Source: Terriglobus tenax (GTDB taxonomy: Bacteria; Acidobacteriota; Terriglobia; Terriglobales; Acidobacteriaceae). From it: a stretch of DNA of 64,000 nt. The notes under the pieces were generated by a model. The model was not told where the DNA came from, ran no database searches, and was given only the letters and a program-made list of their open reading frames with translations. The translations under genes and the position numbers were made by a program. Location: assembly GCF_025685395.1 (NCBI RefSeq), contig NZ_JAGSYA010000004.1, forward strand, positions 1,240,001 through 1,304,000, written 5' to 3'. Positions within the stretch are counted from its first letter, which is position 1. Each line of letters opens with the position of its first letter. This document shows positions 1 to 64,000 of this stretch, in pieces.

Positions 1-794
1 TCAACGGAACGGTGGTCATCAACAATCCCTTCTGGTGGTCGGCCGACGATAAGTTCTTCAACTATGCTTTGGCCGCCAAACTGGGTGTCGCCGTCCCACG
101 CACGGTGTTGCTGCCCAGCAAGGAGCTGCCGCCCAATACGACGGAACGATCCATGCGCAACCTGGAGTATCCGCTCGACTGGGACGCGGTCTTCAGCTAC
201 GTCGGTTTCCCGGCCTTCTTTAAACCGCATGACGGCGGCGGATGGCGGGATGTGCATCACGTTCACAACGCGGAAGAGTTTTTCCACGCCTACGATCAGA
301 CACGGGACCTGTGCATGGTGCTGCAGGAAGCGGTGCACTTCAAGGAGTACTTTCGCTGCTATGTTGTCGGCCAGCAGAAGGTCCACATCATGCCCTATGA
401 CCCTCGGCGGCCGCACCACGAGCGCTATATGCAGGACGGGCCGCCGGTTTCGAAAGCATTGCTCAAACGCGTGGAGAAAGATGCCATCACGTTATGCAAA
501 GCGCTTGGCTATGACCTGAACACGGTGGAGTTCGCCTGCGAGAACGGCGTACCGTATGCCATCGATTTCATGAACCCTGCGCCGGACGCTGACCTGCACT
601 CGGTGGGCAAAGCAAACTTCGACTGGATTGTGAACGCCGTTGCTGACCTGGCCATTGCAAAATGCAAGACGGGCAAAAAGCCGTCAGAATGGAAGTGGGA
701 CGCAATGCTGGGAGCACTTCCCGCGGCCAGGCCGGCGACGAAGGCTCCGGCGAAGAAGGCAGTGAAGAAAGCTGCGGTCCCAAAGAAAGGTTGA
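1..794 (+). CDS. ATP-grasp family ligase, 5' end cut by window edge
   Basis: The frame is open from base 3 to the left edge, so the N-terminus is missing; the GTG at 12 is probably internal. The visible 263 residues look like the ATP-binding half of an ATP-grasp carboxylate-amine/thiol ligase. A lysine sits in FKPHDGGGW, followed by a glycine-rich loop; an acidic LQEAVHFKEY segment follows, and the Mg-binding end VEFACENG..AIDFMNPAPD carries E, D and N in the expected order. The C-terminus is a K/A-rich tail of about 25 residues (KAPAKKAVKKAA), not part of the fold. The stop lies 3 bp before the next gene, and an amidoligase-type gene follows, so a peptide-bond-forming pathway is likely. The substrate cannot be read from the sequence. 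Confidence 0.75.
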   Translation, partial: NGTVVINNPFWWSADDKFFNYALAAKLGVAVPRTVLLPSKELPPNTTERSMRNLEYPLDWDAVFSYVGFPAFFKPHDGGGWRDVHHVHNAEEFFHAYDQTRDLCMVLQEAVHFKEYFRCYVVGQQKVHIMPYDPRRPHHERYMQDGPPVSKALLKRVEKDAITLCKALGYDLNTVEFACENGVPYAIDFMNPAPDADLHSVGKANFDWIVNAVADLAIAKCKTGKKPSEWKWDAMLGALPAARPATKAPAKKAVKKAAVPKKG

Positions 795-797
795 AGC

Positions 798-1130
798 ATG
801 GCAGTCGATGAACCCAACAAGGTAGATCAGGTCTCCGTTACCGAGGACGGCGCTTACGTCCTCACCATCAAGGACCACTGGGACTGGGTGGTGGACTTTG
901 ACCATGTACAGGTACTGGAAGACAAGCTGAACGCGTACCTGGGCTTTATTGAAAGCGGCGAGATGGCCGAGCACTATCCTGCCTCGCAGCAGCTGCCGAC
1001 GGAGATCGACATCCATTTTGAGTTTGCCCCCAGCGAGCTCGGCCTGCAGTTTCTTGAAGCCGCAAAGCAGACGATTGAAAGCGGCGGCTACAAGCTCACC
1101 TGGAACATCGCCACGCAGGCCAACGCTTAA
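798..1130 (+). CDS. Small DUF6572-like protein
   Basis: This 110-residue soluble acidic protein has no signal peptide or membrane segment. The pattern VLTIKDHWDW..DFDHVQVLEDKLNAYLGFIESGE resembles what I recall of the DUF6572 family, whose members share a DHLDW-like motif followed by a helix ending near FIESG. No function is established for that family as far as I know. It starts 3 bp after the ATP-grasp stop and is followed 50 bp later by the YbdK-type ligase, so the three are probably cotranscribed. It could be an accessory subunit or a substrate of the two ligases; the sequence does not decide. No catalytic residues can be named. Confidence 0.7.
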   Translation: MAVDEPNKVDQVSVTEDGAYVLTIKDHWDWVVDFDHVQVLEDKLNAYLGFIESGEMAEHYPASQQLPTEIDIHFEFAPSELGLQFLEAAKQTIESGGYKLTWNIATQANA

Positions 1131-1179
1131 CGCGATTTACTGACAACTATTTTGCGGGCTGCTACCTTCAAACTCATAC

Positions 1180-2283
1180 ATGCGTCCATCGTTCACGCTT
1201 GGCATTGAAGAGGAGTACCAGACCGTCGATCCCGAGACACGGGACCTGCGATCGCATATCGCCACCGAGATGCTGGCAAAGGGCCGCATGCGCCTGGAAG
1301 AGCGTGTGAAGGCCGAGATGCACCAGTCGGTCGTCGAGGTGGGAACACGCGTCTGCCGCAATATCGAAGACGCCCGCGAAGACCTGTACGACCTGCGCCG
1401 CAACATGATCCGCCTGGCCGAGGAGCACGGCCTGCTGCTGGTGGCCGGCGCAACCCATCCCTTCGCCGACTGGCGCACGCAGGAGATCTATCCGGACGAC
1501 CGCTACCATCGCGTGGTCGCTGACCTGCAGCTGGTGGCACGCGCCAACCTGATCTTCGGCCTGCACGTTCACATCGGCATTGAGGATCGCGAGGCGGCCA
1601 TCCGCATCATGAACTCGATGCGGTACTTTCTGCCGCACATCCTGGCGCTGAGCACCAACTCGCCCTTCTGGCTTGGCATGGAGACCGGCTACAAGAGCTA
1701 TCGCGCCAAGGTCTTTGAGAACTTTCCGCGGACAAACCTGCCGGACAGCTTCGCCAGTTATTCGGAGTTTGAAAACTACGTCAACCTGCTGATCAAGACC
1801 AACACCATCGACAATGCGAAGAAAATCTGGTGGGACATCCGTCCGCACCCGTTCTTCAACACGGTAGAGGTTCGCATCTGCGATATTCCCCTGAGAGCAG
1901 AGGAATCAATCGCTATCGCAGCTCTGATCCAGGCCACGGCGGCAAAACTCTACAAACTGCACGAGGCCAACGTGGATTTTCGCCAGTACAGTCGCGCCCT
2001 GCTGATGGAAAACAAGTTCCGCGCCGTGCGGTATGGCCTGGATGGCAAGCTGATCGACTTCGGCAAGGAGACGGAAGTCGACGAGCGTGACCTGATCCGC
2101 GAGTACCTTTCTTTTGTTGAGGATGTGCTGGACGAACTGGGTTCGCGGCAAGCGATACAGACCCTGAATTGCATTCTGGAAGGCGGCTCCGGAGCGGACC
2201 GGCAACTTGCCGTGTACCGGCAGACCGGCGATCTGCGCGCTGTGGTGGATTACATGGCCGCCGAGACCAGGGCCGGTCTGTAA
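1180..2283 (+). CDS. YbdK-type carboxylate-amine ligase (GCS2 family)
   Basis: This 367-residue protein starts RPSFTLGIEEEYQTVD, the hallmark N-terminus of the GCS2/YbdK family (weak glutamate-cysteine ligase activity in E. coli YbdK), and spans the usual family length. LGIEEEYQ holds the metal-binding glutamates; HVHIGIEDREAAIR and the WWDIRPHPFFNTVEVRICD block are further family signatures. The enzyme joins a carboxylate to an amine with ATP through a glutamine-synthetase-like fold; the physiological substrate of this subgroup is generally unknown. Gene pairing with an ATP-grasp ligase upstream recalls the amidoligase clusters described by Iyer and colleagues. No strong Shine-Dalgarno is visible ahead of the ATG. 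Confidence 0.88.
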   Translation: MRPSFTLGIEEEYQTVDPETRDLRSHIATEMLAKGRMRLEERVKAEMHQSVVEVGTRVCRNIEDAREDLYDLRRNMIRLAEEHGLLLVAGATHPFADWRTQEIYPDDRYHRVVADLQLVARANLIFGLHVHIGIEDREAAIRIMNSMRYFLPHILALSTNSPFWLGMETGYKSYRAKVFENFPRTNLPDSFASYSEFENYVNLLIKTNTIDNAKKIWWDIRPHPFFNTVEVRICDIPLRAEESIAIAALIQATAAKLYKLHEANVDFRQYSRALLMENKFRAVRYGLDGKLIDFGKETEVDERDLIREYLSFVEDVLDELGSRQAIQTLNCILEGGSGADRQLAVYRQTGDLRAVVDYMAAETRAGL

Positions 2284-2543
2284 CGCCGCTGACCAATCAA
2301 ATTTTCTGTTCACTCCTCTTTCCAGAAATTTTAATCCGGCGTACATTTGTCTTCAGAAGAGCTGTTCCTGTAATCTGCTGCTCAACAAGTTCCGATTTAA
2401 ATTTTCTTTCCCTTTTCGGGTTGTAACAAGTTTTTGCAGTCTCCGGCGAAGCTGTCGCCGATGTGTATTCGCAATCATCCTTGTAGTCGCCGTAGTGTCG
2501 CTGTACCCAACCTGCAGTCATTTTTTGTGTGAGGGAAACACCC

Positions 2544-3809
2544 ATGAGCTCGATCTTCGACGTCAATTCCGCAGTCTCCCGCCGTAACTTCGTGCGCCTG
2601 TTTGGCGCGGGAGCAGCGGCCGCAGCCACGCTTCCTAACTTCTCGCAGTCTGCCTTCGCGCAGGCGGCTGGCCAGGCTGCCGGTCGTCGCGGACCTGGCA
2701 TGGCCATGGGCGAGCGCCCGACGATGGATCCGAGCGTCATTGTCATCTCTTCGAACGAGAACCCGCTTGGACCGGCTCCTTCGGCTCTGGAAGCCGTTGC
2801 CAAGGCTGGCCCGACCGGCGGACGTTATGACAAGTACGGCGTTGGCCCTGGCGTTGTGAAGACGCTCTCCGAGCAGTTTGGCCTGAAGCCTGGCTACGTG
2901 CAGCTCTATCCCGGTTCCGGCGGCCCGCTGGACATGGCTCTGATGTCGAACATCAGCACGGAGAAGGGTCTGGTTACGGCTGATCCTTCCTATGAGCAGG
3001 GCTCGCGCGCTGCCATGAAGATGAAGGCTCCGCTGAAGCAGGTTGCGCTGAACGCGAAGTACGAGCACGACGTAAAGGCCATGCTGGCTGCGGATCCGAA
3101 CGCCGGCGCCTACTACATCGTGAACCCGAACAACCCGACCGGCACCATGACGCCAAAGGAAGACATCATCTGGCTGATCGACCACAAGCCCAAGGGCTCG
3201 GTTGTGATCGTCGATGAGGCCTACCACCACTTCTCGACGCACGAGTCGATCATTGACCAGGTTGCCGCCGACAAGGACGTCATTGTTCTGCGCACCTTCT
3301 CGAAGATCTACGGCATGGCCGGTGTTCGCGCTGGCTTCGCCATCGCCCGTCCGGACCTGCTGGCCAAGTTCGACACCCTGTCGCCTTCGGTCAGCCTGCG
3401 TCAGGCCGCTTCGGTTTCGCTGCTTGCCGCCGCCGCTGCCGGCGCCAGCCTGCGCGACCCCGAACTGGTTCCGCTGCGCCGCAAGATCAACACCGACATC
3501 CGTGAGTCCACGCTGGAGTTCCTGGACAAGAAGGGCTACAAGATTGTGCCCGGCTCCCAGGCCAACATGTTCATGGTCGACGTCAAGCGTCCGGGCCGCG
3601 AATTCTCCCAGCTCATGATGAAGGAGAAGATCGCCATCGGCCGTAGCTGGTCCGCGATGCCGAACTACGTTCGCGTCACCGTCGGTACCAAGGAAGAGAT
3701 GGACAAGTTCCAGGTTGCCTTCGTCAAGTGCATGGACATCGCTCCTGGCGCCACCAGCGCATCGCTGCACTCGGAGATCTACATCCCGAGCGAGCTGCAC
3801 CGCGCATAA
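2544..3809 (+). CDS. Tat-exported HisC-like PLP aminotransferase (paralog 1)
   Basis: The protein has 421 residues. The ATG at 2544 is preferred over the GTG 15 bp upstream because GAGGG lies at a normal spacing before it. The N-terminus has a twin-arginine signal (SRRNFVRLFG followed by an alanine-rich hydrophobic stretch and a Q-A-F-A-Q-type cleavage region). The mature part is a class I/II fold aminotransferase closest in motifs to histidinol-phosphate aminotransferase: SSNENPLGP near the start, NPNNPTGT, DEAYHHF, the PLP lysine in RTFSKIYGMAG, and RVTVGTKEEM at the end. It is alone, not in a his operon, and is followed by a strong terminator. A close paralog lies at 20549. Family membership is clear; substrate is unknown, and export is predicted only from the signal. 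Confidence 0.88.
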   Translation: MSSIFDVNSAVSRRNFVRLFGAGAAAAATLPNFSQSAFAQAAGQAAGRRGPGMAMGERPTMDPSVIVISSNENPLGPAPSALEAVAKAGPTGGRYDKYGVGPGVVKTLSEQFGLKPGYVQLYPGSGGPLDMALMSNISTEKGLVTADPSYEQGSRAAMKMKAPLKQVALNAKYEHDVKAMLAADPNAGAYYIVNPNNPTGTMTPKEDIIWLIDHKPKGSVVIVDEAYHHFSTHESIIDQVAADKDVIVLRTFSKIYGMAGVRAGFAIARPDLLAKFDTLSPSVSLRQAASVSLLAAAAAGASLRDPELVPLRRKINTDIRESTLEFLDKKGYKIVPGSQANMFMVDVKRPGREFSQLMMKEKIAIGRSWSAMPNYVRVTVGTKEEMDKFQVAFVKCMDIAPGATSASLHSEIYIPSELHRA

Positions 3810-3830
3810 CCCTTTCCGCGTAATACCTGC

Positions 3831-3866
3831 AAGGGCCCCGGCTTCGGCTGGGGCCCTTCTTTTTTC
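3831..3866 (+). terminator. Rho-independent terminator after aminotransferase
   Basis: A 9-bp AAGGGCCCC/GGGGCCCTT stem continues through a G-U pair into GC-TTCG-GC, giving a UUCG tetraloop, and is followed by a run of T. It sits 22 bp after the stop codon at 3809 and closes a single-gene transcript. Confidence 0.9.
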
Positions 3867-3916
3867 TCCGGGGACGCAGCGCCGTTCACAATGGCTTAAA
3901 CTTGAAAGCAGAAGTC

Positions 3917-4969
3917 ATGAATCAAACGGCCAACCAGCCCCTCCTCCTCGCCACAGCCTTTCCTGCCGGCTTCACTCCCGGCGCGCGCTCGGCGGTGCAT
4001 ACCTGCCTGCGCATTCAGCCCACGGAGAAGGTCACTCTTATTACCGATCAGAAGTGCCTGCCTATTGCTGCCTCCATTGCGGCGGAGCTGGAATCCCTTG
4101 GATGCTCGTGGACCGGTTTTGTGCTGGAACAGCTTGCGCCGCGCCCCCTGCAGAACATGCCGCAGGCCGTGCTGGAGGATATGGAGAGTTCGCAGGTCTC
4201 CATTTTTGCGGTGGAGGTGCAGCCGAACGAGCTGCGCAGCCGCATGCAGATGACCGACGTGGTGAACCGCCGCCGTATGCGCCACGCGCACATGGTCAAC
4301 ATCACCCCCCAGATCATGATGCAGGGCATGCAGGCCGACTATCTGGCCGTCGACGCCCTTTCGCAGAAGGTGCTTACCCTGGCGCAGCAGGCCACCTACG
4401 TGCGAGCCACTACACCGGCCGGCACGGACCTGCATGTGAAGCTGACGCCCGACTACAAGTGGTTCAAGACCTCCGGCATCATCTCACCGGAAAAATGGGG
4501 CAACCTGCCTGGAGGCGAGTGTTTCACCGCACCGGAAGAGGTCAACGGGGTCTTCGTGGTCGACGGCGTGGTCGGCGATTACCTCTGCGCCCGCTACGGC
4601 ATCCTGGAACACACGCCGCTCACCCTCTGGATTGAGAACAACCGAATCCGCCGCATCGCCTGCGATAACAAGCTGCTGGAAGAAGATTTCTGGAACTACA
4701 CGCACACGGACGCAAACTCTGACCGCGTGGGTGAGTTCGCCATCGGCACTAATATCGGCGTAAAGAACGTGATCGGCAACATACTGCAGGACGAGAAGTT
4801 CCCCGGCATCCATATTGCTTTCGGCGACCCCTACGGGGCGCATACCGGCGCGCCGTGGAAGTCATCCACACATATCGACGTGGTTGGCCTGCACTTCAAT
4901 ATCTGGCTGGGCAACGCCGACGGCAAAACCCAGATCATGCGGGACGGCGTCTTCCTCATCGAACCATAA
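3917..4969 (+). CDS. M29-type (thermophilic) metallo-aminopeptidase
   Basis: The protein has 350 residues from the ATG at 3917; a TTG 15 bp upstream is in frame but less likely. It resembles the M29 aminopeptidase family (aminopeptidase T/S/PepS), which uses a dinuclear metal centre to remove N-terminal residues. The family block GGECFTAPEEVNGVFVVDG is present near residues 195-215, with metal-ligand glutamates, and later IHIAFGD and SSTHIDVV supply the expected histidines and aspartate. The N-terminal half is less conserved. There is no signal peptide, so it is cytoplasmic. The aldo/keto reductase follows after 35 bp on the same strand and may be cotranscribed. Confidence 0.78.
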   Translation: MNQTANQPLLLATAFPAGFTPGARSAVHTCLRIQPTEKVTLITDQKCLPIAASIAAELESLGCSWTGFVLEQLAPRPLQNMPQAVLEDMESSQVSIFAVEVQPNELRSRMQMTDVVNRRRMRHAHMVNITPQIMMQGMQADYLAVDALSQKVLTLAQQATYVRATTPAGTDLHVKLTPDYKWFKTSGIISPEKWGNLPGGECFTAPEEVNGVFVVDGVVGDYLCARYGILEHTPLTLWIENNRIRRIACDNKLLEEDFWNYTHTDANSDRVGEFAIGTNIGVKNVIGNILQDEKFPGIHIAFGDPYGAHTGAPWKSSTHIDVVGLHFNIWLGNADGKTQIMRDGVFLIEP

Positions 4970-5004
4970 CGCTACTGGCGCATCCTATACCCGAGGAGCA
5001 ATTC

Positions 5005-5955
5005 ATGAACTTCAAGACACTCGGCAACTCTGACATGCAGCTTTCCCCCATCGGATTCGGCGCCTGGGCCATCGGAGGGGGCGGTTGGGCTTTCGGCTGG
5101 GGAGCGCAGGACGATCAGGATTCGGTCGACGCCATCGTACGCGCCCTTGACCTGGGCGTGAACTGGATCGACACGGCCGCTGTCTACGGCCTTGGCCACT
5201 CGGAAGAGGTTGTCCATAAAGCTCTGAAGGCAAGCACCCATAAGCCGTGGGTCTTCACCAAGTCCACCATGGTGTGGGACGACCAGGGCAACATCACCAA
5301 CACCATGAAGCAGATCAAGCGGGAGTGCGAGGATTCGCTGCGCCGTCTGAAGCTGGATGTCATCGACCTCTACCAGATCCACTGGCCTAAGCCGGACGAA
5401 GAGCTGGAAGAAGGATGGGAGGCGATGGCCCAGTTGCAGCGTGAGGGCAAGGTGCGCTGGATCGGCGTCAGCAATTTCTCCGTGGACCAGTTGAAGCGCG
5501 CCCAGAAGATTGCTCCCGTCACCAGCAACCAGCCGCCCTACTCCATGCTGCGCCGCGACGTCGAGAAGGAGATTCTTCCCTTCTGCCTTGAGAACAACAT
5601 CGGCGTCATCAACTACGCCCCCATGCTGAGCGGCATGCTGACCGGCAAGATGAGCAAGGAGCGCGTCGCGCAGATGCCGGAGGATGATTTCCGCAAGCGC
5701 GCCGTCGCCTACCAGGAGCCGCAGCTCTCAAAGAACCTGGCCGTTGCAGACAAGCTGAAGGAGATTGGCGCAAAATATGGCGTCACTGCCGGCGTTGTTG
5801 CCATTGCCTGGACGCTGAAGAACCCGGCCATCACCGCGGCCATTGTCGGCGGACGCAACCCGCAGCAGACGGAAGAGACCTCCGCCGCTCTGGACTTTGT
5901 GCTCTCGGACGATGACTTCCAGCAGATCAACGACTTCCTGGCAAAGCAGGCGTAG
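5005..5955 (+). CDS. Aldo/keto reductase
   Basis: This 316-residue NAD(P)H-dependent oxidoreductase has the aldo/keto reductase barrel. The start at 5005 is set by GAGGAG at 4993-4998; longer upstream readings have no ribosome site. The catalytic tetrad is visible: Asp in NWIDTAAVYG, Tyr in the same block, Lys in VFTKSTM and His in YQIHWPKPDE. The cofactor-binding end is present (GGRNPQQTEE). It is nearest to the general-stress YhdN/IolS-like branch acting on small aldehydes and ketones. Cytoplasmic; the substrate is not determinable. A copy of an intergenic hairpin repeat follows its stop. Confidence 0.9.
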   Translation: MNFKTLGNSDMQLSPIGFGAWAIGGGGWAFGWGAQDDQDSVDAIVRALDLGVNWIDTAAVYGLGHSEEVVHKALKASTHKPWVFTKSTMVWDDQGNITNTMKQIKRECEDSLRRLKLDVIDLYQIHWPKPDEELEEGWEAMAQLQREGKVRWIGVSNFSVDQLKRAQKIAPVTSNQPPYSMLRRDVEKEILPFCLENNIGVINYAPMLSGMLTGKMSKERVAQMPEDDFRKRAVAYQEPQLSKNLAVADKLKEIGAKYGVTAGVVAIAWTLKNPAITAAIVGGRNPQQTEETSAALDFVLSDDDFQQINDFLAKQA

Positions 5956-5960
5956 TTCAC

Positions 5961-6002
5961 CAACCCGGGTGCCCCACCCTCGCAGCGCCAGGGTGGGTGG
6001 GG
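5961..6002. repeat. Intergenic hairpin repeat, family 2, copy 1
   Basis: The block starts ACCCGGGTGCC and contains a CCCACCCT/AGGGTGGG stem with a 9-nt loop. A recognisably related block occurs at 54104-54143. It lies between the aldo/keto reductase stop and the nnrE/nnrD start and has no T-run. Confidence 0.55.
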
Positions 6003-6015
6003 ACCGCGAGCACGC

Positions 6016-7572
6016 ATGAAAATTCTGACCGCACAACAGATGGGCGAAACCGACCGGCATACCGCCACGGAGTTCGGCGTTTCTATGCAACAACTGATGG
6101 ACAACGCCGGAACCGCGGTCGCGCGTTTTGTGCTGCGCCGCTATCCCGAGGCAAAACGCATCGTCGTCTTCTGCGGCAAGGGCAACAATGGCGGGGACGG
6201 CTTTGTGGCGGCGCGCCGCCTTCGTTCCGCCGGCAAAAATGTTCAGGTCATCGTTCTCGCGGAAGGCAAAGAGGCCCTGCGCGGCGATGCCGCCAATGCC
6301 TTCGCCGCGCTCGATGCGCCGGTCACCTTTGCCACGGAAAGCATCGCCCTGCCCGAGACTGATCTCTACCTCGATGCCGTTCTCGGCACCGGCTTCAAGC
6401 CGCCGCTACGCGGTTTGGCTCTCAGCCTGCGCGAGCAGTTGCTTGCTGTCACGCAACCAGTCGTGGCTGTCGATGTGCCCTCGGGCTGGGATGCGGACTC
6501 CGAGAAGCCTTTCGCCGACAGCGCGTTTCCCGCGGACGCGGTCGTGACCTTCACCTCGCCCAAGCTGGCGCATGTCTTTGGCCAACTGAATCGCGATGCC
6601 GCCTTTGGCGCGGTCGCCGTGGCCGATATCGGATCGCCCGCGGAGGCGCTGCCCGCCACAAATCTCACCTGGACCGGATCGTCCAAAGCCATCACCGAAA
6701 CGCCGCGTCCGCTGAACAGCAACAAGGGCCGCTTCGGCCACGTCATGGTGCTGGCCGGTTCTCGCGGCAAATCGGGAGCAGCCGCCATGGCCTCGCTGGC
6801 CGCGCTGCGATCCGGTGCTGGGCTGGTCACGGCTGCCGTGCCGGATTCCGTGCTGGAAGCCGTAGCCCGCATCGCGCCGGAGTTGATGACGCTCTCGCTC
6901 AAGGAGAACGCCGGCCACGTCGCGCTCAGCAATCTCGACACGCGTTCGGAATGGCTCGATAAGATCAGCGTTCTGGCCATCGGACCCGGCCTTGGCACCG
7001 AACCCGAAACCACCGGGTTTGTCCGCAGACTGGTGCTGGAAACGACCCTTCCCGCCGTCATCGACGCTGACGCGCTGAATGCTTTTTCCGAGAAGCCTGA
7101 ACTGCTCCGCGCTGCTCCCGGACGTACGCTGGTGCTGACACCACATCCCGGTGAGATGGCTCGCCTTCTGGGCATGACCGTCAAGGATGTGGAAGCCGAC
7201 CGCATTCCCCTTGCCCGGCGCTACGCCACGGAACGCAACGTCACCCTTGTACTGAAGGGCTGGCGGACGCTGGTCGCGCATCCGGACGGAGAGATCTCTG
7301 TGAACACCACGGGCCATCCGGCCATGTCCAAGGGCGGCAGCGGCGATATCCTGACCGGCATCGTCGCGGCGCTCCTCGGGCAACATCCCAGCCGCGTGAA
7401 AGACGCGGTCAACACCGCGGTGTACCTGCACGGCCTGGCCGGCATGATGGCCGCACGTGACCAGGACGAGCATACCGTTCTGGCCACCGACACACTGGCC
7501 CACCTCTCCGCCGCCTTCCGCTACCGCACAGCGGACGAAGACGGCCTGACGTGGGTAGGAGGACTTCGTTAG
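6016..7572 (+). CDS. nnr: Bifunctional NAD(P)HX epimerase/dehydratase
   Basis: This 518-residue fusion repairs damaged NADH and NADPH. The N-terminal YjeF_N domain (about 1-215) epimerises NAD(P)HX; it shows MDNAGTAVARF and the CGKGNNGGDGFVAAR loop. The C-terminal ribokinase-like domain (about 230-505) is the ADP/ATP-dependent dehydratase, with LAGSRGKSGAAAMASLAALR, TPHPGEMARLLG and the catalytic-loop motif KGGSGDILTGIVAALLGQ. The domain order matches the usual bacterial NnrE-NnrD fusion. tsaE begins 3 bp after its stop, an arrangement common in bacteria, so the two form an operon. Confidence 0.95.
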   Translation: MKILTAQQMGETDRHTATEFGVSMQQLMDNAGTAVARFVLRRYPEAKRIVVFCGKGNNGGDGFVAARRLRSAGKNVQVIVLAEGKEALRGDAANAFAALDAPVTFATESIALPETDLYLDAVLGTGFKPPLRGLALSLREQLLAVTQPVVAVDVPSGWDADSEKPFADSAFPADAVVTFTSPKLAHVFGQLNRDAAFGAVAVADIGSPAEALPATNLTWTGSSKAITETPRPLNSNKGRFGHVMVLAGSRGKSGAAAMASLAALRSGAGLVTAAVPDSVLEAVARIAPELMTLSLKENAGHVALSNLDTRSEWLDKISVLAIGPGLGTEPETTGFVRRLVLETTLPAVIDADALNAFSEKPELLRAAPGRTLVLTPHPGEMARLLGMTVKDVEADRIPLARRYATERNVTLVLKGWRTLVAHPDGEISVNTTGHPAMSKGGSGDILTGIVAALLGQHPSRVKDAVNTAVYLHGLAGMMAARDQDEHTVLATDTLAHLSAAFRYRTADEDGLTWVGGLR

Positions 7573-7575
7573 ACC

Positions 7576-8013
7576 ATGCTCGTGAAGCGCTTCAAAACCC
7601 GTTCCGTCGAAGGCACCCTGAACCTTGGCCCCAACATGGTCGAAAAGCTGATGCCGACGCCGAAGCTTATTCTTCTGCGCGGGGAACTCGGCGCGGGCAA
7701 GACCACGCTGGTCAAAGGCATTGCCAACGCGCTGACCGGCGTGGACCCGGAAGAGGTTACCAGCCCCACCTTCACGCTGGTGCACGAGTACCAGGGGACG
7801 AAGGCCCACCTGTATCACCTTGACCTTTACCGCCTGGAGAAAGAAGAAGAACTCGCCGCACTGGGCATTGAAGAGATGGTCTCGCAACCAGACGCTCTGG
7901 TGCTGGTGGAATGGGGCGACAAGTTCCAGAGCGTGATCAACATGGCCAGCGGACAGATCATGATGCGTGCCAACGAACTGGACGAGCGCGAGATCTTTCT
8001 GGAAGTGCTGTAA
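7576..8013 (+). CDS. tsaE: TsaE, ATPase for tRNA t6A synthesis
   Basis: This 145-residue P-loop protein works with TsaB and TsaD to make N6-threonylcarbamoyladenosine at position 37 of ANN-decoding tRNAs. The Walker A is GELGAGKTTLVKG, followed by SPTFTLVHEYQG and HLDLYRLEKEEEL, all standard TsaE signatures, with VLVEWGDKF near the C-terminus. Length is normal for the family. It lies directly behind nnr. tsaB and tsaD are not in the window. Confidence 0.95.
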   Translation: MLVKRFKTRSVEGTLNLGPNMVEKLMPTPKLILLRGELGAGKTTLVKGIANALTGVDPEEVTSPTFTLVHEYQGTKAHLYHLDLYRLEKEEELAALGIEEMVSQPDALVLVEWGDKFQSVINMASGQIMMRANELDEREIFLEVL

Positions 8014-8020
8014 AAGCGGC

Positions 8021-8107
8021 TGGCTGGTTGGCTAGATCACTGGATGGCTCGTTAAAGAACTCTCTACAAGAGCACGAACCAGCCATCCAGTCATCCACCC
8101 AACTAGT
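8021..8107. repeat. Imperfect inverted repeat between convergent genes
   Basis: ACTGGATGGCTCGTT at 8039-8053 pairs 14 of 15 with AACCAGCCATCCAGT at 8077-8091, and CTAG occurs near both ends. The loop contains CTCT..AGAG, which can extend the fold. No T-run is present, so it is not a classic terminator, though it separates tsaE from the convergent TonB-like gene. Confidence 0.5.
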
Positions 8108-8759
8108 CCGCTTCCAGCGTGATGCATTCCCATCCGCATCCGCCGGGATTGCGGCGGCGGTCGAAGTGAAAGTGCAGCTCCTGCTCGCTGCTCACCGGCC
8201 TGCCGTTCTTCACCGCCGGATGAAAGACCCACTGCTCCACCGTGGCCACTACCATCTGGTCCACCTGGCGGCCAATGCCGCGGCGGGCGTGCACGCGAAT
8301 GATGTGGCCGGTGTCGTCAATCTGCAGATCGACGTAGATATCGGCAGTAGCCCCCGCATCGGACAGGTCAGGCCGCTCGGCCGGAAACGCCTGCACGTAG
8401 GCAAGGCTGACATTGCCCTCTCCCAGGGCCTCGTTCCCACGCTCTCCCGGCGGATCGACCCGAGCCTCGATGGTCTTTGGCGCCTCCACAACCTTCCTGG
8501 GCGGCAGCCGATGCCTCAGCGGACGCTTCATCTCGTGTGTCTGCGAAAGCTTACCGGGGTTGTAGGTCATCAGGGGACGAACGCCCTGCCTGGTTCCCGC
8601 GGGGCGCAGACGATGCGCACCAATCCACCACGCATTCGTCACCAGGAAGAGCGCCAGCAGATGCACCGCGGTCGACACGGCGACCCTGCCCTGCTGCGTC
8701 TGCAGCCACAGCCGGAACGGACGTACGCGGATGCGAAACTGCTCTCCCATGCGGCCCAT
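8103..8759 (-). CDS. TonB-like C-terminal domain protein
   Basis: The start codon is at 8759 (GGAGGA lies about 11 bp before it), giving 218 residues; a second ATG 9 bp inside is possible. A single N-terminal membrane helix (about 25-42, VSTAVHLLALFLVTNAWWIG) anchors a periplasmic part. The C-terminal ~100 residues match the TonB C-terminal fold: ADIYVDLQIDDTGHIIRVHARRGIG..VDQMVVATVEQWVFHPAVKNGRPVS. Such proteins transmit proton-motive energy to outer-membrane receptors or serve as structural TonB-domain proteins. No exbB/exbD neighbour is present. It is divergent from the secreted protein at 8827, with a 67-bp gap that must hold both promoters. Confidence 0.8.
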   Translation of the reverse strand: MGRMGEQFRIRVRPFRLWLQTQQGRVAVSTAVHLLALFLVTNAWWIGAHRLRPAGTRQGVRPLMTYNPGKLSQTHEMKRPLRHRLPPRKVVEAPKTIEARVDPPGERGNEALGEGNVSLAYVQAFPAERPDLSDAGATADIYVDLQIDDTGHIIRVHARRGIGRQVDQMVVATVEQWVFHPAVKNGRPVSSEQELHFHFDRRRNPGGCGWECITLEAD

Positions 8760-8826
8760 CGTACCGCAGCTCCTCCTGCACACGCGATGCTTTCCTGCGG
8801 TGCAATGCGCACGGTAGACTGCTGCG

Positions 8827-9366
8827 GTGAAAATCCTCACTCTTTCCGCCGCATTTGTGGTCACGCTTGCCTGCCCTGTTTTGGTCGCACAACCCCAGAA
8901 GGCGACCAGTAAAACCACCGTGACAAAGGCGCTTCCGCCTTTCTCCGGAACATGGATGCTGAACCCGAAGCGCAGCAAGCTGGCCAGGCCGATTGAAGGC
9001 GAGAGCAAGGCCGTCATCCAGTACGACGGCAAGAGCTGGCACTACATCCACTCGCACCAGGAGAACATCAACGCCGAGCCCGAGGCATGGCAGGTCACCA
9101 TGCCGGTCAATTCCCCCAAACTGCATGTTGAACCGGGCGAGGAGATCACCTTCCGCTCGCGCATCCGCCAGCAGGGCAATGCCATGTTGCTGGAGGAGTG
9201 GGGCACCACCGGCCACGGGCAGAAGATCCACAACACCGTCCGCTACACGCTGGAAGACAACAACAATACGCTGGTGCAGACAGAGGTTTCCGTCGGCCCG
9301 CTGGGACCGGTGCGGAATGTCTATGTTCTGGAACGCGTGGACGAAACCGGAGCCCGGGTGAAGTAA
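8827..9366 (+). CDS. Secreted protein of unknown function
   Basis: This 179-residue protein begins with GTG and a Sec signal peptide (KILTLSAAFVVTLACPVLVAQ, cleavage probably after VLVA). The mature part reads FSGTWMLNPKRSKL..., the start of a small beta-rich domain often seen in acidobacterial secreted proteins and reminiscent of lipocalin-like folds (repeated TFRSRIRQQGNAMLLEEW, RYTLEDNNNTLVQTEV). No catalytic motif is recognisable. The stop lies 4 bp from the convergent transpeptidase stop. Confidence 0.75.
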   Translation: MKILTLSAAFVVTLACPVLVAQPQKATSKTTVTKALPPFSGTWMLNPKRSKLARPIEGESKAVIQYDGKSWHYIHSHQENINAEPEAWQVTMPVNSPKLHVEPGEEITFRSRIRQQGNAMLLEEWGTTGHGQKIHNTVRYTLEDNNNTLVQTEVSVGPLGPVRNVYVLERVDETGARVK

Positions 9367-9370
9367 CGGC

Positions 9371-10726
9371 TTACTGGGCCGCTCCCGTTGCGCCGCCGGC
9401 AACCTGCTTGGGTCCATCCCCTGCTACCTGTTTCGGCTCGTCAGCGGCAACCGGAGTTGTCGCCGGCGCCGTCTTCTGCAGGAAGTAGCTCTTGTCGGCC
9501 ATCGCACGATAGAACAGTCCGGTCAGCTCGGCGGCCTTCGGCCCGAAGGTTGGGCGACCGCCTTCCAGGAAGAAAACCGTGACCATGCGTCCGCTGGGCG
9601 TATCCGCATAGCTGGCGAACCAGCCAAAGCGTGTCCCGTTGTTGGAACAGGTTCCTGTCTTGCCCAGCACCGGGAACTCGGTGAAGTTCGCACGCAGCGA
9701 GCGGGCCGTGCCATAGCGGGCATTCACCGCGCCGGCCATGCCCGGCAGCATCTCCGGAATCAGCGGACCGATGTCAAGAGTGCGCTTCACCTTCGGCTGA
9801 AAATTGGCGACGCCATCCGCCGTGGTGGGATGCTGCAGGTAGTAAAGCGTGCCACCGTTGGCAATGGAGGAGACCAGAGCGCCAAGCTGCAGCGGGGTCA
9901 TCGAGATGCTCTCACCAAACGAGCACATGCGGCCCACGCCACCCAGCTTCTCCGGCAGTTCCTCGTCGGGATAGATGCCAAGCTGTTCGCCTTCAATCTG
10001 ATAGCCGGCAAGCTCGCCCAGGCCAAACTGGTTGGCGTAGTGCTTCACCCGCTCAAAGCCCATGCGGCGGCCCAGCACTTCAAAGTATGGGTTCACGGAC
10101 TTCGCCAGCGCATAGTCCAGGTCCACGTTGTAATGGCCGCCCAGGTTCACCGGCGTATCGTGCTTGATCAGCCCCTCGGACAGCGCCGCCAGGGCCACGC
10201 TCAGCTTGATGGTCGAGCAGGGCTCGGCTCCGCGTGAGAGCGCCAGCTTCTGGTTCACCATGGCAAGGATGCGGCCATTGGCGGGGTCAATCGCCAGCGC
10301 CGTACCGTTCATGCTGCCCAGCGCCTGGATCAGCGACTCGCGAACGACCGGATCTTCCCCGGTGGTCACGTCACCCAGCGTCAGGTTATCGGCAAAGGAA
10401 CTCGCGGTAAACCGTTCAGAGTAGCGGCTGCGCGTGCGCTTGACGGCGAGCTTGGGAGCAGCTCCGCGCTTGCCTTTGACGGCAACCGCCCTGGATCTGG
10501 AAGATTTAGCAGGCGCTTCTTTGGCTACAGCGGACTTCGTCGCGCGGCGGCTATGTTGCAAACCGGACAGATGTGCCTTACCGCGCGGGCTCTCCTGCAC
10601 CTTGCTGCTGTGGGAGCGCTTTGCACTCGCAGGCGTGGGATCTGCCGCGACCGCGGCAAAGGTGGAAACGGCCAGCAGGCTGCCTGCAACCAGCCCTGGC
10701 AAATACTTCTTGAAGCCCTGAATCAT
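9371..10726 (-). CDS. Penicillin-binding transpeptidase with basic linker, behind ftsZ
   Basis: The protein has 451 residues. The ATG at 10726 is preferred over the GTG 9 bp upstream because AGGGA lies 10 bp before it. Residues 10-28 form a signal/anchor; 35-105 form a strongly basic, low-complexity linker rich in K, R, S and A. The transpeptidase domain follows, with the three active-site motifs STIK (171-174), SVN (210-212) and KTGT (355-358). It crosslinks peptidoglycan or hydrolyses related peptides and should bind beta-lactams. The pedestal/dimerisation domain usual in class B PBPs such as FtsI is absent. The position after ftsZ suggests a role in septation, which is inference. Confidence 0.87.
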   Translation of the reverse strand: MIQGFKKYLPGLVAGSLLAVSTFAAVAADPTPASAKRSHSSKVQESPRGKAHLSGLQHSRRATKSAVAKEAPAKSSRSRAVAVKGKRGAAPKLAVKRTRSRYSERFTASSFADNLTLGDVTTGEDPVVRESLIQALGSMNGTALAIDPANGRILAMVNQKLALSRGAEPCSTIKLSVALAALSEGLIKHDTPVNLGGHYNVDLDYALAKSVNPYFEVLGRRMGFERVKHYANQFGLGELAGYQIEGEQLGIYPDEELPEKLGGVGRMCSFGESISMTPLQLGALVSSIANGGTLYYLQHPTTADGVANFQPKVKRTLDIGPLIPEMLPGMAGAVNARYGTARSLRANFTEFPVLGKTGTCSNNGTRFGWFASYADTPSGRMVTVFFLEGGRPTFGPKAAELTGLFYRAMADKSYFLQKTAPATTPVAADEPKQVAGDGPKQVAGGATGAAQ

Positions 10727-10791
10727 GCGTCGCACATCCCTGCGCCAAATGCGTGCTAAGCGCCGATCTTGAATAGGTCTATCCTACCCCG

Positions 10792-10819
10792 CCTGGCCGG
10801 AATTATCGGCCCGGCCAGG
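10792..10819. other. Stem-loop between ftsZ and transpeptidase gene
   Basis: CCTGGCCGG (10792-10800) and CCGGCCAGG (10811-10819) form a perfect 9-bp stem with a 10-nt loop. No T-run follows on the minus strand, so it is more likely an RNA-processing or partial attenuation element than a full terminator. A small palindrome, TACCGG-A-CCGGTA, lies nearby at about 10836-10848. Confidence 0.5.
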
Positions 10820-10864
10820 TACAACTTTAGACGTGTACCGGACCGGTAAAGATCCATTTCCTGG

Positions 10865-12256
10865 CTACATGCCACCGCGACGCAGAAACGCCGGAATATC
10901 CAGCTCGTCCTGCTCCTGGCGGGGCGCTGCCGTCTGCTGTGCGGAAGCGAACAGATTCACCGGCTCCTGCGCGACAGGCTCGGCCATCGCCGGTTCCGCG
11001 CTGGGCTGCGATACGGCAATCTCTTCCACCGCCTCACCGGCCGGTTCCTCCGGCTGCTGCGGCATGGCGCCAGCGTCACGGCGCTCCCGTCCGGTACGGA
11101 AAAAGTCGTCGTCGAACACAGAAGACGAGGGCTCCGGCCGCTGCGCGATGGGAATCTCCATCTTGGGCGCTGCGGGAGTTTCGCTTGCGAAACGCGGCAT
11201 TGCCGGCGGACGTGCGTCGTAACGCGTGGAAGGCTCCAGGGCCTCATTCAGCATGCGCTCGCGCCGCTGTGGCATCTCCTGCTTGAAGCCGGTGGCGATA
11301 ACGGTGATCTTCAGATCCTCGCCCATTGTTTCGTCCAGCACAGCACCGAAGATGATATTTGCGTCCTCGTGCGCCGCGTTCTGGATGATCGTCGAAGCCT
11401 CGTTGACCTCGCTCAGCTTGATGGAGCTGGAACCCGTGATGTTGATCAGGATGCCGCGCGCTCCGTCGATGGCGCCGGCCTCCAGCAGAGGCGACGCCAT
11501 GGCCGCCATGGCCGCATCCACGGCACGGCTCTGGCCGCTGCGGACCGCCGTTCCCATCACGGCATAGCCCATGCCCGCCATCGTCGTCTTCACGTCGGCA
11601 AAGTCGCGGTTGATGATGCCGGGGATGGTAATGATGTCCGAGATGCCCTGGACACCCTGGCGCAGAACATCATCGGCAATCCGGAAGCTCTCAAAGAAGC
11701 CCGCATCCTTGGCCACGGCCAGCAGCTTTTCATTCGGAATCACGATGACCGTGTCGACAGCATCCAGCAGCTCCTGCAGGCCACGCTCGGCCTGCGTCAT
11801 GCGACGCTTGCCTTCAAAGCCGAAAGGCCGCGTGACCACGGCAACCGTCAGGGCGCCCATCTCGCTGGCCAGCGAGGCGATCACCGGGGCAGCTCCGGTT
11901 CCTGTTCCACCGCCAAGACCAGCAGTGACAAACACCATGTCCGCGCCTTCCAGCGCCTCAATAATCTTGTCGGAGTCTTCCAGGGCCGCGCGGCGACCCA
12001 CATCAGGATTCGCACCCGCACCCAGCCCGGCCGTCAGCTTCACACCCAGTTGCAGCTTCACCGGTGCCAGCGAGCCTTCCAGGGCCTGCGCATCCGTGTT
12101 CGCGGCGATAAACTCAACACCCTCTACCCGGGCGGCAATCATGCGGTTCACCGCATTGTTGCCGCCTCCGCCTACACCAATCACCTTGATCTTGGCGCCC
12201 GTGCGGGTCTCGTCGTTGTAGTGGATGCGGATTGGGTCTTCAGGCATATAAGACAT
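10865..12256 (-). CDS. ftsZ: Cell division GTPase FtsZ
   Basis: This 463-residue tubulin homologue forms the Z-ring. The GTP-binding signature [10 protein letters not shown] is at residues 115-124, preceded by [18 protein letters not shown]. The T7 and catalytic regions are intact ([15 protein letters not shown]). A variable linker of about 100 residues follows the globular core, and the C-terminal tail ends in DIPAFLRR, the conserved peptide that binds FtsA and other anchors. It is downstream of ftsA with a 126-bp gap, long enough for a separate promoter. Start ATG at 12256; an ATG three codons later is also possible. Confidence 0.97.
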
Positions 12257-12382
12257 GGGGGTGTGTTGACTCCTGCGTTAATGGTCATTCTGTCACCCCC
12301 GATTGTGCAAGGAAATGCGGAAGTTCAAATGACGGTTATCAAGTTCGATTCCTGGAACCAGAAAGCTCTCAGCTTTTAGCCT

Positions 12383-13612
12383 CTACATGGTGCCCGCAAA
12401 GATGGCCTTCAGCTTGGCGCGCAGGCCCATCTCTTCACTGGCACGGCGCACCTGTGTGCGATGCGTATAGAGCAGCATCCCGATCGCCGCGGCAAACTCC
12501 GGCTGCGCCAGCTCCTCCGGCATCCGTGACAAAGGTACCGGGTACCCGACACGCGCCGGCACACGCAGCATGGACTCCGCCACATCCAGCAGGCCAGTCA
12601 GCTTGGCCGATCCGCCAGTGAAGACTAATCCTGCTCCCAGTGCCTCCAGAACGCCGCCCTGCCGCAGATTATCCCGCAGCATCTGCATCAGCTCCCGCGC
12701 GCGTGGCTCCAGAATCTCCGCCAGATAACGGTGACGCACAATGCGTGCGGGCTGTCCGCCGCTTAGCGCCAGGTTGCCGCCAATCTCAATCTCGTTCAAC
12801 TGCGGAACACTGGTCACCACACAGTTGCCCCACAGCTGCTTCAACTGCTCAGCCTCTTCCACCGGCACATGCAGACCCACGGCAAGATCATTGCTGAAGT
12901 GGTCGCCACCGATGGGCAGTACCGCCGTGTGCGCCACGGCGCCCTCGAAGTAGACCACCATCTCCGTCGTACTGGCGCCGATGTCCGCAATGCAGACACC
13001 CAGCTCGCGCTCGTCCGCGCTCAGCACAGCCTCGGCGGCCGCAATGCCCTCGTAGACCGTGTCCAGAACTTCCAGGCCCGCCCTGTTCGCGCAGGTAACC
13101 ACCGACTGCGCCACACCGCCGGAGCAGGTGGACAGATGCAGGTTGACCTCAAGCTTGGTGCCCACCATGCCCACCGGATCGTGAATGCCCGGCTGGTCGT
13201 CCAGGATGAACTCCTGCGGCAACAGGTGCAGAATCTCGCGATCGGCAGGCAGTGCGACGGAGCGCGCCCGATCCACGGCCGCCTTCACCTCTTCGCGCGT
13301 AATCTCGCGCATGCGGCTGCCCATGCTGATGCCGCCACGGCTGTTGACGCCACGAACATGCATCCCGCCCACACCGACAACCGCCGTCTCAATGCCGGCC
13401 TTGGCCGTACGTTCTGCCGCCAGCGCGGCCTTGTTGATGGCGTCCGCCGCCGGCCCAAGGTCGGCAATCAACCCCTTGCGCATGCCCTTTGAGATTTCAA
13501 TGCCATGGCCGCGATAGCGCAGCACGCCGTCCAGCACCTCACCCACCAGGACGCAACTCTTTGAGTTGCCGGCATCGAGCACTGTAATCAGGTTTTCCTG
13601 GGGCTGCTTCAT
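12383..13612 (-). CDS. ftsA: Cell division protein FtsA
   Basis: This 409-residue actin-fold ATPase tethers FtsZ to the membrane. The N-terminal phosphate loop ITVLDAGNSKSCVLVGEV, the SHS2-domain block GGMHVRGVNSRG and VCIADIGASTTEMVVYFEG (phosphate 2) are visible, and VFTGGSAKLTGLLDVAE is the adenosine motif. The C-terminus RAKLKAIFAGTM is a plausible amphipathic membrane-targeting helix. Its ATG overlaps the ftsQ stop (ATGA), indicating translational coupling. Confidence 0.95.
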   Translation of the reverse strand: MKQPQENLITVLDAGNSKSCVLVGEVLDGVLRYRGHGIEISKGMRKGLIADLGPAADAINKAALAAERTAKAGIETAVVGVGGMHVRGVNSRGGISMGSRMREITREEVKAAVDRARSVALPADREILHLLPQEFILDDQPGIHDPVGMVGTKLEVNLHLSTCSGGVAQSVVTCANRAGLEVLDTVYEGIAAAEAVLSADERELGVCIADIGASTTEMVVYFEGAVAHTAVLPIGGDHFSNDLAVGLHVPVEEAEQLKQLWGNCVVTSVPQLNEIEIGGNLALSGGQPARIVRHRYLAEILEPRARELMQMLRDNLRQGGVLEALGAGLVFTGGSAKLTGLLDVAESMLRVPARVGYPVPLSRMPEELAQPEFAAAIGMLLYTHRTQVRRASEEMGLRAKLKAIFAGTM

Positions 13613-14949
13613 GGTTGCACCCCCGCTGCCGCAGGCTTCTCAAGCAGAGCCTTTGGAGGACGCGCCACCTGCCCCGGCTTCGCAATCGGCATCTTCCACT
13701 TCGCCGCAGGCTTTGCAGCCGGCTTCACCGCAGCCGGTCTAGGTGCCGCAGCAGGCCCGGCCAGGCGGCTGGCAACATCCTCCGGGATACCGGAGCTCGT
13801 GTCCTTGACCGGAGCCGCGGTCGCCACCGTCGGCTTTGGCCTGGCAACCGTTTTCGGAACCACCGCAGCCTTCACCACCGGCTTTACAGCAGGCTCCGGC
13901 TTTGGCGCAGCTACCGCCGCTGCAGGGGCAACCGGCGCAGCAGGTGCAGGAGCGGGCGCATTGCCCGCGGTGCTGACAGCCGTCGACGCAGGCGCGGCCG
14001 CTCCGCCATCCTTGGCCATCTCCAGCACCACCTGTGTCTCATACCGCATATCCGCGGAGGCCAGCTTCGGATACTGTTGCTTCCACTCCGGCAGATGCTG
14101 CTGGAACTTCTGGTAGCGGTCCAGGAACTTGTCGTCACCGAAGTGCACCAAAACCTCAGTGCTGTGATCCGGAATCAGCGCCTTCACATCCTCGGGGTTG
14201 TGGACATCCACCTCGCTGAGCTGGTCACTGATCTTCGTTCCGCCCCCATCAATCTCTGCGATAAAGCGCTGGTAAAGCTTCATCCGCGCCGCACGAGTAC
14301 CCGCCGGGTCGTTGGCGGCAATGCCGGTCACTACCGGGAAGGAATAACGAGGATCGCCCGCGGCATCGGCAGGCAGATCAAGAATGACGCCATCGGCATC
14401 CACCAGGCGAATGCCGTCATTCTGGCGCAGGTAGGCCACCGGTGTACGCTCCACCACCGCGACGCGCAGCTTGTTTGGCAGCAGGCGCATGACCGTGGCA
14501 TGTTCCACCCAGGGCAGGCTCTCCAGCTCCTGGCGACGGTCGGCCAGCGGCACGTGGAAGATGTTCCGCTCCACGTCCTCGCCAAAAATGCTGAGCATCT
14601 GCGGCCGCGTTACGTGCGTATTGCCTGCAATCTCAATGGAGGCCGAACTCGCGATGCGGAAACGCTCATCCTTCATCAGGTAGTTGCGGGCAAGCAGGAA
14701 CCCACCCGTCAGCCCGGCCAGCCCAAGCACCAGTCCGGACGCAGCGGCGATGCGACCCCACCGGGTCTGCGGCAGCAGTCCCTTGCGCACGCGCACACGC
14801 TGGCTGGAACGGAAGAACTCAGCCTCGTCCTCGGCGTACTCATCCTCGGCACGACGACGTCGCCGGCTGCGGTCGACCTCCTGGTTGGGGTACGAATCCG
14901 GTACGGGATCAGCGTGTTCCAGAGCGCGTTTTGAAAGAAATTCTGGCAT
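13609..14949 (-). CDS. ftsQ: Cell division protein FtsQ with Ala/Pro-rich tail
   Basis: The protein has 446 residues: an acidic/arginine-rich cytoplasmic head (1-60), one membrane helix (about 66-88), a POTRA domain (about 98-170; SIEIAGNTHVTRPQMLSIFG) and an FtsQ beta domain to about 310. FtsQ links the FtsBL and FtsWI complex in the divisome. Residues 313-446 form a long low-complexity periplasmic tail rich in A, P and K, with repeated AAP and KPAAKP units, making the protein much longer than E. coli FtsQ (276). It overlaps ftsA by 4 bp and follows murC; no ddl or murB separates them. Confidence 0.93.
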   Translation of the reverse strand: MPEFLSKRALEHADPVPDSYPNQEVDRSRRRRRAEDEYAEDEAEFFRSSQRVRVRKGLLPQTRWGRIAAASGLVLGLAGLTGGFLLARNYLMKDERFRIASSASIEIAGNTHVTRPQMLSIFGEDVERNIFHVPLADRRQELESLPWVEHATVMRLLPNKLRVAVVERTPVAYLRQNDGIRLVDADGVILDLPADAAGDPRYSFPVVTGIAANDPAGTRAARMKLYQRFIAEIDGGGTKISDQLSEVDVHNPEDVKALIPDHSTEVLVHFGDDKFLDRYQKFQQHLPEWKQQYPKLASADMRYETQVVLEMAKDGGAAAPASTAVSTAGNAPAPAPAAPVAPAAAVAAPKPEPAVKPVVKAAVVPKTVARPKPTVATAAPVKDTSSGIPEDVASRLAGPAAAPRPAAVKPAAKPAAKWKMPIAKPGQVARPPKALLEKPAAAGVQP

Positions 14950-15061
14950 CGGGCAAAGCGAAATGCAGGAGGGAATACCGCAAACGTGCTCGCGAATCCG
15001 CTTCGACTATAAATTGACGGCGGCCCATTTCAGCCGCGTGCGTATCCGGGAAGATACCTCT

Positions 15062-16441
15062 TTAAGCCTTCTCTTCCAGTCTGGCCAAAAGCTGGGGCCC
15101 GGCCTGGAAGACATTTCCAGCGCCCAGAGTCAGGATCACGTCCCCCTCCCGCGCCTCAGCCGCCAGGGCATTCACCGCCGCGTCCATGCTTTCTGCATGG
15201 GCAACCGACGGATGCCCGTTGCGGCGAATCTCTTCCACCAGCGCAGGCGTGTTGACGCCGGGAATCGGCTGCTCGCTGGCCGCGTAGATGTCCAGCACCC
15301 GCAGCACATCCGAATCGCGGAACGACGCCGCAAACTCCGCCATCAGGTCGCGCGTGCGTGTGTAACGATGCGGTTGAAAGAGCACCAGGACACGCCCATA
15401 GCCGCACTCCCGCGCGGCGCGCAGCGTCGCCTGCACCTCGGTAGGATGGTGCCCGTAATCATCCACCACCGTCACTCCACGGGCCACACCCTTAATCTGG
15501 AAGCGGCGGTCCACACCGCGGAAGGCGGCAACTCCCTCTACAATCTTCTCGTCCGGCACGCCGAGTTGCACGCCAATCGCCACCGCCGCCGTCGCGTTCA
15601 GCACATTGTGCTTGCCCGGCACATGCAGTTCCAGCGGACCGATGCGGCGGCCCTGGTAGGCCACCTGGAAGCGCTGATGGGTTCCTGCAACACGGGGCAG
15701 CAGTTCCACCCGGAAGTCAGCCTCCGCGCGCTCGCCATAGGTATGGATGCGACGGCTGGCGCGTGGCAGCAGCTTCCGCAGTTGTTCGTTGTCAATGCAG
15801 GCCGTTACCGCGCCGTAGAACGGAACGCGGTCCATGAAGGTGAGGAAGGCTCCCTCCACATCCTCCATATCGCGGTAGCAGTCCATGTGCTCGCGGTCCA
15901 GATTGGTCACAATGGCCAGCACGCTGGGCAGCTTCAGAAAGGAGCGGTCGCTTTCGTCGGCTTCCGCCACCAAATACTGCGAGTTGCCCAGGCGCGCGTT
16001 CGACCCCAGCGCCGCCACTCGGCCACCGACCACAACCGTCGGGTCCAGCCCACCGGAAGCAAGCACGGACGCAACCATCGAAGTCGTCGTCGTTTTGCCA
16101 TGCATCCCGGCCACGGCGATGCCGTACTTCAGACGCATCAGCTCCGCCAGCATCTCGGCCCGCTGAATCACCGGAACCTTGCGAGCCTTGGCCTCCAGTA
16201 CCTCGGGATTGTCCTTTGCGACGGCGGAGCTGGTCACCACCACATCAGCCCCGGTGGCATTCTCCGCACGGTGCCCTTCAAAGATCACAGCACCAAGCTT
16301 CTCCAGACGGTCCGTCACAGGCGACCGCCGCAGGTCAGAGCCGGAGACCGAATACCCCATCGTCAACAGGATCTCCGCAATCCCGCTCATGCCAATGCCG
16401 CCAATGCCAATAAAGTGAACCCGCTGTGTCGGTGCAAACAT
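15062..16441 (-). CDS. murC: UDP-N-acetylmuramate--L-alanine ligase MurC
   Basis: This 459-residue cytoplasmic ligase adds L-Ala to UDP-MurNAc with ATP. The N-terminal Rossmann-type motif VHFIGIGGIGMSGIAEILL and the ATP loop GMHGKTTTTSMVASVL are diagnostic, with HHPTEVQATLRAAR and FQPHRYTRTRDL in the C-terminal domain. ATG at 16441 is chosen because it yields the typical MFxPxxRVHF start; a TTG at 16450 is in frame. It opens the division cluster, directly after the terminator of the upstream receptor gene. Confidence 0.96.
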   Translation of the reverse strand: MFAPTQRVHFIGIGGIGMSGIAEILLTMGYSVSGSDLRRSPVTDRLEKLGAVIFEGHRAENATGADVVVTSSAVAKDNPEVLEAKARKVPVIQRAEMLAELMRLKYGIAVAGMHGKTTTTSMVASVLASGGLDPTVVVGGRVAALGSNARLGNSQYLVAEADESDRSFLKLPSVLAIVTNLDREHMDCYRDMEDVEGAFLTFMDRVPFYGAVTACIDNEQLRKLLPRASRRIHTYGERAEADFRVELLPRVAGTHQRFQVAYQGRRIGPLELHVPGKHNVLNATAAVAIGVQLGVPDEKIVEGVAAFRGVDRRFQIKGVARGVTVVDDYGHHPTEVQATLRAARECGYGRVLVLFQPHRYTRTRDLMAEFAASFRDSDVLRVLDIYAASEQPIPGVNTPALVEEIRRNGHPSVAHAESMDAAVNALAAEAREGDVILTLGAGNVFQAGPQLLARLEEKA

Positions 16442-16470
16442 ACTCTTCAATCTATCAAGTGCAGCTAAAA

Positions 16471-16506
16471 GAAAAAGGGCCGCGACCGAGGTCGCGGCCC
16501 TTTCAG
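16471..16506 (-). terminator. Terminator of the Oar-like receptor gene
   Basis: On the minus strand a GC-rich stem (AAGGGCCGCGACC pairing with GGTCGCGGCCCTT) is followed by TTTTTCTTTT. It lies just after the receptor stop codon at 16520 and before murC, so murC needs its own promoter nearby. Confidence 0.9.
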
Positions 16507-16519
16507 GGTTAGGAGAGCG

Positions 16520-19500
16520 TCAGAATTGGATTCGACCACCGAGAGCTACCAGGCGCGGGAAGCCAAGCGTACCCGAGATCTGGCCGGTGGAAGAACCGCC
16601 GCCGATGGTGCGGTTCGGGGTAGCAAACTGCGGCGTGTTGAAGGCGTTCAGAGCCTCCGCACGGAACTCAGCCTTTACCTTCTCTCCAATGCTGAAGGTC
16701 TTGAAGAGAGATATATCGGAGTTCAGGTAACCAGGACCGTAGCAGTCCACCGTACGAGTGGAGTTGCCGTAGTAGCTGGAGGCAGCCGCACCGGCAGAAG
16801 GTGCATTCAGAGCAGTCCAGGCGCTCGGATCAAAGTACTGATTGAGACGGTCCTGAGGACGGCCCGATTTGCAACCACTGGCGATACGGTTCGGACGCTG
16901 CGTTGTGTTGCCATATGGAGATAGGTTGTTCGTCTGAGTAATGGCCAGAGGAGAACCGTCCTGCACGATCATCACGTCATTGAACTTCCATCCACCAATT
17001 GCCAAGTCAACGATCTTGTTGACGTTGCCACCGATCCACTTGCCACGACCGAACGGCAGCTCGTAGGTACCGGCAATCGTCAGGCGCTTGGGGATGTCAT
17101 TGATCGAACGGGCGTACTCTGCCTTCGGATTGTAGGTATCCTGCGGACCGGTATTGCCCGAGTTGAGTGTGCTGGTCTGGCTCCAGATGCTATCCCAGTT
17201 CGAAGCCCAGGTGAACGAGGTCAGGATCGTCAGCCCCTGGTTGAAGCGCTTCTGCACCTTCAGCGCAAGAGCGTTGTAGTTAGTTGCACCATTGCCCACC
17301 GTCATCGTGATGCCCTGATACTGGGCGAACGGACGCAGACTCTGATGATAGGCACGGGTGGCCGAATTCCAGGCGCCTACGCCAGCATATTTGAAGGGCT
17401 GATTTGCATTCAGTACTGTGCTGCCCAGCGAATAATACTGGTCAGGCAGCTGGTTAATGTTCATGGTGTTCTGCTGATTACGTCCATGACCGCCGATGTA
17501 GCCCACCTTGACAGCAAAACCATACGGAAGCTCGCGCTCCAGGCTGGCCGAGAAGGATTGATAGAACGGCGCCTTGCGGTATTGGTCAATCAGCGTAAGC
17601 GTGCTGCCTACGCTGGTAGCCAACCCCTGCGAGTTGCCACTTGCAACCGTCTGCAGGTTCGGGAACGGATTGCTGAGGCTGATGGATGGGACACCGGACT
17701 GCGATGCAATCGAGTTGGTCACAACATAACCCGGAGCATACGCTGCCGTGTTGGAGTAAACGATCGGCTGATAGAACACACCGTAGCCACCGCGAACAAC
17801 CGTCTTCGAGTCGACCTGGTAGGCCATGCCGAGACGAGGCGAAATTTTATTCGGAGTGGTTCCGCTCGTCGTTCCGTAGCCGTTCTGATTGGCGAACATA
17901 ACGCCACCCTGAGCAGCAACTCCACCAACAGAGTACTGGGCTGCACGGTCAAAACCTACCGCCAGCTTGTTGTCACGCTCGTGGATGCCACGCTCGTGCT
18001 CATAACGGATACCAGCATTCACGGTCAGCTTCGACGTGATACGCCAGTCGTCCTGCAGATAAACCGAGTTGTAGCCGGTGGTGAAGCCCAGGCGGGCCGG
18101 GATCACCAGCGTACCGGTGGTTGGGTAGCCCAGCAAAAGGCTGGCTGCGGCTGCGCCCGTCGAGGATGCAGTGGAACCGCCGGAGTTGGTCAACGTGCTG
18201 TCAAAGGTAAAGGCGCCGCTGGTGTTGCTCAGCGAGGTGAACGTGACACTGACCACGCGGAAGACATAGCCAGCCTTGATGTTGTGCTTGCCAAGGCTCT
18301 TGGCAATGCCCGTTACGAAGTTACGCGAGAAGAAGACCGCCGGACCGGAGTTCGAGGTTCCTTCGCTCGCCATGCCCGCATCACCCGTGATCGCCGGGAA
18401 ACCAGTCTTAGACAGGGCGCCCAGGTAGTTCGAGGGGAAGCCGAGATTCGCCTGGTTGTAGCCAGCCGAAATGTCCTGGGTGTCGTTCGGGAAGCGGTTG
18501 AAACCGAAGCCAACCGTCAGGATCGTGGTCGGGTTCAGCGTAATCGTGTTCTGGATACCTACCGCATCGACCTTACGGTACAGCAGGTAAGAACCCGAGC
18601 TACCCGCGAAGTTCTGCAGCGGATTGCCACCCGGTTCCTTCGAACCATAGTGCATGTAGTAGAGGTCTGCCAGCCAGCGGCTGCCAAACGAGTGGGTCAA
18701 CTTGCCGATGAACTCATCCGCGCGATCGCCCAGCGTATCGCCACCGTTGAAGTTGTTCGCGCCGTACGCAGTGACCGAGGTATTCGGGGTCGGATAAGTG
18801 TTGATGATATTGCGACCAATGGTATTGATCCGGCTCGTCGGAATCACGTTCCCTTCAAACGGAGTGCGTGTTGCAGACGTCGGATCATAAATGCAGCGGC
18901 CCGTAACGCAGACGCCGCCCGTTACCGTTCCAATTTCAGAGAAGTCGCCCGAACGCTGCTTGACTGTTGGAACAATAAACAGGTTTCCCGAAACATACGG
19001 AGAGCGCTGACGATAGCCTTCTTCGGTGATCTGGAAGAAGGTCTTGTCCTTCCCGCCAAGCCAGCGAGGCAGCGGAATCGGTCCGCCAAGTGAACCGGCA
19101 TAGCTGTAAAACTCCGCCGCGCCACGAGGCGTCGTCGGAGAGAGCACAGCCTTGGTGATCGGATCAGTAAGAGGAGTACGGTTGTTGAAGAACAGGTTGG
19201 CGCCCCAGTTGGTCTGGCGCGTCTGGCCGTTCAGAACACCATGGAGTGTGGAAGTGCCGGACTTCAGCGTGGTGTTGAACATACCACCCGAGGTGCGGCC
19301 CACTTCAGCGTCATAGGTGTTGGACTGGATCTTGACTTCTTCCACCGACTCAACCGACGGAATAATCACAGCGCGGTTGGTCGAATCCGTGATCGGAATA
19401 CCGTCAACAGAGTAGTTGTTCGAGCTGAGCGGGCCGCCGGCAATGGAGATCGTCGAAGAACCGGACTGGTCCTGGAAACGGACGAAGCGGGGATCGCCAA

Positions 19501-20008
19501 CCGGCGTCACCGAGTTATCAAGCTTGGAGAACAGGAAGGGGTTACGGCCCGGGTTCGGCAGAGTAGTCAGCTTCTGCGAATCAATCGTCTGACCGCCATA
19601 GGAAGTACCGTTATCGACCAGCGGCTCGACTGCACTCACCTCGACCGTCTGCGAAGAGGATCCGAGTGCAAGAGCAACGTCGAGAGTCAGAGTGTTGCCG
19701 GCTTCAACACGAACACCCTTGTTTTGTGCGGCCGAAAAACCATCGCTGGAAATGCGAACCGTATAAACGCCTGGAGAAACTGCACTGAATGAGTATTCGC
19801 CAGCCGCATTCGAAACAGTCTGGCGTTCGATTTTGGTTGCTTCGTCTGTCAGGACCACCGTCGAGTTCGCAATCACTGCGCCCTGAGGATCTTTGACAAT
19901 GCCACGAATCGAACCGTAGTTGGATTGACCTAGGACGGTGGAACTAACCAGTGCTACCACCGCCAACAGCCCCATCAGCCATTGAAATCGGGTACGGATA
20001 AAAGCCAC
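16520..20008 (-). CDS. Oar-like TonB-dependent outer-membrane receptor
   Basis: The protein has 1162 residues, starting at GTG 20008 because GGAGG lies 5 bp before it; in-frame codons further upstream lack a ribosome site. A signal peptide (about 1-28, ending SSTVLG) precedes a carboxypeptidase-regulatory-like beta sandwich (about 30-110, GSIRGIVKDPQGAVIANSTV, ending VEVSA). A plug-like region follows (SVDGIPITDSTNRA) and then a long beta-barrel rich in aromatic repeats (RYEHERGIHERDN, DDWRITSKLTVNAGIR), ending in GGRIQF with terminal Phe. Acidobacteria carry many such receptors, thought to import oligosaccharides or other polymers. The ligand is unknown. It is divergent from an exported aminotransferase. 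Confidence 0.9.
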   Translation of the reverse strand: MAFIRTRFQWLMGLLAVVALVSSTVLGQSNYGSIRGIVKDPQGAVIANSTVVLTDEATKIERQTVSNAAGEYSFSAVSPGVYTVRISSDGFSAAQNKGVRVEAGNTLTLDVALALGSSSQTVEVSAVEPLVDNGTSYGGQTIDSQKLTTLPNPGRNPFLFSKLDNSVTPVGDPRFVRFQDQSGSSTISIAGGPLSSNNYSVDGIPITDSTNRAVIIPSVESVEEVKIQSNTYDAEVGRTSGGMFNTTLKSGTSTLHGVLNGQTRQTNWGANLFFNNRTPLTDPITKAVLSPTTPRGAAEFYSYAGSLGGPIPLPRWLGGKDKTFFQITEEGYRQRSPYVSGNLFIVPTVKQRSGDFSEIGTVTGGVCVTGRCIYDPTSATRTPFEGNVIPTSRINTIGRNIINTYPTPNTSVTAYGANNFNGGDTLGDRADEFIGKLTHSFGSRWLADLYYMHYGSKEPGGNPLQNFAGSSGSYLLYRKVDAVGIQNTITLNPTTILTVGFGFNRFPNDTQDISAGYNQANLGFPSNYLGALSKTGFPAITGDAGMASEGTSNSGPAVFFSRNFVTGIAKSLGKHNIKAGYVFRVVSVTFTSLSNTSGAFTFDSTLTNSGGSTASSTGAAAASLLLGYPTTGTLVIPARLGFTTGYNSVYLQDDWRITSKLTVNAGIRYEHERGIHERDNKLAVGFDRAAQYSVGGVAAQGGVMFANQNGYGTTSGTTPNKISPRLGMAYQVDSKTVVRGGYGVFYQPIVYSNTAAYAPGYVVTNSIASQSGVPSISLSNPFPNLQTVASGNSQGLATSVGSTLTLIDQYRKAPFYQSFSASLERELPYGFAVKVGYIGGHGRNQQNTMNINQLPDQYYSLGSTVLNANQPFKYAGVGAWNSATRAYHQSLRPFAQYQGITMTVGNGATNYNALALKVQKRFNQGLTILTSFTWASNWDSIWSQTSTLNSGNTGPQDTYNPKAEYARSINDIPKRLTIAGTYELPFGRGKWIGGNVNKIVDLAIGGWKFNDVMIVQDGSPLAITQTNNLSPYGNTTQRPNRIASGCKSGRPQDRLNQYFDPSAWTALNAPSAGAAASSYYGNSTRTVDCYGPGYLNSDISLFKTFSIGEKVKAEFRAEALNAFNTPQFATPNRTIGGGSSTGQISGTLGFPRLVALGGRIQF

Positions 20009-20398
20009 TACAACCTCCCTGGAGTACTTCTTTTTTCTGCACATGCCGTAAACCGTCAGCAGAGACACGTGTGGGTACACTGCCGCGGCAGTTCTTTGAG
20101 TGAACTTGAGGGATGGCGAGATACGGCTATGCATCGACGTATGCCGATGATGCCGACACGACTCCCTTGGCGTTTTCGCCCTAACTGTCTATTTCGCTAC
20201 TAAAAAGAGACCGTACTGCTTACAACCATCTCTGCGAATCTGCTCTGCTACTGCAAAAGAACAAACCTGGACTTACGAGACTGCTGTGAGACCCCGCATT
20301 GTTGGGCGCGGGATGAAACCACATTGGGATACTCCGATAGCTTCTCGAGAGTCGTTGGGCTCTCGATTGGCACTCGGTGAGTTGGTGAGATTGGTTTG

Positions 20399-20427
20399 AG
20401 TCTGCCAGCACCACCGCGGCGTGTCAA
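20399..20427 (-). promoter_or_regulatory. Candidate sigma-70 promoter for the receptor gene
   Basis: On the minus strand TTGACA (20427-20422) is followed by a 17-bp spacer and CAGACT (20404-20399). The -35 is a perfect match and the -10 is weak. Confidence 0.35.
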
Positions 20428-20466
20428 CGAATTTTTATATTACTGACGCAAAGTATTTGCATTCGC

Positions 20467-20496
20467 TTGATGATTCCTGCTCATTCCCGCTAGATT
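20467..20496 (+). promoter_or_regulatory. Candidate promoter for the second Tat aminotransferase
   Basis: TTGATG (20467-20472), an 18-bp spacer and TAGATT (20491-20496) resemble a sigma-70 promoter and sit about 50 bp before the start codon at 20549. Confidence 0.35.
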
Positions 20497-20548
20497 GAAG
20501 ACACTTCCGGCCCCTCGTTGCACGTTTTTCCCACAAGGAGATCCACCC

Positions 20549-21769
20549 ATGTCCTCTCGCGTTTCCCGCCGTTCCTTCCTTTGTAGTGTGGGTGCTGCCG
20601 CCGCCAGCATCCCGGTCCTTACCGAATCGCACTTCGCCTGGGCTGCACAGCAAACCGGTACAGCACCCGCCAAGCAGCCATCGCAGATGGAAATGATGAA
20701 GAAGATGATGGAGTCCATGCCGAAGGACGCCGTGTTCATCAATGCGAACGAAAACCCTCTCGGCCCTTGCGATGGCGCACGTGCAGCCATCGCACAGGTT
20801 GCAGCCAAGGGCGGACGCTACGACTTCCTGGAAATGTTCAACCTGATGGATGTCTTCGCCAGGCAGAACGGTATTGAGACCGACTACGTTGCCGTCTATG
20901 GCGGATCGAGCGAGCCGCTGCACTACTCTGTGTTGAAGTACACCGGCCCCGACAAGCCGCTGGTCACCGCCAACCCGACCTATGAAGCCGCACAGCGCGC
21001 CGCCGCCATCTCCGGCGCGAAGACCATTACCAAAGAACTGACCAGCACCTACGCGCACGATGTAAAGGCGCTTGCCGCAGCGGCTCCCAACGCAGGCGTT
21101 ATCTATCTCTGCAATCCGAACAACCCCACCGGCACCATCACCGCGCGCGAAGAGATCCTGTGGCTGCTCGACAACAAACCCAAGGACACCATGCTGCTGG
21201 TGGACGAAGCCTACATCCATCTCTCCGATGCCAAGTCAGTGGTCGACCAGGTGAACACGCGCAAGGACATCATCATCCTGCGGACCTTTTCGAAGATCTA
21301 CGGCATGGCCGGCATCCGTGCCGGGCTCGCCGTGGCACACCCTGACGTACTGAAGAAGCTGACCGACTGCGGCGAAAATCCCATGGCCATCACCGGTTCC
21401 ATCGCAGCACGCGTCTCGCTCGAGGACAAGGACCTTGTCCCCACTCGTAAGAAGTACATCGGTGAAGCCCGCACGGAGACCCTCGCCTTCCTGAAGCAGA
21501 ACGGCTATAAGGTCATCGGCGACTCGCAGTCCAACTGCTTCATGGTCGACACCGGTCGCAACGGACGCCAGGTAATGGGCGCCATGGCGCAGAAGAAGGT
21601 CATCATCGGCCGCACCTGGCCCATCTGGCCGAATGTCGTTCGCATCTCGGTCGGTACCAAGGAGGACATGGCCAAGTTCCGCACTGCCTTCAAGGAGGTA
21701 ATGGACACTCCGGCCAAGGCATCGCTGGAACAGATGCAGCGCATCGCTGTTCCGGTGCACTTCTCCTAA
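20549..21769 (+). CDS. Tat-exported HisC-like PLP aminotransferase (paralog 2)
   Basis: The protein has 406 residues. The start at 20549 follows AAGGAG and opens with the twin-arginine signal SRRSFLCSVGAAAAS. The mature enzyme resembles the one at 2544 throughout: INANENPLGPCDGAR, NPNNPTGT, DEAYIHLSDAKS, the PLP lysine in RTFSKIYGMAGIRAG, and RISVGTKEDMAKF. Between signal and core there is a Met/Lys-rich stretch (MEMMKKMMESM). It is flanked by an Oar-like receptor (divergent) and a secreted YncE-like propeller, so it sits in an envelope-directed neighbourhood. As with its paralog, family is certain but the reaction is not. Confidence 0.88.
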   Translation: MSSRVSRRSFLCSVGAAAASIPVLTESHFAWAAQQTGTAPAKQPSQMEMMKKMMESMPKDAVFINANENPLGPCDGARAAIAQVAAKGGRYDFLEMFNLMDVFARQNGIETDYVAVYGGSSEPLHYSVLKYTGPDKPLVTANPTYEAAQRAAAISGAKTITKELTSTYAHDVKALAAAAPNAGVIYLCNPNNPTGTITAREEILWLLDNKPKDTMLLVDEAYIHLSDAKSVVDQVNTRKDIIILRTFSKIYGMAGIRAGLAVAHPDVLKKLTDCGENPMAITGSIAARVSLEDKDLVPTRKKYIGEARTETLAFLKQNGYKVIGDSQSNCFMVDTGRNGRQVMGAMAQKKVIIGRTWPIWPNVVRISVGTKEDMAKFRTAFKEVMDTPAKASLEQMQRIAVPVHFS

Positions 21770-21790
21770 GCTGCAATCGCTTTCAACCAG

Positions 21791-21813
21791 CGGCTCCGGT
21801 CACTCCGGAGCCG
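21791..21813 (+). other. Stem-loop after aminotransferase
   Basis: A perfect 9-bp CGGCTCCGG/CCGGAGCCG stem with a 5-nt loop lies 22 bp after the stop. The following bases are only weakly T-rich, so it may be a 3'-end stabiliser upstream of the better terminator at 21876. Confidence 0.5.
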
Positions 21814-21875
21814 TCGATCTTTGAACCGCATCCTACAGGAAGAATCGGAAAAGTCTTCTTTCCATCCGCATATCG

Positions 21876-21912
21876 ACGGGCAACCCTCAGCAGGGTGGCC
21901 CGTTTTCTTTTT
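21876..21912 (+). terminator. Rho-independent terminator
   Basis: ACGGGC-A-ACCCT pairs with AGGGT-G-GCCCGT around a CAGC loop and is followed by TTTCTTTTT. It terminates the aminotransferase transcript ahead of the YncE-like gene. Confidence 0.85.
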
Positions 21913-22010
21913 CACCCCTCGTTCACAGCACTTCAGGACTGCTTAAGCTGCCGCGAGCAGACTTGGGAATGCCGGCTCATCCCCGAGCTCTTTCTTCGGA
22001 GTCAACTCTT

Positions 22011-23027
22011 ATGCGCCTGTACCAGATCGCGGCTGGAGCCGCCCTTCTTTCCTTCGCTTCCCTCTCTCCCGCACAGAGCTACAAGATCGTGGACCACTGG
22101 AAGGTGGGTGGCACGGGTGGCTGGGATTATCTGCTCAGCGACGATGCCGCGCATCGCCTGTACATTGCCCACAACGCGCGGGTTGAGGTGATCGACACCT
22201 CCACCGGCAAGCCGGTCGGCGCAATCACCGGCCTGAAGAGCACGCATGGTGTTGCCCTGAACCCCGATGGCAAAACCGGTTATGCCAGTGACGGAGCAGG
22301 CAACGCCATCATCGTCTTTGACCGCGCTACGCTTGCCGTCAAAGAGACCGTACCCGCTGGCACAAATCCCGACGGCATCGCCTACGAACCTGTTACCAAC
22401 ACGGTGTGGGCCTTCAATGGCCGCAGTAAGGATGTGTCCGTACTGGACGCCGCGACCAACAAAGTCGTTGCAACCATCGCTCTGCCCGGCAAACCGGAGT
22501 TCCCGCAGGTGGATGGCAAGGGCAATGTCTTCGTGAATATTGAAGACAAGAACTCCATCGTCAGGCTGGACGCGCGGGAGAAGAAGATGACAGCAACATG
22601 GTCGCTGACTGGCTGCGAGTCTCCTTCCGGCATGACGATTGATCACGCGAAGAAGCGTCTCTTCTCCGTCTGTGATGGCAACAAGATGTCCGTGCTGGAT
22701 TACTCCACTGGAAAGCTGCTGGGCCTGGCCTCGATCGGCGACTCGCCCGATGCCGCGGGCTTCGATCCGAAGACCGGTTATGCCTTCTCCTCCAATGGAG
22801 GCGATGGCACACTCAGCGTGATTGACACCGGCAAGCCCGGCTTCCCGAAGATCCAATCTCTCGCAACCGCACGTGGCGCAAAGACAATGGCTTTCGATTC
22901 CGCCACTGGAAAGATCTTCCTTGGAGCAGCGAAGTACGCCCCGGCTGCTGCTCCCACCGCCGCGACACCGAAGCCGCGCCCGACCGTTCTGCCGGACAGC
23001 TTCGAAGTCATCGTCGTCAGCCGATAA
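22011..23027 (+). CDS. Secreted YncE-like beta-propeller protein
   Basis: The protein has 338 residues from the ATG at 22011, with a Sec signal peptide (RLYQIAAGAALLSFASLSPAQ). The rest is a seven-bladed-type propeller of YVTN/YncE repeats: HRLYIAHNARVEVIDTSTGK, GYASDGAGNAIIVFDRATL, TVWAFNGRSKDVSVLDAATN and GYAFSSNGGDGTLSVIDT. Such proteins are periplasmic and often bind ligands or nucleic acid; no catalytic activity is expected. The C-terminus has an A/P/T linker before a final beta strand. A stem-loop with a short T-rich tail follows. Confidence 0.85.
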   Translation: MRLYQIAAGAALLSFASLSPAQSYKIVDHWKVGGTGGWDYLLSDDAAHRLYIAHNARVEVIDTSTGKPVGAITGLKSTHGVALNPDGKTGYASDGAGNAIIVFDRATLAVKETVPAGTNPDGIAYEPVTNTVWAFNGRSKDVSVLDAATNKVVATIALPGKPEFPQVDGKGNVFVNIEDKNSIVRLDAREKKMTATWSLTGCESPSGMTIDHAKKRLFSVCDGNKMSVLDYSTGKLLGLASIGDSPDAAGFDPKTGYAFSSNGGDGTLSVIDTGKPGFPKIQSLATARGAKTMAFDSATGKIFLGAAKYAPAAAPTAATPKPRPTVLPDSFEVIVVSR

Positions 23028-23038
23028 CGCTTCCCTGT

Positions 23039-23072
23039 GGAGCGCCTTCTGCACAGGGCGCTCCCTTCTTTC
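23039..23072 (+). terminator. Probable terminator of the YncE-like gene
   Basis: GGAGCGCC (23039-23046) and GGCGCTCC (23057-23064) form an 8-bp stem followed by CTTCTTTCC. The T-tract is imperfect. Confidence 0.6.
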
Positions 23073-23076
23073 CGGA

Positions 23077-24192
23077 CTACGTGTGTCGCTGGCGCACAAA
23101 CAACCATGCGGCAAAGCCGGTCGTTCCGCAGCCCATCACCAGCAGAATCACGCCATTCACCCACAGGTCTCCCATCCCCGCGCCGCGCAGCACAATACCG
23201 CGCACAATGCGGATGTAATACGTCGTGGGAATCACCTTGCTGAGCGCCGCAAAAAACGGCGGCATGTTCTCAATCAGGAAGATGTAGCCAGAGAGAAAGA
23301 CCGACGGCAGAATCGTCGCCATCGCAAGCTGAAAGGCCTCAGCCTGCGTCTGTGCCTTGGTCGAGATGATCAGCCCGATCCCGAGCACCGTCAGCAGGAA
23401 CGGGACCGACAGCAGTAGCAACGTCAGCACATTGCCATGCACCGGCACCTGGAAGACAACCCGCATCACCGTCAGAATCACGCACAACTCCGCGAAGGCC
23501 ATCACGCCATACGGAATCATCTTGCCAACCATCAGGCCCAGCGGAGCCACCGGCGTCATGGTCAACTGCTCCAGCGTTCCGCGCTCGCGTTCGCGCACCA
23601 GGCTCAGCGCCACCATCAGGATCACCATCATCTGCAGCAACACCGCAATCAGACCGGGGATAAAGAAGTTGGCTGACCGCGTGCTGGGGTTGTAGAGCAC
23701 CGAGGGCCGCACCTCCACCGGCATGGGAGAATTGCCCAGCAACTGCGCCAGCGATAATTGCATCGCCACGCCGCTGGAAGCATTCGTCGCCTGCCCTGCG
23801 ACGGACGAGTCCGAACCATCCACCAGCACCAGCACCGTGGCCGTGCTGCCATCCTGCAGGCGCCGCGCGTAGTCATACGGAATTCGCACACCGGCCTTGG
23901 CCTCGCCCGCACGTATGGCGCTGTCCAGCCTGGCCGCGGAGTCTACATACCCCACAACGTGAAACGAGTCCGAAGCAGACAGCTTGTCGATAAACTGGCG
24001 GCTCTGCTGTGTGTGCGATTCATCCAAGACAACCGTCGCAATCTGACGCACATTCGTATCCACCGCCAGGCCCAGGATGAACAACTGCATCAGCGGCACA
24101 GCCAGCGTGAAGAACAACGTCGTCTGGTCGCGGCGAATGTGCGTGAACTCTTTGCGGCAGATAGGCCACAGTCCATAGAACAGGTCCTTCAT
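23077..24192 (-). CDS. ABC-2 type exporter permease
   Basis: This 371-residue integral membrane protein has the ABC-2 permease layout: one N-terminal helix (about 25-45), a periplasmic region of about 130 residues, then five hydrophobic segments (about 175-365). The conserved [16 protein letters not shown] motif after the second helix and [13 protein letters not shown] near the end are typical of the YhhJ/YbhR/YbhS branch. It forms the channel for the ATPase encoded just upstream; its ATG overlaps the ATPase stop. It is the last gene of the TetR-HlyD-ATPase-permease operon. Substrate is unknown; the family includes drug and lipid exporters. Confidence 0.9.
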
Positions 24193-25118
24193 CGCCGCTC
24201 CTTCATAATCTCGTAGGTCAGCGTGACGAAGACATCCTCCAGCGACGGAATAATCGGCTCCACCGTGGCTCCGCTCAACTGCTGCCGGATCGCTTCCAGG
24301 TGATTCTGCTCGACCAGGGCGTGAATCGAACGGCCAAAGATCGTCGCCTCGCGCACGCCGGTCATCGCACGCAACCGCGCCAGCACGGTCGAGGCATCGG
24401 GCGACTCAATCTGTACACGCACCGTTCCCGCCGGGTTCGCCGCGGGCAACTGCTGCAGCTCTTCAATCGTTCCAATTGCCGCCAGCTTCGACAGGTAGAT
24501 ATAGCCCACACGGCCGCAGCGCTCTGCCTCATCCATGTAGTGCGTCGTCACAAAGAAGGTCACACCCTGCCCTGAGAGTTGGAAGAACAAGTCCCACAAT
24601 GACCGCCGCGCCACCGGATCAATGCCCGCCGTCGGCTCATCCAGAAAGACCACCTGCGGCGAATGAATGATCGCGCAGCCCAGGGAGAGCCGCTGCTTCC
24701 ATCCACCGGAAAGCGCACCGACGCGACGCTGCAGATACGGCTCCAACCCCGTCAGCGCAAGAATCTCTTTCGTGCGCTGCTCCGCCTGCGTTCCCTTGAT
24801 GCCATACACCCCGGCATAAAACAGAAGATTCTCGGCAACCGTCAGGTCTTCATACAGGCCGAACTTCTGTGACATGTAGCCGACATGCTGGCGAATCTCC
24901 GCCGCATGCCTGCGGATATCCATCCCAAGAATCGTGCCTGTGCCTTCGGTCGGCGTCAGCAGGCCGCACAGCGCCTTGATGATCGTTGTCTTCCCGGAAC
25001 CGTTCGGTCCCAGAAACCCGAAGAGCTCCCCCTTGCCGACCTCGAAGCTAACATTCTCCACGGCGGTAAAGCTGCCGAAGCGGATCGTCAGCCCATCGGC
25101 CGTAATCACCGGCGTCAT
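24189..25118 (-). CDS. ABC exporter ATP-binding protein
   Basis: This 309-residue nucleotide-binding protein has Walker [16 protein letters not shown], signature [12 protein letters not shown] and Walker [14 protein letters not shown], with switch histidine in [14 protein letters not shown]. The C-terminal ~80 residues form the extension typical of drug/ABC-2 exporters. It powers the permease encoded next and is coupled to genes on both sides by 4-bp ATGA overlaps. Only one ATPase domain is present, unlike the double-ATPase YbhF/YhiH type. Confidence 0.93.
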
Positions 25119-26242
25119 GGCAGATGCACCGTCGCCGCCATGCCGGACTTCAACACGCCGTCCGGGTTATCGATCATCACCTTCGCGCCAAAAACCTGAT
25201 GCTGACGATCGTCGCGTGTCTGCACATTGCGCGGCAAAAATTCAGATGATGCATTCACCTGCGCCAGGTGCCCGGCAAAGGTCCTGCTCCCGAAGGAGTC
25301 CACCGTGACTGTTGCCTGCTGCCCCAGCTTCACCTTCGCCATCTCCGTCTCCGGGATGTAGATCCTCACCCAAAGCTGTGAGCTTTCGAGCATCGTCAAC
25401 ACGATGCGTCCGGCAGGCACAAGGTCGCCACTGCGGACGCTCACCGTCTCAATCAACCCATCGGCGGGCGCGGCCAGCTCAGCCTCGCGCAGGCGAGCCT
25501 GCAGCTCCTCCACGTGGGCCCTGGCCTGAGCCAGCACACCCCGCGCCGCCTGAATATCTTCCTTGCGGAAGCCACGCTGCGCCAGGTCAGCCGCAGCCCT
25601 GGCCTGCAGGTACCTCTGCCGCGCCGCGTCCAGGTCTTCCGTGCGTGTACCTGCCTGCAGCAGCTTCAACCGCTGCCGTGCAGACTCCGCCTTCTGCGCC
25701 ATTCCATCCCTCTTGGCCAGGGAGTCGTCATACTGCTGCCGCGATATTGTCTCACCGCGCACCAGCATGGCCATGCGCTTGAAGGTCGCCTCCGCATTCA
25801 CGGCATCGGCCTGCGCCGCGTCATAATCGGCCTGCGCCTGCGCCAGTTCCTGCGTGCGAGGCCCGTTCTTTGCCGCCTCATATGCTGCCTGTTGCGCACG
25901 AGCCGTCGCCTCTGCCTGCGCAATCTCTTCCGGACGGTTGCCGTGCTCCATCTTGGCTAGGTCAGCCTCTGCCTGGGCTACCGACGCCTGCGCCTGCGCA
26001 AGCTGTGCCTTCAGCTCATCGGCTTCAAACCGCACCAGCATGGCACCGGCTTTCACCACCTGGCCTTCCTCCACGCCGACCTCGGTCACACGCCCACCCA
26101 CCTTCGATCCCACTTCGATCTCGCGTGTCTCCACCGTGCCGGAGTAGACCAGCGTCTTCGGCTCACGCAGCAACCAGTACGCCACTGCGCCTGCCACCGC
26201 CAGCACCACCACACCGCCCGCCATGACTGCGTTCCGTTTCAT
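25115..26242 (-). CDS. HlyD-family membrane fusion protein
   Basis: The protein has 375 residues from the ATG at 26242, which overlaps the TetR stop and has GGGGGTG before it. An N-terminal anchor (about 5-22) is followed by [21 protein letters not shown], the typical barrel-sandwich start, then a long alpha-helical hairpin of repeated AQAQA heptads (about 90-230) and the closing [19 protein letters not shown] and [19 protein letters not shown] beta domain. It bridges the inner-membrane ABC pump to an outer-membrane channel, making a YbhG-like tripartite exporter. No TolC gene is in the window. Confidence 0.92.
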
Positions 26243-26829
26243 GCCACCCCCGCAAACGCCACACTCAGCCGCTGTTCCATTGCCAATGAAAGCCAGTTCA
26301 CCGGATGCTTTTCGTTCATCATCCACTCAAGCGCCGTCGCCATCACAACCGCAAAAACCATCTCCGCGGCGACCCGTGCCGGGAACAGCTTCTTCCGGCG
26401 GGGCATCCGCTCGATCATGCTGCCCAGTGCCTCGACAGCTTCCGCCCTGCGCTCCAGCAGGTAGCCATGCGTCGCCTGCTGAAACCACACCTGCATCATC
26501 AGCCTGCGATGCCCCTTCGCAATCCGTTCGTGCTCCCGCGCAATCTGCAGGATGAACGCAAGCACCTCTTCCACCGTCGCCGGCCGCTCATCGGTCCGCT
26601 GCCGCGCAAACTCTTTCAGCCGCTCCACGCGCAACCGCGCAATCTCGGGAAGGATCAGTTCCTTGCGCGGGAAGTAGTTGAACAAGGTCGCGCGAGAGAC
26701 GCCTGCCGCCTCGCTGATGGCGTCCATCGAGACCTCGTCATATCCATCCCGCACAAACAGGTCATACGCCGAGCGCACCATCTCCAGTCGGGTTTGTTCC
26801 TTCTGCCGTTCGCGAAGTGAGGTAGGCAT
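26239..26829 (-). CDS. TetR/AcrR family regulator
   Basis: This 196-residue regulator has a TetR helix-turn-helix at about 12-58: YDLFVRDGYDEVSMDAISEA followed by AGVSRATLFNYFPRKELI. The ligand-binding C-terminal domain is generic. It is the first gene of a four-gene exporter operon and most likely represses it, with an exported compound as inducer. A candidate operator overlaps the presumed -10 element just upstream. Confidence 0.92.
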   Translation of the reverse strand: MPTSLRERQKEQTRLEMVRSAYDLFVRDGYDEVSMDAISEAAGVSRATLFNYFPRKELILPEIARLRVERLKEFARQRTDERPATVEEVLAFILQIAREHERIAKGHRRLMMQVWFQQATHGYLLERRAEAVEALGSMIERMPRRKKLFPARVAAEMVFAVVMATALEWMMNEKHPVNWLSLAMEQRLSVAFAGVA

Positions 26830-26840
26830 TTTCGTTAAAC

Positions 26841-26862
26841 ACTATAGTCCACTTTTTAGACT
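26841..26862 (-). promoter_or_regulatory. Candidate promoter and TetR operator
   Basis: On the minus strand TATAGT (26846-26841) is a plausible -10. It overlaps AGTC-N9-GACT (26846-26862), a short inverted repeat. The start codon at 26829 would leave a very short leader. Overlap of operator and -10 fits autorepression but is inferred from position only. Confidence 0.35.
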
Positions 26863-26874
26863 TGAGTATAAATA

Positions 26875-28722
26875 TCAATCGAATTCCTCAAAGTCCTGCA
26901 ACTCTCTCCCCGGCAGGGATGCCCGCAGGGCATTCAACACGGCCAGCAGGTCAATCCCCTCCTGGCCAAGGGCTCCGGCCAGCGGCGGCAGATATCCCAT
27001 CGCAGCGGCGATCATGCCGCAGGTGCTCAACGCCATGCCGCCAACAGCGCTTTGGAGCGCGATCCTTCGCATGCGCCGTCCTATATGCAGCAGTTCGTCC
27101 ACGCGCTCCAGCGTAGTGTCCAGAATCACCGCACCGGCGGCCTCGGCGGTAATGTCATTGCTCTGGCCAAAGGCGATGCCAACCGTCGCGGCCATCATCG
27201 CCGGGGCATCATTAACGCCATCGCCCAGGAACAGCGTCGGAGCCTTCGCCGTCTCCTCGCGCACAATCTGCAGCTTCTCTTCCGGCAACAATCCAGCATG
27301 CACCTCGTGGATACCCATGATCGAGGCAAGATGCTGTACCTCCGCATCACGGTCTCCGGAGAGAATCATCAGCCGCGATACCTGGTGCCGTGGGCGCAGG
27401 TGGTCCATGAACGCCCGGCCCTCCTTGCGGGGTTTGTCCTCAAACCGCATCAGCCCGGCAAGCACGTCGTCCACCAGCAATACGCACTCCATGCCGGGCG
27501 CTTCTTGCGGAAGCTGCGCCACCATCGCAGACGGCAGCTTTCTGCGCCCCGTGATCTTTACCTGCCTGCCCTCGACCACACCGGTCATGCCGGCGCCGGG
27601 CCGCTCGCTGATGTTTTCGACTGGCAGGGCTTCCACCCGCTGCTCTTTGGCTGCCTCAAGAATCGCCAGCGATAGCGGATGCTTGGAGAACTGCTCCAGG
27701 CTCGCCGCAAGCTGCAACAGCTGGTGCTCCGCCAGCCCCGGCAACAGGCTGACGATATCGCTCAACACCGGCTCCCCATGCGTCAGGGTGCCTGTCTTGT
27801 CGAACAGCATGGTGCGGATGCTGCCGACCTGCTCCAGCACCACGGGTTTGCGAATCACGATACTCCGCCGCGCTGCCAGGGACACCGCTCCAATCACCGC
27901 CGTGGGAATGGCCAGCAACAGCGGGCATGGCGTGGCAATCACCAGCACGGCAAGAAAGCGCGTCGCATCTCCACTGAAGCCCCAGCCGGCCAGGGCAATC
28001 GCCACCGCCACCGGCGTATAGATCGCGCCCAGCGTATCGCCCAGGCGCCGAAGATGCGGTGGGCTCTTCTCCGCCTGCACCATCACCTGCATAATGCGGG
28101 CATACCGCGAGTCCTGCGGCAATTTCTCCGCCACAATCGTCAGCGCAGCATCCTCATTCAACGCACCGGAGATCACCTGGGACCCCACCGTTTTGCGGAT
28201 ACGGAAGGGCTCGCCCGTCAGGAACGATTCATCCATCGAGCCGGTCCCTTCCAGCACGCTTCCATCCACCGGGCAGATCTCGTGCGGCAGCACCGTCAGG
28301 CGGTCGCCGATGGCAATCTCGGCGACACCAATCTCCTGCATCTTGCCTGCGCTCCAACGATGGGCAATGCTCGGTGTTCGCCTGGCCAGCGCACTCAGGA
28401 CTGACGATGCGCGCGCCGTGGCATATTCCTCCAGCGCCTGGCCACCGGCCAGCATCAGCACAATGATGGCCGCCACCAGCCACTGTCCCATCGCCGCCGC
28501 GGTGACGATGGACAATGCCGCCAGGAAGTCCGCGCCAAACTCGCGCCGCCATAGCTGCCGCAGCAGGTCCACGATCAGCGGCGTGCCGCCAAAACCGACC
28601 ACGCACCACAACGGGATAACCGCTCCCCAACCACCCGTGTGTAGCAGAAAGCGCAGGGCCAGGGATGCGGCGATGCCGGCAGCTGCTACATACACACTGC
28701 ATTTCTTCCAGGTTTTCAACAT
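26875..28722 (-). CDS. P1B-type metal ATPase, P1B-5-like (Ni/Fe)
   Basis: The protein has 615 residues; ATG 28722 has GAGGGG ahead of it and is preferred to GTG 28737. It has the P-type core: TGEP (about 169), phosphorylation site DKTGT (308-312), SKHPLSLAI and GDGVNDAPAM. There is no N-terminal HMA or Cys-rich metal domain. The membrane metal motif is TPCP (264-267), not CPC, and the last helix carries QEGID (587-591). TPCP plus QExxD is the signature reported for the P1B-5 group (S. meliloti Nia; nickel and iron). No C-terminal hemerythrin domain is present, unlike some group members. It probably exports Ni or Fe. It lies 45 bp before the TetR exporter operon. Confidence 0.85.
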   Translation of the reverse strand: MLKTWKKCSVYVAAAGIAASLALRFLLHTGGWGAVIPLWCVVGFGGTPLIVDLLRQLWRREFGADFLAALSIVTAAAMGQWLVAAIIVLMLAGGQALEEYATARASSVLSALARRTPSIAHRWSAGKMQEIGVAEIAIGDRLTVLPHEICPVDGSVLEGTGSMDESFLTGEPFRIRKTVGSQVISGALNEDAALTIVAEKLPQDSRYARIMQVMVQAEKSPPHLRRLGDTLGAIYTPVAVAIALAGWGFSGDATRFLAVLVIATPCPLLLAIPTAVIGAVSLAARRSIVIRKPVVLEQVGSIRTMLFDKTGTLTHGEPVLSDIVSLLPGLAEHQLLQLAASLEQFSKHPLSLAILEAAKEQRVEALPVENISERPGAGMTGVVEGRQVKITGRRKLPSAMVAQLPQEAPGMECVLLVDDVLAGLMRFEDKPRKEGRAFMDHLRPRHQVSRLMILSGDRDAEVQHLASIMGIHEVHAGLLPEEKLQIVREETAKAPTLFLGDGVNDAPAMMAATVGIAFGQSNDITAEAAGAVILDTTLERVDELLHIGRRMRRIALQSAVGGMALSTCGMIAAAMGYLPPLAGALGQEGIDLLAVLNALRASLPGRELQDFEEFD

Positions 28723-28880
28723 GCGTACGCCCCTCACCGCGCATCACATCGCTGAGAATCATCGCACGGCTGAGGTCTTCCAGCTATGACGGCGGACACG
28801 AAGGTTCAGGACCTCCCCTGCGCTTGCCTGTAGGCTTACTGTCCGAAGTCTGGTATTCTCACTGGTTCCCTGGAGTTTTA

Positions 28881-29258
28881 ATGCCTGAGCCGCGCGCCAA
28901 AGTCCACCACCGCAACCGAGTCATCGGTACCCTCCGCGACGAGATCGCCATCATGATTGAAGGCGAACTCTCCGACCCACGTATTGGCCTGTGCCATGTC
29001 ACCGAGGTCGTCCTCGCCCCCGGTGGCAAATCCGCCAAAGTCTTCGTCTCCGTCGAAGGCGATGAAGAGACGGAGATCTCCACCCGGGAAGGCCTGATGG
29101 CCGCCCGCGCCTACATCCGCACCGAGATCCGGGATCGCATGGGTGTACGCCACATTCCGGAGCTCAGCTTTGTCATTGATCGTTCCGAGAAACTCACCGC
29201 CCGCGTAGATGAACTTCTGACGCGTACCAGAAAGCGTGTTCGGAAGGCGGAGCAGTGA
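28881..29258 (+). CDS. rbfA: 30S ribosome-binding factor RbfA
   Basis: The protein has 125 residues from the ATG at 28881 (TGGAG 9 bp upstream). RbfA binds helix 45/h28 of immature 16S rRNA in 30S assembly. RNRVIGTLRDEIAIMIEGEL, the SDPRIGLCHVTEVVL block and RDRMGVRHIPELSFVIDRS are the conserved KH-like regions. It is usually encoded directly after infB; here infB is 11 kb away on the other strand. The stop overlaps the GTG start of nrnA. Confidence 0.95.
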   Translation: MPEPRAKVHHRNRVIGTLRDEIAIMIEGELSDPRIGLCHVTEVVLAPGGKSAKVFVSVEGDEETEISTREGLMAARAYIRTEIRDRMGVRHIPELSFVIDRSEKLTARVDELLTRTRKRVRKAEQ

Positions 29259-30229
29259 CCTACTTCGCCGCCACCTCCGAGCTGCTGAACCATATCCGCA
29301 GCCGGCAACATTTTCTGTTGACCTCGCACTCCCGTCCTGACGGCGACGCCGTCGGCTCCCTTCTCGCCATGGCGATGCTGCTGGATCAGCTTGGCAAGAC
29401 GTGCGAGGTCGTGGTGGCCGATCCGGTTCCCTTCATCTACCGCAACCTGCCGCAGGTGGATCGCATTCGTGTCGCACCGCGCATCGAAGGCAGCTACGAT
29501 GCCGTCATTCTGCTGGAGTGTGACTCGGTGGAGCGTTCCGGTATCCATGGCACCGAGGGCATGTTCCTCATCAACATTGATCACCACTCCAGCGGCCGCG
29601 AGTTCGGCAACTGCAACTGGATTGATCAGGACGCCTGCGCCGTCGCCGCCATGGTTTACCACCTGGCGGTGACCGCCGACGTGACCATTACGCCGGAGAT
29701 GGCAACCTGCCTGTACGCGGCCATTCTTACGGACACCGGCTCCTTCACCTACCCCGGCACTAATGCCGATACCTTCGCTCTGGCCCGCGAGCTGGTGCTT
29801 GCCGGGGCCGATGCCGCATGGATCGCTCGGGAGGTCTACTTCACCAACCCCGCGCCGCGCATCCGCATCCTCGGCTCCGCCCTTTCGAATCTGCATCTTG
29901 AGGGCAAGATCGCATGGGCGTGGATCACCCTGCAGGACATGATCGAGAGCGCCGCTGAGGAAGAAGACTGCGAAGGCGTGGTCAACTACCTGATCTCCAT
30001 CGCCGGCATTGACTGCGCCGTTTTCCTGCGCGAACTGCCCCGCCCCTTTGTGACGGGTACGCCGCAGTTCCGCCTCAGCATCCGCAGCAAGGGTGGTATC
30101 AACGTGGCGCTCGTAGCGGAACACTTCGGCGGCGGTGGCCACGTCAACGCCAGCGGCTGCACCATCAGCGGCAGTCTGGAAACGGCGATTGACCTTACCA
30201 TCAAACGCCTGCGGGCGGAACTCTGTTAG
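29255..30229 (+). CDS. nrnA: DHH phosphoesterase, NrnA-like
   Basis: This 324-residue protein starts at GTG overlapping the rbfA stop (GTGA). Its N-terminal DHH domain shows SHSRPDGDAVGSLLAMAML (Asp ligands), ECDSVERSG and the DHH triad in INIDHHSSG. The C-terminal DHHA1 domain ends with EHFGGGGHVNASGC, the substrate-binding motif. NrnA degrades short RNA oligonucleotides and dephosphorylates pAp. The family and the rbfA coupling are standard. Confidence 0.93.
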   Translation: MTYFAATSELLNHIRSRQHFLLTSHSRPDGDAVGSLLAMAMLLDQLGKTCEVVVADPVPFIYRNLPQVDRIRVAPRIEGSYDAVILLECDSVERSGIHGTEGMFLINIDHHSSGREFGNCNWIDQDACAVAAMVYHLAVTADVTITPEMATCLYAAILTDTGSFTYPGTNADTFALARELVLAGADAAWIAREVYFTNPAPRIRILGSALSNLHLEGKIAWAWITLQDMIESAAEEEDCEGVVNYLISIAGIDCAVFLRELPRPFVTGTPQFRLSIRSKGGINVALVAEHFGGGGHVNASGCTISGSLETAIDLTIKRLRAELC

Positions 30230-30240
30230 CCTAATCTCCG

Positions 30241-32142
30241 TTGCACAACCACGACCAGAGCAAATCGTCCCCGAATGGCGCGCGCCAGTGGCTTCACCGG
30301 CTGCGTTCGGGCGAGGCTTTTTCCGCCACACAGGAACTGGTCGTTCTGTTCCTGGTCACCAGCTGGCTGCTGGCCTTTGGCCTGGTTCCGCTCACGATTG
30401 GCAGCCTGCACATCAGCCGCACAGAGCTTGGCCTGGTGGGCGCCGATGAACCACGCTACGCGCAGGTCGCCCGCGAAATGCTCGAGGTGCACTCCGCCGA
30501 GTGCCACGCGCTGCATACCACCGTGCGTCCGCATAGCCTGGCCTGGCAGGATTTGTCGGCAAGCTACCATTGCCTGACCGCCGGAGCCATTACCCCCATT
30601 CTGTACGGCGTACCGTGGCTGGAGAAACCGGCGCTCTATTACTGGCGCGCCATGAGCTTCTTCAAGGAGTTCGGCGTCTCGGACTGGTCCGCCCGCCTGC
30701 CCTCCACCACCGCTACCTTTGCGCTCATCCTTCTGATTTATCTGCACATGCGGCGCTTCCGTCCAGGTGGACACCTGGACGCAGCCCTGATCACCGCCTC
30801 TGCCGTCGCCATGGTTGCCTTCTCCCGCGGAGCCTCCACGGACATGCAACTGGCCGCGCCATTTTCCATCGGCATGCTGGGCTGGTACGCCTGGTACGAG
30901 ACTGGCAAGAAGTTCTGGCTCTTTGACCTCTACTTCTTCGGCGGTCTGGCGACACTGGCCAAAGGCCCTGTCGCTCCGTTCATGATTCTCTGCATCCTGC
31001 TGCTGTTTGCAGGCCTGCGCCGCGAGTGGAACATCGTCCGCCGCACAATCTGGTTGCCGGGAGTAGTCCTCTACCTGGCGATGGTGCTGCCCTGGTTCAT
31101 CGCCGTCCAGCTCCGCAACCCGGACTTCTACCGGCTCTTTTTCCTGCAGCACAACCTGGAGCGCTTCGCCACCGACCGCTACCAGCACCATCAGCCCATC
31201 TATTACTACCTGGTCGTACTCATCCTCGGCCTGATGCCCTGGACGGTCATGAGCCTTCGCGCCATGGTCGATTCCATCCAGATCGCAGTCGCCGAGTGGA
31301 AAGTTCGCCACAACCGCGTCCGTTACCTTGGCAACACCCGCCCGGGAGACGCCTTCCCCGAGTTTCTCGTGCTGTGGGCCATCTTCCCGGTTGTCTTCTT
31401 CTCTTTCTCCGGTTCCAAACTGCCGGGCTACATTCTGCCCGCCATCACGCCCATCACCATCCTGACCGGCGACTATCTACACCGCGTACGCTACTTCAAG
31501 CTGAAGTGGTGGATGCTGGGCTCTCACGCAGCCCTGGTCTCGTTGATGACCTTCGTCCTTCTGCTGTGCCCGCAGTACATGATCTACGAGCGCATGGTGC
31601 CGCCCGCAAAGACCTTTTTCTGGGCAGCATTCTGGGCCATCCTGACCGGTGTTGTCATCTACTACACCATCCGTCGCTGGGGAACCAAGCGCCTGCGCAC
31701 CGTCACCCTGGCGCCGGTGCTCCTCCTGCTCTTCTTCCTGCTGGGCATGAACGGCTGGCTGTTGGACGCCAGCTACTCCGCCCGCCCGCTGGCTCAGCGC
31801 ATCACGGAACAGGCTCCGGACGTTTCCACACTGGCCACCTACCGCATCCGCCGCGACATCGACTATGGCCTGGCCTTCTATCGCAACCAGCCGCTGCGCC
31901 ACTACTTCCAGGAAGACAGCGCCACCGAAAAGGTCAATGTCATCGCCGAGATTCCGCAGGAGGAGCACATCCTCGTCCTGCGTGAGAAAGATGCCTCCAA
32001 GCTGCCGGAAATCCTGGCCGGACGCGTCTACACGCCGCTGTTTCTGTACCCCTGGCAGGGGCTGGCGGTCTACCGCGTAGCCGCTGTGGGAACCCAGACC
32101 GCAAACCTTACACCCCAACCTTCCGCACACAAGCGCCGCTAA
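30241..32142 (+). CDS. GT39-family membrane glycosyltransferase (ArnT-like)
   Basis: The protein has 633 residues, apparently starting at TTG 30241, 12 bp after the nrnA stop; no ATG occurs earlier in the frame. There are about 11-12 membrane helices. GADEPRYAQVAREML is the GT39 catalytic-loop signature with the acidic pair, and ITPILYGVPWLEKPALYYW follows. These enzymes transfer sugars from polyprenyl phosphate to lipid A or proteins on the periplasmic face. Between the two motifs lies an unusual stretch of about 30 residues rich in His, Cys and Ser (about 81-114) where ArnT normally has only a few. The acceptor is unknown. Confidence 0.87.
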   Translation: MHNHDQSKSSPNGARQWLHRLRSGEAFSATQELVVLFLVTSWLLAFGLVPLTIGSLHISRTELGLVGADEPRYAQVAREMLEVHSAECHALHTTVRPHSLAWQDLSASYHCLTAGAITPILYGVPWLEKPALYYWRAMSFFKEFGVSDWSARLPSTTATFALILLIYLHMRRFRPGGHLDAALITASAVAMVAFSRGASTDMQLAAPFSIGMLGWYAWYETGKKFWLFDLYFFGGLATLAKGPVAPFMILCILLLFAGLRREWNIVRRTIWLPGVVLYLAMVLPWFIAVQLRNPDFYRLFFLQHNLERFATDRYQHHQPIYYYLVVLILGLMPWTVMSLRAMVDSIQIAVAEWKVRHNRVRYLGNTRPGDAFPEFLVLWAIFPVVFFSFSGSKLPGYILPAITPITILTGDYLHRVRYFKLKWWMLGSHAALVSLMTFVLLLCPQYMIYERMVPPAKTFFWAAFWAILTGVVIYYTIRRWGTKRLRTVTLAPVLLLLFFLLGMNGWLLDASYSARPLAQRITEQAPDVSTLATYRIRRDIDYGLAFYRNQPLRHYFQEDSATEKVNVIAEIPQEEHILVLREKDASKLPEILAGRVYTPLFLYPWQGLAVYRVAAVGTQTANLTPQPSAHKRR

Positions 32143-32179
32143 CTCCGCTAAGCTGCTCTTCAGGCCCCTGAAGACCCAA

Positions 32180-33166
32180 GTGAGCGCTGTCGCCCAAATC
32201 GACCTGCTGGACCTCCGTCATTACTCCGGACGGCAGCTTCGTGCCCTGCTCGAAGAAGAAGCACGGCAGTGGAAAGCGCTCCTCGAGTGGGACTACAACA
32301 CATCCGTCGAGCTCCTGCTGCAGTATCTGGATGCACGCATCCTGCCGGGATATGTGGCGCTCGACAATGGCAACGTCAGCGGCTACACCTTCAGCGTTTA
32401 CGAAGGCGACAAGGCCGTGGTCGGCGACGCCTTCGCACAGCCCACCGAGTCTGAGTCCGCACAACAGATTGAGCAGCGCCTGCTCACGCACCTGATCGAG
32501 ATGCTGCAGAACTCACCGCAGTCTCAGCGCATTGAGTCACAGCTTCTCCTGCATCCCGCAGGCTCGCTCAGCGCGCCTTTCCTCGCCGCTGGCTTCCGCA
32601 TTTACCCGCGGCTTTTCCTGCACTGCGATCTGGACCATAACCCGGCGCTGCCTGAGATTCCCCCAGGCCCCGCTCTTCCCGAGCCGCTCGTGCTGCGCCC
32701 CTGGGTCAACGCCCACTTCCAGCCTGCCGGAGAACTCATCCATCGCACCTATCGCGGCCACCTGGACTCCTCCATCAACGACCAGTACCGCTCGCTGCAT
32801 GGTTCGCTGCGCTTTCTGCACAACATCGTCCGCTTCCCCGGCTGCGGAGCTTTCGATACTGACTCCTCCTGGGTCATCGCCGACCCCGCCAGCGGTGTTC
32901 TGGAGGGTATGGTGCTCTGCTCCCGCGTCTGCGACCACGTCGCCCACATCACCCAGCTCTGCGTCGCTCCTCAGCTTCGCGGACGCGGCTACGGACGTAT
33001 GCTGATCCAGCAGGCGGCCGCCGGCCTGCGCAAGCGCGGGTTTGAGGCGATTACCCTCACCGTTACCGAAGAAAACACCCACGCTGTACGCCTGTACCAG
33101 GATCTGGGCTTCCGCCAGCACCATCGTTTTGACGCCATGGTGTGGGATAAGCGCGATTCGCGTTAG
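32180..33166 (+). CDS. GNAT N-acetyltransferase
   Basis: This 328-residue protein starts at GTG. The C-terminal half (about 190-328) is a GNAT domain: ITQLCVAPQLRGRGYGRML contains the acetyl-CoA loop (R-G-R-G-Y-G) and ENTHAVRLYQDLGFRQH is the terminal motif. The N-terminal ~180 residues look like a second, degenerate GNAT-like unit (GYTFSVYEGDKAVVGDAF). The substrate is unknown. It follows the glycosyltransferase by 37 bp on the same strand. Confidence 0.82.
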   Translation: MSAVAQIDLLDLRHYSGRQLRALLEEEARQWKALLEWDYNTSVELLLQYLDARILPGYVALDNGNVSGYTFSVYEGDKAVVGDAFAQPTESESAQQIEQRLLTHLIEMLQNSPQSQRIESQLLLHPAGSLSAPFLAAGFRIYPRLFLHCDLDHNPALPEIPPGPALPEPLVLRPWVNAHFQPAGELIHRTYRGHLDSSINDQYRSLHGSLRFLHNIVRFPGCGAFDTDSSWVIADPASGVLEGMVLCSRVCDHVAHITQLCVAPQLRGRGYGRMLIQQAAAGLRKRGFEAITLTVTEENTHAVRLYQDLGFRQHHRFDAMVWDKRDSR

Positions 33167-33190
33167 GCGGCTGCTATCATCAGAGACGGA

Positions 33191-33598
33191 ATGGCAACGC
33201 GCTCACAGGCCGCACTCGCCGGCGAATCCAAGACACTCCCCATCATGGCGCTATTGGCCGGCTGGCTGATCCCCGGTGCGGGTCACCTGCTCGTCAAAAA
33301 GCCCATCCGTGCGGCACTGCTCTTCGTCTCCATCACGAGCATGTTCTTCATCGGCATCGGCCTGCAGGGCAAGATCTATCAGCCCAACACCGGCGACCTG
33401 CTGGACATGCTGAACTTCGCCGGAGACCTCGGCGCTGGCGTGCTCTATGTGCTGGCACGGCTTCTTGACTGGGGCCACGCCTCCGTCCAGATCGCCATCG
33501 CCGACTACGGCACCCGCTTCATCGTGGTGGCCGGACTGCTGAACATCATGTCCGCCGTCGACGCGCACTCGCTCGCGAATGGGAGGAAGCCGCTGTGA
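33191..33598 (+). CDS. Small membrane protein, DUF6677-like
   Basis: This 135-residue protein has about three membrane segments: IMALLAGWLIPGAGHLLVKK, AALLFVSITSMFFIGIGLQG and FIVVAGLLNIMSAVDAHSLA. GWLIPGAGHLLVKKPIRAALLF resembles what I recall of the DUF6677 family in Acidobacteriota. It starts 24 bp after the acetyltransferase and its stop overlaps the GTG of the next tiny gene. Confidence 0.7.
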   Translation: MATRSQAALAGESKTLPIMALLAGWLIPGAGHLLVKKPIRAALLFVSITSMFFIGIGLQGKIYQPNTGDLLDMLNFAGDLGAGVLYVLARLLDWGHASVQIAIADYGTRFIVVAGLLNIMSAVDAHSLANGRKPL

Positions 33599-33771
33599 AC
33601 CTCTCCCACTTCTCTGCCGTGCTGCTCTTCTCGCTGTTCACATCGGTGGTCTTCGGCATCACCCAGCGCAGCGAACCCAAAGCCATGATCAGGTTTGGCG
33701 GTTACTGCTTCGCCCTCTTCGTCGGCGGCGTCATCGTCGCCAGCTGGCTGATGTACTTCATCAAGCACTAA
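33595..33771 (+). CDS. 58-residue membrane protein
   Basis: A GTG start overlaps the preceding stop (GTGA), with GGGAGGA 9-15 bp upstream, and the frame ends at TAA 33769. The product has two hydrophobic helices: HFSAVLLFSLFTSVVFGI and CFALFVGGVIVASWLMYF, joined by a polar loop (TQRSEPKAMIRFGGY). The family is not recognised. Good ribosome site, coupling and coherent membrane character support it as a real gene. Confidence 0.7.
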   Translation: MNLSHFSAVLLFSLFTSVVFGITQRSEPKAMIRFGGYCFALFVGGVIVASWLMYFIKH

Positions 33772-33778
33772 ATCGACT

Positions 33779-34402
33779 ATGCAAACACCGCACGACCGCA
33801 GATGGCTTGGATTCTTACTTGCTGCGGTTGTGGCGGTTATGGTCTGGTCCTGGATCGGCGCGTCAGACCGCATAACCTGGTGGCTGGAATCGTTTCCCAT
33901 CTTCCTCGCCGCACCAGTTCTTGCACTTACCTACAGGAGCTTCCCGCTCACACGTTTGGCCTACACACTCATCGCGGTGCACATGTGCATTCTTCTGGTG
34001 GGTGCGCATTACACCTATGCCAATGTTCCCCTGTTTGACTGGATTCGCGACCGCTTCCACCTGCAGCGCAACGACTATGACAAGGTGGGCCACCTGGCAC
34101 AGGGTTTCGTGCCAGCTATCATCGCCCGTGAAATCTTCATCCGGAAACAGATTGTCAACGGGAGCTGGTGGCGCGTCTTCCTGGTGCTAAGTGTCTGCCT
34201 TGCCATCAGCGCCTGCTACGAACTCCTGGAGTGGTTCGTAGCAGTACTGGAAGGCAGTGGTGCGGATGCCTTTCTCGGCACACAGGGCGACCCGTTCGAC
34301 ACACAGAACGATATGTTCTGCGCACTGATTGGAGCAACCGCCGCCCAGCTTCTGCTTTCCCGCCTGCATAACAGGCAAATCAAACAAGCATCCAGGGTCT
34401 AG
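33779..34402 (+). CDS. YjdF-like membrane protein (DUF2238)
   Basis: This 207-residue integral membrane protein has about six helices. YDKVGHLAQGFVPAIIAREI and CYELLEWFVAVLEGSGADAFLGTQGDPFDTQNDM are typical of the DUF2238/YjdF family, with conserved acidic and histidine residues at the helix ends (HLAQGF, YELLEW, DPFDTQ). No function is established for the family. The stop TAG lies in a CTAG palindrome shared with the stop of the convergent peptidase gene. Confidence 0.87.
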   Translation: MQTPHDRRWLGFLLAAVVAVMVWSWIGASDRITWWLESFPIFLAAPVLALTYRSFPLTRLAYTLIAVHMCILLVGAHYTYANVPLFDWIRDRFHLQRNDYDKVGHLAQGFVPAIIAREIFIRKQIVNGSWWRVFLVLSVCLAISACYELLEWFVAVLEGSGADAFLGTQGDPFDTQNDMFCALIGATAAQLLLSRLHNRQIKQASRV

Positions 34403-35571
34403 ATCCGCACCAGCTCCCGCTGCACTTTGCCCGTCACAACCGCCTTACCCGGCCGCGTAATCATGTTCACCTCGCTGCGGATGCCGAACTCGCCCGGATA
34501 GTACAACCCCGGCTCCACCGAAAAGCACGTCCTTGGCAGAATCAGCCGCTCGTCATGCGTCTCCAGGTTATCCAGGTGAGCGCCGTTGCCATGCAGCTCG
34601 GTCGCAATGTTGTGTCCAGTGCGATGCGTGAACCACGCACCCTGCCCTGCCGCCACAATCACATCGCGAGCCGCCTGATCGGCCTCCCAGCCCGCAATGG
34701 GGCGGTTCGCGGCAAAGGCATCCTCTACCGCTTTGATCGCAGCATCCCGCGCTGCAACGACAGTCGCAAAGGTCTGCTGCTCGCGCTCCGTAGGTTCGCG
34801 GCCCACCACGCCGGTCCAGGTAATGTCGTACCAGACAGCCTTCTGGTCGCCGGCCATCTTCGACCAGATATCGATCAGCACAAAGTCGCCCTTGCGGATC
34901 GCATGCGAGCTCTCAAGCTTCGGCTCATAGTGCGAATCGGCCGCGTTCGGCCCCACGCTCACATTCGGTCCATGCTCGGTCACCATGCCGGCCTGCTCAA
35001 TCTTCTCCGCCAGCCACTGCACCATGGCGAACTCATCCGTCCCGACCGCGCGCACGCGGTCGCCCATCTGCTTCCAGCCGGCAGCAAGAATTTCATCCAG
35101 CAGCACCTGCGCCTTGAAGTGCGAGGCCACCTGCTCCTCACTCAACACCGCTTCAAAATGGCTGACCATGTCAGCTGACGAAATAATGTTCTTGCCCCAG
35201 CTCCGCAGCAGCTCCACCGTGCCCGCATCCACCAGCGACACGTACATGATCGCGTTGCGCGGCGAGTACTGCATGGCGATCTTCGTCACGCCGCCCAGCA
35301 TGACTTCAAGCTTCGCTTCCAGCTCCTGCCAGCTGCTGTACTCATCCTTCGTGCCTGGCAAAGCGTCCAGGCGCAGCGACTCAATACGATGCACCAGCTT
35401 CCTCGGCTCACCATGTGCAGGCACCAGGTAGTACCAGCGCCGCGTGACGTGCAGCCCCTCCGCCATGCCGAGGATGCGGTACGCGATCGGATCGCGGTAG
35501 TGATGGTCATAGAACAGCCACGCGTCCGCACCGCTCTCGCGCAGCGCTTCCTGGATTGCTTCAATCTGCAT
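34399..35571 (-). CDS. M24-family metallopeptidase (Xaa-Pro type)
   Basis: The protein has 390 residues from the ATG at 35571. The creatinase-like N-terminal domain (about 1-160) precedes the pita-bread peptidase domain. The five metal ligands are visible: Asp in FVLIDIW, Asp in VWYDITW, His in HRTGHNIA, Glu in CFSVEPGLY and Glu in IRSEVNM. It has no signal peptide and should be cytosolic. It probably removes N-terminal residues next to proline, but substrate specificity cannot be fixed. Confidence 0.9.
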   Translation of the reverse strand: MQIEAIQEALRESGADAWLFYDHHYRDPIAYRILGMAEGLHVTRRWYYLVPAHGEPRKLVHRIESLRLDALPGTKDEYSSWQELEAKLEVMLGGVTKIAMQYSPRNAIMYVSLVDAGTVELLRSWGKNIISSADMVSHFEAVLSEEQVASHFKAQVLLDEILAAGWKQMGDRVRAVGTDEFAMVQWLAEKIEQAGMVTEHGPNVSVGPNAADSHYEPKLESSHAIRKGDFVLIDIWSKMAGDQKAVWYDITWTGVVGREPTEREQQTFATVVAARDAAIKAVEDAFAANRPIAGWEADQAARDVIVAAGQGAWFTHRTGHNIATELHGNGAHLDNLETHDERLILPRTCFSVEPGLYYPGEFGIRSEVNMITRPGKAVVTGKVQRELVRI

Positions 35572-35725
35572 AAGCACCTGCCAACCCTGCGATTGTAAAA
35601 GACCCGGCCTTGCAATTTATCCAAACCAGTCACCCATCTGTAGTAAGGTAAAGCCCTCCCCTGATCCATCAGGTTCTTCGGCCCATGCAGCACCGCGTCA
35701 GATTTTCAAATGAAAGGAATTTGGA

Positions 35726-36430
35726 ATGTCGATCGTCAAAAGCACCGTTGCGGAATTTTTCGGAACCTTCTGGCTTGTCCTGGGAGGATGTGGTTCGGCA
35801 GTATTGGCTGCGGCTTTTCCTCAGCTCGGCATTGGCTTTGTTGGCGTATCGTTCGCCTTCGGACTCACCGTGCTCACCATGGCCTATGCCATCGGCCACA
35901 TCTCAGGCTGCCACCTGAACCCTGCCGTCAGCGTGGGTCTTGCAGTGGGTGGCCGCTTCGCCTGGAAAGACCTGCCCGCCTATGTTGTCGCACAGGTCGC
36001 CGGAGCCACCGCGGGAGCAGCGACACTCTACGCCATCGCCAGCGGCAAGGCAGGCTTTGACGTCCACGCAGGCTTTGCTTCCAACGGCTACGGTTTGCAC
36101 TCACCCGGAGGCTTCTCACTCACCTCGGCCCTGCTGTGTGAGGTCGTGTTGACCTTCTTCTTCCTGTTCATCATCCTCGGCTCTACACACAACAACGCGC
36201 CCGCGCACTTCGCGCCCATCGCCATCGGGCTGTGCCTCACGCTGATTCATCTCATCAGCATTCCGGTCACCAACACCTCGGTCAACCCGGCACGCAGCAC
36301 CGGCGTCGCTCTCTTCGCAGGTGGATGGGCCTTGCAACAGCTATGGGCCTTCTGGGTTGCACCAATCGTTGGAGCAGCGCTCGCAGGCCTGGTCTACCCC
36401 ATGCTCTGCACACCGAAGCAAGCCGCTTAA
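35726..36430 (+). CDS. aqpZ: Aquaporin Z
   Basis: This 234-residue six-helix water channel has both NPA boxes: [11 protein letters not shown] and [30 protein letters not shown] followed by [16 protein letters not shown] closely matches the AqpZ subgroup, including the His, Thr and Arg of the selectivity filter, so it conducts water rather than glycerol. Start ATG follows AAAGGAA. It stands alone and is followed by a stem-loop shared with the convergent DUF2911 gene. Confidence 0.95.
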
Positions 36431-36434
36431 AGCA

Positions 36435-36467
36435 CAAAGGGAGCGCCGATACCGTGCGCTCCCTTTG
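36435..36467. terminator. Bidirectional stem-loop between aqpZ and DUF2911 gene
   Basis: CAAAGGGAGCGC pairs with GCGCTCCCTTTG over 12 bp with a 9-nt loop, right between two convergent stop codons. T-runs are short on both sides, so termination strength is uncertain. Confidence 0.65.
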
Positions 36468-36487
36468 CTTGATCTGCAACTCTTCGC

Positions 36488-37018
36488 TTACTTCGCCAGG
36501 ATCGGCACGGAGACATCCGTCGTCTCCCACTTCACGTGCATGTCCGTGCGCTTGCCCACCGTGCTCTCAAAGCTGATGCTCATCTTCTCCTGCGGCGCAG
36601 GCAGCTTATGCACATCCATATCGACGCGCACCAGGTCGCGATCCGCGTGGTACTCCGTGCCCCACTGGCCGGTCTCCATGCTGATAATCAGCTTCCAACC
36701 CGTCTCGCTGGGCAAGGTATAGATCGTATAGCTGCCGGCCGCTACCGGCTTGCCGGCAATGGAGACATCGCCGCCACTCACCACAAAGGTAGTCGCCTCA
36801 TTCGCTCCCGTGCGCCACACCTGGCCATACGGCACCAGGCCGCCCATGATCTTTCGGCCGCGCATCAGGGGCGTGTGATAGTCCACCGTAACCTTCACCG
36901 GCCCAAGAGCCACCTCGGCCTTTGCCGGAGGGCTGGCCATCGCCTCTCCCGTCTGCGCCATCAACGGGCTACAACAAAGCCCTGCCACCAATCCAAGCAA
37001 CATCGAACGACGATTCAT
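36488..37018 (-). CDS. Exported DUF2911 protein
   Basis: The protein has 176 residues with a Sec signal peptide (MLLGLVAGLCCSPLMAQ); the two cysteines are at the end of the hydrophobic core but lack a clean lipobox. The mature part shows the DUF2911 signature VDYHTPLMRGRKIMGGLVPYGQVWRTGANEATTF with GSYTIYTLPSETGWKLI. Function of the family is unknown. It starts 36 bp after the flavoenzyme stop with AAGGAG ahead, so the two are probably one operon. Confidence 0.87.
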   Translation of the reverse strand: MNRRSMLLGLVAGLCCSPLMAQTGEAMASPPAKAEVALGPVKVTVDYHTPLMRGRKIMGGLVPYGQVWRTGANEATTFVVSGGDVSIAGKPVAAGSYTIYTLPSETGWKLIISMETGQWGTEYHADRDLVRVDMDVHKLPAPQEKMSISFESTVGKRTDMHVKWETTDVSVPILAK

Positions 37019-37054
37019 AAGAACTCCTTCGCAACCACTCTATATGCGCCAGAG

Positions 37055-38302
37055 CTACGCCGTCTTGCCGCGGCCTGTCTTCATTTTTTCCATACCGGCA
37101 TACAGCCACTGCAGCTTGTGGACACCCCACAGAGCCTCGTCCATGTGCGGCGTCTCATCCGTCTCATTCCAGCCGGAAGCCTCGCCCAGCATGCTCGACT
37201 GCACCACGATGCCGTCGCGGCGTGCCAGCACATTCACGCCACTGAAGTACATGGCATACGGCTGGCAGGGCTGCGGAATCAGCCACGCAATCTGACCGCG
37301 CACCGGCGTAATCGACTCGTCCTTCCACAGCGCGCGGCCGCCATAGCCCGGGCAGTTGATGATCGTCTTCTGCGGCAGTGCAGCCAGGTCCGCGGGCGAA
37401 TGGAACTCCACCGTCTCAATCTTGCCGCCTGCAATCAGAAAATCATTCATCAACTGGCGCGAGTAATCGGCCACATTGAACAGCAGCGTGCTGCTGCGGC
37501 GCACCGTCTTCGCCGGGAATGGATGTGATCCCGCAGGCATATCCTCGCTCGCTGCGGCAATGTCGCTGATACGGTCGGCATAGCGCGCAAACTCGCGATG
37601 CTGGCTCTCCGGCACCGGCTTCATCTTCAGCTCCTCCGGCTCATCCATCAGGAAATCGCGCATGTAGTACTGGTCAAAGTACTCAATCGGATTGCCCGGC
37701 ATACCCAGGTAGCTCTGGTACATGGACCAGCTGGTGCGTGCCATCTTCTCCCACGTGTCGCCGAAGTTCGGCGCGGCCGCGTTGGCCAGCGCAATGCGCG
37801 AGTCCGGAGTCCAGCTTCCCGTCGCGCGTGCCGAACGCACATACGGTGGCCGCTCCTTCGCATAGATGGTCACCCTGGCGCCTTCGCGCTGCGCCGTAAT
37901 CGCTGCCGTCAGGCCAAGCGCGCCGCAGCCAATCACGGCAATGTCCTTGTCGCCGTTGCTGGCCTTCATGGCGTTTTCAACAGCCACAGCCGCCGAGCCC
38001 CAGCTCAAGGACCAGCCGCTGCCGCCATGTCCATAGTTGTGCGACACAATCTTGTCGCCTACCTTCTCCACCTCAAGCCTTGGACCAGCCGCGCGGAACG
38101 GGCGCAGGCACACCGTCGTGCGGAAGATCCTGTTCTCGTGCGCGCGGATCGGCACCAGCTCCGGAAGACGGTCATAGAAAGGAAGCGTCGGAGCCGTAGC
38201 GCCGGTTGCCGCGGTCACCGGCTTCTTCGCACACCCGGCCAACCCCATCATGCCAAACCCCGCAAACGCACCCGACTGCCGCAAAAATTCACGACGCTTC
38301 AT
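37055..38302 (-). CDS. Exported FAD oxidoreductase, circularly permuted D-amino-acid-oxidase fold
   Basis: The protein has 415 residues. The N-terminus KRREFLRQSG...LAGC is a Tat-like signal with a lipobox, predicting a periplasmic lipoprotein. FAD is bound by the Rossmann motif IAVIGCGALGLTAA (121-134). In D-amino-acid oxidase the segment R-P-x-R...RLE...HNYGHGG.G.....WG is C-terminal; here CLRPFRAAGPRLE (65-77) and HNYGHGGSGWSLSWG (88-102) come before the Rossmann motif, and the chain ends where the block would begin. The middle matches in order: STLLFNVADYSRQL, TIINCPGYGGRALW and PVRGQIAWL. It should oxidise an amino acid or related amine with oxygen or another acceptor. Substrate is unknown. 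Confidence 0.85.
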   Translation of the reverse strand: MKRREFLRQSGAFAGFGMMGLAGCAKKPVTAATGATAPTLPFYDRLPELVPIRAHENRIFRTTVCLRPFRAAGPRLEVEKVGDKIVSHNYGHGGSGWSLSWGSAAVAVENAMKASNGDKDIAVIGCGALGLTAAITAQREGARVTIYAKERPPYVRSARATGSWTPDSRIALANAAAPNFGDTWEKMARTSWSMYQSYLGMPGNPIEYFDQYYMRDFLMDEPEELKMKPVPESQHREFARYADRISDIAAASEDMPAGSHPFPAKTVRRSSTLLFNVADYSRQLMNDFLIAGGKIETVEFHSPADLAALPQKTIINCPGYGGRALWKDESITPVRGQIAWLIPQPCQPYAMYFSGVNVLARRDGIVVQSSMLGEASGWNETDETPHMDEALWGVHKLQWLYAGMEKMKTGRGKTA

Positions 38303-38403
38303 CTCTATCCGCTCCTATCGAAAGAAAGACACTTCAGGCTCAACGCATAGCGCCTGGATTCCAACATCAGCTTGTTGAAGATCGAGGAAGATTCCCACCC
38401 CGA

Positions 38404-39609
38404 TTACATCACATTCCTCCGGGTGGTGAGGTCCAGCAACGGGCCGGTCATCGCAGTGGTTATCACCGCCATGCACACCAGCAACGTAAAGACCGGAGCA
38501 TTCAAAATTCCTTCGCGATAGCCCGCATTCAGCACAATCAACTCCACCAGGCCACGGGTATTCAGCAGCACTCCGATACGCAACGCCGCGGGCCACGCTG
38601 TCCCCATCGCACGCGCCCCCAGCATCGCTCCGGCAACCTTACCCGTCACGGCAGCGGCCAGCACCAGCAGAAGATCACCCCATCCTCCTGCATGGAACAG
38701 CTCCGGCCGCATCCGCAGACCGGTCAACGCAAAGAACGCAGGAAGCGTCCACGCGGAGACGCCACGGAAGAGATGTTCCACCTTGCCTTGCACGCGTTCG
38801 CGCGGCACACACATGCCCGCAAGAAACGCCCCGAAGAAAAGATGAATACCCAATGCATTCGTCACCCATGCACTGGCCGCAGGCAGCACAATCAGCACCA
38901 CCCACCACAGCCCATCCGGCAGCGAGACGCGCCGCAACTGCGGCCGCACAACTTCGGTCATCAGCAAGGTGAACGCAAGCAGCAGGCCAAGCCGCACCAT
39001 GATCTCTGCGGCCCCACCGCCATGCAGCACCGCCAGCAACGCGGCCAGCACACACCATGCCAGGGCATCATTCATGGCGGCGCTCAGCAACGACTGTTGC
39101 GCCACCTCCGCATCCACTGGCCGCCCCATCGCCTCACGATCGCTCAGAATCCGGGCCAGCACCGGCAATGCCGTAATGCTCATCGCCACCGCCAGAAAGA
39201 TCACGAAGACGCCGGTCTTCGCTGGCTCCACGCCATAGTGCCGCAGCAGCAAGGGAGAGATCAGAGCCCCCAGGGCGAAGGGCAGCAACATGCTTCCCGC
39301 TGTCGTTGCGGCAACCCGCCGCACATCGCGGGCAAGCTCACGCAGCTCAAGCTCCGACCCTACAAGAAAGAGAAACGCTACCAGGCCAACATTGCTGACG
39401 TACTCCATCCCCTGCAGTCGGTCAGGTCGAAACAATATCGTGGTCATTGCGGGCAGCAGGCGACCCAGCGCTACCGGCCCCAGCAGGATGCCTCCTGCAA
39501 TCTCGCCGATCACACGCGGCTGCCGCAGCCGCTGCGCCACCCAGCCGCAAAACCATGTAGCCACCATCACCACTGCAAGTTGCAGCGGCAGCAAACGCAG
39601 GATCGTCAT
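38404..39609 (-). CDS. CPA2-type cation/proton antiporter
   Basis: The protein has 401 residues from ATG 39609, overlapping the stop of the small gene upstream (ATGA). About 12 membrane helices; PRVIGEIAGGILLGPVALG and VAFLFLVGSELELREL are the KefB/GerN-type signatures, with NDALAWCVLAALLAV carrying the conserved Asp of helix 5. The soluble nucleotide-binding TrkA-N domain of KefB/KefC is absent, so it is of the shorter Na+/H+ type. It exchanges Na+ or K+ for protons across the inner membrane. Confidence 0.9.
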   Translation of the reverse strand: MTILRLLPLQLAVVMVATWFCGWVAQRLRQPRVIGEIAGGILLGPVALGRLLPAMTTILFRPDRLQGMEYVSNVGLVAFLFLVGSELELRELARDVRRVAATTAGSMLLPFALGALISPLLLRHYGVEPAKTGVFVIFLAVAMSITALPVLARILSDREAMGRPVDAEVAQQSLLSAAMNDALAWCVLAALLAVLHGGGAAEIMVRLGLLLAFTLLMTEVVRPQLRRVSLPDGLWWVVLIVLPAASAWVTNALGIHLFFGAFLAGMCVPRERVQGKVEHLFRGVSAWTLPAFFALTGLRMRPELFHAGGWGDLLLVLAAAVTGKVAGAMLGARAMGTAWPAALRIGVLLNTRGLVELIVLNAGYREGILNAPVFTLLVCMAVITTAMTGPLLDLTTRRNVM

Positions 39610-40118
39610 CAGGCCTGCTTCCGCTTCCGTTCGCGGCGAGCGCCCAGCACCAGCCCAAGCTCGGTCAGCAACAGGATCACGCCCACAGGAATCAGTCGCG
39701 CCGCCAGCATACCGGCCCAGTTGATGCGCATCCCGCTGATCAGCTCCGCCGCACCCAGAAGCACACCCACAACGAACAGACTGCCTCCGCCCCATCGCCG
39801 GAACTTCGCGGAGATCTCGCTGCGGTTTGCCTGGGACCCGGCAAACTCCGCCAGCGGAGCACCCACCATGCCGCGCCGGTCATAGATGCGCGCAATCATC
39901 TTCGGCTGCGCCGCAACCGCCTCGCGCGCATACTGCTCGCCCTCTGCCAGGCTTCCGGCAACCACACAGAAACCGGCGTCCGGGGTCTCCGTGCCATTCA
40001 GTTCTTCCGGGCGGTCTCCCGTAAACAACACGGCCGCTTCACCATCCGCCATCCGCTCATTCCAGTTCGCGGGTTGATGAGACGAGTCGTACAGGGGGAG
40101 AATGCGAAGCGTGCTCAT
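39609..40118 (-). CDS. Two-helix membrane protein of unknown function
   Basis: The 169-residue product starts at ATG 40118, with no good Shine-Dalgarno. Residues 1-115 are soluble (STLRILPLYDSSHQPANWN, AGSLAEGEQYAREAV, ARIYDRRGMVG), and two helices follow (about 115-165; GGSLFVVGVLLGAAELI and LIPVGVILLLTELGLVLG) before a basic tail. The soluble part repeats EEGEQYAREAV-like pieces found in small membrane proteins, but the family is not recognised. Its stop overlaps the antiporter ATG, so it may regulate or accompany that transporter. Confidence 0.65.
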   Translation of the reverse strand: MSTLRILPLYDSSHQPANWNERMADGEAAVLFTGDRPEELNGTETPDAGFCVVAGSLAEGEQYAREAVAAQPKMIARIYDRRGMVGAPLAEFAGSQANRSEISAKFRRWGGGSLFVVGVLLGAAELISGMRINWAGMLAARLIPVGVILLLTELGLVLGARRERKRKQA

Positions 40119-40149
40119 ATCCGGGTACAAGTATATCGGCGCAACGGAA

Positions 40150-40176
40150 AAGGGCAGGCCGTAGTGGCCTGCCCTT
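40150..40176 (-). terminator. Probable infB terminator
   Basis: AAGGGCAGGCC pairs perfectly with GGCCTGCCCTT (11 bp, 5-nt loop). On the minus strand it is followed by TTCCGTTG, a short T-rich tail. It closes the rimP-nusA-infB transcript just after the infB stop at 40201. Confidence 0.75.
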
Positions 40177-40200
40177 CGTAGTTCCTGCTGCAGTTCGTTG

Positions 40201-43200
40201 TTATGCGCTCGGTGAGTCGGTGTTGGCCGCTGCGGCAGCCGCTGCCGCGGCTTCTGCCTTCTTCTGGGCAGTGTTTGCGCCAAGCTCGGCAGCCATCTTC
40301 TCGGTCGTGAAGGCCTCGATGATGTCGCCCGCCTTGATGTCCTTGAAGTTGACATCGATACCGCACTCGTACCCTTCGCGGACATCGCTGACATCGTCCT
40401 TGAAGCGCTTGAGGTTGGTGAGCTTGCCCTTCCACAGCTCCTGGCCATCGCGCAGAACGCGAACCTGGGAGTTGCGGTAGATGACGCCGTCGCGCACCAT
40501 GCAGCCGGCAATCTGGCCGACCTTGGTGATCTTGAAGACGCTGAGCACTTCGGCGCGGCCCTGGTACTGCTCCTTGAAGACCGGCTCCAGCAATCCGAAC
40601 ATCGCCTTGGTGATCTCATCCTGCAGCTCGTAAATGATCGAGTGCATGCGGATCTCGACGTTCTCCTGCTCGGCCAGTTCGCCAGCCTTGCGCTCCGGCC
40701 GTACGTTGAAGCCGATGATAACGGCGTTCGACGCGGTGGCCAGCAGAACATCGCTTTCCGTGATGGAACCCACACCGGAGTGCAGGACACGAACACGAAC
40801 CTTCTCGGTCGACATACGCTGCAGCGAGTCGGCCAGTACCTCGACCGAACCCTGCACATCGCCCTTCAGGATGATGTTCAGGTCCTTCATGCCGGCCTGC
40901 TTGATCTGCTCGGCAAGGCCTTCCAGAGACACGCGGCTGGACTTCGCCAGCTGCGCTTCGCGCTCCTTCAGCTTGCGGTACTGCGCAATGCCCTTGGCCT
41001 TGTCGCGGTCCGCCATCACCAGGAAGGTATCGCCTGCATCCGGAATGCCCTCGAGACCCAGAATTTCAACCGGGGTCGACGGACCAGCTTCCGTAACAGG
41101 ACGTCCGCGGTCATCGAACATGGCGCGGATCTTACCGAAGGTGTTGCCGACGATATAGCTGTCGTTGATATGCAGCGTACCGTTCTGCACCAGGATCGAC
41201 GCCACCGCACCGCGGCCACGGTCGAGCTTGGCTTCGATGACCGTACCGACTGCGGCACGATCCGGCGTAGCCTTCTGCTCGTTCGTATCGGCCACCAGGC
41301 AGATCATCTCTTCCAGGCCGTCCAGGTTGATGCGCTTCTTCGCCGAGACCTGTACGAACGGCGTATCGCCACCCCACGAATCAGGCTGCAGACCACGGTC
41401 CGCAAGCTGCTGCATTACGCGATCCGGATTCGCCTCAGGCTTATCGATCTTGTTCACCGCCACGATGATCGGCACCTTCGCCGCACGTGCGTGATCAATA
41501 GCTTCCAGCGTCTGCGGCATCACACCGTCGTCGGCTGCCACCACGATGACGACGATATCCGTCACCTTGGCGCCACGCGCACGCATACGGGTAAAGGCCT
41601 CGTGACCCGGTGTATCCAGGAAGACGATCTCGCGGCCAAAGGCCGGCGAGCCTTCCTTGGTGACGTGAACCTTGTACGCACCGATGTGCTGCGTAATGCC
41701 ACCGGCTTCGCCACCGGCGACGTCAGTCTCACGCAGAGCATCCAGCAGGCTCGTCTTACCGTGGTCAACGTGACCCATGATGGTGACCACCGGCGGACGA
41801 ACGATCTCCACCATGCCGGTCGTATCTTCCAGCAGGCCTTCAATCGCCTCGTTCTCCAGCTGCTCTTCCACGGAGATGACGGTCGTCTCGGCGCCAAACT
41901 GACGCGAGATGTCCTTCACCAGCTCGTTGTCCAGCGACTGGTTCACGGTAACCATCACACCCTTCATCAGGAGGGATGCGATCAGGTCTTTACCGCGGAC
42001 TTCCAGCTTCTCAGCCAGGTCCTTTACGCTGATGCCTTCCGTCACGGTGATGTTCTTCGTGATCGGCAACGGTTCACGCACAATCGGCATACCGCCGAAG
42101 CGTGGCGCGTTGAAGCCCTTCATCGGGCCTTCTTTGGTCTTCGGATACTGCTGTCCGCCACGGCGCTGGCCAGGACGCTGTCCCGGACGCTGACCCGTCG
42201 GCGGTGCTCCACCCTCACCCGGAGGCGGCAGCATGCCACCCGGTCCACCCGGGCGCGGTCCACCAAAGCCAGGACGCGGCGGGAAGCCAGGGCGTCCGCC
42301 AGGTCCACCGGTCGGATGCGTGCGCGTCGGATGCATCGGACGGCGCTCGCCAGGACGCAGCGGACGTCCACCAGGACCACCTGGTCCCCCTGGACCGCCA
42401 GGGCCACTGCCCGGCGCGCCAGGACGCGGACGTTCAAAGATCGGACGGCCACGCTGAATCCCAAGATTCGCCGCTCCCACGGGAGCGGTATAGGTCGGGC
42501 GTGGGCCGGTCTGCGGCATGATCACGCGGCGCACAGGCGCTGCGGGAGCTGCCGGTGCGGCAGGAGCCGCGGCAACCGGAGTCTCAGGAGTTTCCATCGG
42601 AGGAGCGGGAGTCGCGGAAGCCGGCGTTGCCAGAACCGCGGGCGCTGCCGCGGAAGGCGTTGCCACCGGAGCGGCAGGAGCCGCAACAGGCGGCTTTGCC
42701 ACCACGGGACCCGACGGAGGAGCACCTGCGATCGCCGGACGCGGCGCCGCCACCACCGGGCCAGCCGGAGGACGGCCGGCAATGGCCGGAGGCGTTGCAC
42801 GAGGCGCAATAATCTGGGGTCCGCGACGCTCCATCTGCGGCATGATACGCCGCGGAGCCTGCGGTTGTTGTGAAGGAGAGGTTGCAGCCGGCCGGTTCAG
42901 CACAGGTGCCTGCGGCGCTGCCGGGGCGCTCGGAGCAGAGACTGCCGGAGGCGTTGCCACCGGCGGAGCTGCTGCGGGACGCGTGACTACCACGCCAGGA
43001 CGCGGCGGTGCTGCCACTGCCGGACGCTGCGGAGGAGGAGCCACCACAGCCGGGCGCGACTGCGCCTGCTGCTCGGCCTGCTTACGCTCAAGAATCGCCT
43101 TCAGCGCATCGCCAGGCTTGGAAATTTTCGACAGATCAATCTTCGGCTCGCCGCTGGCCGAAGCCTGGCGCGACCCGGACGACGACGAGCCGCCCTTAAG

Positions 43201-43350
43201 GTACACGCGCACACGCTCCGCTTCGTCTTCTTCCAGCGAGCTTGAGTGCGTCTTCTTTTCGGTCACACCAACCACAGTCAAAGCGTCGAGAATCGACTTG
43301 CTCTTGACCTCCAGTTCGCGCGCCAGATCATTGATTCGAACTTTACTCAT
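40201..43350 (-). CDS. infB: Translation initiation factor IF-2
   Basis: This 1049-residue GTPase delivers initiator tRNA to the 30S subunit. The N-terminal IF2_N domain [20 protein letters not shown] is followed by a ~350-residue low-complexity region rich in A, P, G and R (about 70-430). The GTPase domain has [46 protein letters not shown] and [11 protein letters not shown], and domains II to IV follow to TEKMAAELG. The C-terminus ends in an alanine-rich tail. It is last in the rimP-nusA-infB operon; rbfA, usually next, is not here. Confidence 0.97.
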
Positions 43351-43442
43351 CCGTCCCCTATTCGCTACCCCTTGCAGACTCAGCCGTTCATACGCAGCCT
43401 CAACCCTTCGGGATTGTTCACACCGTCAACACACCATCTTAC

Positions 43443-43468
43443 CGCCGTTCGGGCCTTCCCGAACGGCG
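43443..43468 (-). other. Perfect stem-loop between nusA and infB
   Basis: CGCCGTTCGGG and CCCGAACGGCG form an 11-bp perfect stem with a CCTT/AAGG loop, within the 126-bp gap between nusA and infB. No T-run follows on the transcribed strand, so it is a candidate processing or attenuation site. Confidence 0.6.
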
Positions 43469-43476
43469 TCAATCCG

Positions 43477-45066
43477 CTAGCCACGATCCGTCTCATCATC
43501 GATCGTGTCCGTTGCAAGTTCTTCCGACTCGGCCACAAGCGTGTCGACCGCGTCGTTATCAAACTCAATCTGCTCTTCGCGGGCATCCGCGTCGGAGTAG
43601 GCATCGCTCTCCGATTCCGCCTCTTCCGCGTCCAGGATCTCCTCGGTCGACTCCTCAGCCTCCTCGGCCTTCAGCCCCGAACCCGCATTCCCTGCAAGAA
43701 TCTCTTCCGGTGTCTTCGCCACAGATGATTCCTCCTCTGCAGCTTCAGATGCTGCCGGTGCCGTCACAGGTCGCACTTCGCCCTCTTCGTACTGGCCAAA
43801 GTAGTGCCGAACAGCGACAGAAATCTTCTCCACCGTCTTCTCGCCAATGCCCGGAACCTCTTCCAGCTGCTCCGGCGTCATGTCCGCCAGAGACTCCACC
43901 GTCGTAATTCCGGCGGCAATCAGCTTCTCCAGGATCGTCTCGCCCAGCTCCGTTACCTGCTCAATCGGAGTGGAGGGTCCGCCGGTCATGGCCTGCATCT
44001 GCTGCTCGACCTCCTGGCGCTTCTCTTCCTCGCTCTTGATGTCGATCTTCCAGCCCAGCAGCTTCGCCGCCAGGCGAACATTCTGGCCCTTCTTGCCGAT
44101 CGCCAGCGAAAGCTGCGTGTCGTCAACAATCACCTCAAGCTGCTTTTCCGTAAGGTCTGCAATCGAGACGCGCGAAACCTTGGCCGGTTGCAGAGCCTTC
44201 TCCGCAAAGGTCGTAATCTCGTCCGAGTACTCGATAATGTCGATCTTCTCGCCGCGCAACTCACGGATGATCGACTGCACGCGCATGCCCTTCATACCGA
44301 CGCAGGCGCCGACCGGATCCACATCCTTGTCACGGCTCTGCACGGCAATCTTGGTACGCTCACCGGCCTCGCGGGCAATGGCCTTGATCATGACGGTGTT
44401 GTCATAGATTTCAGGCACTTCCGCCTGGAACAGGCTCTGCACCAGTGCCGGAGCGGCACGGCTGACAATCACCTGCGGTCCCTTGGCGGCGCGGTCCACG
44501 CGCAGCAGCACCACGCGCACGCGCTCGCCCACGGCAAACTGCTCCAGGCGGCTCTGCTCGCGCTTCGGCATGCGGGCCTCGGCCTTGCCAATGTCAAAGA
44601 TCACGTCCATCGGCTCCTGGCGCTTTACGGTCGCCGTAATAATCTCGCCGATGCGGTGGTTGTACTCGTTGTAGACCGTGTCACGCTCTGCCTCACGCAC
44701 CTTCTGGAAGATGACCTGCTTGGCCATCTGCGCGGCAATACGGCCCAGCGGGCTGGTGTCCTTGTAGAAGCGCAGCTCCGCGCCTACCTCAACCTCCGGC
44801 GCCAGTTCGCGGGCCTGCTCCAGCGTCAGCTGGTTCAGTTCGTCCTCAATCGGCTGCTCTTCGGTCGGTTCCACCACCGTCTTGTACACATACGCGCGAA
44901 TCTCGCCCGTCTCACGATCCAGCTCCGCGCGCATGTTCTCCTGCGTGCGGTAGTACTTGCGGGTCGCCAGCGCAATCGCGTCCTCAACGGCGGCAACGAC
45001 AATCTCCGCATCAATGCCTTTTTCGCGGCTCAGAATCTGAATCGACTCGTACAGTGCACTTGCCAT
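43477..45066 (-). CDS. nusA: Transcription factor NusA with acidic C-terminal tail
   Basis: This 529-residue protein modulates pausing, termination and antitermination. The N-terminal RNA-polymerase-binding domain (1-130; AEIVVAAVEDAIALATRKYY) is followed by S1 and two KH domains (VDPVGACVGMKGMRVQSII; LAIGKKGQNVRLAAKLLGWK). A helix-hairpin-helix module (SLADMTPEQLEEVPGIGEKTV) follows. The last ~105 residues (about 425-529) are strongly acidic, mostly E, D, A and S, and appear disordered. It lies between rimP and infB, as in most bacteria. Confidence 0.96.
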   Translation of the reverse strand: MASALYESIQILSREKGIDAEIVVAAVEDAIALATRKYYRTQENMRAELDRETGEIRAYVYKTVVEPTEEQPIEDELNQLTLEQARELAPEVEVGAELRFYKDTSPLGRIAAQMAKQVIFQKVREAERDTVYNEYNHRIGEIITATVKRQEPMDVIFDIGKAEARMPKREQSRLEQFAVGERVRVVLLRVDRAAKGPQVIVSRAAPALVQSLFQAEVPEIYDNTVMIKAIAREAGERTKIAVQSRDKDVDPVGACVGMKGMRVQSIIRELRGEKIDIIEYSDEITTFAEKALQPAKVSRVSIADLTEKQLEVIVDDTQLSLAIGKKGQNVRLAAKLLGWKIDIKSEEEKRQEVEQQMQAMTGGPSTPIEQVTELGETILEKLIAAGITTVESLADMTPEQLEEVPGIGEKTVEKISVAVRHYFGQYEEGEVRPVTAPAASEAAEEESSVAKTPEEILAGNAGSGLKAEEAEESTEEILDAEEAESESDAYSDADAREEQIEFDNDAVDTLVAESEELATDTIDDETDRG

Positions 45067-45131
45067 CTCTGCTATTCCTCAACTTCCCTGTGTTTCCTCG
45101 CACCGTGCCACCAGGCACCGTGCGCGCCTAA

Positions 45132-45713
45132 CTAAATTTCTGCTACCAGTTGCGCCTTCTCCACGTTCGAGAGCGCAATCTCCACCGTCTCAATTCCGGC
45201 GGACGCCTTCTTGGCCTTACCCTTCTGCTTCACCGCCGACAGGTCCAGCGTCACAACACCCTCGGCAAAACTCATACGGCCCGTCCAGTGGCGGTTCCCG
45301 TTCACCGGCTCAAAGGTCTGCGCCTTTACCAGGCTTCCGGCAAACCGCTCATAATCCACGGCGCCACGCAGCTTGCGCTCCAGCCCCGGCGAAGAAACCT
45401 CCAGCGTGTACTCGGCTCCGGGAATCAGGTCTTCCACGTCCAGAACCGTACCGAAGTCCGTCGCAAACGCCGCGCAGTCCTCATGTGTGATGCCCGAAAG
45501 CGCCTCCACGGGGATACCGCTCGGCAGGTCTTCCATCTCACCCGCCCTGGCTGCTGCGACCAGCGCTGCGCGGCCCTCGGCGTCCTTCTCCAGATACACG
45601 GCCAGAGCGCGGTGCTTGCCCGCTCCCTGGAAGGTGATCTCTACCACCTCCAGATGATGCGAAGCCGCTACCCGCTCCGCCACTGCCCGAATCTGGTCAA
45701 TCTGTAATGCCAT
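45132..45713 (-). CDS. rimP: Ribosome maturation factor RimP
   Basis: The protein has 193 residues from ATG 45713; GAGGG lies 9-14 bp before it, whereas an upstream in-frame extension has no site. RimP is needed for 30S maturation. LDVEDLIPGAEYTLEVSSPG is the signature; GAGKHRALAVYLEKDAEGRA precedes an extra loop of about 25 residues (ALVAAARAGEMEDLPSGIPV) not present in typical short RimP. First gene of the rimP-nusA-infB operon. The glyS terminator lies about 40-70 bp upstream. Confidence 0.93.
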   Translation of the reverse strand: MALQIDQIRAVAERVAASHHLEVVEITFQGAGKHRALAVYLEKDAEGRAALVAAARAGEMEDLPSGIPVEALSGITHEDCAAFATDFGTVLDVEDLIPGAEYTLEVSSPGLERKLRGAVDYERFAGSLVKAQTFEPVNGNRHWTGRMSFAEGVVTLDLSAVKQKGKAKKASAGIETVEIALSNVEKAQLVAEI

Positions 45714-45754
45714 ACGCCAAACCCTCTTTCCACCGCGGGGACGGTTTTCAGAGC

Positions 45755-45782
45755 AAATAAAAAGTGGGCTTATCGCCCACTC
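45755..45782 (-). terminator. Rho-independent terminator after glyS
   Basis: AGTGGGC and GCCCACT form a 7-bp stem with a 5-nt loop, followed on the minus strand by TTTTTATTTG. A second stem without T-run (GAGTCCCGGG with CCCGGAACTC, 9 of 10 pairs, 45914-45942) lies closer to the glyS stop. Confidence 0.8.
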
Positions 45783-45954
45783 ATCTCTCTCGCCAACGGC
45801 CGGTCTACCCACGGTCCCGCGCAAGATAAACGCGTCGCTCTATTTATGGTACGCCCGAAAACCCCAAAACTCAAACAGGTATCCGGAAATGCAACCCTCG
45901 GCGGTGCGGTTGCGAGTCCCGGGCGTCAGCATCCCGGAACTCACCCCCTCGTCC

Positions 45955-48042
45955 CTACGAACTCACCACAATCTCCGAAAAGTCCGCCACCCGCGAGAAA
46001 TCCTGCAGCACGCGGTTCAGCAGTCCCAGGCGAGCCGCCCGCAGCTTCTCCTCCGGAGCCATCACCATCACCTTCTCAAAGAAGTCATCCACATGCGGGC
46101 GCAGCGTCGCAATCGACTGCAGCGCCTCCACGTAGTGCTTCTCACGACGCTGACCTTCCACCCACGCCGCCAGCCGTCCACTTTCCTCGGCCAGCGTGCG
46201 CTCGGCAGGCTCCACCAGGAAGTCCGGCGTCCAGGCTGCGGCCTCGCCCTTCTCCCTGGCCTGCGTCAGGATATTGCGCATCCGCTTGAACGCCGCCGAC
46301 ACCGCAGCAAAGTCCTCCGAGCCACGGACATCGGTGACCGCCTGCGCCCGCGCTACCGCGTCCGGAACATCATCCGCACCGGCCGCCAGCACCGCCTTCA
46401 CCACGTCGTAAGCGTAACCCTTCACGTCCTTCAGGTAGAACTCCACGCGTTCGGCGAAGAAGCCTTCCACCTTGGTCGCAGTCGCTGCGTGTTCTGATCC
46501 CAGCCCGGCGATCTCGCTCAGCAGGACCGGCAGCTTCGCCTCGGCCAGCATCTTCACAATGCCATTCGCCGCACGCCGCAGACCGAACGGGTCCTTCGAA
46601 CCCGTCGGCTCCAGCCCCAGGCCAAACATGCCGCCGATGGTGTCCGCCTTGTCCGCGATTGAGAGCAGCAGGCCCTCCACCGTCCGCGGAATCGCATCTT
46701 CCATCGACGCCGGCAGATACTGGTCATACACCGCCAGCGCCACCGTCTCGCTGAGCCCCTGCGCCCGCGCATACAGGCCGCCCACGATGCCCTGCAGCTC
46801 CGTGAACTCCTTCACCAGTTCACTGGTCAGGTCGGTCTTCGCAATCGTTGCCGCTTCTTCCAGAGCCGCGGCATCCACCGCCGTTTTGCGCTCATCGCTC
46901 AGACGGGCCAGCGACGACGCCACCTTGCGCACACGCTCCGCCTTGGCAAAGTAGCTGCCCAGCTCCTTCTGGAAGGTGACATTCTTCAAGCTCTCCACGC
47001 GATCCACCAGCGGAGTCTTCTGGTCGAACTCCCAGAAGAATCGCGCATCGTTGAACCGCGCGCGCAGAACGCGCTCGTTGCCGGTGCGGATAATCTCCAG
47101 CCCTTCGGCATCGGGCTCAATATTCAGCACCGCCAGAAAGTGCGCGGCCAGCTTATGCCCGGCATCTTCCACGGCAAAGTACTTCTGGTGGTCGCGCATC
47201 ACGGTGACCAGGACTTCCTCAGGAAGCTCCAGGTACTCCTGCTCAAAGCCGCCCAGGATCACGTAAGGCCACTCGGTCAGATGGGTGACGGTCTCGACCA
47301 GCTCTTCGTCTTCGCGCCAGCGGGCACCCGCAACCGTGCGCGTCACCTTATCCAGATCTTTGCGAATCTTCTGACGCCGCACCGCGACATCGGCAATCAC
47401 AAACGCCTTCTCCAGAGCCGCGACATATTCCACGGGCTTGGCAATCGTGATCGTCCCGCTGCCATGCAGAATGCGGTGTCCACGCGTCGTGTTTCCGGCA
47501 GTCACACCGGCAAACTCCACCGGCACCACGGCCTCGTCCAGCAGCGCGACCATCCACTTTACGGGACGCACAAACCGCTCCGGCTTACCAGCACGCCAGA
47601 ACATATTCTTCGCCCAGTAGATGCCCGCGATCTCTTTCGGCAGCTCGGCGGCAATTACATCGCTGGCAGACTTACCCGCACGCTTCACCGTCGCTCCGAG
47701 GTACTCGCCCTTGGCGTTGGTCACCGTGCTCAGGTCAGTCACGGAGACCCCAGCCTTCTTCGCAAAGGCCTCGGCGGCAGCGGTCGGCTGGCCATCTTTG
47801 AAAGCTACCTTCAACGACGGCCCAAGAAGCTCTTCCACAGCATCCGGCTGCTGCCTCAGCACACCAGAGACAACCACCGCCAGACGCCGCGGCGTCGAGT
47901 AGCTGGTCACCGACGAGCCCTCTTCCAGCAACCGTTCCCGCCCCAGCAGGTCATTCACGCGCTTTGTCAGCTCCGCCTCGGCCGAGGCGATCATGCGCGC
48001 CGGAACCTCTTCCAAACCAATCTCAAATAGAAAGTCTGCCAT
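45955..48042 (-). CDS. glyS: Glycyl-tRNA synthetase beta subunit
   Basis: This 695-residue subunit of the bacterial alpha2beta2 glycyl-tRNA synthetase carries the tRNA-recognition functions. FLFEIGLEEVPARMI at the start, ATYSTPRRLAVVV-like VTSYSTPRRLAVVV, and the HD-type region (FVMRDHQKYFAV and SIADKADTIGGMFGLG) are typical; the C-terminal anticodon-binding (DALR-like) domain ends KVMVMAPEEKLRAARLGLL. The start ATG overlaps the glyQ stop (TAATG), showing tight coupling. Long upstream in-frame sequence inside glyQ is not used. Confidence 0.95.
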   Translation of the reverse strand: MADFLFEIGLEEVPARMIASAEAELTKRVNDLLGRERLLEEGSSVTSYSTPRRLAVVVSGVLRQQPDAVEELLGPSLKVAFKDGQPTAAAEAFAKKAGVSVTDLSTVTNAKGEYLGATVKRAGKSASDVIAAELPKEIAGIYWAKNMFWRAGKPERFVRPVKWMVALLDEAVVPVEFAGVTAGNTTRGHRILHGSGTITIAKPVEYVAALEKAFVIADVAVRRQKIRKDLDKVTRTVAGARWREDEELVETVTHLTEWPYVILGGFEQEYLELPEEVLVTVMRDHQKYFAVEDAGHKLAAHFLAVLNIEPDAEGLEIIRTGNERVLRARFNDARFFWEFDQKTPLVDRVESLKNVTFQKELGSYFAKAERVRKVASSLARLSDERKTAVDAAALEEAATIAKTDLTSELVKEFTELQGIVGGLYARAQGLSETVALAVYDQYLPASMEDAIPRTVEGLLLSIADKADTIGGMFGLGLEPTGSKDPFGLRRAANGIVKMLAEAKLPVLLSEIAGLGSEHAATATKVEGFFAERVEFYLKDVKGYAYDVVKAVLAAGADDVPDAVARAQAVTDVRGSEDFAAVSAAFKRMRNILTQAREKGEAAAWTPDFLVEPAERTLAEESGRLAAWVEGQRREKHYVEALQSIATLRPHVDDFFEKVMVMAPEEKLRAARLGLLNRVLQDFSRVADFSEIVVSS

Positions 48043-48998
48043 TACGAAACCGTGGCTCCTACTAATTCTTGCTGTTGTGCATAGGCTTTCGCCACGCCCA
48101 CCACCAGCGCGCGAATCCGCGCCATCACGCCCACGCGCTCGGTCACGCTGATCGCTCCGCGAGCGTCCAGCAGGTTGAAGGCATGCGAGCACTTCAGCGC
48201 CAGCTCATAGGCTCCCAATACCGGGAAGCGGCGCTTGTCCTTCTCCGTCTCCAGCTTGTCCATGCTCTTCGCGCGGTCCAGCAGGGCCAGACACTCGGCC
48301 TCATACGCGTTCAGGTGCTCCCACAGCTTGCTGACATCGGCGTAGTCAAAGCTGAAGGCGGAAAGCTGCTCTTCCTCGTACAAACGAATCTCGCCATACG
48401 TGGTCTTCTTGCCTGTATCCGGCTCAACCGCCCACACGATGTCGTAAATCGAGTCCACGCCCTGCAGGAACTGCGCAATGCGCTCCAGGCCGTAGGTGAT
48501 CTCGCCGCACATCGGCTCCAGGTCCATGCCGCCGCACTGCTGGAAGTAGGTGAACTGCGTAATCTCCTGGCCGTCCAGCATCATCTGCCAGCCAACACCC
48601 CACGCGCCACCCACAGGCCACTCCCAGTTGTCCTCTTCAAACTTCAGGTCGTGCTTCTTCAGGTCAATCCCGATGGCCCGCAGGCTGTCCAGGTAGACCT
48701 CCTGCACGTCCGCCGGCGGCGGCTTCAGAATCACCTGGAACTGCGTGTGCTTGTACAGGCGGTTCGGGTTCTCGCCATAACGGCCATCGGCGGGTCTGCG
48801 CGAGGGCTGCGCGTACGCAATCCGCACCGGCTTCGGCCCCAGAACGCGCAAAAACGTGTCCGGAGACATCGTTCCCGCGCCAACTTCCACGTCATACGGC
48901 TGCTGCAACACGCAACCCCGCTCCGCCCAGAAGCTCTGCAGGCGGAACAGCAGCTCCTGAAAGGTCAGCGCCTCTTTTCCATTCGCAACAAACGGCAT
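48042..48998 (-). CDS. glyQ: Glycyl-tRNA synthetase alpha subunit
   Basis: This 318-residue catalytic subunit is a class II aminoacyl-tRNA synthetase. [57 protein letters not shown] and [17 protein letters not shown] are the conserved GlyQ blocks. With GlyS it charges tRNA-Gly. The two-subunit form is consistent with Acidobacteriota. The gene pair is transcribed away from the YciE-type gene, whose terminator lies just upstream. Confidence 0.97.
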
Positions 48999-49017
48999 TT
49001 TTCAAGTTTACCCGAGC

Positions 49018-49055
49018 AACAAAAAGAAGACCGGAGAGGTTATTCCTCTCCGGTC
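49018..49055 (-). terminator. Terminator of the YciE-type gene
   Basis: GACCGGAGAGG and CCTCTCCGGTC make an 11-bp perfect stem around a 5-nt loop; on the minus strand TCTTTTTGTTG follows. It separates the ferritin-like gene from glyQ. Confidence 0.88.
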
Positions 49056-49079
49056 CTGATCTTCGTCTTCGGTCTACGG

Positions 49080-49670
49080 CTAAGCAGCCTTGGTGCGTCC
49101 GCGTACCGGTTTCTTCGCGGACGCCGTCGACGTCTTGGAGATCGCCGCCTCGCCCTCTTCGTCTTCTTCGGAGACAGCATCGTCCTCTGACTCAGCCACC
49201 GCCTGCGCGATCAGTTCCTTCGCCTTGGCCGACAGCTTCTCGCTGGCCGCCTGCTCCTCTTCCAGCGTTTCGGTCAGCAACTGCACCACCTCGTCCTCGC
49301 CCAGCCCCTCGGCAATAGCAATCACCGCCGAGTAGCCCGCGATCTCGTAGTGCTCCACGCGCGAGGCAGCGCCCGTAATCATCAGGTCGCCAAACGGAGC
49401 GTCCTCATCCTCCTCGATCGCCTCCTTGCCCTCCTTCAGCAGACCTTCCATGCCGTTGCAGTGCTTGGCCACAGCCTTCTTGCCCAGCAGTTCAAAAGCC
49501 TGCTTCAGCCGCTCCACGTGGCCCTTGGTCTCTTCCAGGTGAGACGAGATCGACTCCGCCAGCTCCTCATCCTCACACGCCTTCACAATCTTCGGCAGCG
49601 CCTTCACCAACTGGTTTTCAGCGCTGTACAGGTCCTTCAGTTCGTCGACTAAGACTTCTTTCAAACTCAT
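49080..49670 (-). CDS. YciE/YciF-type ferritin-like protein (DUF892)
   Basis: This 196-residue protein begins SLKEVLVDELKDLYSAENQL, the signature of the DUF892 ferritin-like family. The four-helix bundle carries metal-type acidic residues (SAENQLVKALPK, HLEETKGHVERL, YEIAGYSAVIAIAEGLG). A C-terminal extension of about 35 residues is acidic, then Ala/Lys/Arg-rich (EEDEEGEAAISK..KKPVRGRTKAA). Family members are induced by stress and probably protect against oxidants; the exact reaction is unknown. AAGGAG precedes the ATG. Confidence 0.88.
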   Translation of the reverse strand: MSLKEVLVDELKDLYSAENQLVKALPKIVKACEDEELAESISSHLEETKGHVERLKQAFELLGKKAVAKHCNGMEGLLKEGKEAIEEDEDAPFGDLMITGAASRVEHYEIAGYSAVIAIAEGLGEDEVVQLLTETLEEEQAASEKLSAKAKELIAQAVAESEDDAVSEEDEEGEAAISKTSTASAKKPVRGRTKAA

Positions 49671-49763
49671 CGTATGTCTCCTTGGGCGTCGTCAGAACGC
49701 GCTTTTTTCTGACGATCGCAGACGATGAGAGGTCTAGTCCGCCCTTAGGGTTGCCCTATGAAA

Positions 49764-50504
49764 TTACAACCTGGCCAGCACCCGTACACTCCGCATCTGC
49801 CGCTCCAGGTGCCGCTCCAGCATCTCCACGGCAAACCTCCGCACCATCGCCAGCGGTCCTGCCTTACCCCACTCTTCCTTCACCAGTTCCGCCAGCGGAC
49901 GCCGCAGCATCCGCTCCGCCAGCACCACCGCCTCCGCGCTCAGTTGCAGGGAGCCAGGCCGCTTGTGCAGGCCGCAGGTGACACCATCGTCCGCCGGGGA
50001 AAACCATACTCCGCCGCCGCGCAGGCTTTCTCCACAGACCACGCATGCCCCCAGCTCCGGCATCCAGCCCATCAGCCGCGTCATCCACAGCGCAAAGTAG
50101 CTCACCGGCATCCACACCTGCCCCACCTGCAACTCGGCCAGCACCGTCGCCGTCAGCCGGAAGACGTCATCCTCCACGGCCCGCTCCGGAAGAGCCTCGG
50201 CCAGAGCCTCGGCCAGAAACTCCAGCGCCGCCACCCGGGCGTAATCCACCGGGTCACGCATCGGCGACCACACAATCTCAAATGCATCCAGACGGACCAG
50301 GTCCTGCTTCGGCTTCTCCGCATAGGTAGCGCGCACCACCGTCATCGGCTCCAGGGCGCCCCCGAACCGCTTGCGCGACCTCATCGCGTGCCGCGCCACA
50401 CCCTTCACCACGCCCTGTTCGCGGGTAAACAGGCTCACCAGCAGATCCGCCTCTTCAAACGGCCAGGTCCGCAGCACAATCGCCTCTGTCTGGTGGGTCG
50501 TCAC
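49764..50504 (-). CDS. recO: DNA repair protein RecO
   Basis: This 246-residue RecF-pathway protein loads RecA on SSB-coated DNA. The OB-fold N-terminus TEAIVLRTWPFEEADLLVSLFTREQGVVKGVARHAMRSRKR is diagnostic in pattern (shown in part), and the zinc-type CVVCGESL...CGLHKR cluster follows in the helical C-terminal domain. Start codon GTG at 50504. It is a single gene with an intergenic repeat-like region on its upstream side. Confidence 0.93.
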   Translation of the reverse strand: MTTHQTEAIVLRTWPFEEADLLVSLFTREQGVVKGVARHAMRSRKRFGGALEPMTVVRATYAEKPKQDLVRLDAFEIVWSPMRDPVDYARVAALEFLAEALAEALPERAVEDDVFRLTATVLAELQVGQVWMPVSYFALWMTRLMGWMPELGACVVCGESLRGGGVWFSPADDGVTCGLHKRPGSLQLSAEAVVLAERMLRRPLAELVKEEWGKAGPLAMVRRFAVEMLERHLERQMRSVRVLARL

Positions 50505-50532
50505 TCCTGTTCAGACTAGAACAATCTCCCTC

Positions 50533-50612
50533 GGTATCATCCTTCGCAAAGCGAAGGAACTGCCTTTGCCGTTGCTTTTCCTGGTGTCATCCCGCAGGGA
50601 TCTGCTTTTTTG
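50533..50612. repeat. Two degenerate copies of intergenic repeat family 1
   Basis: TATCATCCTTCGCAAAGCGA-AGGAACTGCC (50535-50564) and TGTCATCCCGCAGGGATCTG-CTTTT (50584-50608) both fit a TGTCATCC...GCGAAGGA.CTGC pattern, with drift. Related copies occur at 53678 and 59372. They lie in the gap between ferredoxin and recO. Confidence 0.5.
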
Positions 50613-50623
50613 CTTTAAAAGCA

Positions 50624-50653
50624 AAACGCGCAACCCATGCGGGCTGCGCGTTT
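50624..50653 (-). terminator. Terminator of the ferredoxin gene
   Basis: AAACGCGCA pairs with TGCGCGTTT (9 bp), and an inner CCC/GGG pair closes an ATGC loop. On the minus strand the stem runs into TTTTGCTTTT. Confidence 0.8.
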
Positions 50654-50689
50654 CAGAAATCTGTGCCGTCCCTCAACGGCAGTTAGCGT

Positions 50690-50950
50690 CTAGCGGCCGA
50701 AGTGCGTCTTGGCCTTGTCCGCGTAGATCGCGAAGTTCTCGGGCAGGTCGTCACCGGCGTAGATCGCCGATACCGGGCAGACCGGAACGCAGGCACCGCA
50801 GTCGATGCACTCCACCGGGTCGATAAAGAGCTGATCGGCTCCGTCGTAGCCGTTCTCGTCCTTCTTCGGGTGAATGCAATCTACGGGGCAGGCGTCCGTA
50901 CAAGCCGTGTCCTTGGTCCCGATGCAGGGTTCTGCAATTACGTATGCCAT
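50690..50950 (-). CDS. Ferredoxin with two Fe-S clusters (FdxA-like)
   Basis: This 86-residue electron carrier has two cysteine clusters: CIGTKDTACTDACPVDCI (C-x7-C-x3-CP-x2-C) and CIDCGACVPVCP (CxxCxxCxxxCP). The spacing of the first cluster is that of seven-iron ferredoxins (one 3Fe-4S, one 4Fe-4S). YVIAEPCIGTKDTACTDACP is the family start. The short C-terminal tail is polar. Partner redox enzymes are not in the window. Single gene with its own terminator. Confidence 0.93.
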   Translation of the reverse strand: MAYVIAEPCIGTKDTACTDACPVDCIHPKKDENGYDGADQLFIDPVECIDCGACVPVCPVSAIYAGDDLPENFAIYADKAKTHFGR

Positions 50951-51055
50951 GTGATTCTAAAAGCCTCCAGATTGTCTCGCGTGAGTTTCATCATAACAGC
51001 CAATTCCCCGCGTCAACAAAGGCGATTTCGAATTTTATATCGGACTAAACCAGTG

Positions 51056-51925
51056 CTATTTTGCCGCTTCCCGCTTCTCGCGGAACTCCGCCGGCGTCGG
51101 AATCGGTGTCAGGTTCCGCCCAGCAAACAGGTCTGCAAACACCGCCTGCACCTCTGCCGTAATGCGTCCATTCGTCGCCAGAACCTCGCGGCTGTCCAGC
51201 TTGAACGGAGATCCGTCAAAGCCCGTCACCGTGCCGCCCGCCTCATACACCAGCAGAACGCCCGCAGCCGTATCCCAGGGATTCAGGTTGAACTCCCAGA
51301 AGCCTTCCAGGCGTCCGCACGCCGTGTAGGCCAGGTCCACCGCCGCCGCTCCGGCACGACGCACGCCATGCGTCCGCAGCGTGATCTGGTGGTAGAAGTG
51401 GATATTCGGATTCTCGTGGCGCTTCACGCTGGGGAAACCGGTTGCCAGCAGGCTCTCCTGCATCAGCTCAGTCTTCGAGACATGAATACGGCGGCCGTTT
51501 AACCACGCGCCCTCGCCCTTTCCGGCAACAAAGCACTCATCCCGCAAGGGTTCGTAGATCACCCCGGCCACCAGTTCGCCGTCTTCCTCCGGTTTCAGCC
51601 CGGCAGGGCGGCGCTCCAGTCCCATCGAGACACAGAAGTACGGAAACCCGTGCGCAAAGTTGGTCGTGCCATCCAGCGGATCCACGTACCAGCGGTACTC
51701 GGCGTCCAGCGCCTGCCGTGTGCCTTCTTCGCCGTAGATGCCGTGGTCGGGAAACATCGCCCGCAGCCGCTCGCCGATCAGCTTTTCACTGGCCCGGTCG
51801 GCCACCGTCACCAGGTCGACATCACCCTTGTACTCGGCGGCAACTCCGCTCTCGTAGTAGCTCCGGAGCAGCGCCCCGGCTTCCTTCGCAATCTCCGCGG
51901 CCTTCAGCGCAACGTCCAGATACAT
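51056..51925 (-). CDS. suhB: Inositol monophosphatase family protein (SuhB-like)
   Basis: This 289-residue Mg-dependent phosphatase shows the family metal site: GIYGEEGTRQ, WYVDPLDGTTNFAHGFPYFC and NPWDTAAGVLLVYEAGG. Substrates could be inositol-1-phosphate or similar sugar phosphates; SuhB in E. coli also assists rRNA antitermination. Its ATG overlaps the stop of the Hfq-like gene (TAATG). The symbol is by family resemblance; the substrate is not proven. Confidence 0.88.
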   Translation of the reverse strand: MYLDVALKAAEIAKEAGALLRSYYESGVAAEYKGDVDLVTVADRASEKLIGERLRAMFPDHGIYGEEGTRQALDAEYRWYVDPLDGTTNFAHGFPYFCVSMGLERRPAGLKPEEDGELVAGVIYEPLRDECFVAGKGEGAWLNGRRIHVSKTELMQESLLATGFPSVKRHENPNIHFYHQITLRTHGVRRAGAAAVDLAYTACGRLEGFWEFNLNPWDTAAGVLLVYEAGGTVTGFDGSPFKLDSREVLATNGRITAEVQAVFADLFAGRNLTPIPTPAEFREKREAAK

Positions 51926-52209
51926 TACTCGGCTACCTCACGGTTCCCGCTCCGCGACCTTGTGCGCCGCTCTTCGGCAATCGTACGAATCTGTTGTTTG
52001 TAGATGAAAAGATTGGGCTTACCGTCACGCGTCAACCGGATCATGGTGTCATCGAAGTATTCAATCCAGCCAGCCACACGTTCGCCATCACGCAGCTTCA
52101 CCACCACGGGAACCTGACGTTCGCTCAGGCTCCGCAGGTACAGCGCCTCCTGCCCGGTCTCGCCGGGTGGCGGCGACTTGTGACGACGCTTTCCGTTAAC
52201 CAACGCCAT
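51925..52209 (-). CDS. hfq: Divergent Hfq-like RNA chaperone
   Basis: The protein has 94 residues. An Sm-type core is visible: LRSLSERQVPVVVKLRDGER followed by VAGWIEYFDDTMIRLTR and LFIYKQQIRTIAEE. Compared with E. coli Hfq, the Sm2 motif YKH is YKQ, and by my alignment the proximal-face Gln8-Asp9 and rim Arg16-Arg17 are not kept (E-A and S-E). A basic N-terminal extension (NGKRRHKSP) and a basic tail (RRTRSRSGNR) flank it. RNA binding is likely but with altered surfaces. It is coupled to suhB. Confidence 0.78.
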   Translation of the reverse strand: MALVNGKRRHKSPPPGETGQEALYLRSLSERQVPVVVKLRDGERVAGWIEYFDDTMIRLTRDGKPNLFIYKQQIRTIAEERRTRSRSGNREVAE

Positions 52210-52265
52210 GCCCTAATACTACCTGCGCCGTCGCAAAGCCTGGATTGTCATCCCCCGCGCATTCC

Positions 52266-53189
52266 CTACCGGTAATACCCGGTCCTATACCGCAGGCTGT
52301 ACATCGCAGCCATCTCCCGCTGCGTCATCTCCACCTTGATGGACCGCAGCCGCTCCCCGCCCGGTTTGCCCTGCGGAGCGTAGTAACCCACCACGTATTG
52401 CGACCGCAGATCGTCTGACACCTTATCCAGCGCCCTCTGCAGGTCCTTCGGATCATTGACGTAGTAATACCGCCCGCCCGAGTCTTCGGTCATCTGGATC
52501 AGAGCATGTTCGCCGCCCACGTTCCGTCCCGCATCCGCATAGATCGGCACAATGATCAGGCAATAGACCATCGCCCCGGCGCGCTGCACCTGCTCCATGG
52601 CCTGCGCGTAGGTCGATCCCTTGACCGTGTCGCCGCCATCGGTCACCAGCACAATCACGCGGCGCCGCGTGGCATCGCGTTTCGCATCCTCCAGCCGCTG
52701 GGCCGAGAGATACACCGCGTCATACAGCGCCGTCGACGGCCCGTAATCCAGGCTGCCCAACCCGCGCTCCACACGCTTCACATCGTTGGTAAACGGGACA
52801 ATCTCGCTGACCGTATCGGAGAACTCCTCGACCGCCATCTCATCCTGCGGCCGCAGCATGGTCTTCGCAAAACGCTTGGCCGCGTCACGCGCCAGTTTGT
52901 CATCCCGCGACATACTTTCGCTGGTATCCAGCGCCAGCACCATGCTCAGTGGAGTTCCGCTCTCGCGCTCAAAGATCGCAATCTTCTGCGGCTGGCCATC
53001 TTCCAGTACACGGAACTGGTCCTGCTCCAGCCCCCCGATCAGCGCGCCATGCTGGTCCACCACGTTCACCGCGACGTTCACCAGGCGCGTGTTCACCCGC
53101 AGCACCGGAACATCCCCCGGACGCTGCGCAGGCTCCTGCGCTCCCAGCATCAACATTGCCCCAAGCGATACCGCAGCGGCCAGCTTCAC
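52266..53189 (-). CDS. Exported VWFA-related (acidobacterial) protein
   Basis: This 307-residue protein starts at GTG 53189, overlapping the moaE stop (GTGA). A short signal sequence (KLAAAVSLGAMLMLGAQ) is followed by VLRVNTRLVNVAVNVVDQHG, then the von Willebrand A domain: LALDTSESM (metal-ion site DxSxS), VLVTDGGDTVKG and LIIVPIYAD. This fits the TIGR03436 acidobacterial VWFA family, common in Acidobacteriota and thought to be secreted; function is unknown. Confidence 0.88.
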   Translation of the reverse strand: MKLAAAVSLGAMLMLGAQEPAQRPGDVPVLRVNTRLVNVAVNVVDQHGALIGGLEQDQFRVLEDGQPQKIAIFERESGTPLSMVLALDTSESMSRDDKLARDAAKRFAKTMLRPQDEMAVEEFSDTVSEIVPFTNDVKRVERGLGSLDYGPSTALYDAVYLSAQRLEDAKRDATRRRVIVLVTDGGDTVKGSTYAQAMEQVQRAGAMVYCLIIVPIYADAGRNVGGEHALIQMTEDSGGRYYYVNDPKDLQRALDKVSDDLRSQYVVGYYAPQGKPGGERLRSIKVEMTQREMAAMYSLRYRTGYYR

Positions 53190-53623
53190 CCGCGCACAAT
53201 CTCCTCGGGAAAAGGCTCCCCGTCGGCCCACACCGCGCCGTCCTCAAACTGCTCTTTCTTCCAGATCGGCACAGTCTTCTTCAGCGTGTCGATGACCCAG
53301 CGGCAGGCGTCGAAGGATGCTCCGCGATGCGCGCTGGCCACGGCAATCAGCACACTGGTCTCACCCACATACAGCCGCCCCAGGCGATGGATGATCGCCA
53401 CATCCCGCACGCCGAACTTCGCAATGGCCTCCTCGGCCAGCACACGCATCTGGCTCAACGCCATCTGCTCATAGGCCTCGTAATCCAGGTACAGCGTCCT
53501 GCGGCCACGCGTGTTGTCGCGCACCACGCCGTCAAACACGCACATGGCGCCGTCTGACCCAGCCTTAAGGCTGCCGGTAACGGCCCCTGCATCAATCACG
53601 TCCTGAACTATGGCTATCTGCAT
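53186..53623 (-). CDS. moaE: Molybdopterin synthase catalytic subunit MoaE
   Basis: This 145-residue subunit converts cyclic pyranopterin to molybdopterin together with MoaD. CVFDGVVRDNTRGRRTLYLDYEAYEQMA is the conserved region (quoted in part: VFDGVVRDNTRG), followed by IIHRLGRLYVGETSV, VASAHRGASFDACRWVIDTLK and PIWKKEQFEDG with the catalytic Lys residues. moaD lies 124 bp upstream on the same strand, so the pair may be expressed together. Confidence 0.95.
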   Translation of the reverse strand: MQIAIVQDVIDAGAVTGSLKAGSDGAMCVFDGVVRDNTRGRRTLYLDYEAYEQMALSQMRVLAEEAIAKFGVRDVAIIHRLGRLYVGETSVLIAVASAHRGASFDACRWVIDTLKKTVPIWKKEQFEDGAVWADGEPFPEEIVRG

Positions 53624-53677
53624 CGTTCCTGCATCTTAGACGGTACTTTTGTCCGTCAGGCTTATCCCTTCCTACCT

Positions 53678-53735
53678 TTGTCATCCCGCGCGCTCTCACG
53701 TTGCCATCTCGAGAGAAACGAAGGCTCTGCGTTTC
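53678..53735. repeat. Degenerate intergenic repeat family 1, expanded copy
   Basis: TGTCATCCCGCG at the left and ACGAAGGCTCTGCGTTT at the right match the two ends of the TGTCATCC...GCGAAGGA.CTGC pattern, with about 30 bp of other sequence between them. It lies in the moaE-moaD gap. Confidence 0.4.
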
Positions 53736-53747
53736 GGATGGGCTGAG

Positions 53748-53993
53748 TTACCCGCCACTCACCGGCGGCAGCAGGGCGACCTCATCCCCCTCCTGCAGCT
53801 CTACCTCTTCGCCCGCATACTCCTGGTTGACGGCTATGGCCATCGACTTCCATGCGCCTTCCGGCATACGGCCGTGGAAGACCTGCCGCAACCCGCCAAC
53901 CGTGCACCGGTCGCCCACCTCAAGCTCCTCTGCCGGGCAGCAGAAGACATCCCGCAACACGCCGAAATACAAAACCTTCACCTGCATAGGCAT
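53748..53993 (-). CDS. moaD: Molybdopterin synthase sulfur carrier MoaD
   Basis: This 81-residue beta-grasp protein ends in the required GG (LLPPVSGG), which is activated as thiocarboxylate for molybdopterin synthesis. VKVLYFGVLRDVF and VNQEYAGEEVELQEGDEVAL are typical. The start may be the ATG at 53993 or the ATG two codons later. It precedes moaE and follows the lon terminator, so it needs its own promoter within about 70 bp. Confidence 0.93.
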   Translation of the reverse strand: MPMQVKVLYFGVLRDVFCCPAEELEVGDRCTVGGLRQVFHGRMPEGAWKSMAIAVNQEYAGEEVELQEGDEVALLPPVSGG

Positions 53994-54060
53994 GAGCCTA
54001 CACGAACCCCACCCGGGCCTCCCTCCCCCGTAAGGGCACCCGCCGATCCCTCTTTCCGGG

Positions 54061-54099
54061 AAAGAAAAAGGGCGGCTCCCAAAGGAGCCGCCCTTTCCA
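54061..54099 (-). terminator. Rho-independent terminator of lon
   Basis: AAAGGGCGGCTCC and GGAGCCGCCCTTT form a 13-bp stem with a 4-nt loop; on the minus strand it runs into TTCTTT. It lies between lon and moaD. Confidence 0.85.
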
Positions 54100-54103
54100 A
54101 CTT

Positions 54104-54143
54104 CACCCGGGTGCCTACCCGCGCAACGCTAGGGTGGGTTCGG
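54104..54143. repeat. Intergenic hairpin repeat, family 2, copy 2
   Basis: CACCCGGGTGCCTACCCGCG followed by CAACGCTAGGGTGGGTTCGG matches the copy at 5961 in order: ACCCGGGTGCC, a short variable part, CGC.(A)CGC, then AGGGTGGG. It can form a CCTACCC/GGGTGGG stem. Confidence 0.55.
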
Positions 54144-54158
54144 GCAAACTTCCACCTC

Positions 54159-56606
54159 TTACGCGTGCAGCACACCTTCCTGCGCCACAACGGCCTCGCG
54201 CAGAGCCTCGTCGATCTGCGCCTCCTTCCAGCTGGCAGGAAGCGCAATTGCCAGGACATCTTCAATGCGCCGCGCGTAGTGAATGCTGACACCGTCGACC
54301 TGTTCCTTGGTCAGGTCCTCATCGACATTGGTCTTCACATCCACCGGCAGAATCACATCCTTCACCCCGGCCCGTTTGGCCGCGAGGAACTTCTCCTTGA
54401 TTCCACCCACCGGCAGCACATCGCCGCTCAGCGTGATCTCGCCGGTCATCGCCAGCAGCGGACGGACTGGTTTGCCCGTCAGCAGGCTGATGATCGCCGT
54501 CGCCATGGTCACGCCGGCCGAAGGTCCATCCTTCGGAATGGCGCCGGCCGGAACGTGCAGATGGACATCGATGTCCTTCAGCACATCCTCATCCAGCCCC
54601 AGCGAGACCGCATTCGAGCGCACCCAGGTCATCGCTGCCTGCATGCTCTCCTTCATCACGTCGCCAATCTGGCCGGTGATGTGGAAGTGGCCCTTGCCCT
54701 TCATCTTGTTGGCCTCGATGAACAGCGTGTCGCCGCCCACCGGGGTCCAGGCCAGGCCCACCGCAACGCCGGCGCGCTTGGTGCGCTCCGCCAGCTCGGT
54801 GTCCACTTTCACCTTGTAGCCGCCCAGCATCTCCCGAACGACCTCCGGCGTGACCACCAGCTTCTCCACGCTGCCCTCGGCAATCTTGCGAGCCGTTTTT
54901 CTCGCAATAGTGCCTACAAGCTGTTCCAGACGGCGTACACCCGCCTCCCGCGTGTAATGGCGAGCCACAATCCCTACCGACTCGGTCGGAATCTCAAGCT
55001 GGCCTTCCTTCAGACCGTTCTCCTTCGCCTGCCGCGGAATCAGGTACTTCTCCGCGATGCGGACCTTCTCCTCCTCCGTATAACCGGTCAGGTCGATGAT
55101 CTCCATACGGTCGAGCAGCGGGCCCGGAATCGTATCCAGCTGGTTGGCCGTGGCAATAAACAGTACCTTGCTCAGGTCAAATGGCTGGTCCAGGTAGTTG
55201 TCCCGGAACGTATTGTTCTGTTCCGGATCAAGTGTCTCCAAAAGGGCCGAAGCCGGGTCGCCACGGAAGTCGCGGCCAAGCTTGTCGATCTCATCCAGCA
55301 TGAAGACCGGGTCCTTCACTTCCACCCGCTTCAGGTGCTGAATAATCTGGCCAGGAAGAGCGCCAATGTATGTCCGGCGATGTCCGCGGATCTCCGCCTC
55401 GTCATGCATGCCGCCCAGCGAGATACGCGAGAACTTCCGGCCCAGCGACTTGGCAATCGAACGGCCAAGCGAGGTCTTACCCACGCCCGGGGGTCCGACA
55501 AAGCACAGGATCGGCCCCTTCATATCAGGCTTCAACCGGCGCACCGCCAGGTAGTCCAGAATGCGGTCCTTCACCTTCTTCAGGCCATAGTGATCCTCAT
55601 TCAGAATCTCCTCAGCCTTCTTGATATCCACCTCGCCGCCACTGGTCTTAGACCACGGCAGCACGGCCAGCCACTCCACGTAGTTGCGCGTCAACGAGTA
55701 GTCCGCCGCCATCGGGCTCATCCGCGACAAGCGGCCAAGCTCCTTCAGCGCGTCCTTCTTCGTCTCCTCGGGCATGCCGGCGGCTTCAATCTTCTCCTTC
55801 AGCTCCTGGATGTCCTTCTGCGTGTCGTCGGCGTCGCCCAACTCCTTCTGGATCGCCTTCATCTGCTCACGCAGGTAGTACTCGCGCTGGCTCTGCTGAA
55901 CCGAGTCCTGCACCTCGTTCTGGATCTTGTTACGCAGACTCTGCACCTCGGCTTCCTTCACCAGGTGCTTGTTCAAACGCTCCAGGCGTGCCGAAATGTC
56001 ATTGGAATCCAACAGCTCCTGCTTGTCGCCGGTCGTCAGGAAAGGCAGCGAGCTGCCGATAAAGTCGGCCAGCCGGCCCGGCTCCTCAATATTCAGAGCA
56101 ATAGTCTGCAGGTCGTCTGACAGCGTCGGCGAAGACTGCACCACCTGCTGGAACTGGCTGACGACATTGCGCTGCAGGGCCTCCAGCTCGGCCGTCTGCT
56201 CCGGCTCCGCCTCGGCAATCATCTCCACCTCGGCCGTCATAAACGGCTGCAGCTGGCTGAACTCGCCCAGACGCACCCGCTCGTTGCCTTCTGTAAAGAC
56301 AAACAGGCTCTGGTTGGGCATCTTCACGACCTTGTGAACCGTCGCGAGGGTGCCGATTTCATACAAATCCCCCGGCTCCGGAGTATCGTTGCGTGCATCC
56401 CGCTGGGCCACCACAACAATGGTTTTCTCCTCGCCAAGTGACTGAATCAATTGGATCGAGCTCTCGCGACCCACCGTCAACGGAAGCACCGCATGCGGAA
56501 ACAGCACGGTATCCCGTACCGGGAGAACCGGTAACGACCGCCTGATCTGCGTTTCTTCCTTCTTTTCGCCGGCATTGGGCCGGATCACGCTTACAAAATC
56601 GCCCAT
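54159..56606 (-). CDS. lon: ATP-dependent Lon protease
   Basis: This 815-residue AAA+ serine protease degrades damaged and regulatory proteins. The N-terminal substrate domain (about 22-215; [19 protein letters not shown]) precedes the ATPase with Walker [16 protein letters not shown] and Walker [10 protein letters not shown]. The protease domain has the catalytic Ser in [15 protein letters not shown] and Lys in [14 protein letters not shown]. Length and domain order are standard LonA. It is single, with its own terminator; the intergenic region to the TIGR03435 gene must hold its promoter. Confidence 0.97.
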
Positions 56607-56744
56607 GTGAGTGAACCTCTATCAGATCTTCTCATATCAGATGCAGCAGAACTACTTTGGTCGCAAACCGGTTCTCTCTGTTGGATGGCTTATCGGCATC
56701 CAAGGTGATCCGCCTGAGCCCCTTCTCTGCTAAAGTTCCCTCCC

Positions 56745-57524
56745 ATGAGGCCTTTGCCCCTCCTCCTGTCCGCAATTCTGGCGTTTCCCGCTGCCTGGCT
56801 GCCGGCTCAGTCGCCTGCTTTCGACGTCGCCTCCGTCAAGCTGAACAAGGTGATCGGTGACGGCCGCTCGCACATCTACAGCGACTCCGCCAACGGCTCC
56901 TTCCGCACCCGGAACGTCCCCATGAAGATGCTTCTGGAATTCGCCTACGGCTTGCCGCAGTCCCAGATCGCCGGCTCACTGGAGAGCGTCAACGGAGCCA
57001 CCTTCGATATCGACGCCAAGCTGGACGAGGACGCTGAGATCCGTTATGAAGCCCTGGAGAAAGAAGCACGCCAACGACGAAAGAGCGAGATGCTGCAGGC
57101 ACTGCTGGCCGAGCGCTTCCATCTGACCTGCCACAAGGAAACGCGGGAGATGCAGAGCTACGCCCTGACCGCTCCGAGGGGAGCAGCCCAGCTGAAGCCC
57201 ACGCAAGGCGGCGGTCTGAAGCTGGGAGCCTCCTACGGACACATCACGGCGCAGGGCTCCACCCTGGACAGGCTTGCCCGCCAGATAGCCCAGCGCCTTG
57301 GCGAACCTGTCGTGGACACTACCGGCATCGACGGCCGCTTCGACATGGAGCTGAACTTCACTCCACCGGAAGGCCCCATGCGCCTGAATGGCCAGCCCGT
57401 CCCGGACCCACCGCCCTCCATCTTCACCGCCATACAGGAACAGCTCGGCCTGAAGCTCGAAAAACGCAAGGGCCCGGTCGAGGTACTGGTCATCGACCAC
57501 GTCGAGATGCCGACAGAGAACTAA
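56745..57524 (+). CDS. TIGR03435-type exported protein
   Basis: This 259-residue protein starts with a signal peptide (RPLPLLLSAILAFPAAWLPAQ) and continues PAFDVASVKLNK, the opening motif of the TIGR03435 family common in Acidobacteriota. Other family features are NVPMKMLLEFAYGLP, LLAERFHLTCHKETREM and VVDTTGIDGRFDMELNF, ending VEVLVIDHVEMPTEN. Function is unknown; many copies usually occur per genome. It lies between divergent lon and convergent pheA. Confidence 0.88.
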   Translation: MRPLPLLLSAILAFPAAWLPAQSPAFDVASVKLNKVIGDGRSHIYSDSANGSFRTRNVPMKMLLEFAYGLPQSQIAGSLESVNGATFDIDAKLDEDAEIRYEALEKEARQRRKSEMLQALLAERFHLTCHKETREMQSYALTAPRGAAQLKPTQGGGLKLGASYGHITAQGSTLDRLARQIAQRLGEPVVDTTGIDGRFDMELNFTPPEGPMRLNGQPVPDPPPSIFTAIQEQLGLKLEKRKGPVEVLVIDHVEMPTEN

Positions 57525-57549
57525 CCCAGTCCTGTCGTCTCAAGGAAGC

Positions 57550-58383
57550 CTACGCCGCGAGATACCGCCCCATCTCCCGCACCATGTCGCAGGAGGCCGC
57601 CAGACTCGCCACGGCCTTCTCCGCCTGCTCCTCGTTCGTAAACCGCAGATCGACGTAGAACAGGTACTCCCACGGTTTTCCAGGCACCGGGCGTGACTCA
57701 ATCTTCGTCAGATCCACTCCTGCGGCAGCCAGTCCCCGCAGCGCCTCCACCAGCGTTCCCGGACGATGCGCGATGGAGAAGGCCAGCGAAATCTTGTTCG
57801 CTCCCGGCACCTTCACCGCATCCGCCTTGCGTTTCACCAGCAGAAAGCGCGTGTAGTTCTCCGGATTGTCCTCGATCGCGGCTTCGAGGATCTCCGCCCC
57901 ATACTCCGGCGCCGCCGGAGCGCTGGCAATCGCCGCAGCCGCGCGGTCTTCCGTGGCCATCAGGTGCTTCACACTGCCCGCGGTGTCGTAGAACGGCACC
58001 GCCTCAATCTCACGGTGCGCCGCCAGCCAGCGGCGGCACTGGCTCAACGCCACCGGGTGCGACAGAACGCGCTTCACCTCGCTCAGCTTCACGCCGGGAG
58101 CCGCCATCACGTTGTGCTGAATGCGCAGCAGCAGCTCGCCTTCCACGCGCAGGTCATGGTTGAACAGCAGGTCGTAATGGTCGGCTACCGAACCATGCAG
58201 CGTATTCTCAATCGGCAGCACCGCGACATCGACGCCGTCCGCTGCGGCCAGCCGTTCCACCACCTCAGCCGACAACGCACACGGCACGATGGTTACCTCT
58301 TCGCCCAGCATCTTCACTGCGGCAGCGTGGCTGTTCGATCCACGCTCTCCTTGAATTGCAACCCGCAAAGCAACCTTTTCCAT
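57550..58383 (-). CDS. pheA: Prephenate dehydratase
   Basis: This 277-residue enzyme makes phenylpyruvate from prephenate in phenylalanine synthesis. VAIQGERGSNSHAAAVKML, LPIENTLHGSVADHYDLL and NYTRFLLVKRK (catalytic TRF) are standard, and a C-terminal ACT domain (SIAHRPGTLVEALRGLAAAG; ESRPVPGKPWEYLFYVDL) gives feedback inhibition by phenylalanine. No chorismate mutase domain is present. Single gene. Confidence 0.95.
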   Translation of the reverse strand: MEKVALRVAIQGERGSNSHAAAVKMLGEEVTIVPCALSAEVVERLAAADGVDVAVLPIENTLHGSVADHYDLLFNHDLRVEGELLLRIQHNVMAAPGVKLSEVKRVLSHPVALSQCRRWLAAHREIEAVPFYDTAGSVKHLMATEDRAAAAIASAPAAPEYGAEILEAAIEDNPENYTRFLLVKRKADAVKVPGANKISLAFSIAHRPGTLVEALRGLAAAGVDLTKIESRPVPGKPWEYLFYVDLRFTNEEQAEKAVASLAASCDMVREMGRYLAA

Positions 58384-58532
58384 TCAGCCCACTCTCGCCT
58401 GTGGCGAAATTTCCCCAGTAAATCTGGCAACGTTCCAAGTCTATCCGGCAACTTACTCTCTCGTGACAGATGAATCGTCACACCGCTTTTACCCGCACCG
58501 TTTGCGGGAACACATTCAGGAGGCATCCCTCA

Positions 58533-58685
58533 ATGCTTTGGACAATCACTGTCATTCTCGTTATCGCGTGGCTCGTCGGTCTGGTCTCCAGCTACACCCT
58601 CGGCGGCTGGATCCATCTGCTGCTGATTCTCGCCGTCATCTCGCTGATCTTCAACCTGCTGGCCGGCCGCCGCTCAGCCCTCTGA
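58533..58685 (+). CDS. 50-residue Lmo0937-type membrane protein, copy 1
   Basis: AGGAGG at 58518-58523 sets the start at ATG 58533. The product LWTITVILVIAWLVGLVSSY followed by TLGGWIHLLLILAVISLIFN fits the Lmo0937 (DUF5670) family: two helices joined by YTLGGWIHLLL. Function is unknown; members are usually small stress-related membrane proteins. The next gene is a tandem homologue. Confidence 0.82.
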   Translation: MLWTITVILVIAWLVGLVSSYTLGGWIHLLLILAVISLIFNLLAGRRSAL

Positions 58686-58744
58686 AGATAGCCCGAAGTC
58701 AACCTGCGGAACGCATCGCGTAAGCCATCAACAAGGAGCCATGA

Positions 58745-58894
58745 ATGCTGCTGTTCATCACCGTTGTGTTGTTCGTCCTCTGGCTGGTCGGCATGGTCAG
58801 TACCTACACTCTCGGCGGATGGATTCATCTGCTCCTCTTCCTGGCCGTCGCCGCGCTGCTCATCCGGTTGATTCAGGGACGCAATCCGCTCTAA
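58745..58894 (+). CDS. 49-residue Lmo0937-type membrane protein, copy 2
   Basis: ATG 58745 follows AAGGAG at 58734-58739. The product LLFITVVLFVLWLVGMVSTY continues TLGGWIHLLLFLAVAALLIR and ends LIQGRNPL. It shares the YTLGGWIHLLL core with the gene 60 bp upstream, so the two are a tandem duplication. An ATG four bases earlier is in another frame. Confidence 0.82.
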   Translation: MLLFITVVLFVLWLVGMVSTYTLGGWIHLLLFLAVAALLIRLIQGRNPL

Positions 58895-58948
58895 ACAGCG
58901 GGTTGCGCCTCCCTCCACAAACGCACCACTCACCAAGGAGTAACTGTC

Positions 58949-59299
58949 ATGAACAAGAGCAATGTCAGCGGAAAGATCGACCAGGTTGTAGGCAAGGTCA
59001 AGGAAGGTGTTGGGGAAGCTATTGGCAATGAGCGTCTGGCCAACTCCGGCGTCGCAGACCAGCTCAAGGGCCATGCCAAGGAAGCCTGGGGAAACGCCAA
59101 GGATACGGCGAACGAGCTCAAGAAGACCACGCACACGGAAGCCGATGTCCGCCGCGAACAGGCCGAATCCCACACCTCCAGCATGCGTGACAAGATCACC
59201 AACGCCGCCGAGAACATGAAGGACAAGCTCAACGACAAGCTCGACAGCGTCAAGGAAGATCAACGCGAGAAGCGCGACCACCTGCGCCGCTCCGCCTGA
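58949..59299 (+). CDS. CsbD-family stress protein
   Basis: This 116-residue hydrophilic protein has the CsbD motif: KSNVSGKIDQVVGKVKEGVGEAIGNERL and DQLKGHAKEAWGNAKD (quoted in part). A charged K/E/R-rich extension (about 60-116) with heptad-like spacing may form helices. Family members are induced by general stress; biochemical function is unknown. AAGGAG precedes the ATG. It follows the two Lmo0937-type genes and is closed by a terminator, so the three form a small stress-type operon. Confidence 0.9.
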   Translation: MNKSNVSGKIDQVVGKVKEGVGEAIGNERLANSGVADQLKGHAKEAWGNAKDTANELKKTTHTEADVRREQAESHTSSMRDKITNAAENMKDKLNDKLDSVKEDQREKRDHLRRSA

Positions 59300-59328
59300 A
59301 GTTCAACCAGAAGCAGCATCTCCCTTCA

Positions 59329-59360
59329 AGGCCCGGTGAAAACCGGGCCTCTTCTTTTTA
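59329..59360 (+). terminator. Rho-independent terminator after csbD-like gene
   Basis: AGGCCCGGT and ACCGGGCCT form a 9-bp stem around a GAAA tetraloop, followed by CTTCTTTTT. Confidence 0.9.
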
Positions 59361-59371
59361 GCTTTTCTTAT

Positions 59372-59407
59372 TTGTCATCCTGGGCGTCGCGAAGGGAGCT
59401 GCTTCTG
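59372..59407. repeat. Intergenic repeat family 1, best copy
   Basis: TTGTCATCCTGGGCGTCGCG followed by AAGGGAGCTGCTTCTG is the clearest copy of the TGTCATCC.G.GCG..GCGAAGG..CTGCTT pattern in the window. It lies between the csbD terminator and the convergent prenyltransferase gene. Confidence 0.55.
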
Positions 59408-59418
59408 TCCTTCCCGTT

Positions 59419-60282
59419 CTACCGCCGCAGCACATCCGCCACAACAAACGCCATGAACAGCACCGCGATAATCCCGTTCAGGGTAAAGAAGGCGGCGTTC
59501 ATACGGCGCATATCTTTCGGCGAAATGATCGCGTGCTCATAACCCAGCAGCAGCGCCACCACGCCAATCCCGATCCACGCCACCACGCCAAATCCGAACA
59601 GCGTCCCCAGCCACACCAGCATGGCCAGCATACCCAGGTGCATCAGGCGTGCTATCCAGAAGGCGCCCTCGATACCAAACGCAGCCGGAACCGAGTTCAG
59701 CCCGACCTTGCGGTCGTAGTCAAAATCCTGGCAGGCGTACAGTACATCGAAGCCGCCGACCCACAACAGCACCGCGCCGGTCAGCACGAGAATCCGCGGG
59801 TCCAGCGTACCGCGCACCGCAATCCAAGCAGCCGACGGAGCAATCCCCAGCGCCAAGCCCAGAACCATGTGGCTCCAGCGCGTCAGCCGCTTCATGTAGC
59901 TGTAGGAGAGCACCACCGCCAGAGCGACCGGCGACAGCAGCAGCGTCAGCCGGTTCAGCATCGCCGCGCTGAAGACAAACAGAGCGCAGCTTACGATCAC
60001 GAAACCTGCGACAAACTTTGCGCTCAGAAGTCCGGCCGGAATTGCACGCATCGCCGTGCGCGGGTTTTTGCCATCAATGTCGGCATCCACCAGACGGTTG
60101 AAAGCCATGGCCGCCGATCGCGCCGCGACCATGCACACCACAATCCAGCCAAGCTTGGCCAGCGGCGGAATGCCGCCTGCGGCCAGTACCGCTGCCGTTA
60201 AAGCGAACGGCAGCGCGAAGATCGAGTGTTCCCACTTGATCATCTCCAGCGTGACCGCCGTATTGCGCCAGATTCCCTGCAT
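59419..60282 (-). CDS. UbiA-family prenyltransferase
   Basis: This 287-residue integral membrane enzyme has about nine helices and both Asp-rich motifs: NRLVDADIDGKNPRTAMRA (NxxxDxxxD) and DFDYDRKVGLNSVPAAFG. It transfers a polyprenyl chain to an aromatic acceptor. The sequence fits the UbiA-like group that includes MqnP of the futalosine menaquinone pathway as well as 4-hydroxybenzoate transferases. No other quinone gene is in the window, so which quinone it serves is not decided. Confidence 0.9.
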   Translation of the reverse strand: MQGIWRNTAVTLEMIKWEHSIFALPFALTAAVLAAGGIPPLAKLGWIVVCMVAARSAAMAFNRLVDADIDGKNPRTAMRAIPAGLLSAKFVAGFVIVSCALFVFSAAMLNRLTLLLSPVALAVVLSYSYMKRLTRWSHMVLGLALGIAPSAAWIAVRGTLDPRILVLTGAVLLWVGGFDVLYACQDFDYDRKVGLNSVPAAFGIEGAFWIARLMHLGMLAMLVWLGTLFGFGVVAWIGIGVVALLLGYEHAIISPKDMRRMNAAFFTLNGIIAVLFMAFVVADVLRR

Positions 60283-60309
60283 CCTTCGATTGTAGTGGGT
60301 CGAGGGTTC

Positions 60310-61131
60310 TTAGCGTTCGGACGTGACCGCGCCGGCCACCTGCAGGTCGTTGGTCACCTTGAAGACGCCTGAAACTCCATTTGCACGAATGCCCGCCGCG
60401 TCCTTGTCGGCCTGGTTATCCACCACGCCGGCCAACGTCACATTGCCGTTCACCACCACAATGCGGATAGGCTTCGCCGGGTCAATTGCGTATTTGTTCA
60501 GCGATGGGAAACCATACACTGACCGCGCTACGGCCAGCCGGATACGATCGTCGTTCGGCGAAAGTGGGGCGACCTCGATATTGTCGACCACATCCTTCAC
60601 CCCGGGAAAATTCGCCACCAGGCTCACAGCGGAGTCGCGATCCATGGGGCCATAGGCCACGCCGCCCAGGGTCACCACGCCATCCTGCACGCCGATGGTG
60701 AAGGAATTGAAAGCATTGGTGCCATACCCGACGCGGTCGTAGGAGAGCTTTTCCGCCAGCTTGTCGCGCAATTGCACATCGGTCAGCTCGGTCGCGCTGG
60801 CCACATCGATCATATTGCGTACGGAAAGCACGTTCTTGATATGGTGTGCGCGGTTATCCGCATCTGCCTTGGCGCTGTACAGCTCAACCGTACCGCTCAG
60901 CGTCACCACGCCGCGCTTGACCTCAGGCTTTACACCGCTGAAGCGCTTGCTGCCGAGCTTTTCCTTCAGATCGAGCTGAATCTGCGCATCGTTGACGCCG
61001 CTGGCCGAGTCCTTCTTGCCTTGCGCATGCGCCGAAACCCCGGCAATCCCCATGGCTAACGCCAGCGCAAGTCCAAGGGCGCTGACAACGTTCGCAAACC
61101 GCATCCTCTTCAAAAACGCTGACGTGCTCAT
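60310..61131 (-). CDS. Periplasmic triple-BON-domain protein
   Basis: The protein has 273 residues: a signal peptide (FANVVSALGLALALAMGIAG, cleavage near AHAQG) and three BON domains (about 50-118, 120-190 and 195-265). Each shows the D-x2-I-x2-V/L...VxNGxVTLxGxV pattern: VKRGVVTLSGTVELYSAKAD, VQDGVVTLGGVAYGPMDRD and VVNGNVTLAGVVDNQADKD. BON domains bind phospholipids or outer-membrane parts; a role in envelope stability (OsmY/Kbp-like) is likely. It lies 43 bp downstream of tamB on the same strand in the order tamB then BON protein. Confidence 0.88.
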   Translation of the reverse strand: MSTSAFLKRMRFANVVSALGLALALAMGIAGVSAHAQGKKDSASGVNDAQIQLDLKEKLGSKRFSGVKPEVKRGVVTLSGTVELYSAKADADNRAHHIKNVLSVRNMIDVASATELTDVQLRDKLAEKLSYDRVGYGTNAFNSFTIGVQDGVVTLGGVAYGPMDRDSAVSLVANFPGVKDVVDNIEVAPLSPNDDRIRLAVARSVYGFPSLNKYAIDPAKPIRIVVVNGNVTLAGVVDNQADKDAAGIRANGVSGVFKVTNDLQVAGAVTSER

Positions 61132-61174
61132 ATTCAGTTAGAGGCTGCCTGCCCTCTTCAAGATGTACGCAATT

Positions 61175-64000
61175 CTACTTGTAGCGCTTACGGATTTTGT
61201 AAACGATGCTGAAAACACCATTTTCATCCCGTGTCGCCACAATCGAGTTGTTCCGGTTCACCTGGTACTGCAGCTGGATCAACTGCCGCGCGGACGAGTT
61301 GACGTTGGTGGCAAACACCATCGTCAACTGGCGGGAGAACTGCTGTTCCACCGTGATGCGGGCCGACGAGTTACCGACCGCACCGGTGTAGGACGGGTCA
61401 ATCTTCACGCTGCTCTGGCCGCCAAACAACTTGGAGACGCGGCTGCTGACCGTCGCATTCAGGGCGCTGCCCAGCAGCGCGGAGGTCGTCGGATCGGTTC
61501 CGCTGCGCAGCTGCTGTTCCTGGTAAATCTGCGCCTGCTCCTGCGTGCGGCCCAGCGCCAGCAGGGCGAAGATATCGGCCTCGCTCAGCGGAGGCTCGGA
61601 ACGATAGGTCGGCTTCAGGCTGGTCGAGGTGCCATGCAGGCCGATCGTGATGTCATACGTGCCGACACGCGCCGTCGCATCCAGGTCAATCACCGGGTCA
61701 ATCCGGACCGGGTTATTGAAGTACACATCGCCACGCTGCAACTGGTACTGCACCCCGGCGAAGCTCGCGCTGCCGTCGGTAATGGACACCCGGCCAAGCA
61801 CCGAGGGCACAGCCAGCGTTCCCACCACCCTCAGGTCGACCTTGCCCGCCAGCTTGGCATACGAGTTCTGGAAATCGAGCTGCGGTGACGAAGTCACGCG
61901 GACATTCAGATGCACCTTGTTCAGGAAATCATCCGGATCCGGAGGTGCCGCAATGCCACCGCTTCCCGCAAACTGCGCGAAGTCAAACTCCTCGCTCAGG
62001 CCAAAGCGGGTGATCAGGATATCGCCGCTTAACTGCATGGAGTTTCCATTGCCGATCAGATGGATGTTTGCATTGGCAGTCGTGCTGACACCATACAGCC
62101 GGATACGCGCCGCATTCGCCGTTGCCGTCAGATCCGCATACAGGCCGTGGCGATAGGTAATAAATCCACCCAGCTTCAACTGGCCGCCGCCCGTGGTGGC
62201 CGTTACCGACTGCACCTCCAGGCGGTCCTGGTTGAAGACCAGCGTGCCGTTCATATTGCTCAACCCGTTGGGAATGTCCTCATACGCCAGGTTGGCGTTC
62301 TTCATCTCCACGCGTCCGGTCAGCGAGGGCGAACTCATCGTTCCGGAAGCACCCACCGTAAAGGTAATGCCACCGCTTGAGAGCAGGCTTGGCTGCACCG
62401 TGTGCAGCACGGCAAGGTTGGCACTGCCGCTGGCCTTCACGTCCAGCTTGCCACCCTTCGGATCCGTGACACCCAGCACCTGCACGCTTCCCTCGGCACG
62501 CAGGTCTGTGTCTGATCCCGTCACATGCACCGGCTGCAGGCGCACAATACCGTTGTCCAGCGACGCGCGAACCGGGGCATCGGTTTTGAAGCTAAGCCCC
62601 GCCACCGTCACATCCACATTGCGGACCTCGGCATTGCCACGCAACTGTTGCGGCGTCTTCAGCGGACCGGCAAAGTTCACCGTCCCGGCCAGGTTTGAGG
62701 TCGCCTTCAGCTTCGTGTTGCCCAGCGACTTCAGAACGTTGTCCACGTTCAGGTTGCTGAACTCCAGCTTGCCCTGCGACTCATAATTGCCGGTAAGCTG
62801 CGCCTGCGCGTCCATATTCATGCCGGCATTCAACAGTGTGGAGCGGCCCTGTAGAAACACGGTCGAGCCCTGGCTGTGGACATCCGCCGTCAGCTCGCCC
62901 ACCGGCGAGCCCTGCAGCGTCACATTGGTCACACGCAGGTTGGCCTTCAGGTTGGGCTGCTCCAGCGTTCCCTGCGCATCCACCACCGCGGACACCACAC
63001 CATCCACCGGAAGCCCTTTGCTCTTCACCGTCTCAAAGCCGGAGAGGCGCAGGTCGCGCGCCTGCAGGTGGGCATGCACCTGCTTGGTGTCAATGTCATA
63101 TCCCGCGCTGCCGGTCAGCACCTGCACATTGTGCGCTCGGATCAGCAGGTCGTTGGCGTCGATCGTCTGGTCATGAACGTTCAGGTTGGTCTGCACCAGT
63201 TGGAAGGGTTCGCCATACGCCACACCATCGCGCAGCGCCACCACGCCATCGCCCTTCAGGTTCCCGATCGTTCCCCTCAGGTGCGCATTCACGTTCAGTG
63301 TTCCGGTCACCTGCAGGCTCTGCTGACCCGCCATCTGCAGCGCTTCCGCCGCGCTGGCGTCCACCAGCTGCACCTGCGCGTCTACCTCTGACTCCTTGTC
63401 CCACTCGTACGTCACACTGCGCCGCACCGCAACGCGATGCGCCTTCACTGCTCCATGCGCATGCAGTACCGAGTTGCCGCGCTTGATGGTTGACTCCGCC
63501 ACCGCCAGCCCCTGCGGCGTGTACTCCGCATCCGCCACCAGCGAATCCACAAGAATCGTCGAGTCCGACGAAATCTTCGCCTCCACGCCGGTCGCTTCAA
63601 GATGTCCCTTGATATCCAGCTGCGCCAGCGCGCCAGAAGCCGTGCCACGGAAGGTCGCAGCGCCCTGCAGGTCCACCGGCAGGGCGCTCGCGCCGCGCTT
63701 TTCCTGCGAATCAAACCCAATGGCGGTCAACACCGAATCCAGTTCGGCAAGGTTCCCCATCACCACATTCACTCGCAGAGCCGTGGCTGCTTCGCCCTTG
63801 GCAACACCCAGCACGCCGCTGGCCTCCAGCGTGGTGTACGGTGTCTTGGCCGTCACTTGCTGAATATTCACCACCTCGCCCTGGCCACGATATTCCGCCA
63901 CAACCGAACCGCTTACCGGAACATTCTGCCTGCCCTTGACCTGGCGGCCTGTCGGCGCCATCTTCAGGTCGGCGCTCACAATCACCGAGTCCTCGATATG
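61175..64000 (-). CDS. tamB: TamB-like translocation/assembly protein, 5' end cut
   Basis: The frame is open to the right edge (the codons before GTG 63985 read H-I-E-D-S), so the N-terminus is missing; at least 941 residues are present. The repeated beta-strand units (LKANLRVTNVTLQGSPVG, GTVNFAGPLKTPQQLRG) form the AsmA/TamB beta-helix-like groove. The C-terminal DUF490 domain is clear: DLDATARVGTYDITIGLHGT, LKPTYRSEPPLSEADIFALL followed by ALGRTQEQ, and the final strand VIATRDENGVFSIVYKIRKRYK in part. TamB-like proteins span the periplasm and help move lipids or outer-membrane proteins. Confidence 0.92.
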   Translation of the reverse strand, partial: HIEDSVIVSADLKMAPTGRQVKGRQNVPVSGSVVAEYRGQGEVVNIQQVTAKTPYTTLEASGVLGVAKGEAATALRVNVVMGNLAELDSVLTAIGFDSQEKRGASALPVDLQGAATFRGTASGALAQLDIKGHLEATGVEAKISSDSTILVDSLVADAEYTPQGLAVAESTIKRGNSVLHAHGAVKAHRVAVRRSVTYEWDKESEVDAQVQLVDASAAEALQMAGQQSLQVTGTLNVNAHLRGTIGNLKGDGVVALRDGVAYGEPFQLVQTNLNVHDQTIDANDLLIRAHNVQVLTGSAGYDIDTKQVHAHLQARDLRLSGFETVKSKGLPVDGVVSAVVDAQGTLEQPNLKANLRVTNVTLQGSPVGELTADVHSQGSTVFLQGRSTLLNAGMNMDAQAQLTGNYESQGKLEFSNLNVDNVLKSLGNTKLKATSNLAGTVNFAGPLKTPQQLRGNAEVRNVDVTVAGLSFKTDAPVRASLDNGIVRLQPVHVTGSDTDLRAEGSVQVLGVTDPKGGKLDVKASGSANLAVLHTVQPSLLSSGGITFTVGASGTMSSPSLTGRVEMKNANLAYEDIPNGLSNMNGTLVFNQDRLEVQSVTATTGGGQLKLGGFITYRHGLYADLTATANAARIRLYGVSTTANANIHLIGNGNSMQLSGDILITRFGLSEEFDFAQFAGSGGIAAPPDPDDFLNKVHLNVRVTSSPQLDFQNSYAKLAGKVDLRVVGTLAVPSVLGRVSITDGSASFAGVQYQLQRGDVYFNNPVRIDPVIDLDATARVGTYDITIGLHGTSTSLKPTYRSEPPLSEADIFALLALGRTQEQAQIYQEQQLRSGTDPTTSALLGSALNATVSSRVSKLFGGQSSVKIDPSYTGAVGNSSARITVEQQFSRQLTMVFATNVNSSARQLIQLQYQVNRNNSIVATRDENGVFSIVYKIRKRYK

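Follow-up and report, generated by a model that had tools for sequence, protein, structure and literature searches.

The (-) strand of a 64,000-nucleotide stretch of the Terriglobus tenax genome (the window; contig NZ_JAGSYA010000004.1) encodes a 415-aa protein, P0001 (locus L111), that by its sequence appears, almost beyond doubt, to be a natural circular permutant of the GHGG-type D-amino-acid oxidase (DAAO) family. Our overall explanation, to which we give a probability of about 0.78, is that P0001 would be a permuted, Tat-exported lipoprotein of the DAAO fold that oxidizes a D-amino acid or a derivative, with cytochrome c as the likelier electron acceptor. By sequence, the last strand-loop-helix segment of the ordinary enzyme (~60 residues), which carries the HNYGHGG/WG elements and the arginine for the substrate carboxylate, precedes the Rossmann strand, to which a five-residue linker joins it. 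The chain is newly opened ahead of the RPxR strand, after the helix that precedes it, and would take the ordinary DAAO fold with FAD.

Translation gave the open reading frame (ORF) at 37055..38302 (ATG start, stop included) as an earlier note on this DNA had described it, and all features given here lie on the same (-) strand. Residues 1 to 24 (38231..38302) read as a Tat-type lipoprotein signal (KRREFLRQSG ... LAGC). Residues 58 to 116 (37955..38131), comprising a strand, the RPxR, RLE, HNYGHGG, and WG motifs, and a helix, correspond to the C-terminal segment of canonical DAAOs and are N-terminal here, a placement given by phmmer, hhalign, the comparison of a family profile with the PDB, and the predicted model. 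Within them, the block CLRPFRAAGPRLE...HNYGHGGSGWSLSWG (residues 65 to 102, bases 38110-37997) lies ahead of the Rossmann motif IAVIGCGALGLTAA (residues 121 to 134), as had been claimed. Residues 115 to 119 (37946..37960) link the former C terminus to the former N terminus, with the helix of the model ending at residue 114 and the next strand starting at 120. The FAD Rossmann strand and GxGxxG motif, the N terminus of canonical enzymes by sequence and Pfam, occupy residues 120 to 134 (37901..37945), and G125, G127, and G130 were present in 74/74 alignment rows. The middle parts follow in the normal order, TIINCPGYGGRALW and then PVRGQIAW. Residues 387 to 414 (37061..37144) match, by hhalign and the model, the helix that precedes the RPxR strand in canonical DAAOs and now form the C terminus; the chain stops where the C-terminal block normally begins, which agrees with the early end noted before. 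P0001 thus has the Rossmann motif and the RPxR...HNYGHGGxGxxxxWG block with its carboxylate Arg, lacks the canonical order with the block at the C terminus, and is collinear with GHGG-type DAAOs only once rotated. It has a single copy of each segment, a rotated order, and new ends in a loop, as in a natural circular permutant.

Sequence and profile comparisons detected this rotation. phmmer placed stretches of P0001 on the DAAO 7ct4 in rotated order (query residues 59 to 115 on 320 to 376, 119 to 153 on 24 to 59, and 312 to 341 on 211 to 242), and the motif order is therefore not a matter of chance. A family profile built from a 78-row alignment (A3) matched most DAAO and D-aspartate oxidase (DASPO) entries of the PDB in two or three stretches, with swapped order in both of the alignments printed. 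We compared the family with a canonical profile built from six DAAOs encoded in Acidobacteriota genomes, a near-identical pair among them. In natural order, hhalign returned separate pieces, with query columns 65 to 347 on template 4 to 260 (E 5.2e-37) and columns 8 to 62 on template 263 to 316 (E 4e-16), and rotation at the junction gave one main alignment of 308 columns, 2 to 347 on 4 to 315 (E 2.1e-53). With single-sequence hidden Markov models (HMMs), mean best-domain scores were 73.0 bits in natural order, 115.7 bits after rotation at the junction, and 80.2 bits after random rotations. The junction rotation outscored natural order in 92/96 nonredundant permuted proteins and all three random rotations in 84/96. 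P0001 itself showed no gain from rotation in the single-sequence HMM comparison, its best domain scoring 59.1 in natural order and 57.2 when rotated; a possible reason is that its middle part has diverged too far to bridge. The gain appears in its relatives and in the family profile.

The predicted model of P0001 had a pLDDT of 92.4, and its best fold matches were DAAOs and D-aspartate oxidases (pig 1kif, human 2du8 and 6rkf, Rhodotorula 1c0i, and Rasamsonia 7ct4), consistent with a DAAO fold. The model's N-terminal block consists of strands at residues 59 to 70, 78 to 81, and 84 to 88 and a helix at 100 to 114. A first model, from a 13-row alignment, was poor (pLDDT 61.9) and was kept out of the fold searches. 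Sequential structure aligners are unable to test a permutation, and VIA alignments of the model to DAAO and DASPO structures left residues 58 to 115 unmatched, as expected of such an aligner, which proves little; Pfam DAO and VIA-align, both bound to chain order, align no more than about two thirds of the chain in a single piece. P0001 has in common with these oxidases the Rossmann FAD motif, PxRGQ, the RPxR/RLE/HNYGHGG/WG block, and the Arg283 equivalent; unlike them, it has the rotated order and a Tat lipoprotein signal and belongs to a subfamily, A, that has mostly lost the active-site Tyr and has lost GGT. The styrene monooxygenase family (9qi9) was rejected as a relative, its likeness covering only the Rossmann part and a short stretch.

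We determined the order of the two elements in relatives by motif. Of 145 loci classed, 126 gave an order call: the block preceded the Rossmann motif in 111, the order was canonical in 6, and 9 had the block N-terminal with the Rossmann motif missed by the regular expression (regex). Near-duplicates, including repeat fetches of one gene, make up 24/120 permuted ORFs. Six loci missed by the first regex (L039, L082, L086, L100, L102, and L120) stand outside the sets of 120, 96, and 142 permuted ORFs used here, and a looser regex found the block N-terminal in all six; two others whose order could not be called by motif (L093 and L162) were dropped before the counts. Among the best 80 of at least 565 relatives in genome contigs, 74 were permuted by the first regex and 5 more by the looser one, none was canonical, and 1 (L093) had no order call. 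Their record titles are mainly Acidobacteriota and Alphaproteobacteria, with two from a Rhodanobacteraceae bin.

The gene was matched in 20 of the 61 genomes closest to that of the window. A match of at least 57% identity over most of the protein was present in 15 of the 61, its own genome included, and all 15 belong to the window's genus; one genome of the same class had a 41% match. In one genome of the genus (G006), the gene was seen only as remnants, with an N-terminal piece on C15:158700-162500 (L143) and C-terminal pieces in shifted frames on C3:23500-28500 (L144). More widely, 44/396 genomes of the phylum matched at E 1e-10, a few canonical DAAOs and fragments among them, as did 20/398 Pseudomonadota genomes, and plasmid records added Kozakia, Niveispirillum, Rhizobium, Bradyrhizobium, Mesorhizobium, and the actinomycete Nonomuraea. 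Some acidobacterial genomes (G099, G305, and G329) hold three or four copies of the permuted family. Searching with the canonical profile matched 25/247 Acidobacteriota genomes, of which 7 hold canonical GHGG DAAOs (L190-L196), 16 hold DAAOs permuted by coordinates, and 2 hold other DAO-like genes. The same search matched 13/249 Pseudomonadota genomes, 10 of them by permuted genes already found in the 398-genome search, and the GHGG motif was absent from all five canonical-order Pseudomonadota matches checked.

A tree of de-permuted sequences split 64 permuted from 10 canonical rows by one branch with 100/100 support; the near copy L137 of L136 and three rows with no block by regex (L197, L237, and L242) were left out of its canonical rows. 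Canonical DAAOs of the same phylum (L136-L141 and L196) share the motifs of the permuted proteins and are collinear with them once rotated, differing in their C-terminal block and in falling on the opposite side of the tree. When we used the shared unrotated segment with seven outgroup rows from other DAO proteins, the permuted rows did not fall together (2 changes) and formed one group in 41% of bootstraps, with a branch length of 4.6 for the outgroup row L179. With three outgroup rows they lay on one side (98/95), in a run that warned of unsettled bootstrap values and long branches meeting. The dropped outgroup rows (L179, L147d, L233, and L235) were chosen after the first result had been seen, and a single origin therefore rests mainly on the de-permuted tree. 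The expectation that homologues with an N-terminal block form one clade held in two of these trees and failed in the seven-outgroup variant, and we consider one origin likely, not proven. The tree contains three permuted subfamilies: A, with the window protein and Tat-bearing members from Acidobacteriota and Alphaproteobacteria; B, with Tat signals and a DAAO-like active site; and a cytosolic-looking group from rhizobia and Nonomuraea, in which one member (L177) bears a signal.

Active-site positions set subfamily A apart. R67 (38102..38104) falls on residue 283 of human DAAO 2du8, counted from the start of the aligned range (phmmer residues 66 to 107 on 282 to 326), and its position holds Arg in 74/74 rows; DAAO Arg283 binds the substrate carboxylate. 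N357 (37232..37234) stands, by the alignment rows, in place of the active-site tyrosine of DAAO (Tyr228 in the pig enzyme). The accessible part of PMC6697736 contained no support for these residue roles. Tyr was found at the N357 position in 8/10 canonical rows and in 22/30 rows of the other permuted subfamilies (17/25 in B and 5/5 in the cytosolic group); the 34 rows of A had N in 13, S in 8, Y in 5, G in 4, A in 2, and other residues in two. The GGT that follows the tyrosine is mostly retained outside A and is Q-x-x in A, with Gln at the first position in 34/34 rows. Since A has mostly lost the tyrosine, has lost GGT, and has kept the Arg, it would retain the carboxylate anchor with a changed substrate pocket, and its substrate may differ. 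These changes give some weight to the alternative that A, with the same permuted fold, is no longer catalytic or now acts on a different class of substrate, such as cyclic imino acids, N-acylated amines, or peptides with an N-terminal residue. The tyrosine is gone from 29/34 A rows, and peptidases, TonB receptors, or 5-oxoprolinase are neighbors in some loci; however, the carboxylate-binding Arg and all FAD glycines are invariant, and the link to a deacylase seen in one lineage agrees with D-amino acids. We regard this alternative as possible, if the less probable course, and the substrate of A, even its activity, as uncertain.

The preferred reading, oxidation of a D-amino acid by an exported enzyme, begins with the signal. 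By regex, P0001 has RRxFL, a hydrophobic stretch, and a lipobox Cys, and G23 and C24 are invariant in the 13-row alignment A1. A twin-arginine motif was present in 129/142 and a lipobox-like motif in 96/142 permuted ORFs, a regex-only count over a set that includes repeat fetches of the same gene and leaves out the six ORFs missed by the first regex. This supports the Tat-like signal and export claimed before and suggests that P0001 is a periplasmic lipoprotein, which would be exported folded by Tat and then anchored. The permuted enzyme is probably an FAD amine oxidoreductase. Its substrate would be an amine that bears a carboxylate, whose alpha C-N bond it would oxidize to give an imino or 2-oxo acid. 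The most likely substrates, at even odds, are D-amino acids or compounds closely derived from them.

Gene neighborhoods are for the most part not conserved. The four window neighbors scanned (an Na+/H+ exchanger, a DUF2911 protein, an aquaporin, and an M24 peptidase) included no cytochrome or deacylase. An ORF of ~462 aa lies directly upstream on the same strand in the window (38404-39795, the Na+/H+ exchanger) and in L026, a 78% identical relative where the gap is 7 nt by ORF call; cotranscription in this clade is possible. No neighbor was widely shared across 70 loci (the largest cluster spans 7), partly because longest-ORF calls in GC-rich DNA are often in the wrong frame. We scanned for CxxCH motifs in the 116 loci with enough downstream sequence, repeat fetches included, and found a cytochrome c ORF at most 10 nt downstream in 5, from Kozakia and four Alphaproteobacteria metagenome-assembled genomes (MAGs). 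A sixth match (L124) was dropped as a methyltransferase-like ORF by sequence. Kozakia and the MAGs form two lineages, with enzymes ~50% and cytochromes ~40% identical. In the MAG lineage (including L097), the cytochrome is followed by an amidohydrolase with a signal-like N terminus; N-acyl-D-glutamate deacylase and D-aminoacylase are among its relatives in the PDB. The Kozakia cluster also holds a beta-lactamase-fold hydrolase, an S9 peptidase, a TonB receptor, and a DadA-like protein just under the NCBIfam cutoff. On Rhizobium and Bradyrhizobium plasmids (L148:6473-10696 and L149:6360-10687), the cytosolic permuted DAAO lies between an FAD-binding oxidoreductase, of the berberine-bridge type in Rhizobium, and a ThDP enzyme; Mesorhizobium (L151:7735-10597) has only the permuted DAAO and the ThDP gene. 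The best NCBIfam match of the Rhizobium ThDP protein is indolepyruvate/phenylpyruvate decarboxylase, below the cutoff, and such a neighbor would fit a 2-oxo acid as the product of the permuted enzyme. Transposases lie near the cluster in two of the three plasmids, which possibly encodes a specialized-metabolite pathway. The Mesorhizobium permuted gene (L151:7735-8798) is annotated as two overlapping coding sequences split inside the Rossmann motif and looks frameshifted. In some Sphingobium-type loci (L055, L060, L062, and L068), a 5-oxoprolinase/hydantoinase gene (~1200 aa) is beside or near the permuted DAAO, the first three copies being 85-88% identical to that of L068.

From the cytochrome, deacylase-like, and ThDP neighbors, we infer an amino-acid oxidoreductase, the cytochrome and deacylase links covering few loci. 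In two lineages, the neighboring cytochrome c speaks for a dehydrogenase no less than for an oxidase that uses O2. For subfamily A, a c-type cytochrome would be the likelier acceptor than O2, making the enzyme a periplasmic amino-acid dehydrogenase, and we tentatively put cytochrome c as acceptor at a little under even odds. A periplasmic O2-using DAAO of the same permuted fold that makes H2O2 as the classical enzyme does would agree with the closest structures and profiles, which are oxidases, and with the absence of an adjoining cytochrome from the window and from most loci (110/116 without a CxxCH ORF), but a cytochrome c does adjoin in two lineages of the same subfamily, and we consider such an oxidase rather unlikely.

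Two further alternatives concern the rotated order itself. Duplication followed by truncation is the usual route to permutation, and P0001 could on that ground be an ordinary DAAO with a stray C-terminal block fused before it and its own block diverged. This is very improbable: exactly one GHGG block was present in 142/142 permuted ORFs by motif scan, which excludes duplication for the sampled ORFs and leaves no second intact block of the kind that the earlier note had named as evidence against permutation, and the chain stops at the helix before the missing block. The best stretch of Pfam DAO (PF01266), residues 120 to 386 of P0001, likewise ends at profile position 284 of 353, and at 273-299 in five permuted relatives, compared with 350 in one canonical DAAO. 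An assembly artefact or a chance order of motifs, for which nothing was found, is negligible given that loci from numerous separate records share the order, among them L036 (permuted), which comes from a complete record of Terriglobus roseus. The circular permutation first proposed from the window is backed by the profile-profile comparison before and after rotation, the rotation controls, the single block copy, the single-clade trees, and the confident DAAO-like model.

DadA feeds electrons from D-amino acids to the respiratory chain, as is also proposed for the permuted enzyme, and differs from it in having canonical order and belonging to another DAO subfamily. P0001 scored far below the NCBIfam DadA cutoffs (21.6 bits versus 494 and 17.8 versus 383), and the best of these models covers only its Rossmann part. 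Pfam matched P0001 only with the generic DAO family, and NCBIfam gave only matches far below cutoff. LucY, according to the available part of PMC4408115, is a MurB flavoprotein that was circularly permuted in the laboratory; it resembles P0001 in being an FAD protein examined in permuted form and differs in being engineered, not natural, and MurB, not DAAO. In Asaia, the D-amino acid oxidase A0A060QKK3 is listed among released proteins in the accessible part of PMC12502724. No account of a permuted DAAO came up in the literature searched (titles and abstract starts, with few subscription papers covered, so this absence is not proof), as the earlier note had also stated. On sequence grounds, we regard the permuted DAAO as a new form of a known enzyme family, with a natural circular permutation.

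If structure confirms it, this would be a natural circular permutation within a model flavoenzyme family, and the bacterial family that carries it is widespread. Its annotated members carry only the name FAD-dependent oxidoreductase, as in the four plasmid matches with the gene listed. The permutation would then show where a DAAO chain can open without losing its fold, and canonical enzymes, permuted enzymes with a DAAO-like active site, and permuted enzymes with a changed active site form a natural series that allows testing what topology and the active-site tyrosine do. A bolder reading, which we hold as speculative, is that a single ancient permutation founded a large family, mostly of periplasmic Tat-exported dehydrogenases. 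D-aminoacylase-like enzymes would release D-amino acids outside the cytoplasm, and the dehydrogenases would hand electrons from them straight to c-type cytochromes; on the same reading the permuted form would outnumber the canonical GHGG form in the sampled Pseudomonadota and Acidobacteriota genomes. The family offers a candidate means by which soil and water bacteria could respire D-amino acids in the periplasm and, if this is true, would provide a respiratory route for D-amino acids independent of cytoplasmic DadA or a peroxide-making DAAO.
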